Virus record (IMG/VR): IMGVR_UViG_3300046511_000298
Coordinates: 1-32,502 of that record
Direction: 5' to 3' (one strand)
DNA: 32,502 nt
DNA from: a virus
The notes below the pieces were generated by a model. The model did not search any database. It was not told where the DNA came from and worked only from the letters and a program-made list of their open reading frames with translations. The position numbers were made by a program, and so were the translations under genes. Of the stretch, positions 1 to 32,502 are shown piece by piece (positions within the stretch are counted from its first letter, which is position 1; every line of letters starts with the position of its first letter).

Positions 1-18
1 AAAATAGCCCTCGCCAAG

Positions 19-35
19 CCGCATGGTTGAGCCAA
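19..35 (-). repeat. Motif B copy 1 (17-base exact repeat)
   Basis: On the minus strand this reads TTGGCTCAACCATGCGG. The same 17 bases occur at 29109-29125, just upstream of a leftward gene. In both places a CCCCCTT string lies 22-24 bases upstream on the minus strand. Here it faces left, out of the window. Its TGGCTCAA core is shared with motif A copy 2. It is probably a leftward control element such as a promoter or operator, but the role is inferred. Confidence 0.5.
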
Positions 36-158
36 TCTACCCCCTATATATTCATCAAAGGGGGAGTGACCTCCCCGCCCTGCTAGATGCTTCCGATGGA
101 TGCGCCTGGCGGCGCCCCCGGTACGGTGGGCGGGTCGGATCGACCGTAGAGGTCGGGC

Positions 159-184
159 CATAGTGGCGCAAGTAGTGAGACACC
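159..184 (+). promoter_or_regulatory. Motif A copy 1
   Basis: This copy matches the consensus exactly: a left half CATAGTGGCGCAAG directly followed by TAGTGAGACACC. It lies in the non-coding stretch downstream of the leftward gene ending at 250. No rightward gene follows it, so on this strand it is unlikely to be a simple promoter. Read on the other strand it would face left, out of the window. The rest of 1-249 holds motif B, an AT-rich patch (TATATA near 45-51) between C5 and G5 runs, and no gene I can support. Confidence 0.6.
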
Positions 185-249
185 CATCCTAGATACTAGA
201 GTGGCTCGCCTTGCGCGGTAAGCCCGGAGGTCACGTACCGGCGCCCACC

Positions 250-1014
250 TCACCACGTCTTCAGTGGGTGGCCGTTGGGCAGCGTCAGGATCGGCAGAGT
301 CCACTCTCCGTCCCAGGTCCCGGGCAGAATCAGGCCCGAGTTGGCGAGCTTGACCCACTCCTCCACGAACTTCAGCTTGCGGAGCACCATATCCACGTCT
401 GCGGGCGGGACCAACCGGGCCTCGACCGCCTCATGGACCAACTGGACGTAGGGCATACCGCGTTCTCCGGCCCTCGCAAGCCGCAAAGTCAGCCATTCCG
501 CCAGCAGAGCCTCCTCGCGGGGGCCAAAGCAGGCGTCCGAGCATATTCCCACATGCCACGGCGCCAACTTTTGGTCCACCCAGGCCATTTTCCAGTCCGC
601 ATAGTCCCTTTTCAAGCGGTAAAGCTCCTCGCGGGTCGTATCCAGCCGCCAGTTCTTCTCACAACTCCGGCAATGGATCTGGATTGCGAACTGCTGGTAG
701 TGCTCGGCCCACCTGCCGAAGATCGTCAGGCTGCCGTGGTCGCTTCCGGCCTCGATCTCACTCCGCAAAGCGGGGCGGACATCCTGATCCCAGAACCCGA
801 CGAACGGATTGGAGTGCGTCCGCTCGTACAGCGTCCCCTGCTTGCGGCCGCCGAACATGTCGTACCGGCCGCCCATCGGCATCATCGCCATCTGCTGGTA
901 CGATTTCATGAAGGTGGCGTAGTCCAGCCACGGCTTCCCCCGCATCTGCGGCGTGTTCATCTTCGCCAGTGCGTACTGGTACGGATCTCCCCATGAGAAC
1001 GGATTCTTAGGCAT
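250..1014 (-). CDS. Hypothetical protein with paired-cysteine (zinc-site-like) motifs
   Basis: This is a 254-residue protein that I do not recognise. Two cysteine pairs are visible: C115-x2-C118 (IHCRSCEKNW) and C158-x3-C162 (GICSDACFG), with H154 close by. This arrangement could bind one zinc ion. The rest is rich in aromatic and charged residues (WxxYA, FVGFWDQD, WRLDTTREELYRLKRDYADWK) and has no membrane segment. I chose the ATG at 1014 because it follows a GGCGG-like site and overlaps the end of the upstream winged-helix gene by 8 bases. The longer open frame starting at 1119 would overlap that gene by more than 100 bases. The overlap suggests translational coupling and a joint role, perhaps in regulation or nucleic-acid handling, but that is inference. 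Confidence 0.75.
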   Translation of the reverse strand: MPKNPFSWGDPYQYALAKMNTPQMRGKPWLDYATFMKSYQQMAMMPMGGRYDMFGGRKQGTLYERTHSNPFVGFWDQDVRPALRSEIEAGSDHGSLTIFGRWAEHYQQFAIQIHCRSCEKNWRLDTTREELYRLKRDYADWKMAWVDQKLAPWHVGICSDACFGPREEALLAEWLTLRLARAGERGMPYVQLVHEAVEARLVPPADVDMVLRKLKFVEEWVKLANSGLILPGTWDGEWTLPILTLPNGHPLKTW

Positions 1015-1735
1015 TGCGGGCCGCCAGTCCGGCCGCGAGCGCCCGTCCATCGGCGCGGAAGGCCCTTTCGCGGCGGACCCGACGCATCTCAGCACCAATA
1101 GCCAACTGATTGGAACCACTGCGGCGGGCGGCGGTCTCTGCCTCCCCGATCACCGCGTTCTCGAAGCAGTCGCGGCACTGCTGGCACCGGCACTGCCCGG
1201 CCCCGTTCGTGGTGCCGTGGTGGATGATCCCGGTGCTGTTGTTCTGCCAGTTGGCGCGGCCGGTCATCGGAGCATCCAACTCCGCCTCCTGGCTATCCGC
1301 GGCGGGCGCCAGCGTCGCCTCGGTCCAGAAGTACCGCTTGCGCGGGGAACCTGATCCGCGGGTGGTCTCCTCCTTGATCTGCACCTTGCCCTCCGATTCG
1401 AACCTCCGCAGGTGCTCCAGCACGGCGGGCTTGCTGACGCCCAGGTCGCTGCACACGTCCTTCACCCGGACGCCTCCGCCTCCGTACATCTGCATGTAGC
1501 GGCGGACATCATCCTTCACGCTGCCCTGCGGGGCGCGGCCGACAAGACGGACCAGCATCGTGGTCACGTCGTCCACCTGATCGTCGCGCATCCGGTTGCT
1601 GTCGAACACCGGGATGCCGTCCAGCACCTTCATCGCGTAGCTGGAGAACTCCATCTTCTCCGCGGGGGTAGCGTACCCACTGCGGATTGCCTGCTTGTGC
1701 GCCTCCACGGAGAGCGCGATGAGCCGGGCTGACAT
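1007..1735 (-). CDS. Winged helix-turn-helix protein with C-terminal Cys knuckle; putative phage regulator
   Basis: This is a 242-residue protein. Residues about 76-137 look like a winged helix-turn-helix: VRVKDVCSDLGVSKPAVLEHL is helix-turn-helix, then a wing with ESEGKVQIKEE and SGSPRKRYFW. Further on, HHGTTNGAGQCRCQQCRDC carries four cysteines (C182, C184, C187, C190), a pattern seen in many small actinophage proteins. The C-terminus is Arg/Ala-rich. I chose the ATG at 1735, which has AAGGAG five bases upstream, over the GTG at 1741. The gene is first in a leftward two-gene unit flanked by motif A copies 1 and 2, and it lies divergent to the late operon. A DNA-binding role is well supported by the fold. 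That it acts on motif A is only a guess from position. Confidence 0.75.
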   Translation of the reverse strand: MSARLIALSVEAHKQAIRSGYATPAEKMEFSSYAMKVLDGIPVFDSNRMRDDQVDDVTTMLVRLVGRAPQGSVKDDVRRYMQMYGGGGVRVKDVCSDLGVSKPAVLEHLRRFESEGKVQIKEETTRGSGSPRKRYFWTEATLAPAADSQEAELDAPMTGRANWQNNSTGIIHHGTTNGAGQCRCQQCRDCFENAVIGEAETAARRSGSNQLAIGAEMRRVRRERAFRADGRALAAGLAARNA

Positions 1736-1915
1736 TTCCACTCCTTGGTCGTTTCCACTTGGTAACTACCTACAGGAGGGGAACACCTTTGTGGGAGCCG
1801 AAACGGGCTGGGGAGAGACCCAATGAGCCGACCGATACACCGCGCCCCACAGAACACCACCCCATAGGTGTCTCACTACTTGAGCCACTATGACAGCCGT
1901 GCCGAGAGGAGCCTG
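1736..1915. other. Divergent intergenic control region
   Basis: These 180 bases separate the leftward regulator gene from the rightward late block. They contain motif A copy 2 (1867-1892) and a strong AGGAGGGG ribosome-site-like string at 1774-1781. Two micro-ORFs follow that string: GTG at 1791 (11 codons) and an ATGA-overlapping ATG at 1823 (14 codons, stop at 1867). There is also a near-palindrome GGTAACTACC around 1761-1770. I see no convincing sigma-70-type -35/-10 pair in either direction. Confidence 0.5.
1867..1892 (-). promoter_or_regulatory. Motif A copy 2
   Basis: This copy is inverted relative to the other four. On the minus strand it reads CATAGTGGCTCAAG then TAGTGAGACACC, one base away from consensus. 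It sits 24 bases ahead of the first rightward late gene and 131 bases ahead of the leftward regulator gene, so it could control either. The change to GGCTCAA gives it the same TGGCTCAA core as motif B. Confidence 0.6.
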
Positions 1916-2044
1916 ATGCTGAATGTAACCGTCCAAAACGGCACGCACGCCGGGCGCAAGAAGCCTTTCGTCACAGGCCACTCGCCTACGTGTGCGTGCA
2001 CCAAATGCGAGGAGAATCGTCATGGAGATCAGCAAAGCGCTTGA
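1916..2044 (+). CDS. Small Cys-motif protein (42 aa)
   Basis: This is a 42-codon frame with a GAGAGGAG ribosome site just upstream of its ATG. It overlaps the start of the ClpP-like gene by 23 bases. The product is basic at the N-terminus (THAGRKKPF) and then has HSPTCACTKCEEN, a C-x-C-x2-C knuckle. The same HGT...CxCxxC style appears in the winged-helix protein of the neighbouring leftward unit (HGTTNGAGQCRCQQC) and in many short actinophage proteins. It may bind zinc and nucleic acid, but no function can be assigned. The ribosome site, the shared motif and the coupling overlap support it as real. Confidence 0.6.
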   Translation: MLNVTVQNGTHAGRKKPFVTGHSPTCACTKCEENRHGDQQSA

Positions 2045-2648
2045 AGCCAGCGAGATCGGCCTCAACGAACTGAAGGCCAAGCAGATCGGGCTGGAGATCG
2101 CCAGCATGGAGCGCATGTCCGCCAAGAGCATCGCGGAGGACCACACCGGCCAGTTCCACTTCATCAGCCCGGTGCATGAGACCTCCGTCCACCAGTTGAT
2201 CCAGCGGATCGACAGCTACGTCCGCCGGTACCCGGAGGGCGAGGTCGAGATCCTGCTGAACTCCGGCGGCGGAAGCGTCCTTGACGGCTTCGCGCTGATC
2301 GACTACCTTGAGCGCATCAAGCGGCAGGGTACACACGTCCGCATCGTCGGCATCGGCCTCACGGCTTCGATGGCGGGGATCATCCTCCAGGCCGCCAGCG
2401 AGCGGGTCCTGACCCGTCACGCGTGGCTGGGGATGCACGAAATCTCGTCGGTGATCCAGGGCAGCATCACGGTAGCCGAAGACACCATGAAGTTCAGCAA
2501 GGCGCTCCAGGCCCAGGCCGTGGCGCTCCTGTGCGAGCGCAGCACCTTGACGCCCGCCAAGCTGAAGTCCCTGTGGGCGCGGAAGGATGTCTTCATCGAC
2601 GCCACCGAAGCCCTGAAACTCGGCCTCATCGACCGAATCGAGGAGTAG
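2022..2648 (+). CDS. ClpP-type (S14 family) prohead maturation protease
   Basis: The 208-residue product has the hallmarks of the ClpP/crotonase-like serine protease fold. These are the strand-loop EILLNSGGGSVLDGF, the nucleophile context GLTASMAG with Ser116, and the catalytic His139 in WLGMHEIS. A downstream Asp completes the triad in this family. Phage ClpP-like proteins act as head-maturation proteases that cut the scaffold and the capsid N-terminus. The ATG at 2022 follows GAGGAG; an upstream in-frame ATG at 1992 lies inside the small Cys gene and has no clear ribosome site. The gene lies about 6 kb upstream of the scaffold and capsid genes rather than next to them, which is less usual. 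Confidence 0.88.
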   Translation: MEISKALEASEIGLNELKAKQIGLEIASMERMSAKSIAEDHTGQFHFISPVHETSVHQLIQRIDSYVRRYPEGEVEILLNSGGGSVLDGFALIDYLERIKRQGTHVRIVGIGLTASMAGIILQAASERVLTRHAWLGMHEISSVIQGSITVAEDTMKFSKALQAQAVALLCERSTLTPAKLKSLWARKDVFIDATEALKLGLIDRIEE

Positions 2649-2649
2649 T

Positions 2650-3222
2650 ATGTCCAAGATCACGAACTTCAACTCCGGTCTTCAGGACTGGAAGGGACAG
2701 GCGTCCGGCGCAGCCGTGCTCGCGCTGGCCTGGAAGCATGACGAGTTGCAGGAACTGATGGCGCGTGCCCGTGCGGCTGGCGTCCAGCTTACCCTGCCCG
2801 CTCTGACTGCCCCGTCGTCCGACGTGTTCGTCATCGCGCCGATTGCGTCGCAGACGAACACCATCACTATCCAGGCTGTCCCGCCTGGAACACAGCAGGC
2901 CACCGGCATCACCACGCTGGAGATCAAGGACGCTGCTGGCGTATCACCGACCGTCACATGGGTCGCAGGCGTGCTCACAATCAGCCTCGGCACCACGGAC
3001 GCCAACAACACGCTGACCGCCCTCAAGGCCGCGCTTGACGCTGCTCTGACCACGGTCGCTGCGTACAGCACGTTCATCACCGGTACCGCTTCGACCCAGA
3101 TGGTCCACGGCGGCACCAACACTCGGGCGGCCTCGGCGGCTGGCGTTGCTGCTGGCACCGGAGTGAAGTCCTCAACAGCAGGCGTGGCGGCATCCCGCAC
3201 CCTCGCCATCGCTACCCAATAG
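2650..3222 (+). CDS. Hypothetical Ala/Thr-rich virion protein
   Basis: The 190-residue product is not recognised. Its N-terminal third looks helical (ALAWKHDELQELMARARAAGVQ). The rest is Thr/Ala/Val-rich and beta-prone (NTITIQAVPPGT, VTWVAGVLTISLGTTDANNT), with a small-residue C-terminus. That composition is common in phage capsid decoration or tail-surface proteins. It starts one base after the protease stop, with GAGGAG just upstream of the ATG, and is followed by a similar small Thr/Ser-rich protein. A structural role is an inference from composition and location. Confidence 0.75.
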   Translation: MSKITNFNSGLQDWKGQASGAAVLALAWKHDELQELMARARAAGVQLTLPALTAPSSDVFVIAPIASQTNTITIQAVPPGTQQATGITTLEIKDAAGVSPTVTWVAGVLTISLGTTDANNTLTALKAALDAALTTVAAYSTFITGTASTQMVHGGTNTRAASAAGVAAGTGVKSSTAGVAASRTLAIATQ

Positions 3223-3233
3223 GAGGGTAAAGC

Positions 3234-3473
3234 ATGACCGTAACGAACGTCGAGACCTTCAAGCTGTCTGGTGGTGTGCTGTCCGGCAGCGCCGCACTGA
3301 CCGCTGTGGTCGCCACGCTCACCGACGCTGGTATCTCCAGCACGACTTCTGGATCGGTTCTCACGATCACGAACTCGTCGCTGTCCGGCACCATCGGATC
3401 ACAGAAGTTCGCACAGCTCATCCGCATCGCCAAGGCGGGCGGCATGGAGCTTACCTACGTCGCGGCTACCTGA
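3234..3473 (+). CDS. Small hypothetical Ser/Thr-rich protein
   Basis: The 79-residue product has a clear AGGAGGG ribosome site. It is dominated by short beta-prone, Ser/Thr-rich segments (GSAALTAVVATLTDAG, GSVLTITNSSLSG) and ends with KFAQLIRIAKAGGMELTYVAAT. I do not recognise the family. It lies three bases ahead of the terminase gene in the same operon. By composition it resembles the preceding protein and may work with it on the virion surface, but this is not shown. Confidence 0.7.
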   Translation: MTVTNVETFKLSGGVLSGSAALTAVVATLTDAGISSTTSGSVLTITNSSLSGTIGSQKFAQLIRIAKAGGMELTYVAAT

Positions 3474-3476
3474 GTC

Positions 3477-4979
3477 ATGAGATCCCTCCGCTCGCTCGCA
3501 GCGGGCGGAACGGACACAGCCGCCGCTGTGGCTGCCGAGTCCTACTCGGCATTCGCTACTAGGTTCCCGCGGAAGCTCTACTGGTTTGCCACCCATGGAT
3601 ACAAGCCCCATGGGTGGCAGGCCGCATTCCACGCCGCGGACTTCAACACACGCCTCGCACGGTTCCGTCACCTGGTGGCGGGCCGCCGCGGTGGCAAGAC
3701 CATGAGCGCCGCTTGGGAGACACTGTTCTACTGCCTGCACCCGGAGGACTTCCACCGGGACGCGCATTCGGTGGACTCCACACGCCCGCTCTGGGTATGG
3801 GTACTGACCAAGGACCATGAGGTCGGCCGCCCAGCCCGCATAGCTTTCCAGGAGGCGCTCAACGCCGCCGGACTCGTCAAGGACAAGGACTACAAGTGGA
3901 ACAAGACCGAGAAGACGGTGGAGTTCGAGAACGGTACGTTCCTCCAGTTCAAGACGGCCGACGACCCTCAGAGCCTCCGAGGGGCGGGACTCGACATCCT
4001 CTGGATCGACGAGTCTGCCTTCATCACCAGCAAGGATGCCTGGGGCGTTGTGCGCCCGGCCCTGTCCGACAAGATGGGCCTGGTCATCACGACGACGACC
4101 CCACAGGGCAAGAACTGGTTCTGGAGCGAGTTCTTCTCCGGCAAGGTTCTTCACGACCCGCACCACCACCGGGTGGAGTACACCAGCATCGACAACCCGT
4201 TCTTCCACAAGGAGGAGTGGGTGTATGCGAAGGAGAGCATGCACCCCGCGCTGTTCGCGCAGGAGTACATGGCGGCCTTCGACGCGATGGCTGGACTCAC
4301 ACTCAGTGGCGACTGGCTACACTACTACACCCTGGGGGACGCGGACGAGTCCAAGGACCTGGTCACTCTCCCCCGTGACGCGGGCGGCAAGTTCAAGCTC
4401 CGCAAGTACCTCGGCGTGGACCCCTCCACCGGCGAGTCGGACGACGAGTTCGCCATCGCGGTGCTGGGGATCTCCGAGGACATGACGCAGGGCTTCCTGC
4501 TCGACTACTTCCTCGGCCACCTCCAGTTCCCCGACCAGGTGGACAAGATCCAGGAGTACCAGTTGAAGTGGCGGCCCGAGCTTATCGGCATCGAGGCCAA
4601 CGCCTACCAGCGGTCCTTGGCCCAGCAGAGCAACCGGCTCCAAGGGTTCCCGGGCATCGTGCCCGTGATCTCCAAGGGCAGCAAGACCGAGCGACTGATC
4701 TCCATGTCCCCCGCGTTCAAGATCGGGAAGGTGCGGATTCACCCCAAGCACTCCGACTTCGTGGACCAGTGGGTCAGCTACGACGGCAAGAAGAAGATCA
4801 ACCGGGACGACCTCCTGGACGCCGTCGAGATTGCGATGGGCGTCTGCGGCGTCATCCTGCCGTCGATGGTCACCGCCATCGACATCCAGCCGGACAGCGA
4901 GCAGGCCGAGGCAATGGCCCAGATCGCTGCCCTGCGGAAGCGACGACCCATAGACAGCGAACTTGGAAGCGAGGGCTGA
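3477..4979 (+). CDS. terL: Terminase large subunit
   Basis: The 500-residue protein is the ATP-driven DNA packaging motor and nuclease. The ATPase domain has a Walker A-like motif AGRRGGKT (residues 68-75), Walker B LDILWIDE (D178, E179) and a coupling segment VITTTTPQGKNWF. The C-terminal RNase H-like nuclease shows LGVDPSTGESDDE (D315), IGIEANAYQRSL (E373) and DDLLDAVEIAMG (D448). Length and domain order are normal for phage TerL. Unusually, the small-terminase-like gene lies downstream of the portal rather than directly ahead of this gene. The start is the ATG three bases after the previous stop. Confidence 0.95.
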   Translation: MRSLRSLAAGGTDTAAAVAAESYSAFATRFPRKLYWFATHGYKPHGWQAAFHAADFNTRLARFRHLVAGRRGGKTMSAAWETLFYCLHPEDFHRDAHSVDSTRPLWVWVLTKDHEVGRPARIAFQEALNAAGLVKDKDYKWNKTEKTVEFENGTFLQFKTADDPQSLRGAGLDILWIDESAFITSKDAWGVVRPALSDKMGLVITTTTPQGKNWFWSEFFSGKVLHDPHHHRVEYTSIDNPFFHKEEWVYAKESMHPALFAQEYMAAFDAMAGLTLSGDWLHYYTLGDADESKDLVTLPRDAGGKFKLRKYLGVDPSTGESDDEFAIAVLGISEDMTQGFLLDYFLGHLQFPDQVDKIQEYQLKWRPELIGIEANAYQRSLAQQSNRLQGFPGIVPVISKGSKTERLISMSPAFKIGKVRIHPKHSDFVDQWVSYDGKKKINRDDLLDAVEIAMGVCGVILPSMVTAIDIQPDSEQAEAMAQIAALRKRRPIDSELGSEG

Positions 4980-5257
4980 TGCTCGGACGACACAAGTGCG
5001 ACGTATGCGCGGCCAAGGACCAGACCATCGCCCTTCTGGCGGACCTGGTTGACTGGCACCGCGCTCAGACACACAGCATGACCACATCGGCCTCTCAGGC
5101 CACGATGCCCCCGCAGGAGTACAAGCCTGCCGAGTGGGCGTCGGATGAGGAGGAAGACCTGATCGCCCTGATCGAGTCTGGCGCCCTCAGCAACGAGGAG
5201 TCCGAACGGGCCTTGGCCTCACTCCAAGCCACCAAACCCATTCAGCTAGTCAAGTAG
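4979..5257 (+). CDS. Hypothetical 92-aa protein with N-terminal CxxC
   Basis: This small protein overlaps the terminase stop by one base (TGATG), so it is translationally coupled. It begins MLGRHKCDVCAAKDQTIALLADLVDWH, a CxxC followed by a predicted helix. The second half is acidic (ASDEEEDLIALIESGALSNEESERAL). Short CxxC-helix proteins between terminase and portal are common in actinophages, but I know of no role for them. There is only one CxxC, so metal binding would need a dimer or another partner. Confidence 0.75.
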   Translation: MLGRHKCDVCAAKDQTIALLADLVDWHRAQTHSMTTSASQATMPPQEYKPAEWASDEEEDLIALIESGALSNEESERALASLQATKPIQLVK

Positions 5258-5270
5258 AGAGGAGGTCAGC

Positions 5271-7877
5271 ATGGCAGCCCCCGTGGCACCGTCCAACCAG
5301 AACAGCACCTCCGACGGCCGCGGCTTCATTGGACTGCGTGACCTGACCGACGCCAGCAAGCTGGCAGCGAAACGCGCTGAATGTGAGAGCATGAGGAACG
5401 TCCTCAAGCGCGAGTGGGCACTCAACCGCGAATACTACAACGGCAACCAGTGGGCCTTCTGGAACGCGAACATGCTTCGCGTCGAGAGCCTGCCTGCCGA
5501 CAGTGGACCCGCGTGGAAGGTGCGCCTACAGTCGAACCAGGTGAAGCCTGGGCTGATGTCCTACGTGGCACAGCTTACGAAGACACGCCCCTCCGTCACC
5601 GCCGAGCCTAACTCGGGCGTGGACGGAGATGTAAAGGCCGCCCAGATGGCGACCTCCCTGTACGAGTCCCTCTGGGAAGACCTGAAGCTGAACAGCAAGG
5701 TCCAGGCTGGCCTCATTGAGGCGGGCCTCTCGGGCGGGTACCTGAAGGTGACATGGGACGCCCTGGCGGGCAAGCCGATGACCTTCACCATGGACCCGCA
5801 GGGCAACCCGATCATGGACGACGAACTGGCAGAACTGTTCGTGGACAACCTGAAGGCGCAGGCCGCCCAGCAGGGAATGGACCCCGAGCAGGTCGAGCAG
5901 ATGGCGAAGAAGACCGTCTACCTCGGCGACATCCGCGTGGATGTCATGTCGGCAGAGAACGTCCTGGTGGACCCCACAGCCGCGTCGTTCGACGACGCCG
6001 TGTGGGCCATCTGCCGCCACTCCCTAGACCCCGACGAGATCCGCTCCCGCTTCGGCAAGACCGTGCAGCCCAACGCCACCAAGAGCGTTGACGTGCCGCT
6101 GGCCTTCTCCAGCATCGAGGAGAAGAAGCCGAACACCGTCCGGGAGCTTTTCATCATGTACATCCGGCCGTGCCCGTCACTGCCGAAGGGCCGCTACGTC
6201 ACATGGATCGAGGGTCCCAACCAGATCCTCCAGGACACTGACTGGCCCTACCCGTTCCGCGACCTTCCTCTGGTGAAGCTGCCGGGCAACTACCGCCCGA
6301 ACAGCCCCTACGACGACCCCATCGTCAACGAGGTTCGGCCGCTACAGAAGGACCTGAACAAGACCCTCTCGCAGATCGTCGAGCACAAGAACCTGACGAT
6401 CCGCCCGCAGATGCTGGCCCCCATCGGGTCGCTGCGGCAGAAGCTCACCTCTGAGCCTGGAGCCATCGTGGAGTACAACCCGGTCGGGAACAACATCCCG
6501 CAGTGGCGCGAGATCCCACAGATCCCGCCGTACATCTTCGAACACCTCCAGCAGATTCAGGGGCGCATCGACAAGGCGTTCAACCGCCTCCCGTCAAGCC
6601 GGGATCAGATCCCCGCGCGCGCTGACGGCGGAGCCTTGTTGGAGGGGATGATGGAGGCGACAGCCGACCAGTTGTCGCACGTCATCCTCGGCCTTGAGGA
6701 CGCGCTGGCACAGCTTGGCCACCTGATGGTGAGCCTGGCCCAGCGCTACTACGAGGAGCCTCGCTTGCTCCGCATCCGCGGACAGGGCGGCAGCGTCCAG
6801 GTCAAGAAGTTCGAGAACGCCGACATCGAGGGTGGGTTCACCTTCCGTCCGCGTTACGGTACCGGCCTCCCGCGATCCCGTCAGGGCAAGCAGGACGCCA
6901 TCGTCCAGTTGGTGCAGGAGCGCTTGATCGACCCGGCAACGGCGATGAAGCACCTGGACCTGGGCGACCTGAAGGGCGTCGAGGCGCAGATCGCGGCCGA
7001 CGAAGACCAGGCGTACCGAGAGCACGACAAGATCCTCCGCGGGCAGCCGATCAACGCGAAGGCGTTGGCGGACGCGCAGGCGGCCCTCCAGCAGTTCCAG
7101 CAGCAGGCCCAGCAGATCGTTCAGATGATCTCGCAGGGTGGTCCGCTGCCGGACTTCGACCAGGACGGCCAGCCCGACAACCCGCAGGAGGTCATGCAGC
7201 AGCTTCAGAGCCAGATGCAACAGCTTCAGCAGCAGTTGCAGGACGCTCCGTGGCAGCCGCTGGACTACGAGAACTGGGAGTCACACATCCAGACCCACTC
7301 GATGTTCATGAAGTCAACAGAGTTCGAAGCGTACCCGCCGGAGATACAGAACATCTTCCTCCAGCACTACAACCTGACGTATCAGCGTTGGATGGACGTG
7401 CGCTTCGCCATGCCCGACCCGAACAGCAGCGCCAAGATCAACGTGCGTGCACAGACCACCGTGTCCGCGCCGGTCATGCAGAAGCTGCTCCAGAAGGCTG
7501 GTGTCCACGCAGAGCCGGAGGAAGTCTCCGCGCCGCCGCTTGACACCATGGTCATGGAGAACCTCAACGCGGCTCAGGTTGAGCCGTCTGGCAACTCGCC
7601 TCTGTCCCAGATGGACGCGGCGAACGCCATGCAGCAAGCACAAGACAAGCACGCACTGGCTCAGGCCCAGGCCATGCAGGCCATGGGTGACGCTGCGGCA
7701 ACGCAGCAGATGGCGCAGGAACGACACGCCGCCACCATGAACCAGATGCAGGTCCAGCAGCAGGCTCAGATGGCTCAGGCCATCCAGGCCCAGCAGGCTG
7801 CGGCACAACAGCAGGCCCAGGCCGCCGAGAAGCACAAGGCGGACCTGGCAGCAAAACGGTCCCAGGGTAAGAAGTAA
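5271..7877 (+). CDS. Portal protein (podovirus-type, with long Gln-rich C-terminus)
   Basis: The 868-residue product fits the portal proteins of short-tailed phages. Its N-terminal part has the typical REYYNGNQWAFW, LQSNQVKPGLMSYVAQLTKTRP and GGYLKVTWD segments. The centre has PGNYRPNSPYDDPIVNEVRPLQKDLN and LEGMMEATADQLSHVILGLEDALAQLGHLM, as in the stem and crown of portals. The last 270 or so residues are very Gln/Ala-rich and probably coiled coil (AALQQFQQQAQQIVQ and AMQQAQDKHALAQAQ). The dodecameric portal is the DNA entry channel and binds terminase. The start has a GAGAGGAGGTCAGC leader. Position after TerL and before the scaffold and capsid genes supports the call. Confidence 0.9.
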   Translation: MAAPVAPSNQNSTSDGRGFIGLRDLTDASKLAAKRAECESMRNVLKREWALNREYYNGNQWAFWNANMLRVESLPADSGPAWKVRLQSNQVKPGLMSYVAQLTKTRPSVTAEPNSGVDGDVKAAQMATSLYESLWEDLKLNSKVQAGLIEAGLSGGYLKVTWDALAGKPMTFTMDPQGNPIMDDELAELFVDNLKAQAAQQGMDPEQVEQMAKKTVYLGDIRVDVMSAENVLVDPTAASFDDAVWAICRHSLDPDEIRSRFGKTVQPNATKSVDVPLAFSSIEEKKPNTVRELFIMYIRPCPSLPKGRYVTWIEGPNQILQDTDWPYPFRDLPLVKLPGNYRPNSPYDDPIVNEVRPLQKDLNKTLSQIVEHKNLTIRPQMLAPIGSLRQKLTSEPGAIVEYNPVGNNIPQWREIPQIPPYIFEHLQQIQGRIDKAFNRLPSSRDQIPARADGGALLEGMMEATADQLSHVILGLEDALAQLGHLMVSLAQRYYEEPRLLRIRGQGGSVQVKKFENADIEGGFTFRPRYGTGLPRSRQGKQDAIVQLVQERLIDPATAMKHLDLGDLKGVEAQIAADEDQAYREHDKILRGQPINAKALADAQAALQQFQQQAQQIVQMISQGGPLPDFDQDGQPDNPQEVMQQLQSQMQQLQQQLQDAPWQPLDYENWESHIQTHSMFMKSTEFEAYPPEIQNIFLQHYNLTYQRWMDVRFAMPDPNSSAKINVRAQTTVSAPVMQKLLQKAGVHAEPEEVSAPPLDTMVMENLNAAQVEPSGNSPLSQMDAANAMQQAQDKHALAQAQAMQAMGDAAATQQMAQERHAATMNQMQVQQQAQMAQAIQAQQAAAQQQAQAAEKHKADLAAKRSQGKK

Positions 7878-8374
7878 TGCCCCGGGGCGGCGCCCGACTG
7901 GCGCTGACTGACTCCGACAAGGCACGCGTCCTGGCGACGCTGGCTGCGAACGGCGGGAACGTGACACGGACTGCACGCGAGTGCGCTGTGTCGCCTTCCT
8001 CCGTTCGTAGCTGGCGCGACCAGGCAGCGCGTGGCACCGGACCAAGTCAAGCCCTAGTCGCGGCCGCGGCAAGCTCGTTCGTATCCGAGGCAGAGCGCGT
8101 GCGGAACAAGGCACTCGTCATGCTGGAGGAGCGGATAGAGGAGGGCACCATCAAGCCCTCCGAACTCATCACGACCATCGGCGTACTGGACGACAAGATC
8201 CGGCTCGCCAAGGGACTGGCAACCAGCAAGGTGGAGCACTCCTCCTCGCTGCCGCCAGCCGCTGAACTGCAAGCAGTTCTGGCGGGCGTGGTGCAGGGCG
8301 CTATCGCCGCAGCAGAGCGCAGGGACGAGGTCATCGACGCTGAAGTCGTGTCCGAGATCCCAGAAACTACTTGA
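7877..8374 (+). CDS. Helix-turn-helix protein, probable terminase small subunit
   Basis: The 165-residue product starts on the A of the portal TAA stop. Residues 23-49 (AANGGNVTRTARECAVSPSSVRSWRDQ) form a helix-turn-helix of the kind found in TerS DNA-recognition domains. After this come helices suitable for oligomerisation (SEAERVRNKALVMLEERIEEGTIKPSELITTIGVLDDKIRLAKG) and an acidic tail (RRDEVIDAEVVSEIPE) that could contact TerL. TerS recognises the packaging site on phage DNA. The location after the portal is unusual for the subunit, so a DNA-binding regulator of the head genes remains possible. Confidence 0.7.
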   Translation: MPRGGARLALTDSDKARVLATLAANGGNVTRTARECAVSPSSVRSWRDQAARGTGPSQALVAAAASSFVSEAERVRNKALVMLEERIEEGTIKPSELITTIGVLDDKIRLAKGLATSKVEHSSSLPPAAELQAVLAGVVQGAIAAAERRDEVIDAEVVSEIPETT

Positions 8375-8396
8375 TTCCACCCCCTGTGGAATCGAG
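8370..8396 (+). terminator. Stem-loop after the small-terminase-like gene
   Basis: An 11-bp stem, CTTGATTCCAC paired with GTGGAATCGAG with one G-U pair, closes a 5-base CCCCT loop. It includes the stop codon of the preceding gene. No T-run follows, so it may be an attenuator, an RNA processing site or an mRNA end stabiliser rather than a full terminator. It would reduce read-through into the scaffold gene, or separate expression of the two. Confidence 0.5.
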
Positions 8397-8448
8397 CTAA
8401 TCGTGGAACAAGCCTGCGGGCACTCCACCAACGCAAGGGAGCCAACAC

Positions 8449-9465
8449 ATGGCAGAGCCACAGATCGACGTGGCAGCGGCACAGGCAGCACTCGACGCTG
8501 CGGGCGGAATGCCCGACCAGATCGGGACCCCTCCGTCAGACCCGTGGTCAGCACCGCGGGACGACAACGGGCGTTTCGTAGCATCGAACACGCAGGCCGA
8601 CGACGCTACTCCTGACCCCGCGGACGCGGCACCAGAAGGCGACAACTCCTCAGACGAGATCGACTTCGGCAGCTTCACGAACGTGGATGTCAACGCGCTA
8701 CCTCCGGAAATGCAGCAGATGCAGCGGTCGCTTCAGGCCGACTACACCCGCAAGATGCAGGAGGCCGCGCCCTGGAGAAAGCTGGGCGATGAGCTTGGAC
8801 TGGAGTCCCCCGAGGACTTTCGGAACGCGGCTCAGGTGTACCAGCAGCTTCAAGACCCTCGGAACTGGCCCGGAATCCACGGCGAGCTTTCGGCGTACAT
8901 GCAGCAGTACGGCATGTCACCGGCACAGGCTCAGGCCGCGGCCACCGACCAGTTGATGAACTTCGCGCCCGACACACCGCAGCAGTACGCGCAGTCGGAC
9001 TACGACTACGATCCCGCCGAGGCAGATCCCACCGCACCGCTGGTCAACATGGTTCAGCAGCTTCAACAGCAGGTCACCGCTCTCACCCAGCAGACCCAGA
9101 TGGAGAAGCAGCAGGCCGCCCAGCAGCAGCAGTGGAACGCGGTCGCGCAGACCCTGACGGCCAACGAACTGGAAATCCGCGCTCAGAATCCCCACTACGG
9201 GGACGAGGAGATCGGCGCTATCTACAACCTGATGGGACCCGGTGGGGACCTGAAGGCTGCACAGCGGCAGTTCGAAAGCCTGATCGGAGCGCAGGTGTCC
9301 AAGTACATCGCAAGCAAGAGCGGGGCTGCCAACTCGGCGCCTCCGGTCGTGCCGGGTGCTGGCGTCCTTTCGACGCCGCAGACGGAACGGCTCACGCCCG
9401 ATGCTGCACACCGGGCCGCGATGGCCCATGTGGCTGCTCTCGACCGAGAAGACGCCACTTCATAA
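8449..9465 (+). CDS. Scaffolding protein
   Basis: The 338-residue protein lies directly ahead of the major capsid gene, the usual place for the scaffold. It is acidic and Gln-rich with little hydrophobic core. The N-terminal 80 residues look disordered and Asp/Pro-rich. The middle is helical (PPEMQQMQRSLQADYTRKMQ), and a probable coiled coil follows (NMVQQLQQQVTALTQQTQ). The C-terminal end is basic and helical (TPDAAHRAAMAHVAAL), where scaffolds usually bind capsid protein. It guides procapsid assembly and would be a substrate of the ClpP-type protease. No sequence motif proves the role; context and composition do. Confidence 0.8.
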   Translation: MAEPQIDVAAAQAALDAAGGMPDQIGTPPSDPWSAPRDDNGRFVASNTQADDATPDPADAAPEGDNSSDEIDFGSFTNVDVNALPPEMQQMQRSLQADYTRKMQEAAPWRKLGDELGLESPEDFRNAAQVYQQLQDPRNWPGIHGELSAYMQQYGMSPAQAQAAATDQLMNFAPDTPQQYAQSDYDYDPAEADPTAPLVNMVQQLQQQVTALTQQTQMEKQQAAQQQQWNAVAQTLTANELEIRAQNPHYGDEEIGAIYNLMGPGGDLKAAQRQFESLIGAQVSKYIASKSGAANSAPPVVPGAGVLSTPQTERLTPDAAHRAAMAHVAALDREDATS

Positions 9466-9493
9466 ACACAAGCAGATAGGAGTCTGAGACCAA

Positions 9494-10729
9494 ATGGCCG
9501 CAGACCTTACCTCACTGTCGAACGTCCTGAAAGAGTTCTACATCACGCCTCTGGCGGATCAGATGAACCAGGACGTGATGGTGACCTCACTGCTCGACGT
9601 GTCCGCGGAGAACCTGGAGGGCCTCAAGGCCGTCCTGCCTCTCCACTACGGACGCTCCTCGGGTATCGGCGCGCGCTTCGAAGGCGGCACGATCCCGACG
9701 GCGGGCAAGCAGCGCTACGCGCGTGCTGAGTTCGACCTGAAGTACCACTATGCCCGTGTCCAGGTTTCTGGTCCGAGCATCGCCAAGACCGCGTCTGACC
9801 GCGGTTCGTTCCTCCAGGCCCTGAAGTCGGAGTTGGACTACATCCGCAAGGATCTCCAGCTTGACCAGGCCCGGCAGTTCTACGCGGACGGCTCCGGCGT
9901 CGTGGGCACCATCGCCTCGACCTCGGGCGCAGTCGCCACGCTGACCTCGGCCGAGCCGATCAGCAAGGGCTTCCTGTACATCGGAATGTCCTGCGACACC
10001 GGCACGGCCGCCGCTTCGACCAACGACACGACCGCCAACGTCATCACCGACCTGGACCCGACGGTCCCGTCGGTGACGTTCACGTCGAACGTGGCCAACA
10101 CGGCCAACAACGTCATCGTGCGGACGGGCAACGTGTCCATCTCCACGGACACCACGACCAACGCTGAGATCGACGCGGGGCTTCTCCGCATCGCCGACAA
10201 CGTCAAGGTCGTAGGCGGAATCGACCCCGCCGCCACTGGCAAGTCCTTCTGGAAGGGCGTTGCGACCGACAAGGTCGCGGCTCCTGACGTGGCGCTCGAC
10301 GACCTGATGGTCATGAGCAACACCCTGGACAACGCCGGTGTCAAGCGCTCCGACCAGGTGGTCATGACGACCCCGGGCCTGGTGCGCCGACTGTTCCAGA
10401 GCGAGGACTTCAAGGACTCGGTCCGGTTCGTCAACTCGGTCACCCTTGAGGGTGGTTTCGAGAGCATCAGCTTCGCGGCCGGTAACGGCTCGATGAAGCT
10501 CAACGCGGACCGCCTCGCCCCTTGGGGTACGGTGCTGTTCGTGGACAAGTCCGAGGTCAAGGTCTTCAGCCCCGCCGACTGGGATTTCCTGTCGCGCGAC
10601 GGTCTGACGGTCCGCTGGGTCGCTGACCAGGACGCCTTCCAGGCGATCCTGTTCCGCTACGCCAACATCGGTTGCGCTCGCCGCAACACGACCGGCAAGC
10701 TCATCAACTACACCGACACCGGCTTCTAA
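9494..10729 (+). CDS. Major capsid protein
   Basis: The 411-residue protein has the pattern of a widespread family of HK97-fold capsid proteins in phages of actinobacteria and other hosts. Visible features are ENLEGLKAVLPLHYGRSSGIGAR, GTIPTAGKQRYARAEFDLKYHYARVQVSGPSI, a long spine-like helix region FLQALKSELDYIRKDLQLDQARQFYADG, and then a Thr/Ala/Asp-rich beta insertion (about residues 140-230). The C-terminal region has DWDFLSRDGLTVRWVADQDAFQAILFRYANIGCARRN. It follows the scaffold gene and precedes a strong stem-loop. This would be the most abundant virion protein. Confidence 0.92.
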   Translation: MAADLTSLSNVLKEFYITPLADQMNQDVMVTSLLDVSAENLEGLKAVLPLHYGRSSGIGARFEGGTIPTAGKQRYARAEFDLKYHYARVQVSGPSIAKTASDRGSFLQALKSELDYIRKDLQLDQARQFYADGSGVVGTIASTSGAVATLTSAEPISKGFLYIGMSCDTGTAAASTNDTTANVITDLDPTVPSVTFTSNVANTANNVIVRTGNVSISTDTTTNAEIDAGLLRIADNVKVVGGIDPAATGKSFWKGVATDKVAAPDVALDDLMVMSNTLDNAGVKRSDQVVMTTPGLVRRLFQSEDFKDSVRFVNSVTLEGGFESISFAAGNGSMKLNADRLAPWGTVLFVDKSEVKVFSPADWDFLSRDGLTVRWVADQDAFQAILFRYANIGCARRNTTGKLINYTDTGF

Positions 10730-10750
10730 ACCGGCGTCTAGCTAGGGCAT

Positions 10751-10795
10751 AAGCTGTGGCTTGGTAGGACCCTGAATCCTACTAAGCCGCAGCTT
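10751..10795 (+). terminator. Strong stem-loop after the major capsid gene
   Basis: A 19-bp stem (left arm 10751-10769, right arm 10777-10795) has only two G-U wobbles and encloses the 7-base loop CCCTGAA. It is followed by GTCCTTCCC, a weak pyrimidine tract, so termination is probably partial. A hairpin here would let the capsid gene be expressed more than downstream genes, or would protect the 3' end of the capsid message. Confidence 0.7.
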
Positions 10796-10820
10796 GTCCT
10801 TCCCAGAAAGGGAGAACACA

Positions 10821-11645
10821 ATGGCACGAACGCAAGCACGTCACCGGCCTCGCGGTCGGTTTTCGCTGGTCCGTGTGAAGCTGACCATGGGCAAGGTAGC
10901 CAACGGCCTCGGCCTGGACGGCGCCACCCGGCAGTTGAACATCCGCAACGGCGGCCTGATTCGCGGCATCTCGATGGACTTCTCGTCGGGCGCCAACGCG
11001 TCCGGCGTGGTCACCATCAAGGAAGCCACCTCGACAGGCGCCACGATTTTCACCAGCACGACCGCCACGGACACGACCAACGCGTCCACCGGCAACATCC
11101 TGATCCCGTGCACCGACGCACGCGACATCAGCAACGGCTCGCTGTCCGACCAGCCCGGCCTCCTGTTCAAGCAGGGCCTGAACCTGGCGTACACCGCTGC
11201 CACCGCCGGTGACTCCGTCATCGTGCGGCTGCTGATCGACACCTCGGTCCGCTACATCGCCATCCCCATCGCCCTCACCGGCGTTGACGGCTCGGCCACC
11301 GGCACGGCCAACTTCTTCATGGGCCGCCCCGGCGTCCTGCGGGGAATCCGGCTGAACGCCTCGGCTGGCGCCACTGCCGACCTCACGGTCGCTGTGGACA
11401 ACGACAACAAGGGATCGAACGCGGGCGCAACCGTGTTCACCGCCACCAACTACGGCACCTCCGGTGTGGCCTCGGCCGCCGGTACCGCCGTGGCTGCGTG
11501 TGTGTCCAACGGTGGCCTCGACGAGGTCAACGGTGCTGTCACCTCCCCGGGTGAGGGCATTCCGTTCATGCACGGCCTGAAGGCGACCATCGCCCAGGCG
11601 CAGGCTGCTGACAAGCCGATCATCGAGTTCTGGATCGAGCAGTAG
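10821..11645 (+). CDS. Accessory capsid-like protein with duplicated domain
   Basis: The 274-residue product follows the capsid gene and its hairpin. It starts at an ATG with AAAGGGAG upstream; an in-frame ATG 27 bases earlier overlaps the hairpin. Two halves resemble each other. Residues 45-80 (GLIRGISMDFSSGANASG, ending GATIFTST) match residues 171-210 (GVLRGIRLNASAGATADL, ending GATVFTAT). Each half ends with a matching GLNLAYTAATAGDSVIVRLLID or GLKATIAQAQAADKPIIEFWIE strand. A tandem beta-domain protein just after the capsid gene is likely a head decoration protein. The family is not recognised, so the role is an inference. Confidence 0.75.
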   Translation: MARTQARHRPRGRFSLVRVKLTMGKVANGLGLDGATRQLNIRNGGLIRGISMDFSSGANASGVVTIKEATSTGATIFTSTTATDTTNASTGNILIPCTDARDISNGSLSDQPGLLFKQGLNLAYTAATAGDSVIVRLLIDTSVRYIAIPIALTGVDGSATGTANFFMGRPGVLRGIRLNASAGATADLTVAVDNDNKGSNAGATVFTATNYGTSGVASAAGTAVAACVSNGGLDEVNGAVTSPGEGIPFMHGLKATIAQAQAADKPIIEFWIEQ

Positions 11646-11646
11646 C

Positions 11647-12162
11647 ATGGCGAACATCACGATTCGTGGTATCAGCCCTCGCATGGGCCGCTCGCATCGT
11701 GTTCGCACGGCGACGGCCCAGGCCACAGTAGGCCAGACGGACTGGATCAAGGTCCCCAACTGGGCCAACTGGATGCGGGTCACTGTGAACATCACAGCGA
11801 TGACGGGCACCACGCCCGCCCTCACCCCCACGCTCATCACACCCGCCGACGCTGGTAACGCGTCGCTGGGCGACGTGGCGAACCCCGGGACGGCAGCGAC
11901 CGCCCCGACGGACACCGCCGTGGTGCAGCTTGGTGGAGCGGTGCTGACCTCCGGCTTCACGGCCGCGGGCACAGCAGTCATCTCGGTGGGGCCGGGCGTC
12001 ACCGGCATCGCCAACGACGTAGCGCTGGGTACCACCGGCGTCAACTACGCGTACCTCAACGATATTCTGCCGGACATCCTCGGCATCAGTATCGTGAACT
12101 TCCGCGGATCTTCGGACGAGACCTACACCTACACGGTGGACGTTCTGTTCCGCGACAACTAG
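11647..12162 (+). CDS. Hypothetical beta-rich structural protein
   Basis: The 171-residue product begins one base after the previous stop, with no clear ribosome site of its own, so translation is probably coupled. Its start MANITIRGISPRMGRSHRVRT is followed by beta-prone, Ala/Thr/Gly-rich sequence (WMRVTVNITAMTGTTPALTPTL, VVQLGGAVLTSGFTAAGTAVISVGPG). It ends ETYTYTVDVLFRDN. It looks like a single beta-sandwich, similar in style to the duplicated protein upstream, and may be another capsid or decoration component. It is not recognised as a named family. Confidence 0.75.
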   Translation: MANITIRGISPRMGRSHRVRTATAQATVGQTDWIKVPNWANWMRVTVNITAMTGTTPALTPTLITPADAGNASLGDVANPGTAATAPTDTAVVQLGGAVLTSGFTAAGTAVISVGPGVTGIANDVALGTTGVNYAYLNDILPDILGISIVNFRGSSDETYTYTVDVLFRDN

Positions 12163-12199
12163 CCCTTCGGGGCGTAGGGGCGCTGCTACTGAGCAGCGC
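12162..12199 (+). other. Tandem stem-loops between structural genes
   Basis: Two short hairpins follow each other. GCCC-TTCG-GGGC is at 12162-12173, and the 8-bp stem GCGCTGCT/AGCAGCGC with an ACTG loop is at 12180-12199. There is no T-run. They lie in the 94-base gap between the beta-rich protein and the next gene. They may protect the upstream message end or attenuate read-through. The rest of the gap shows only a GAGAGGAAC ribosome site. Confidence 0.45.
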
Positions 12200-12256
12200 G
12201 GGCCGACGGCGTAGGTGGGGCCGGTTGGCAGCTTTCCATACAACGAGAGGAACACG

Positions 12257-12703
12257 ATGGAGAACTTGGGCGCACCAGACACAGTGCCCGGAGGACCCGT
12301 CAAGCTCTGGCTACCAGGGATTGGCGTGACCGATCTTCGTGTCCGCAAAGTTGTCAAGGCCGTCAAGCAGTATGACGAGTCCCTCAACCTTGCCCGGCAT
12401 GAGATCACTGGCGACTGGGTCGTCATCATCGGCGACAACGGTTTCCCAGTATTCGGCTTCGGCAAGGAGCTTCCGCACCCGGACGACGTGGAGCGCAAGC
12501 TCGGGGCGCACGACATCAAGCGCCACGGCAAGAAGATGATGGACCACCTCGCACGCGAGGCAGAGCGCAAGCGCCTCGACTCGCAGTACCGGGTAGAGGA
12601 GTCCAACGGCGAACTCGCCGAGCACCTGGAGCAGGCGTTCCGCGCCCAGGGCGTCCACCCGACCACCCGCATTTTCGTACCGAGGAGTACCCGTGGACGT
12701 TAG
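12257..12703 (+). CDS. Hypothetical protein before the connector gene
   Basis: The 148-residue product starts at an ATG after GAGAGGAACACG. The open frame extends 14 codons upstream, but without a ribosome site. The N-terminal half is beta-prone (GPVKLWLPGIGVTDLRVRKVV, GDWVVIIGDNGFPVFGFGKELP). The C-terminal half is a charged helix (DIKRHGKKMMDHLAREAERKRLDSQYRVEE, then ELAEHLEQAFRAQ) with a basic tail. Its position between the head and connector genes suggests a head-completion or assembly role. I do not recognise the family. It overlaps the next gene by 11 bases. Confidence 0.75.
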   Translation: MENLGAPDTVPGGPVKLWLPGIGVTDLRVRKVVKAVKQYDESLNLARHEITGDWVVIIGDNGFPVFGFGKELPHPDDVERKLGAHDIKRHGKKMMDHLAREAERKRLDSQYRVEESNGELAEHLEQAFRAQGVHPTTRIFVPRSTRGR

Positions 12704-13373
12704 CGCCATGATAAACGAGTTGAACGATCACGGGTTCGACGACGCCTCTACGGAGCGCAAGCTGGCCGTGCTGAACGACACCTACTGGGATGTCTGCGCG
12801 CGCGAGCCGTGGCCCTTCCTGGAGGAGAGCGTCGCGCTGACCTTCAACGGCAGCAGCGGCCACCCCACGAACTTCCCCACGGACTTCCGGGCGGCCACCG
12901 CGATGGTGGCTACGGCAGGAGGAGTATCCGGTCGCAAGATCACCTTCATCCGACCGGACGACTTCCTTCAGCGGTTCGCTGAGGTTCTCACCACGACGGG
13001 GACCCCGCGGTACTTCACCTTCGTCGGCACGGTGATGACGTTCTATCCGATCCCGACCAGCGACAACCAGGTCACGATGTACTACGTCGCCCAGCCCCCG
13101 GCCATGCTCTCCACGGACCTTGAGGCGACCATCTACATCCCGAAGGCGTTCCATCGGGCCACCCTCGTCAACGGTGCCCTGTTCAAGCTGTACGCCATGG
13201 AGGACGACACCGACATCGCCCCGACGTTTGAGACCTACTTCGAACGCGGCATCTCCAACATGCGTGAGTATTGCTGGAGGCAGCAGTACGTCACCAACGA
13301 CATCATCCACCCGGTGGACAACGACGACATCGGCCTGGACTACTTCGGGTGGAGTACGGCAGGGGCTTCGTAG
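12693..13373 (+). CDS. Head-tail connector/adaptor protein (podovirus gp4-like)
   Basis: The 226-residue product begins at a GTG with CGAGGAG upstream. The N-terminus MDVSAMINELNDHGFDDASTERKLAVLNDTYWDVCAREPWPFLE, then LPTDFR-like (PTNFPTDFRAATAMV), GTPRYFTFVGTVMTFYPIPTSD and VTMYYVAQPP, is typical of adaptor proteins in short-tailed phages. Those form a ring under the portal and start the tail. The C-terminus (AFHRATLVNGALFKLYAMEDDTDIAPTFETYFERGISNMREYCWRQ) is helical, as in that family. The next gene encodes a nozzle-sized protein, which agrees. Confidence 0.8.
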   Translation: MDVSAMINELNDHGFDDASTERKLAVLNDTYWDVCAREPWPFLEESVALTFNGSSGHPTNFPTDFRAATAMVATAGGVSGRKITFIRPDDFLQRFAEVLTTTGTPRYFTFVGTVMTFYPIPTSDNQVTMYYVAQPPAMLSTDLEATIYIPKAFHRATLVNGALFKLYAMEDDTDIAPTFETYFERGISNMREYCWRQQYVTNDIIHPVDNDDIGLDYFGWSTAGAS

Positions 13374-13376
13374 GCC

Positions 13377-15464
13377 ATGGCGATACTCCCAATCCCGAAG
13401 GGCGTTCCTAGCCCTCTCTCGCTGGCGACCTTCGCTGGCGCCCCGGGAGGGATGGCGCGTAACATGCCACAGCAGGAGATCCAGGACACCGAAGGGTGGA
13501 CCCTGGTGGACTGCAACATGGACAACCCCGGCACCGTGGCTCGCCGCGGCCCGCTGACGGCCACCGGTGCGACCAGCGCTGGCAAGGCCAACCGGTTCCC
13601 CCTGGGCATCGCCCGGGTGCAGGACCCCGCTGGCACAGAGCAGACGGTCATCTACTGCCGCACCACGGCCCCGGCCGGTGAGGTGTACGGCTTCGGCAAC
13701 ACGTCCGCGATGACCTCGTTCGCGTGGCCCTACACGCCTACCGCCTCCAGCCCCGCTGACCTGTTCCAGGCCAACGACGTGCTGCTCGGTGGGACGTACC
13801 TCGGCTCGGCCAACAAGTACGACAAACCGACCAACCAGACGCTCCAGCTATGGCGGGGTGCAAGCCTCCCCAACTGGACGACGATGAACTGCACCGGCTT
13901 CACCACCGGCGCGACAACCATCACGGTCACCACCGACATCGCCCACTGCTCGCCCGGACACCATGTGTTCGACACCGGCACCGGCAACCTGGTCGGAGTC
14001 ATCAAGACCATCGCCTCCAACGTCATCACGCTGGAGCACCCCGCCCTGTACACCGGCAGCACGGTGACGCAGATCGACGTGAAGGTCATGCGCGGCACCG
14101 CCGTGCGGGTCGCCACAGGCCGGATCACCTGCTCGGCCGCCGACACCACCTTCGCGGTGAACGGTGGCTCGACCAAGTTCAAGGCGCAGGGCGTCACCTC
14201 GTCCTACGACCTGTACACCCCCGACTACACCTTCGTCGGGTCGGTGGCCTCGGTCACCTCGGACGCGTACCTGCAACTGGTCGCGGCCCCGCTGGTCTCC
14301 CTGGTCAACTCCCCGTACATCCTCATCAAGCGCAACGCGGTGTACACCGGCACCCCGCTGGGGTGGCTCACGGCCACCTTCGCCGGGCACCAGTTCTACG
14401 CCGACGGCAACAACCTTCGGTTCTCGTCCTCGTTCGACCCAGAGGCGGTGGACATCACCGCTGACGGCGACTTCCTGACCTTCTCGGCCGATCCCATCCG
14501 GGCCATCGTGCCAACCACGTCAGCCCTGGTCGTCATCACGGAGACCGAGGTCTTCGCGCTGGTGGGAGCAGTAGGGACCACGCCGGATCGCTGGCGCGGT
14601 ACCCGCATCCACGACGACGGGACTGTCTGCGGCATGACGTGCGTCCAGTACAAGGGCGGCGCCCTCTGGGCTGGGAAGCGCGGCATCTGGTTCTACGATG
14701 GCGCGTCCCCGATCAACGTCGCGGGCAAGCTCGACGCCGACTACCGGCTCGCGCTGTCCACGTTCACGTCCAGCACCACCCGGGCCTACTCCGCCATCGT
14801 CAAGGACCACCTTCTGGTCTGGTTCGAAGCGGTCAAGTCCGGCGTGTTCGACATCAACAAGAACGGCACCGTCACGCACGTCACTCGCCCCACCATCGCC
14901 ATCAACCTGTCCGACGGCACGCTGTGCCTCTGGCAGAACGTGGAGATCCGGGGCGGCATCCAGCCTGCGGACGTGTCCAACCTGGGCACGGCCCTGTTGC
15001 CGATCCAGACCCTGGAGTCTGCGGTCAACACCTCGCGTGTCGTGGTAGGGGAGACCCTGTTCACGGACACGGGGCAGGACGCCTGGACCTGCAACGGTGC
15101 GGCGGCCGCTGGCCCTGACCTGTTCGTCGAGACCAAGAAGTACAGCATGGGCGACATGCAGCGGCTGAAGCTGCACCGTATGTTGCTCCTGGAGTACATC
15201 ACGACGGGTGGCAACATCCGGTTCGACTACGTCCCTGGCCTCAACCAGACCGGGACGCTGGCGGGCACGGAGTTCCTCGACTCGTCCACTGTGTGGATCG
15301 ACAAGCGGATCAAGTTCAACAGCAGAAGCCAATACCTGAGCCTGCGGTTCTACCAGTCGCCCTACCAGGGCAACCCGGCGAACCTCACGCCAGCCAACAC
15401 CACACGAATCGGACTCGGAGCTTGGGCGCTCGGCTTCAAATGGAAGCGCCCCGGACGAGTCTGA
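13377..15464 (+). CDS. Tail nozzle / tail hub protein (P22 gp10-like in role)
   Basis: The 695-residue protein follows the adaptor gene. It opens with PGGMARNMPQQEIQDTEGWTLVDCNMDNPGTVARRGPL. This is the N-terminal signature of propeller-like short-tail proteins, where a list of contributions is followed by RRGPL or RxGxxP. Central repeats resemble propeller blades (GHQFYADGNNLRFSSSFDPEAV, DFLTFSADPIRAIVPTTSALVVITETEVFALVG, GAVGTTPDRWRGTRIHDDGTVCGMTCVQYKGGALWAGKRGIWFYDG). A beta insertion lies at roughly residues 170-325. In podoviruses this protein continues the channel below the adaptor. The assignment rests on these patterns and on gene order. Confidence 0.7.
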   Translation: MAILPIPKGVPSPLSLATFAGAPGGMARNMPQQEIQDTEGWTLVDCNMDNPGTVARRGPLTATGATSAGKANRFPLGIARVQDPAGTEQTVIYCRTTAPAGEVYGFGNTSAMTSFAWPYTPTASSPADLFQANDVLLGGTYLGSANKYDKPTNQTLQLWRGASLPNWTTMNCTGFTTGATTITVTTDIAHCSPGHHVFDTGTGNLVGVIKTIASNVITLEHPALYTGSTVTQIDVKVMRGTAVRVATGRITCSAADTTFAVNGGSTKFKAQGVTSSYDLYTPDYTFVGSVASVTSDAYLQLVAAPLVSLVNSPYILIKRNAVYTGTPLGWLTATFAGHQFYADGNNLRFSSSFDPEAVDITADGDFLTFSADPIRAIVPTTSALVVITETEVFALVGAVGTTPDRWRGTRIHDDGTVCGMTCVQYKGGALWAGKRGIWFYDGASPINVAGKLDADYRLALSTFTSSTTRAYSAIVKDHLLVWFEAVKSGVFDINKNGTVTHVTRPTIAINLSDGTLCLWQNVEIRGGIQPADVSNLGTALLPIQTLESAVNTSRVVVGETLFTDTGQDAWTCNGAAAAGPDLFVETKKYSMGDMQRLKLHRMLLLEYITTGGNIRFDYVPGLNQTGTLAGTEFLDSSTVWIDKRIKFNSRSQYLSLRFYQSPYQGNPANLTPANTTRIGLGAWALGFKWKRPGRV

Positions 15465-15476
15465 GAAAGGAGTCGC

Positions 15477-17870
15477 ATGTCCTTCCTCGACAAGCCTGCA
15501 TCTGACCTGTCGCTGGCAGAACTGCGACGCCTGATCGCCACTGAAGTCAGCGCCCAGATCCCGGCCATCCCGGCCGGGGTCGCGGGCCTTGACGACAGTC
15601 AGGCCCCCGTGGTCATCCCGCCCACCCAGACCACCGGGCAGGTGCTGACCTACGACGCCTCCAAGGGCTACTACACCCCGCAGAACCCCACCCTCATCTC
15701 CTCGGGCACCCCGCCCGGATCATTCGCTGCCCCTCCGACCGTCCAGGGCCTCATCGGCTCCATCTCGGTAAGCTGGGGCGCGGTGTCGGCCACCGACCCG
15801 GTGCTGTATTACGTCTACATCAGCACGGACCCGGCCTTCGCCACCTACGACGCCACGACCTTCGTGTGCTCGACCCCGGGCACCCTGGTGTTCATCCACT
15901 CCGCAGTGGACGGCACGCCTTTGGTGTACAACCCGGACGGAACCGGCACCTCCTACTACGTGCGGGTGCGCGCTGTCACCAACGCTGGCATCACCACGTC
16001 GGCTGTGTCGGCCGCGGTCAACCCGGTGCAGGTGGACGCCCCTGACATCGTCGTCAAGAGCATCACCGCAGACCAGATCGCCGCGAACGCCATCACCACG
16101 GAGAAGCTGTCGTCGGCCCTCGTTATCTCGGGCGTCCTGGGCACGGCCCAGAGCGGCGCCCGCGTCGAGATCGTCGGCGGCCAGATCGCAGGCTCCTCGG
16201 GCATCTCGCTCTACGCCTCGGACGGTGTCACCAGGACGGTGTTCATTCCGACCTCCTCCACGGACACCGCCTCGTTCACAGGCAACGTGACGACGGGCGG
16301 CCTCCTGGTCACCGGCAACGCGGTGTTCCAAAACAACTCGTCCCTCGACCGCGCCTCGGTGCTGACGGCCTTGGAGAAGGTCTCGGACCCCTCCAACGCG
16401 CCGAGCATCACCAACAACTACCCCGGCACGCAGATGGAGGAGGCATTCACCTTCCCCACCACGGCGTCGCTGCACAAGGGCTGGCACATCTCCAACGCCT
16501 CGGGCACCTACACCTGGTACGGGCTGTCGGAGTATCAGAACTCCAGCACGGGCAAGTACACGACGTACCTCTCGATCCGCACGGCGGCCGGTGCCTTCAC
16601 CTCGGACACCGCCCTCAAGGCGGGCGTGCTGGACGGCAACCGGTTCTTCCCCATCGGGGCCACCGCCATCGGTGCGAAAATCTACGCCTTCTACTGGATT
16701 CAGGCGACCAACCACCTGGGCGTGAAGGTGTACGACCTCACCCCGACCACGGCGGTCACGACCGACCTGGGGGCCTCCTCGACCACCCTCGTCCCGGCCA
16801 CCAGCGTGCAGTATGGCTGCACCGGCATTGGCCTGGGGTCGGACGGCGCCAACCCGTACATCTTCTCCTTCAACTCGGGCACCAAGGTCGTCTGTCGTCA
16901 CAAGGTGGACATCTCCACCCCGACTGTGCCTGTCCTGAACGCCTCGACGGACTTCACCGGCGGCATCAAGATCAGTTCGGTGGGCGACGCCCAGAACCCC
17001 GGCACCAACGGCAACGCCGCCACCAACATCGGTGGGGCGGGCTGGGACGGCACCTACTGGCACGTCAGCGGGGCCTACACCTGGGGCAGCGGCGCCCACA
17101 AGGGCACGATCTTCCAGCAGTACAACCAGGCCACCAGCGCGGTGAGAGCCAAGCATGAGGTGTTCCTGCCCTCCTCGGACTCCCGGTTCTCGGAGATCGG
17201 CAGCACCACCAGCACCCAGACCATGTCCTCCGGTGTGTGCTACAACGCCTCGGACGGCCAGTGGTACGTCACCAACACGCAGCAGATCACGTCCTTCCTC
17301 GGCACCACTGGGGGTGGTACCGGTGCGTTGATGACCAAGCTGAACTACGGCAACTACTGGGACTACACCCTGGGCACCAACTACTGGGTGGCCTACTCCT
17401 GGTCGAAGGACACCACCTTCGGCGGCAGCGTCACGATCTCCAACGCCTCCCCGGGCGTGGTGAGCGCGACGGCCCACGGCGCGGCCATCGGCCAAGAGGT
17501 GTACTTCACGACAACGGGCGCCCTGCCCTCCCCGCTGGTAGCCAACACGGCGTACTACATCAGCACGACGGGCTTCACTGCCAACGCCTTCTCCCTCAGC
17601 ACCACCAGGGCGAACGCGCTGGCGGGTGTCAACATCAACACCACCACGGCAGGGTCGCCTACGCACACCCTGCACACGATCACGGAGACCCTCTTGTCCC
17701 CACGCTCCTCCTTCAGCACGGCCAGCGAGATCACGGCCGCCCCGCTGATGCTGGGCACGGTCAACATCTCGGCGGCCCCGATCCCCTCGGCGGCTGACAA
17801 GATGCGTACCTACGGCGTGGTCAAGACCGCGGCCCCGGCCACCACCGACATGCGGAGGTTCACGCCATAA
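15477..17870 (+). CDS. Tail fibre/spike-type protein with FN3-like domain
   Basis: The 797-residue protein has an N-terminal segment (about 1-80) likely to attach to the tail. A fibronectin type III-like domain follows (about 84-185; SISVSWGAVSATDPVLYYVYIST ... SYYVRVRAVTNAGITTSAVS). Then comes DIVVKSITADQIAANAITTEKL, a motif very common in actinophage tail fibres, followed by VISGVLGTAQSGARVEIVGGQIAGSSGI. Late in the protein (about 650-735), VTISNASPGVVSATAHGAAIGQEVYFTTTGALP ... TAYYISTTGFTANAFSLS is a repeat module found in many phage fibres. It probably contacts the host surface. Translation runs directly into the next fibre gene (TAATG overlap). Confidence 0.82.
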   Translation: MSFLDKPASDLSLAELRRLIATEVSAQIPAIPAGVAGLDDSQAPVVIPPTQTTGQVLTYDASKGYYTPQNPTLISSGTPPGSFAAPPTVQGLIGSISVSWGAVSATDPVLYYVYISTDPAFATYDATTFVCSTPGTLVFIHSAVDGTPLVYNPDGTGTSYYVRVRAVTNAGITTSAVSAAVNPVQVDAPDIVVKSITADQIAANAITTEKLSSALVISGVLGTAQSGARVEIVGGQIAGSSGISLYASDGVTRTVFIPTSSTDTASFTGNVTTGGLLVTGNAVFQNNSSLDRASVLTALEKVSDPSNAPSITNNYPGTQMEEAFTFPTTASLHKGWHISNASGTYTWYGLSEYQNSSTGKYTTYLSIRTAAGAFTSDTALKAGVLDGNRFFPIGATAIGAKIYAFYWIQATNHLGVKVYDLTPTTAVTTDLGASSTTLVPATSVQYGCTGIGLGSDGANPYIFSFNSGTKVVCRHKVDISTPTVPVLNASTDFTGGIKISSVGDAQNPGTNGNAATNIGGAGWDGTYWHVSGAYTWGSGAHKGTIFQQYNQATSAVRAKHEVFLPSSDSRFSEIGSTTSTQTMSSGVCYNASDGQWYVTNTQQITSFLGTTGGGTGALMTKLNYGNYWDYTLGTNYWVAYSWSKDTTFGGSVTISNASPGVVSATAHGAAIGQEVYFTTTGALPSPLVANTAYYISTTGFTANAFSLSTTRANALAGVNINTTTAGSPTHTLHTITETLLSPRSSFSTASEITAAPLMLGTVNISAAPIPSAADKMRTYGVVKTAAPATTDMRRFTP

Positions 17871-19546
17871 TGGCTGCTTCCTTCGTCCTCGACCACGGCT
17901 CGGCCTCGGTTGACGGCACCTTCTCTCTGACCTGGACGTTCACCACGGTGACGGACTTCACGGCGGGGAACAAGGCCATCCTGATGATCTCCATGCTGGA
18001 CGGCGCCACCCCGGACACCATCTCATCGGTGACGGGCGGCGGCCTGACCTGGACGCTCGACGCTGTCGGGCAGCGTGGCAGCACGGACTGGATCACGTCA
18101 TACATCATATCGGCGGACGTGCCCACCTCACTGCCGAACGGCACCACGATCACGGTCGTTGAGACCTCGGTCGGCACGGTGTTCGACCGGCGGCGGTGGA
18201 ACCTGATCGAAGTGGCCGGACTCGCCACCGGTGCCCCGCCCTCGACGCAGGGCGCTGGCTCCAGCGGCTCCTCCACCACGCTGTCCTCGGGCGCGACCAC
18301 GGATTCCGCGGCGGCCGGGGACTTTGCGGCGGCTGCCTTCGGTTACAAGGCCACCTCCATCAGCACCGACTGGACAGTCGGGTCGGGCTACACCAAGGGC
18401 GCTACGCTCTCGGCCAACTCCCGGTCTGGCTGGACGGAGTACAAGGTGCTGTCCGGCACGGGCACGGTCACTGGCGACGCCACGACCACCCTGGCTACGG
18501 CTCCCTGGAGCGCCGCGGTCTGCTTCTACAAGGCAGCGGACATCGGCTTCGGTGGCCCGTTCATCTCCGGCGAGAGCACGGCATCCCCGTACATCAAGGG
18601 ATACCCGTCCCTCTTGCAGGGCACTCCCCCGCCTGAGACCAGCAACAACTTCCCCGGCTCCTCCGCAGCGGCCATCACGGCCGTGGCCTCCCTGGCTACC
18701 GCAGCTTGGTACCTGGACGGCGGCGGAGTGTTCCGTCTGCCCCGGTTCACCCCGGCGCAGAGGCTCGCCTCACCGACGGCTGGAGACCTTCAGTTCGACC
18801 CGTCCACCGGCGCAGGCAGCATCTCGGTCTACGACGGCTCGGCATACAACCGTATGCCACGGGACGACTGGGCGCGAGGCGGCGAAGGGCTGAGGGACGC
18901 AATGTGGGCCATGGCGGCCTCGACCTCTGGCCGCTTCAAGGCGCAGAACTACCCTATCTGGGGCATCCCGGGAGCATCGTCGGACTCCACATCCCTGGGC
19001 CTGACCAACACACGCAACTACTACCTGGCTATCTACTGGCCGGGTGGGAACTGCACAGGCGTGGACTGGATTCAGTCCATCAACGGGTCGTACACAGACA
19101 CCGGCCCGGCGCACTCGGGCTGGCAGATCATGGGTGGATCGGCGACCACGCCGGTCATCTCGTCCACCACCGCCCTGACGCGGATCACCGGCACCAACAA
19201 CGTGCTGGCCTCCAACCCGTCAGGCGGGGCGTTCTCCAGCGGCACCGGCCACCGCACCCGTGACTTCTCGGGCGGTGTGGTCAACATGCCCGCGGGAATC
19301 TACTACGTCAACTTCTTCTGGGCGCGCACGGCGGTCACCACCATACCGCAGCTTCAGGGAATGTCTATCTCCGGCGCGGACTACGTCAACGACAACACGA
19401 CCACCAACTCTCGCTTTACGCCTGCTGGCTTCCCCATGCAGATGGCAACGGCGGGTGGGTCGGGCGACGCTGACCTGGTCACACCGGTAACCATCAGCAC
19501 GCTCAACACCACCACAACCAACGTGTTGTGGGTTGGCCTACACTAG
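17870..19546 (+). CDS. Tail fibre / receptor-binding-like protein
   Basis: The 558-residue product starts on the last base of the previous stop, so it is co-translated with the FN3-containing protein. The N-terminal 220 residues are a beta-rich domain (GSASVDGTFSLTWTFTTVTDFTAGNKAILMISML, WTEYKVLSGTGTVTGDATTTLATAPWSAAVCFYKA). Then a linker (TSNNFPGSSAAAITAV) leads to a C-terminal beta-rich region with RLPRFTPAQRLASPTAGDLQFDPSTGAGSISVYDGSAYNRM. That segment is widespread at fibre tips. The C-terminal 200 residues are Gly/Thr/Tyr-rich and may bind the receptor. Order and composition support the fibre call; which glycan or protein it binds is unknown. Confidence 0.78.
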   Translation: MAASFVLDHGSASVDGTFSLTWTFTTVTDFTAGNKAILMISMLDGATPDTISSVTGGGLTWTLDAVGQRGSTDWITSYIISADVPTSLPNGTTITVVETSVGTVFDRRRWNLIEVAGLATGAPPSTQGAGSSGSSTTLSSGATTDSAAAGDFAAAAFGYKATSISTDWTVGSGYTKGATLSANSRSGWTEYKVLSGTGTVTGDATTTLATAPWSAAVCFYKAADIGFGGPFISGESTASPYIKGYPSLLQGTPPPETSNNFPGSSAAAITAVASLATAAWYLDGGGVFRLPRFTPAQRLASPTAGDLQFDPSTGAGSISVYDGSAYNRMPRDDWARGGEGLRDAMWAMAASTSGRFKAQNYPIWGIPGASSDSTSLGLTNTRNYYLAIYWPGGNCTGVDWIQSINGSYTDTGPAHSGWQIMGGSATTPVISSTTALTRITGTNNVLASNPSGGAFSSGTGHRTRDFSGGVVNMPAGIYYVNFFWARTAVTTIPQLQGMSISGADYVNDNTTTNSRFTPAGFPMQMATAGGSGDADLVTPVTISTLNTTTTNVLWVGLH

Positions 19547-19556
19547 GGAGGGTTCA

Positions 19557-20291
19557 GTGGCAGACGCGACAACCACCACCACATACACTGGACCCGACCC
19601 TGGTCTCGGTCAGTACGGCATCCTCCAGGGGCAGGCCGAGAAGACCTACGCCGACACCCAGGCCCAGCTTGCCACGCAGCGCACGTCGCTGCTCGGTAAC
19701 AGCGGCCTGGTGGACAACGGCACGGGCGGCTGGCAGGTGGACCCGAACAACCAGTCCGGCACCTACCAGATCATGAACAACCAGCTTGCTGGACAGGGCG
19801 CTGCGGACGACGCAGCCATCGGGGCCATGGGCTTCGGCGGCGGTATCTCCCAGCACGCCAGAGAGATGGCCCAGCAGGGCTACGGCGCCACCCAGGCGTC
19901 CTGGCTCGACAACCTGACCAACGGGCAGGGCGGCCTCCAGGATCTCAAGACGCAGGGCGTGAACGCAGGACAGAAGCGGTCCGGCGACGAGTTCCAGGCC
20001 CTGATGAGCGACATCCAGACGGCCATCGCCAACAACCAGTTCAACCCGGCCAACTACTCCGGCATCAAGATCGACGGATACGACGTGCAGGGCGACCTCG
20101 CGGGCCTCGCGCCCTCGACGGTGGCTGACACGTCCGGCGCCTTCACGGCCCCCGGTAGCGGCAGCGGTGGCGGAATGCACGGCGGCGTACAGTTGTCGTC
20201 GCACCCGCACTACGCAGCCGCGGTCAAGGCGGGCTTCAAGGGCAACTACAACCAGTGGGTTGCCCAAGGCAAGCCGAAAGGTAGGCACTAA
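19557..20291 (+). CDS. Putative internal virion/ejection protein (small)
   Basis: The 244-residue product starts at a GTG preceded by GGGAGGG. The open frame runs back over the previous stop, but that start is a TTG without a site. The sequence is Gln/Gly/Ala-rich and helical (QGQAEKTYADTQAQLATQRTSLLGNSG, HAREMAQQGYGATQASWLDNLTNGQGGL). It ends in a basic tail (NQWVAQGKPKGRH). Three such Gln/Ala-rich genes in a row follow the fibres and precede a cell-wall hydrolase. This matches the place of internal core or ejection proteins of short-tailed phages. No family is recognised; the role is inferred from order. Confidence 0.6.
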   Translation: MADATTTTTYTGPDPGLGQYGILQGQAEKTYADTQAQLATQRTSLLGNSGLVDNGTGGWQVDPNNQSGTYQIMNNQLAGQGAADDAAIGAMGFGGGISQHAREMAQQGYGATQASWLDNLTNGQGGLQDLKTQGVNAGQKRSGDEFQALMSDIQTAIANNQFNPANYSGIKIDGYDVQGDLAGLAPSTVADTSGAFTAPGSGSGGGMHGGVQLSSHPHYAAAVKAGFKGNYNQWVAQGKPKGRH

Positions 20292-21679
20292 TGCCACGCG
20301 GAGGTACTCCAAACCGGACGGCGGGACAGCAGCAGCGAACCCGCAACAGCAACGGTGACATCAACTGGGGCAAGAACGCCAAGTGGGCCTTCTTCAAGCA
20401 CATCCCGGACTCGGTCGGTAACCAGCCCGGCGAGCCGAAGCACGGTGGCCACGGCTGGGTACGCGTTGGCTCCAAGCTCTGGGGCGAGATCAAATACTAC
20501 AACCAGCACACCGCTGGCAAGGTATACACGCAGCAGACCGGCGCCCAGACAGGGCTGGAGAAGTCCACGCCCAAGCTCATTCCGACACGCAAGCTGACTA
20601 GCGCCTTCCGGCCTGGCAGCACCACGTTCAAGGCCACCAACGGCCTCACCAAGAACCCCGGGGTTGACCCGGGCCGCGGTGGGGAGCAGGGTGCCAAGCA
20701 CTCCGGCAAGGCTGGTGACGTGTCGCCGGGCGGCAACAAGAACCCCGGCAACACCAACCCGCCGAAGGGTCCGAAGAACCCGCCCAACCAGTTGAGCACG
20801 TTCGGCAAGGCCATCGGCAACCCGAACAGCAACAAGCTGGAGAAGCTGTCGTCCGCGCAGGCCATCGCTGGCCTCCAGTACGACGCCCAGATCCACGACG
20901 CCAAGCTCCAGATCGCGGAGAATGCGGCGCAGGGCGCTCAGAACGTGGCCGACATCAACACCTGGTACAAGCACCTCGGGAACCTGAACTCTGACGCGCA
21001 GGCGCAGAACAAACAGGACGTGAACCAGCAGGTGCAGGGCAACCTCAACGACATGCTCGCTGGCCTGGCCGCCATCGGCGGTAGCGCGAACGCCTCGGCT
21101 GGCGCCGTGGCCGCCCGCTCCATCGGCGGCAACGACCTGGCCCGGCAGCTTGGGGTCAACGCGGACAACTTCTACAACAACCAGGCGACGGCCCTCGGCC
21201 AGAACCAGGACGCGCAGAAGCTGGCCCAGCAGGCCCTGAACAGCCAGACCGACCTGAACCTGCATAACTCGCTCCAGGACCTCCAGGGGCAGCGCGGGCA
21301 GGCAGTCACTGCCGCGCAGCAGGCCATCCTGGCGTTCAACAACGCAGCCCGGCAGAGCAACTTCGGCAACCGCATCAGCAAGCTCCAGTCGATGTACGGA
21401 GCGCAGCAGCTTGCGACGAACAACGTGATGAGCAAGGCACAGTTGAAGCAGTTCCAGAACTCGTCACCCAGTTCGACTGGGCACATCCCGTTCTACAAGC
21501 AGACCGCGGACCAGCGCCAGAAGACCATCGCGTACCTGCTTCAGGGCGGACCGGTAGACGCGCAGGGCAACCCGGGACCGGTGTCCCTGGCAGTCGCTGC
21601 TCACCGCGCCAAGCTCAACGGCTACGACGCGGCTCCCGGCACTGTGCTGTGGGGTATCCTCGGCACGTACACACACTGA
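20291..21679 (+). CDS. Putative internal virion/ejection protein (mid-size)
   Basis: The 462-residue product starts on the last base of the preceding stop. The N-terminal 180 residues are basic and Gly/Asn/Pro/Lys-rich, probably disordered (KSTPKLIPTRKLTSAFRPGSTT, NPGNTNPPKGPKNPPNQ). The C-terminal two thirds are long Gln/Asn/Ala-rich helices (DAKLQIAENAAQGAQNVADINTWYKHLGNLN, KLAQQALNSQTDLNLHNSLQDLQGQRGQ). Such helical proteins are packed in the virion and leave with the DNA in podoviruses. It lies between two other candidates of this kind. The basic N-terminus could bind DNA. This call is inference from layout. Confidence 0.6.
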   Translation: MPRGGTPNRTAGQQQRTRNSNGDINWGKNAKWAFFKHIPDSVGNQPGEPKHGGHGWVRVGSKLWGEIKYYNQHTAGKVYTQQTGAQTGLEKSTPKLIPTRKLTSAFRPGSTTFKATNGLTKNPGVDPGRGGEQGAKHSGKAGDVSPGGNKNPGNTNPPKGPKNPPNQLSTFGKAIGNPNSNKLEKLSSAQAIAGLQYDAQIHDAKLQIAENAAQGAQNVADINTWYKHLGNLNSDAQAQNKQDVNQQVQGNLNDMLAGLAAIGGSANASAGAVAARSIGGNDLARQLGVNADNFYNNQATALGQNQDAQKLAQQALNSQTDLNLHNSLQDLQGQRGQAVTAAQQAILAFNNAARQSNFGNRISKLQSMYGAQQLATNNVMSKAQLKQFQNSSPSSTGHIPFYKQTADQRQKTIAYLLQGGPVDAQGNPGPVSLAVAAHRAKLNGYDAAPGTVLWGILGTYTH

Positions 21680-21681
21680 GC

Positions 21682-21707
21682 CATACTGGCGCAAGTAGAG
21701 AGAGGGG
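21682..21707 (+). promoter_or_regulatory. Motif A copy 3 (divergent copy)
   Basis: This copy reads CATACTGGCGCAAG then TAGAGAGAGGGG, the most divergent of the five. It fills nearly all of the 34-base gap between two late genes, and its 3' part forms the AGAGGGGG ribosome site of the next gene (ATG at 21714). A protein bound here on DNA or RNA could block that gene directly. It may also be a decayed copy kept only for its ribosome site. Confidence 0.5.
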
Positions 21708-21713
21708 GTTGGC

Positions 21714-24700
21714 ATGGCTAACACCATCGGGCTGTTCGGCTCCAATGTAGGAGCCGGAGCCAAGGGGCGCGTGAAGCCCCGCATCACCCCCGGCGGCGTG
21801 CCGCTGAAGGCGGATACCGCCCAAGGCCCCAAGGCCCCGATCATCCACGCCTCCCCGATCCACCTCACGAACGCCGAACTCGGCATCACATCCAGTTCCT
21901 CCTCCTCCGTCAAAATCCCGACCGGTGGCACCCCTGTGGGGCAGCCCACGTCGGGCGGCGGCGGAGGTGGGAGCACTGGCATCCTGGGCGAGGCTGGCGG
22001 GTTCGTCAGCGGCTTCCTGGGACACCTCGGCTCCGACGTAGTCAAGACCACCCTGGGTATGCCCCTGGGCCTGGTGCACCTGATGACCACCAACCCCGTG
22101 ACCTCCGTCGAGACCATGGCGAAGATGACGTGGGCGGACTGGTCGCCCCTGTTCCACGGCGACGTGAGCCTGTGGGCACACAACTTCTACGCGCACCCGC
22201 TTGCGCCTATCCTCGATGTAGCGTCCGTGGTGACCCTCGGCGCTGGCGCGTCGGCGAAGGGCGCCTCCCTGGCCGTGATGGCTGGGGAGCGCGGGGCACT
22301 GGCAGACGCTGCCGCCGTTCAGGCGGAGCACGGTGTCATGACCGCTGCCCAGCACTCAGCCGCTAACGAGGCTGTCCTGGCTGCCCGCACGGGCAAGCTG
22401 GCCCGCTACGCCAACCCGGTGAAGGCGGAGAACTACCGCATCTCTGCGGAGGCTGGCGCCTCCTGGAACGGCGGGGCCATGGACGCCGAGAAGTACGCCA
22501 AGCTGTACACGGAGATGACCACCACCCCCGGTGGGGTCTATCGCGTGTCCCGAGACATGACCGGCTCGACCTCGGTCAAGACCGACCGCTACGTCAACAA
22601 CCCAATCACCCGCCCCATCCAGAAGTACGTGGACAAGACCACGGAGCGGATCGCTCAGAAGTTCTCCAACGAGAGCATCTTCCGGCGCCACGTCCTGGGG
22701 GAACAGGCACGGTACAACCGCTGGAGCCACCTCGACAAGGGGCAGCGCAGCGCAGCCGTGCAGCACGTCATCCACCAGCAGTTGGCGGCACTCACCGACT
22801 CGGGCAAGCTGTCCGCGTCCATGAGCGTCGGGGCCAAGCTCGGCCTGACCATCCCCGTGGTGGCCCGCATCATGCACGACAACGCGCGCAGCCTCACGAT
22901 CAAGCCCGGGCAGTACACGGAGGAGATCCAGAAGGCGCTTGAGGCGCAGGGCCTCGCCCCGCTTCGGGACGGCCAGCACGTCAACCTGGCTGAGGACACC
23001 CGCGTCATCAACAGCAAGGGCGTCCAGATCAAGAAGTCCCGCATCACGCAGGACAAGATCGTCAAGCAGGCCGACGCGGCCGTGGCTCGCGGCACCAAGC
23101 ACGACGTGGCGCTGGCCGCTGGCCTGAAGAAGATGGGTCCGCTGTTCACCACCAAGGACCCGGCGCAGATGGCCGTGGACGAGGCGGGGAACATCAAGGT
23201 CGTCAGCAACACGCTGGCCCACAAGATGGCGAACGAGGCTCACAACGGCGACCGCGCACTGCGGGCGCTGTACCAGGAGCCGACTCGCGTGTGGCGCCAC
23301 CTGCTGCTGGGCCTCAGCCCGCGGTACTTCGTCAACAACTTCATCGGCAACTCGATCATGCTGATCGCAGCCACCGACCCGGTCAACCTCGCCAAGGCGT
23401 TCATCCACCACACGCGGCTCCGCAACGGGGCGGCAGGGGTGGCGGCGCTACGGGACGAGACCCTCGCGCAAGCGGGCGTCCGGGCCAACCAGCTACTCGC
23501 TATGACCCCTTCCAACGCGGTGTGGGCGGCCCACAGGGCCAAGCTCGCCGGACAGGTAGGCGGGGCAGACGAGGCGATAGCAGCGGCCCAGACCGAGGAC
23601 CTCCTCCGCGGAGGCAACCACGGCCTGTTCTCGGGCGGCAAGGCCAGCAAGTCTGGCGCCGGTGTCAACCCCATCGACGCACACCTGTCGGCGGAGCACC
23701 GCTCGACAATGTCCTCCCAGGCCCAGAGCGACCTGATCGGCAGCACCCGCAAGGGTGTGTCCGGCTGGCTGTCGCGCAAGCCGAACCTCTACCGGATCAC
23801 CCAGGAGTGGGCGGACGAACCGCAGCGCCTGATGGCGATGAACTACTCCGTGATGCGGACGCCTGAGTACCAGGTGGCCGTGGCGCGGCACCTGGCGAAC
23901 GGCAAGAGTGCCACCGAGGCGGCCTACCAGGCCACCAACGAGGTGCTCAAGCAGGGGCCGGTGCGTGAGATCGTGGCGTCACAGGTCCGGCACATGCTGG
24001 GCCAGTACCACACCTTCAGCAAGACGGAGAAGTTCGCCAAGGGCTACCTGATTCCGTTCTACGCGTGGGACCGGGCCATCGTCCGGCACATGCAGTACAT
24101 CATCACGGAGTCGCCCTACAAGGCGGCGATGGGTGCTGCTATCGGAGCGCAGGGTGCGGACCAGTTGAAGCAGATGATCGGCAACGCGCCGGACTTCATG
24201 CAGTCAATGATCCCGCTCGGGTTCCTGGGCAACAGCCCCGGCCGCGTGGCAGCGTTCAACGCGCTGACCATGTCGCCCTACGGCTCCGTCGGCGACCTCG
24301 CCAACCTGGGCATGTCCCTGGTCGGCCTCTCCGACAAGAGCACCGGGCAAGGCTCGGACGCGGCCAGCAACCTGAACCCGATCCTCACGTCCCTGACCGG
24401 GCAACTCTCGGGCACTGACCCGACCACTGGGGCGCCGGTCAAGACCGGCCCCGGCGGCCTCATCGGGGGCACCGCGTATGGCGCCTTCGGCCACCTCCCG
24501 CAGTTGAACCTGCTGGAGTCGGGCGCGGGTAACAACGCACCGAACATCACCGCATCGGGTAGGCCCACGCTGTACGAGCACAACTTCAGCGCGGTCCTGT
24601 CGTCCTTCCTGGGCATCCCGATCAGGCAGATCAGCCCGCAGGCTGCGAACTACACGTACAACAAGGAACACGGCGTGAAGACGCCGAGCAGGAAGAAGAA

Positions 24701-24725
24701 CATGTTCACCATCCCCGGCTTCTAG
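21714..24725 (+). CDS. Large putative ejection protein (1003 aa)
   Basis: This is the longest gene of the window. The N-terminus is Gly/Pro-rich with a GGGGGGS linker near residues 82-90, then long helices. Around residue 520-550, LYQEPTRVWRHLLLGLSPRYFVNNFIGNSIM resembles the W...SPxFFVxNxxxN segment seen in large polyvalent proteins of phages and their internal virion proteins. Helical and Ala-rich parts follow (KMMG/AAIGAQGADQLKQMIGNAPDFMQ), and the C-terminus is basic (HGVKTPSRKKNMF). It is likely ejected with DNA through the tail. The wall-degrading activity is not in this protein but in the next gene. Motif A copy 3 is immediately upstream. Confidence 0.65.
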   Translation: MANTIGLFGSNVGAGAKGRVKPRITPGGVPLKADTAQGPKAPIIHASPIHLTNAELGITSSSSSSVKIPTGGTPVGQPTSGGGGGGSTGILGEAGGFVSGFLGHLGSDVVKTTLGMPLGLVHLMTTNPVTSVETMAKMTWADWSPLFHGDVSLWAHNFYAHPLAPILDVASVVTLGAGASAKGASLAVMAGERGALADAAAVQAEHGVMTAAQHSAANEAVLAARTGKLARYANPVKAENYRISAEAGASWNGGAMDAEKYAKLYTEMTTTPGGVYRVSRDMTGSTSVKTDRYVNNPITRPIQKYVDKTTERIAQKFSNESIFRRHVLGEQARYNRWSHLDKGQRSAAVQHVIHQQLAALTDSGKLSASMSVGAKLGLTIPVVARIMHDNARSLTIKPGQYTEEIQKALEAQGLAPLRDGQHVNLAEDTRVINSKGVQIKKSRITQDKIVKQADAAVARGTKHDVALAAGLKKMGPLFTTKDPAQMAVDEAGNIKVVSNTLAHKMANEAHNGDRALRALYQEPTRVWRHLLLGLSPRYFVNNFIGNSIMLIAATDPVNLAKAFIHHTRLRNGAAGVAALRDETLAQAGVRANQLLAMTPSNAVWAAHRAKLAGQVGGADEAIAAAQTEDLLRGGNHGLFSGGKASKSGAGVNPIDAHLSAEHRSTMSSQAQSDLIGSTRKGVSGWLSRKPNLYRITQEWADEPQRLMAMNYSVMRTPEYQVAVARHLANGKSATEAAYQATNEVLKQGPVREIVASQVRHMLGQYHTFSKTEKFAKGYLIPFYAWDRAIVRHMQYIITESPYKAAMGAAIGAQGADQLKQMIGNAPDFMQSMIPLGFLGNSPGRVAAFNALTMSPYGSVGDLANLGMSLVGLSDKSTGQGSDAASNLNPILTSLTGQLSGTDPTTGAPVKTGPGGLIGGTAYGAFGHLPQLNLLESGAGNNAPNITASGRPTLYEHNFSAVLSSFLGIPIRQISPQAANYTYNKEHGVKTPSRKKNMFTIPGF

Positions 24726-24732
24726 GAGTCCG

Positions 24733-25698
24733 ATGCCCAGAGCACATTACATAGCGCAGCAAGCCGCTAAGTACGGGCTGGACCCCAAGGCCGTCCTGGC
24801 CATCGCCCAGCACGAAGGGCTGTCAGGCGGCATCGGGGATGGTGGACACGCGTTCGGCCCATTCCAGTTGAACAACGCAGGCGGCGTGCTGTCCAACCAG
24901 CCCGCAGGCCACCAGAACAACCAGTGGGCCTGGAGCAACCAGGGAATCAACTGGGCGCTCAAGCGCATGGCCACGGTGGCGGGCGGCCTCACCGGCAGGC
25001 AGGCCGTGAACGCCATCGCCTCCAGATTCGAACGCCCTGCCGACGTGCAGGGGGAGATCAACGACGCATGGGCGCACTACGGCAAGGTGTCGGGCGCAGG
25101 CGGAGCCATCCAGATGGGCACTCCGGCAGTCACACCGGGGACGATCCAGCACGGCTCGATGCAGTTCGACCAGGCGCAGTACAAGACGCAGCTTGCGATG
25201 ACGATGATGCAGGACGCGACGGCGCGGGCCACGGGCCAGCAGCCGCCGGACCTGCTCAGTCAGATGCAGGCGATCCGGGCGGCAGCCACCACAAAGGTGA
25301 GCAACGCCGCGGGCGCTGGCGGTGTCCCTGTCGCAGGCGGCGGGGGCGTTGGTAGCCGCGCGGCCCACATCGCAAGCAAGCAGATCGGCACGCCCTACGT
25401 TTGGGGCGGGGAGTCCAAGGCGGGCTTCGACTGCTCCGGTCTGGTCCAGTTCGCGTACAGCAAGCTGGGCATCAGCCTCCCCCGCACAGCGGCGGAGCAG
25501 GGCAAGGCCGGTCGCGGCGTGTCCTACAAGAACCTGAAGCCGGGTGACATCCTGGTGGAGAACAACGGCGACCACGTCGTCATGTACGCAGGGAACGGGC
25601 AAGTCGTTCAGGCGCCGCACACCGGCACCAACGTCCAGTACAGTCCGCTGTCCTACTTCCCGTCCTCGCAATACTACGCCCGGCGCATCGTCGGCTAA
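24733..25698 (+). CDS. Virion cell-wall hydrolase: lysozyme-like domain plus NlpC/P60 peptidase
   Basis: The 321-residue product combines two wall-cutting domains. Residues about 1-120 look lysozyme/transglycosylase-like: YIAQQAAKYGLDPKAVLAIAQHEGLSG with E28 as the likely acid, then GDGGHAFGPFQLN and an NAIASRFERP helix. Residues about 205-321 are an NlpC/P60 cysteine peptidase: SRAAHIASKQIGTPYVWGG, FDCSGLVQF with C234, GDHVVMYAG with H281, and a third polar residue H296 in APHTG. Together they would cut the glycan and peptide parts of the host wall during DNA entry. Position right after the ejection proteins, and apart from the lysis genes, supports a virion role. There is no signal peptide. 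Confidence 0.88.
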   Translation: MPRAHYIAQQAAKYGLDPKAVLAIAQHEGLSGGIGDGGHAFGPFQLNNAGGVLSNQPAGHQNNQWAWSNQGINWALKRMATVAGGLTGRQAVNAIASRFERPADVQGEINDAWAHYGKVSGAGGAIQMGTPAVTPGTIQHGSMQFDQAQYKTQLAMTMMQDATARATGQQPPDLLSQMQAIRAAATTKVSNAAGAGGVPVAGGGGVGSRAAHIASKQIGTPYVWGGESKAGFDCSGLVQFAYSKLGISLPRTAAEQGKAGRGVSYKNLKPGDILVENNGDHVVMYAGNGQVVQAPHTGTNVQYSPLSYFPSSQYYARRIVG

Positions 25699-25708
25699 AG
25701 GAGATACC

Positions 25709-26287
25709 ATGGCAGGAGCATACGGAAGCGGCACCGCTGGCGGAGGCACGCTTCAGGGCGCACCGCCCCAGGCCCCCGGAATGGCGGGCGCCAACGCCGC
25801 AGCGCAGAACCCTTGGACCGGCCTCGCCGGAGTCCTCAGCTTCCTCGCTGGCGGCAACCAGGTGGGCGGGTACACCAACTCGCTGAACGACAACGTCTAC
25901 CAGCAGTTGCTGGCGGGCCATGAGGGCCAGACCGTCGGCGGGCACCACTACGGAGTGCAGGGTTCGCACGGCGCCCTCTCGGGCCTCAGCCCCTGGGCTG
26001 CCCACTGGATCGCGCAGAACCTGTTGCAGAAGAACGTGTACAAGGGCACGGACACCACCAATCTGACCGGCGATGCCCTGTTCAAGGCCACGCTCCAGAA
26101 CGCCCTGGGCGCCTCGCAGGCCCCGAGCTACGCGCTGCACACCGGCATCGACCAGGCGTACCTGGACTCGCTGTTCGGCGATCATGGCCAGAACATGATG
26201 ATCGACGGCCACAACTTCTACAACAAGGGCTACAACGAGACCGGTGGCCACGCCCCCAAGGGTGGCAAGAAGGGCAAGGGCAAGTAG
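25709..26287 (+). CDS. Hypothetical Gly/Ala/His-rich protein
   Basis: The 192-residue product starts at an ATG with AAAGGAG upstream; the longer open frame would overlap the hydrolase gene. It begins with a Gly/Ala/Pro-rich segment (AGAYGSGTAGGGTLQGAPPQAPGMAGANAAAQ), then a helical part (NPWTGLAGVLSFLAGG, LNDNVYQQLLAGHEGQ, SPWAAHWIAQNLLQKNVYKG). It ends with a lysine-rich tail (APKGGKKGKGK). It lies between the wall hydrolase and the membrane-protein genes. It may be a fourth internal virion protein or a lysis accessory, but nothing recognisable decides this. Confidence 0.7.
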   Translation: MAGAYGSGTAGGGTLQGAPPQAPGMAGANAAAQNPWTGLAGVLSFLAGGNQVGGYTNSLNDNVYQQLLAGHEGQTVGGHHYGVQGSHGALSGLSPWAAHWIAQNLLQKNVYKGTDTTNLTGDALFKATLQNALGASQAPSYALHTGIDQAYLDSLFGDHGQNMMIDGHNFYNKGYNETGGHAPKGGKKGKGK

Positions 26288-26290
26288 CCC

Positions 26291-26626
26291 ATGGCCGATC
26301 AGCCGATCACCGTATCCCGCGACGCTCTGCGAGCAGACCTCGCCGAGATGGAGCTACGGTTACGGACATACTTCGACGTTCAGCTTGTCCAGAAGGCATC
26401 GGCGGCCGATGTTGTACTGCTCCAATCCCAAGCCTCGGCATTCGCCCGGGGCGAGTTCACCGAGGCGCAGCTACGCAGCATCGACGCCCGCGTGGAGGAG
26501 ACCTCCGCAGAGCAGGGGTCCCGAGCGTGGAGCAAGCGTGAGCAGATGTTCGCGGTGATGTCCAGTATCGCCACGGCCGGGGCATTGGCCTTGTCCACGA
26601 TACTGGCCTACCACGGAGTTCGATGA
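26291..26626 (+). CDS. Small protein with coiled coil and C-terminal membrane segment, holin-like
   Basis: The 111-residue product has an N-terminal helical part rich in charged residues (DALRADLAEMELRLRTYFDVQLVQ). A second helix follows (EFTEAQLRSIDARVEETSAEQ), and a single hydrophobic segment lies near the C-terminus (MFAVMSSIATAGALALSTILAYHGVR). Coiled coil plus C-terminal membrane segment is the layout of haemolysin-XhlA-like and other holin-associated proteins. It starts a four-gene set of membrane proteins and the endolysin, and its stop overlaps the next start (ATGATGA). Which of the three membrane proteins here is the true holin cannot be told from sequence. Confidence 0.7.
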   Translation: MADQPITVSRDALRADLAEMELRLRTYFDVQLVQKASAADVVLLQSQASAFARGEFTEAQLRSIDARVEETSAEQGSRAWSKREQMFAVMSSIATAGALALSTILAYHGVR

Positions 26627-26964
26627 TGAGTGACCAGTTCCACTTCCTTGGCATGACCAAGGCCACATACACACGGGCGTTGCTGGCTCTCCTGACCCTC
26701 ATCGTGGCGGCCCACCTGTTCATCACCTACGAACAGGACAAGATCATCAAGGAGGACCACCAGACCCACACGGCCCTGTGCGTCCTCAAGCAGGACTACG
26801 AGAAGCGGGTGGCGGACACCCAGAAGTTCCTCTCCCTGTCCCCGAAGGAGCGCACGAAGCGCTACGGCAAAGGCATCGGAGAGATCCCGAACCCGGTCCT
26901 CGCACAGTCACTGAGAAACCTCAAGGCGAACGTAGACTCCCTCTCGGGTCTATCCTGCCAGTAA
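26623..26964 (+). CDS. Single-pass membrane protein of the lysis cluster
   Basis: The 113-residue product has a short N-terminus, one membrane segment (about residues 18-38, TRALLALLTLIVAAHLFITYE) and a charged domain of about 70 residues (QDKIIKEDHQTHTALCVLKQDYEKRVADTQKFL). Two cysteines (in TALCVL and in the C-terminal SGLSCQ) could form a disulfide if the domain is outside. It overlaps the previous gene by 4 bases, so it is translationally coupled. It may be a holin partner, antiholin or spanin-like factor. Spanins are not needed in Gram-positive hosts with a single membrane, so that last role is doubtful. Confidence 0.7.
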   Translation: MMSDQFHFLGMTKATYTRALLALLTLIVAAHLFITYEQDKIIKEDHQTHTALCVLKQDYEKRVADTQKFLSLSPKERTKRYGKGIGEIPNPVLAQSLRNLKANVDSLSGLSCQ

Positions 26965-26977
26965 ACAAGGAGACAGC

Positions 26978-27196
26978 ATGAGTATCGTCAAGCGCATCCG
27001 AGCGTATGTGTCGGCCAGCCCGCTGGCCCACGTCGTCATCGCAGCCTTCATCGGCGCCGCTCTGCCGGTGCTGGTCCCCGCTGTCATGAGCGGTGTCGTC
27101 ACGTTCGCCATCGCCAAGATCGCAGTGTCGGCCGGTGTGGCCGCAGCCCTGCGTGCCGCGGTCCTTCTGGTCCCGGCCAAGGCGCCGGTGGCCTGA
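26978..27196 (+). CDS. Two-segment hydrophobic protein, probable holin
   Basis: The 72-residue product is almost all hydrophobic after a basic N-terminus (MSIVKRIRAYV). It has two likely membrane segments (LAHVVIAAFIGAALPVLVPAVMSG and VVTFAIAKIAVSAGVAAALRAAVLLV) separated by a short turn. Size, topology and position directly ahead of the endolysin, with a 1-base overlap, are those of a small class II-type holin. It has a GGAGACAGC site. It would oligomerise in the membrane and release the amidase at lysis time. Confidence 0.72.
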   Translation: MSIVKRIRAYVSASPLAHVVIAAFIGAALPVLVPAVMSGVVTFAIAKIAVSAGVAAALRAAVLLVPAKAPVA

Positions 27197-27756
27197 TGCA
27201 GCGCATCGGTGCCCCGGCCAAGCGGGATCACTTCCCGGCCTACCACAACAGCGGCCAGCGCGTCGCCTCCCTCATCCGCCACGTCGTGTGGCATGACACG
27301 GAGGGCGGCAGCGCCGCCGGTGTCGCCAGCTACTTCCAGTCGCACGCCTCGGGCGGGTCCGCCCACCTGGTGTCGGACGACAAGGAGACCCAGCGGTGCC
27401 TGTCCGACCTCACGATTCCGTGGGGCGCCCCGGGCTTCAACACCAGCGGCCTCCACTACGAGCAGTGTGCCTACGCGTCCTGGTCGAAGGCCCGCTGGCT
27501 GCTCCACCAGATCATGCTCCACCGGGTGGCCTACAAGACCGCCGTGTGGTGCAAGCGGTACCACATCCCCGTCCGGTTCCTGACCGGCGAGTACATCGCA
27601 CAGTTCAAGGGCGGCACGGTGCCCGCGGGCATCACCACCCACCGGGAGCTTACGATCAGCGGCCAGTACGGCGACGATCACCAGGACCCCGGGGCCAACT
27701 ACCCACGCAGGTACGTCATGGGACTGACCCGCGTCTACAGGAAGGCGATGCGCTAA
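27196..27756 (+). CDS. Endolysin: N-acetylmuramoyl-L-alanine amidase (Amidase_2/PGRP fold)
   Basis: The 186-residue enzyme cleaves the amide bond between MurNAc and the stem peptide. Amidase_2 features are visible: VWHDTEGGSAAGVASYFQS with H33, SAHLVSDD with H57 on a strand, and ITTHRELTISGQYGDDHQDPGANYP with H149 and H162/D164. By comparison with T7 lysozyme-type enzymes, H33, H149 and D164 are the likely zinc ligands. No wall-binding domain follows, so this is a compact single-domain endolysin. It overlaps the holin-like gene by one base and lacks a signal peptide, as expected for holin-dependent export. Confidence 0.9.
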   Translation: MQRIGAPAKRDHFPAYHNSGQRVASLIRHVVWHDTEGGSAAGVASYFQSHASGGSAHLVSDDKETQRCLSDLTIPWGAPGFNTSGLHYEQCAYASWSKARWLLHQIMLHRVAYKTAVWCKRYHIPVRFLTGEYIAQFKGGTVPAGITTHRELTISGQYGDDHQDPGANYPRRYVMGLTRVYRKAMR

Positions 27757-28284
27757 ATGCTCGCACAGTCCGCCGGACATAGCTCCGGCCACACCGCCCA
27801 CGCCACCGGGCAGGCCAACGCGGCCGAGCGCATCGTGCACCCCATCGTGCAGGCGACTCACAACGCGATCAGCCAGCACGCGGCGCAGCACGTCCTCAAC
27901 ATCGTGCAGCAGTCGATGGCGCAGCACCAGGCGGCTCATCCGATGCACCCCGGTCACCCGCAGCACCCGGACAACCACCCGATGCACACCCCGCTGATCC
28001 ACCTGCCGCATCTCGGCCCGGCCCACCCGCACGATCCCATCGCCCAGTTCCTGGCGCACGCGCTGGCACAGTCCAGCCCGATGCCGATGGGTCCCGCGAT
28101 GATGGGTCCGAACGGCCAGTGGGTCCCCGCCCCGATGGGCGGCAACGGCGGCCAGATGGTTGACCCGAACGGGTACAATACGACCAGCCCGAACCCCGGC
28201 GATCCCTATGCCGGGAACAACTCCATCGCCCAGCCCGGCGGCGGCGGCTTCATGGACCTGCTCCGCTCGGCCATGGGTGGCTGA
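27757..28284 (+). CDS. His/Gln/Pro-rich low-complexity protein
   Basis: The 175-residue product starts immediately after the endolysin stop. Its first 105 or so residues contain about 19 histidines, many as HP or QH ([21 protein letters not shown]). The C-terminal 70 residues are Pro/Gly/Met-rich ([21 protein letters not shown]) and end in a short helix ([13 protein letters not shown]). No domain is recognised. The composition suggests metal binding or a disordered adhesive region. It sits between the endolysin and a collagen-like membrane protein, so it may act at the cell surface or in the virion. Neither is shown. Confidence 0.65.
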
Positions 28285-28286
28285 AG

Positions 28287-28598
28287 GTGACCCGCACGAC
28301 GCTCGTCACCCTGTGCGTGGTCGGACTTGCGTCCGCTCTCGCCTTGACTGACGCGGCCGTGCTGTTCCAGCTTCACCGGCAGATCGACCGGCAGACGACG
28401 GTGCTGCACAAGGTCGAGAAGATCAAGGGAACGCCCGGGCCTCGCGGCCTGCGGGGCTTCCGTGGTCCTCGCGGCTGGCACGGTGTTCGTGGACCGCGTG
28501 GCCCGAGAGGGTTCACCGGCCCCGCCGGACACCCCGGTCCCCGAGGACCCCAGGGTCCCCAGGGAAAGTCCGGCAAGAGCCACAAGCACAAGCCATAG
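28287..28598 (+). CDS. Membrane-anchored collagen-like protein
   Basis: The 103-residue product starts at a GTG with GAAGG upstream. Residues 5-28 form a hydrophobic anchor or signal ([23 protein letters not shown]). A short charged helix follows ([19 protein letters not shown]), possibly a trimerisation coil. From residue 48 to 96 glycine occurs at every third position without a break (17 Gly-X-Y triplets, many of them Gly-Pro-Arg). The tail is basic (KSHKHKP). Collagen-like repeats are common in phage fibres, but here they are linked to a membrane segment in a lysis cluster. The protein may trimerise on the cell surface; its function is unknown. Confidence 0.75.
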
Positions 28599-28619
28599 TG
28601 GCGCAAGTAGTGAGATACC
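28594..28619 (+). promoter_or_regulatory. Motif A copy 4
   Basis: This copy reads CATAGTGGCGCAAG then TAGTGAGATACC, one base from consensus. Its first bases overlap the stop codon of the collagen-like gene. It is followed by GGAAGGAGG and the start of a 23-codon gene at 28642. It is the last element before the bidirectional terminator. Confidence 0.6.
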
Positions 28620-28641
28620 CACCCCTACGGAAGGAGGCTTT

Positions 28642-28713
28642 GTGCTGATAACTGTCCTGGTGGTCGTTGGGATCATAGCGGGCGTCGTGTTCATCGCGTC
28701 GCACCTGCACTAG
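28642..28713 (+). CDS. 23-residue hydrophobic peptide
   Basis: The frame begins with GTG seven bases after a strong AAGGAGG site and encodes a 23-residue peptide that is one membrane segment (LITVLVVVGIIAGVVFIASHL). It lies between motif A copy 4 and the terminator, so it may be its own small transcription unit. Tiny one-segment membrane peptides can act as pinholins, antiholins or inhibitors of host enzymes. None of these is shown here. Confidence 0.6.
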   Translation: MLITVLVVVGIIAGVVFIASHLH

Positions 28714-28726
28714 GCCCAACAAAAAA

Positions 28727-28765
28727 GGCCCGGCACCCTCTGGCGATCCCAGGGGGTGTCGGGCC
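28727..28765. terminator. Bidirectional rho-independent terminator
   Basis: A 17-bp stem (GGCCCGGCACCCTCTGG with its partner at 28749-28765, two G-U pairs) closes a 5-base loop (CGATC). It is flanked by A6 on the left and TTCTTT on the right, so it can act in both directions. It sits exactly between the rightward late block and the leftward block that ends at 28777. Confidence 0.92.
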
Positions 28766-28776
28766 TTCTTTCGTTT

Positions 28777-29091
28777 CTACCCGTTGCCGATGCCGGAACC
28801 GGGGTTGCGCTGGTAGGACGGCTGCACCTGCTCCATCGCCTGAACGCGGGCGAGCGCCTCCTCTGGGGAGACCGTGGTGCCAGTCACCTGGGTAGCACCG
28901 GTGTCGTCGAACAACTCGTCCTCGTCCAACGGCGCGTGGTTCCCCCGGAATGCTCCGCCGGGGAACAGGGCGCCGTGCAGGTCGCGGTATACCTCCTCGG
29001 CCATGAGCCGGGACATGGTCACCACCTGGTCATCGTCGCTGACCGTGGAGCCGAACGGCAACTCGATTTCGAAATACTGCTGGACTGCCAC
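28777..29091 (-). CDS. Hypothetical acidic protein, last gene of the leftward block
   Basis: The 104-residue product starts at a GTG with an excellent AAAGGAGGTGA site, the strongest of the region. The sequence is acidic in the middle (PLDEDELFDDTGATQ) and otherwise helical (MSRLMAEEVYRDLHGALFPGG, SPEEALARVQAMEQVQ). I do not recognise it. It has its own upstream region with motif B copy 2 and a gap of about 100 bases from the small genes. It is therefore probably transcribed separately and strongly. Confidence 0.75.
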   Translation of the reverse strand: MAVQQYFEIELPFGSTVSDDDQVVTMSRLMAEEVYRDLHGALFPGGAFRGNHAPLDEDELFDDTGATQVTGTTVSPEEALARVQAMEQVQPSYQRNPGSGIGNG

Positions 29092-29108
29092 AAATCACCT
29101 CCTTTTAC

Positions 29109-29125
29109 CCGCATGGTTGAGCCAA
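29109..29125 (-). repeat. Motif B copy 2 (17-base exact repeat)
   Basis: On the minus strand this reads TTGGCTCAACCATGCGG, identical to the copy at 19-35. Directly ahead of it on that strand is a T-run (positions 29126-29130), and CCCCCTT lies 24 bases upstream. It ends a few bases before the AAAGGAGGTGA site of the leftward gene starting at 29091. That position fits a promoter or an operator for this gene. Confidence 0.55.
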
Positions 29126-29200
29126 AAAAATCGTCGTTTTCGGCACCCGAAGGGGGTAGCCTGTCCGAAATCAGAGGCCCTTAGAATCGCTTACAGAGCT

Positions 29201-29293
29201 TCACAGCCCGGTGGCTGCACCCGCCCAGAAGATGAGCAGGATGAGCAGCATGGAGAGGAAGGCGTACCCTGCGGCCAGCAGGGCAGCCTTCAT
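29201..29293 (-). CDS. 30-residue membrane peptide
   Basis: The ATG at 29293 opens a 30-codon frame whose product is one hydrophobic helix (AALLAAGYAFLSMLLILLIFW) with a short AGAATGL tail. It begins nine bases after the stop of the preceding small leftward gene, and the ribosome site is weak (AGAGCCGTGG). It fits the string of overlapping micro-genes in this block. The space between it and the next leftward gene (29092-29200) holds motif B and a short TTCGG-loop hairpin. Confidence 0.5.
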   Translation of the reverse strand: MKAALLAAGYAFLSMLLILLIFWAGAATGL

Positions 29294-29301
29294 CCACGGC
29301 T

Positions 29302-29412
29302 CTAGCACCAGGTCCAGGTCACGACCAGGTAGCGGCCGAAGCCACGGAACCCGATGGTGTGCCTGGTGTACTCCCCGACGGGGTCGGTGTAGTGGACCAG
29401 TCGGAGGCTCAC
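29302..29412 (-). CDS. 36-residue hypothetical peptide
   Basis: The GTG at 29412 overlaps the stop of the preceding gene (GTGA). The frame encodes a 36-residue basic, aromatic peptide (VSLRLVHYTDPVGEYTRHT, then FRGFGRYLVVTWTWC). It is probably a real coupled micro-gene, because its overlap continues the pattern of neighbouring genes and there is no other frame in these bases. Its function is unknown. The similar ending of the upstream product (KWTWNW) and this one (VTWTWC) may mean the two are related. Confidence 0.5.
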   Translation of the reverse strand: MSLRLVHYTDPVGEYTRHTIGFRGFGRYLVVTWTWC

Positions 29413-29603
29413 CAGTTCCACGTCCACTTCATGCGGCCGGGGATGGACGCGTCGAAGTCGTACTTGATGGTGTCGCCGGGGTTGGACAGCAGGATGGCGT
29501 CGCCCGGGGCCGGGAACTCGTAGCGCCGGAACTCACCGTGCGGGCCGGTCACCCGCCACACAGCACGGCCGGGATGCCACACGCGCTTCAGTGGCCACCT
29601 CAT
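29409..29603 (-). CDS. 64-residue hypothetical protein
   Basis: The ATG at 29603 overlaps the stop of the 25-residue membrane peptide gene (ATGA), so I prefer it to the in-frame start 63 bases upstream. The product is basic and aromatic at the N-terminus (MRWPLKRVWHPGRAVWRVTGP). It then has beta-prone sequence (EFRRYEFPAPGDAILLSNPGDTIKYDF) and a WTWNW end. It looks like a small beta-barrel, but no family is recognised. Confidence 0.6.
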   Translation of the reverse strand: MRWPLKRVWHPGRAVWRVTGPHGEFRRYEFPAPGDAILLSNPGDTIKYDFDASIPGRMKWTWNW

Positions 29604-29677
29604 GACATCACCATCGTCAGGATGGTGCCGATGGCGAAGCAGAGACTGCCCGCCAGGTAGAAACACAGAGCGATCAT
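29600..29677 (-). CDS. 25-residue membrane peptide
   Basis: The ATG at 29677 has a very strong AAAGGAGGGAGC site and overlaps the previous stop by 4 bases. The 25-residue product is nearly all hydrophobic (IALCFYLAGSLCFAIGTIL), with two cysteines. The perfect ribosome site and the overlaps at both ends make it likely to be real despite its size. It is probably a membrane-inserted phage peptide; its role is unknown. Confidence 0.6.
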   Translation of the reverse strand: MIALCFYLAGSLCFAIGTILTMVMS

Positions 29678-29826
29678 GCTCCCTCCTTTGGGGTGCCGTC
29701 GTTGCGGAGCTTGCCCGCCCGGATCATGTCCCGGAGGGCCTTGCGGTTGTGCTTGCCGTCACCCTCCGGGGGCGGCTTGCCATACGCGAGGCGCATGGAG
29801 GTGAACAGGAGACCGAAGCGGTTCAT
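29674..29826 (-). CDS. 50-residue basic hypothetical protein
   Basis: The ATG at 29826 overlaps the stop of the preceding gene by 4 bases. The product is basic (FGLLFTSMRLAYGKPPPEG, HNRKALRDMIRAGKLRNDG) and may form a short helix pair. There is no recognised domain. The end of its coding sequence (AAAGGAGGGAGCATGA) also serves as the ribosome site of the next gene. Confidence 0.6.
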   Translation of the reverse strand: MNRFGLLFTSMRLAYGKPPPEGDGKHNRKALRDMIRAGKLRNDGTPKEGA

Positions 29827-30032
29827 CCTGGGTCCACCTCTCCGGCCATGATCTTGGCGACCACGGCTGCCGCGTCCTCCTGGGCCTGGGCCTTCTCCCG
29901 CTTGATGCGGGCCATGCGGTCGCCGAAGGACTCCTGAGCTTCCGCCGTCTTGCGCTCCTCTACCGAGGGCTTCTTCTTCTTGGCCCGCTCGTAGTGCGAG
30001 GTGCCGGTCTCGGGGTCATCGACCCAGGGCAT
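29823..30032 (-). CDS. 69-residue charged helical protein
   Basis: I chose the ATG at 30032, with GAGGAG about 10 bases upstream; the open frame extends farther but would overlap the preceding gene. The product starts MPWVDDPETGTSHYERAKKKK and then forms a highly charged helix (EERKTAEAQESFGDRMARIKREKAQAQEDAAAVVAKIM). Small charged helical proteins of this sort are frequent in the non-structural part of actinophage genomes, with unknown roles. Confidence 0.65.
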   Translation of the reverse strand: MPWVDDPETGTSHYERAKKKKPSVEERKTAEAQESFGDRMARIKREKAQAQEDAAAVVAKIMAGEVDPG

Positions 30033-30186
30033 CGGCCATCTCCTCCGAGGCTTCGTCGAGCAGTTCGGATGCACGCCGGAGGGCGTACAGGCCGAGCAGG
30101 CCCGAGGCCCTAAGCTCCGTGCCGTGCACCGTGTTGACCACCGTCAACTCCTTCGGCACCAGCACGGTCTGGATCACTGAGATCAT
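30016..30186 (-). CDS. 56-residue hypothetical protein
   Basis: The ATG at 30186 overlaps the stop of the gene upstream, and its own stop overlaps the next start by 17 bases. The product has a beta-prone N-terminus (ISVIQTVLVPKELTVVNTVHG) and a helical C-terminus (LLGLYALRRASELLDEASEEMADAL). No family is recognised. Continuous overlaps on both sides support the reading. Confidence 0.6.
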   Translation of the reverse strand: MISVIQTVLVPKELTVVNTVHGTELRASGLLGLYALRRASELLDEASEEMADALGR

Positions 30187-30368
30187 CTTCGCCTCCGCTT
30201 CTTCCGGGTCGCGGCCGCCGCGAGGGCGGCCAGCGTCTGGGTGTCGAGCGCCTCGCCCAGCGTGCGCTCACGCCGGGGACGCTCTGGCTTGTCGGCCCGC
30301 TTGGGCCTCGGCCCGTACACCGAATCGGTGACGGGCATGGTGTTCGGGTTGTCGGTGTTCAGCTTCAC
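30183..30368 (-). CDS. 61-residue Arg/Lys-rich protein
   Basis: The GTG at 30368 lies one base after the exonuclease stop, with GGGGG as a possible ribosome site; an ATG at residue 11 is an alternative. The product is strongly basic (YGPRPKRADKPERPRRERT and a final RKKRRRR), with a short Ala-rich helix between. A nucleic-acid-binding role is plausible by charge alone. Confidence 0.6.
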   Translation of the reverse strand: MKLNTDNPNTMPVTDSVYGPRPKRADKPERPRRERTLGEALDTQTLAALAAAATRKKRRRR

Positions 30369-30369
30369 G

Positions 30370-30939
30370 TTACCCCCAGGGCTTGGCGGACTTGAGCAGG
30401 CCGCGCTCCCGCAGGGCGAGGCGTAGCTGCTCATGCTGGTAGATGTCCCCGACCACGCGCTTCTCGGTCAGGGTCAGGCCGGAGCGGGTCAGCCGGTTGG
30501 CGTCCCTCCACTTGACCTGGTTCATCTGGATCTTCTCGGCCTCCAGGCCGAACATAGCCGCCAGGTTCTCCTGTGACTTGGAGATACCCTTGAATCCGAT
30601 CAGGTCGTTCTTGGTGTCCTCCGACATGCGGCGGGGCAGCGGCGGCAGGTCGTACTCAGCCATCGCACCCTGGAGGATGGGCAGGTCGTGGTTGCGGATG
30701 TAGTGGCCGGTGACCATGTCGGCAGCCGTGTACATCTCCGCGAACTGCTCCAGCATCCGCTGGGGATCGTCCTCACCGAGCAGCCAGACCGTGTGCTGGT
30801 CTTTGTCGCACGTCCACTTGCAGGCGATGGCCGTGACCTCGGACGTGGTGAAGTCCATACCCAAGTACGAGAGGGGTCGGTTCTCCAGATCGAAGTCCAG
30901 GATGTAGGACGGGTTCTTGCCGTACTCAAGCAGAGACAT
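30370..30939 (-). CDS. DnaQ-like 3'-5' exonuclease (DEDD superfamily)
   Basis: The 189-residue product shows the exonuclease motifs in order. They are ILDFDLENRPL with D17 and E19, MVTGHYIRNHDLPIL with D85, and RVVGDIYQHEQLRLAL with D165. All four acidic metal ligands of the DEDD superfamily are present. It is a stand-alone exonuclease with no polymerase domain. Such proteins degrade single strands during replication, repair or host DNA breakdown. It belongs to the leftward block with the SSB-like and endonuclease VII-like genes. It starts with ATG at 30939 and overlaps the preceding gene by 14 bases. Confidence 0.82.
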   Translation of the reverse strand: MSLLEYGKNPSYILDFDLENRPLSYLGMDFTTSEVTAIACKWTCDKDQHTVWLLGEDDPQRMLEQFAEMYTAADMVTGHYIRNHDLPILQGAMAEYDLPPLPRRMSEDTKNDLIGFKGISKSQENLAAMFGLEAEKIQMNQVKWRDANRLTRSGLTLTEKRVVGDIYQHEQLRLALRERGLLKSAKPWG

Positions 30940-31141
30940 CGGCCACCGCAGCCTCGATCAGCGCAGCGATGTTGACCTGCTGGATCTCGACGGACTCGCC
31001 GGTCGCCAGGCGCCGGTCAAACTCCTCCAGCGCTGCGGGGAGGACGGCGTTCAGATACTCGGCCCGCAGGATGCTGGCCTCTCCGCGCAGGCGCATGGCG
31101 ATGCGCTGGCGCTGCAACTCCACGTCAGTCTTGGCTTTCAT
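30926..31141 (-). CDS. 71-residue helical hypothetical protein
   Basis: The ATG at 31141 follows GAGGAGAGCAC, a clear ribosome site. The product is mostly helical and charged (ELQRQRIAMRLRGEASILRAEYLNAVLPAALEEFDRRL), with a second part VEIQQVNIAALIEAAVADVSA. It overlaps the exonuclease gene by 14 bases. It may be a small partner of the exonuclease, but there is no recognised domain. Confidence 0.65.
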   Translation of the reverse strand: MKAKTDVELQRQRIAMRLRGEASILRAEYLNAVLPAALEEFDRRLATGESVEIQQVNIAALIEAAVADVSA

Positions 31142-31298
31142 GTGCTCTCCTCAGTTCGTAGCGGACGGCGGTGACCATGCCCTTCGTCGTGCGGCGGTAC
31201 CGCTCTTGAGCCTCGGCCCTCTGACGGAGGCGGCGAGCGTTGCGGGCCTTGCCCTTGGCGCTCTGGTTGTACCGGCGGTGCTGCTCCGGTGTCGTCAT
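31125..31298 (-). CDS. 57-residue basic protein with KG-repeat motif
   Basis: The ATG at 31298 overlaps the preceding stop (ATGA), and the end overlaps the next gene by 17 bases. The sequence carries two copies of a motif: HRRYNQSAKGKARNARRLRQR and ERYRRTTKGMVTAVRYELRR. The R-Y-(x)-(S/T)-x-K-G pattern recurs at the N-terminus of some actinophage HNH and endonuclease VII-like proteins, where it is thought to bind DNA. Here it stands alone. It is probably DNA-binding by charge and motif. Confidence 0.62.
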   Translation of the reverse strand: MTTPEQHRRYNQSAKGKARNARRLRQRAEAQERYRRTTKGMVTAVRYELRRAHESQD

Positions 31299-31450
31299 TT
31301 CGTGGCCGCCTGGTAGGCAGCCTGGGCCTGCTTGACCCGGTGGTGATTGCCCTGGGCGAGGACCGAGATCCAGCCCACTCCGACCAGGTCGTCCTGCCCC
31401 AGCGCCAGGGCTGAGGACAGGATGACCCAGTGGAAGAAGGACAGCTTCAC
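31295..31450 (-). CDS. 51-residue protein with hydrophobic segment
   Basis: The GTG at 31450 lies one base after the SSB-like gene stop. The open frame runs farther upstream through that gene, which is less likely to be used. The product has a hydrophobic N-terminal half (LSFFHWVILSSALALGQDDLVGVGWISVLA) and a polar helical end (NHHRVKQAQAAYQAATK). It may be membrane-associated. No family is recognised. Confidence 0.55.
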   Translation of the reverse strand: MKLSFFHWVILSSALALGQDDLVGVGWISVLAQGNHHRVKQAQAAYQAATK

Positions 31451-31451
31451 C

Positions 31452-31850
31452 CTACAGGGCGAACGGGTTCCCCGCGGGGGCGCCATCGCTGGCCGGGGCC
31501 GACGGGGCCACGGCGTTCACGACTTCGCGCTCCTGCGGCGTCACGCAGGGGATGGCCGTCAGGCGCTTGGCATCGACCTTGGTGTAGGTCTTGCCGTTGT
31601 ACTCGCGCTGGCTGACCGGACCCTCGACGTGGAGGATGAACCCCTCCTGGATGGACATGGCGACGTGGGCGAACTCGCTCCACAGCGCGATGTCAACCAG
31701 GTTCTGGTTCGTGGTCTTGATGGTCATGTTGTACACGGCCTGCCCGTTGGCGTCGCCAACCTTGACAGCCTCGCGGACGCCCGTCGTCTTGTCGGGGAAC
31801 GCCTGCACCATGCCGGACACGTATGCCCACGGCTTCTTGACTTCAGACAC
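31452..31850 (-). CDS. SSB-like OB-fold protein
   Basis: The 132-residue product starts at a GTG with AAGGAG eight bases upstream. The order of strands fits an OB fold of the single-stranded DNA-binding type: YVSGMVQAFPDK, AVYNMTIKTTNQNLVDIALWSEFAHVAMSIQEG, FILHVEGPVSQREYNGKTYTKVDAKRLTAIP. A disordered Ala/Pro tail ends in NPFAL, which resembles the hydrophobic tip of SSB tails, although it lacks the usual run of acidic residues. It would cover single-stranded DNA in phage replication. It neighbours an endonuclease VII-like gene. Confidence 0.7.
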   Translation of the reverse strand: MSEVKKPWAYVSGMVQAFPDKTTGVREAVKVGDANGQAVYNMTIKTTNQNLVDIALWSEFAHVAMSIQEGFILHVEGPVSQREYNGKTYTKVDAKRLTAIPCVTPQEREVVNAVAPSAPASDGAPAGNPFAL

Positions 31851-32136
31851 TGATGAACTCCTTGTACGGTGGGTTGCGGAGGTACGCAGCGCACGCCTCT
31901 AGCCACTCGGGCGTGACCCAGTCCGGCACGTTGCGGTTGCAACGCACGCAGAGCAGGCCGCGTACTTCCATGGTCTTGTGGTTGTGGTCGCGGTCCAGCC
32001 TCCGGGTGGAGGGTGGCCGCCCGCAGATGGCACAGACGCCTGCTTGGAAAGCGAGCAGGCCGTCGTAGTCTACGGTGTCGAGCAGAGCACGATGCTCCGC
32101 AGCCCGCGTGGGCTTACGCTTCCGCGGGGATGGCAT
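31843..32136 (-). CDS. Endonuclease VII-like (HNH/treble-clef) nuclease
   Basis: The 97-residue product shows the full signature of recombination endonuclease VII: CAICG (C35, C38), LDRDHNHKTMEVRGLLCVRCN (catalytic D50-H51 and H53, then C63 and C66). The four cysteines bind zinc, and the DHxH segment holds the metal for cleavage. The family resolves branched DNA before packaging, though small versions also nick or debranch DNA. A basic N-terminus (SPRKRKPTR) probably contacts DNA. It overlaps the next gene by 8 bases. Confidence 0.88.
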   Translation of the reverse strand: MPSPRKRKPTRAAEHRALLDTVDYDGLLAFQAGVCAICGRPPSTRRLDRDHNHKTMEVRGLLCVRCNRNVPDWVTPEWLEACAAYLRNPPYKEFISV

Positions 32137-32401
32137 CCGGCATCCAGTTGTCGGGATCGACGCGGTGTACCCACCACGCCTTCATGTGCTGGCCTCTCTC
32201 GGAGTGGATGAACTTGGAGTCCAACTCCAGGAAGATGTCGCCGGTCTTGCCCGCGATGCGGACGATGTCGCCGGTCACCGGGTGCGGGTAGAACGTCCGC
32301 AGACCGTCGTCGGCTATGTAATACTGCCCCTCCCACTCGACCAGCCGGTCGGGGTGCAGCGCGGGGAGCTTTACGGGCGCCCCCGTTTCATCTACTTCCA
32401 T
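32114..32401 (-). CDS. 95-residue hypothetical protein
   Basis: The ATG at 32401 has a GAGAGGAGGCC site just upstream. The product is a small beta-rich protein (LVEWEGQYYIADDGLRTFYPHP, GDIVRIAGKTGDIFLELDSKF, HMKAWWVHRVDPDNW). It is not recognised. It overlaps the endonuclease gene by 23 bases. Motif A copy 5 lies immediately upstream, so this may be the first gene of the leftward unit or an internal promoter may serve it. Confidence 0.65.
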   Translation of the reverse strand: MEVDETGAPVKLPALHPDRLVEWEGQYYIADDGLRTFYPHPVTGDIVRIAGKTGDIFLELDSKFIHSERGQHMKAWWVHRVDPDNWMPDAIPAEA

Positions 32402-32411
32402 GGCCTCCTCT

Positions 32412-32437
32412 CATAGTGGCGCAAGTAGCGAGACACC
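32412..32437 (+). promoter_or_regulatory. Motif A copy 5
   Basis: This copy reads CATAGTGGCGCAAG then TAGCGAGACACC, one base from consensus. It lies in the 35-base gap between the stop of the partial gene at the right edge and the ribosome site of the leftward gene at 32401. In the direction of those genes it is read inverted, unlike copies 3 and 4 in the rightward block. Confidence 0.6.
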
Positions 32438-32502
32438 TAGAAGATCAGCGGGCCGAGAGGCGCCGCGGGATCGAGTGCCAAGCTGCCGTCCGGCATGTCC
32501 GT
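32437..32502 (-). CDS. 3' end of a leftward gene (partial)
   Basis: A leftward frame enters from the right edge and ends at a TAG at 32437-32439. The last residues are DMPDGSLALDPAAPLGPLIF, too short to identify. The open frame without stops, followed directly by motif A and the next gene, suggests a real gene whose main part lies outside the window. An internal Met would also allow a very short gene, which is less likely. Confidence 0.5.
   Translation of the reverse strand, partial: TDMPDGSLALDPAAPLGPLIF

Follow-up and report, generated by a model that had tools for sequence, protein, structure and literature searches.

The winged-helix gene and the repeated sites around it

Does a phage gene for a winged-helix protein, lying between two copies of a repeated intergenic motif, encode the protein that reads the motif? 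The question arises at the left end of an incomplete phage genome, IMG/VR record IMGVR_UViG_3300046511_000298, the whole 32,502 bp of which was analysed and is referred to here as the window. Profile matches revealed tailed phage genes (TerL, a P22-type portal and a ClpP-like head protease), all rightward, and replication-type genes (polymerase-exonuclease-like, endonuclease VII and SSB-like) running leftward from the right end. A strong terminator-like hairpin of 19 pairs (28725-28767) separates the late from the leftward genes. A virion RNA polymerase within the large structural protein at 21714-24725 was considered and rejected, as there was no family match and the polymerase-like motif was absent. 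The features of the window discussed below are:

157-189 (+), motif A copy 1; located past the 3' end of the partner gene, and reading leftward when taken in the ACTTGMGCCACTATG sense
250-1014 (-), partner gene, conserved beside the winged-helix gene; its start overlaps the winged-helix stop
1007-1735 (-), winged-helix protein, 242 aa, ATG at 1735 (profile match, alignment, AlphaFold and structural alignment)
1864-1892 (-), motif A copy 2; its sense faces rightward, towards the late operon
1916-2044 (+), small first gene of the rightward operon, 42 aa, with C-x-C-x2-C; conserved in relatives G003 and G002
2022-2648 (+), ClpP-like head maturation protease, second gene of the rightward operon (family matches)
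20291-21679 and 21714-24725, late genes (gene calls) bordering the 34-bp gap that holds copy 3
21680-21712 (+), motif A copy 3; reads leftward, opposite to the late genes
28592-28624 (+), motif A copy 4; reads leftward, close to the late-operon end and ~100 bp before the hairpin
32114-32401 (-), leftward gene just below copy 5 (gene call)
32410-32442 (+), motif A copy 5; reads leftward, is followed by AGAGGAGG and stands 10 bp ahead of the start of gene 32114-32401

Motif A is asymmetric, about 26 bp long (consensus GGTGTCTCACTACTTGCGCCACTATG), and is present in five copies. Four matches to the 26-mer were found at up to three mismatches, against 0.00 expected from shuffles, and five to its 17-bp core, against 0.08. 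Copies 1 and 2 are oppositely oriented and form a 29-bp inverted repeat (93% complementary) that encloses both the winged-helix gene and its partner, confirming the arrangement proposed by the sequence-only reading. That reading had also put copy 2 in the divergent region where both the regulator and the late operon could start, which is correct; the copy lies ~130 bp upstream of the winged-helix start and only 24 bp upstream of the rightward ATG at 1916, and is therefore tied by position more to the start of the late operon. By our gene calls, three of the five copies agree with local transcription (copies 3 and 4 are the exceptions), and only copies 2 and 5 precede a start codon in their sense direction.

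A strain contig, L013, is 99.9% identical to the window over 9.9 kb and carries copies 1 and 2. It runs ~970 bp further left, and this region of ~1 kb, at the edge of which copy 1 is situated, holds no convincing gene. Exact motif A was found elsewhere in IMG/VR only in L013, plus single matches in unrelated contigs at about chance level. No sigma-70-like promoter was detected at the motif sites in the regions scanned. The possibility that the motif functions as an RNA hairpin was rejected for the window and for relative G005, the sites of which fold no better than shuffles (z near 0 to -1.6); an Rfam search of the window and L013 gave no match.

Structure of the winged-helix protein and its neighbours

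The protein consists of an N-terminal domain (residues 1-66), the winged helix (70-141), a linker, a C-x-C-x2-C near 182-187 and C-terminal helices. The AlphaFold model is confident over residues 70-141, with helices at 73-87, 91-98 and 102-114 and strands at 118-123 and 132-137, and also over the N-terminal domain, which includes a beta hairpin. Structural alignment (VIA) of residues 70-141 to solved winged-helix domains gave Z scores of 8.5-10.2, the top match being 3r0a (Z 10.2, rmsd 1.6 over 66 residues), and together with the model this confirms the winged helix. MarR, ArsR, Fur, Zalpha and TFE domains score close behind 3r0a, so no single winged-helix family is favoured. Weak Pfam similarity points to a winged helix over the same residues, but the best Pfam score was 20.3 bits (cut-off 23.1), and no named regulator family (MarR, ArsR, TrmB, HTH_10 and others) scored above its curated cut-off. 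NCBIfam scores were far below their cut-offs, and the best PHROGs match had an E value of 0.019. Regulators of the MarR/ArsR/TrmB/Fur type share the fold of residues 70-141, with no match above any Pfam cut-off, but lack the extra N-terminal domain with its hairpin and the Cys-bearing C-terminal part.

Alignment of four homologs showed conservation in the region of the recognition helix (SKPxxLxxLR), in the wing (ExxTRxxGSxRKxYxW) and towards the C-terminus, where the sequence is (T/S)GIxxHGT...CxCxxC. The cysteine string CRCQQCRDC is literally the C-x-C-x2-C-x2-C that had been described from the sequence as a knuckle, but only the first three cysteines are invariant among the four homologs. 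Of the two parts for which a fold prediction had been suggested, the wing is modelled confidently, while residues 141-183, which precede and enter the cysteine string, have pLDDT values below 50; no knuckle fold is predicted, and with three conserved cysteines a knuckle is unsupported.

The partner protein has invariant Cys115, Cys118 and Cys162 and a C-terminal LPxGHP. A family search with it gave no match, and its predicted structure is of modest confidence (mean pLDDT 61). The C-x-C-x2-C of the small first late gene (1916-2044) resembles the Cys motif of the winged-helix protein.

Relatives carrying the winged-helix gene

Relatives were gathered by a TerL search (52 contigs), and among those tested the gene is present in three: G003 and G005, of 48-49 kb, and G002, a 9-kb fragment. 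Their proteins are 41%, 36% and 43-45% identical, respectively, to that of the window. Besides these and the strain contig L013, no copy of the gene was found in IMG/VR, and homologs were found neither in INPHARED phages nor, by alignment search, in GTDB genomes; a TerL search of GTDB genomes revealed no prophage. G005 seems to be circular, with matching end repeats and a winged-helix gene that continues across the ends.

The gene always adjoins the same partner gene and, where the small-gene/ClpP/TerL operon is present, is divergent from it; gene order around the two-gene module is conserved. Both large relatives also encode a second winged-helix protein (G003 39505-39888, G005 38963-39520), which is paralogue-like, with 31% identity over the winged-helix region, and the locus of which would fall outside the window. 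A Ku-like protein is encoded by both G003 and G005, and an ATP-dependent DNA ligase by G003 (L075 3946-4803 and 3007-3876 in G003; L078 1626-2459 in G005).

Versions of the motif in the relatives

G005 carries 14 copies of its own version, ACCTGAGCCAGTAARG, and G003 seven sites of the form AC(C/T)TGMGYCTCCATG. The sites of the window and G005 are single, whereas those of G003 are mostly dyads: five of the seven are accompanied by an inverted half-site at a distance of exactly 28-29 bp (probability by chance 0.0036 per site), a spacing that would be expected of a site for a DNA-binding protein. Read in one sense, ACYTGMG is common to all three motifs, and an upstream TCTC is common to G003 and the window. 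No recognisable copy was seen in the gene-bearing fragment G002, and a PWM scan of G002, G006, G007, G008 and G013 gave nothing above the shuffled maximum. Patterns of the G005 and G003 types occur in IMG/VR in those genomes only, plus single unrelated matches. As RNA, the dyad at 14903 in G003 forms a strong fold (z -6.6), which any DNA palindrome would do.

Orientation obeys one rule, in that sites follow leftward transcription, save one that follows late transcription. The window, G003 and G005 each have a single divergent-gap site reading rightward into the first late gene, and nearly all their other sites read leftward. Of the 14 sites in G005, 11 are among leftward genes, and in 10 of these no more than 13 bp separate the site from the start codon that follows. 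Most G005 sites run directly into the Shine-Dalgarno sequence of the next gene, and 12 of 14 agree with local transcription by our gene calls. The exceptions are parallel in the window and G005: a leftward site inside the late operon (copy 3 of the window, 9996 in G005) and another near its convergent end (copy 4, and 24225 in G005).

At many G005 sites (e.g., 27125, 29774 and 37117) the motif doubles as the last codons of the upstream gene, NLSQ-stop, which gives unrelated proteins a common tail. In both G003 and G005, the exonuclease and polymerase halves of DNA polymerase A are separate, with other genes between them, in G005 at 31451-32269 and 34321-35511 (L077 11451-12269, 14321-15511) and in G003 at 35853-37016 (L074); the intervening genes of G005 include an integrase gene on the opposite strand. 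In G005 both junctions of the split polymerase carry a site of the motif A type; in G003 such a site lies at the exonuclease end.

Co-occurrence of gene and motif, and signs of lysogeny

If the winged-helix gene is the regulator of the sites, as had been suggested from the sequence, the two should be found together. G003 and G005 have both, while 13 larger TerL/helicase relatives without a winged-helix match have only 0-3 matches to the 10-bp core, and the stretches examined of relatives lacking the gene contain no repeated intergenic word like that of G005. No phage was found with the motif and without the gene. The association is incomplete on the other side, as G002 has the gene and no recognisable motif, and the proposal that this conserved gene is the regulator is partly supported. 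All of the co-occurrence comes from a single small lineage, and common descent by itself could account for it.

An integrase (PF00589) is present in all three of G002, G003 and G005, against two of 12 relatives without the gene (one-sided exact probability ~0.02, uncorrected for relatedness). With tyrosine integrases in all three gene-bearing relatives the lineage looks temperate, and the phage of the window may be so too; the search of its incomplete record, which does not include the integrase region, found no integrase. Gene and motif appear to travel with an integrase-bearing lineage, which supports a lysogeny-type regulator, with function and ancestry inseparable.

A proposed repressor and its operators

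The interpretation we prefer, tentatively and at somewhat less than an even chance, is that the winged-helix protein is a phage-encoded regulator of transcription, most probably serving as repressor in a temperate lineage, and that motif A is its asymmetric operator, scattered in the manner of stoperators. The protein would bind the motif A sites and, once bound, would stop early transcription running leftward at many junctions between genes, and late transcription running rightward at the single site before the late operon. The operators would act on passing or starting transcription, presumably by blocking elongation. Several points count against this: the co-occurrence within one lineage, the want of a motif in G002, site numbers (5-14 per genome) below those of the cluster A phages (20-30), dyads in G003 where the window and G005 have single sites, the orientation of copies 3 and 4 and of two G005 sites, which runs counter to local transcription, and the second winged-helix protein encoded by G003 and G005, which could be the binder.

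The last point leads to the alternative that survives best, although we consider it doubtful, namely that the motif is a regulatory DNA site read by the second phage protein or by a host protein, and that the gene in the window regulates something else. That paralogue-like protein is found in both large relatives, a regulator need not adjoin a site in cluster-type arrays, and copy 2 is further from the winged-helix start than from the late gene. On the other hand, it is the window's gene that lies between two sites and that is syntenic beside the late-operon site in all phages seen.

We regard as unlikely, and a little more so, that the motif is a start-associated element, serving translation or transcription initiation like the SAS/ESAS or cluster EC motifs described below, or a host promoter of an unusual sigma class, with an incidental winged-helix neighbour. 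The way most G005 sites lead straight into a Shine-Dalgarno sequence, and copies 2 and 5 of the window into gene starts, fits such an element, and the SAS and cluster EC motifs too are repeated, asymmetric and predominantly of one orientation (PMC3203893, PMC7302621). However, copies 1, 3 and 4 and the G005 sites at 9996 and 24225 precede no gene in the sense direction, and the G003 sites are inverted repeats. Promoters are further disfavoured by the want of sigma-70-like sequences at the scanned sites and of any sigma-70 region 4 match in G003 and G005. As for a T7-type polymerase, the largest leftward gene called in G003 and G005 (440 aa) is too short; a search for single-subunit RNA polymerase families gave no match, but neither did its positive controls.

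That the motif is a gene-junction linker, kept for gene swapping by recombination, with copies 1 and 2 as the inverted ends of a movable two-gene cassette, is very improbable: the inverted repeat, the stop codons in two frames plus Shine-Dalgarno sequence supplied by G005 copies (the NLSQ-stop ends), and the copies flanking the genes inserted in the split polymerase gene of G005 (34297, 32272) would suit it, but the two-gene module keeps one fixed location across the relatives, the interval from copy 1 to copy 2 contains no recombinase gene, and a fixed orientation and conservation at 14 unrelated junctions suggest a bound site.

Comparison with known phage site systems

Scattered asymmetric sites served by a phage repressor are an already known kind of system. 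The repressor-operator reading has a close parallel in the cluster A phages. Their 13-14-bp sites are oriented with transcription, and repression is lost when they are reversed (PMC6550527, PMC9283540); binding sites lie both upstream and downstream of the repressor gene (PMC6550527). The stoperators of L5, Bxb1 and TipsytheTRex, like the sites described here, are short, asymmetric, repeated in small gaps and mostly of one orientation per arm. In both systems the sites are found on both sides of the repressor gene (here the putative one), the lineage bears integrases, and the motif diverges with the regulator among relatives. Cluster A genomes have 20-30 sites, compared with five in the incomplete window, seven in G003 and 14 in G005. 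Other differences are that here the putative binder is a winged-helix protein with a Cys-rich C-terminal part, that the motif is a different one, that some sites oppose local transcription, and that G003 has dyads. No cluster A repressor was among the PDB sequence matches to the winged-helix protein, up to an E value of 1.

The SAS/ESAS elements of cluster K are also asymmetric, have one main orientation and are located near start codons, often overlapping the upstream stop codon. The ESAS, imperfect 17-bp inverted repeats whose sequence is specific to the subcluster, resemble the G003 dyads. The SAS consensus, GGGATAGGAGCCC, is unrelated to that of motif A, and, unlike SAS, several sites here precede no start in the sense direction and one faces the late operon. 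In Microbacterium cluster EC phages an 18-bp motif occurs, as here, in about a dozen asymmetric copies in small gaps upstream of Shine-Dalgarno sequences. Its copies differ in being all in the sense orientation, 21-30 bp from the start codon, and of unrelated sequence, and the phages are lytic and encode a sigma factor.

Readers of repeated asymmetric intergenic sites in phages have been established in few cases, such as the cluster A Rep; SAS/ESAS and the cluster EC motif are not among them. Here a candidate reader adjoins the sites in a small phage family, and the motifs have diverged together with the protein. None of the libraries searched contained the protein family, the motif or the variation between single and dyad sites. 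A bolder extension of the repressor-operator reading, and a speculative one that we would not expect to hold, is that this is a second, independently evolved immunity system of the stoperator type, in which a winged-helix repressor with a Cys-bearing C-terminal part would bind asymmetric junction sites and silence the prophage by blocking elongation, the site switching between single and dyad forms among close relatives.

A second repeated word and possible origins

A second word, CCGCATGGTTGAGCCA, occurs in the window at 19-34 and 29109-29124 (both +), in L013 at 10391-10404 (-), in L073 at 549-564 (-) and in L057 at 5050-5063 (+). It is present in 117 stretches of IMG/VR, several times above chance, in phages of very different composition, and a literature search found no paper on it in a phage context. 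Near-matches are carried by Lactococcus, Streptococcus satellite, Staphylococcus and Anaerostipes phage records, where they are mostly unannotated. Its aligned contexts give GCAAACCCGCATGGTTGAGCCA, then AA or TT, and iteron-like repeats surround 33% of the sites compared with 3% of control windows. The word may be a widely shared replication-origin element. The contig ends of G003, in the region downstream of the partner gene, carry tandem 16-bp and 20-bp repeats (L073 1-110; the end of L075, G003 47992-48099), which are possibly a replication origin.
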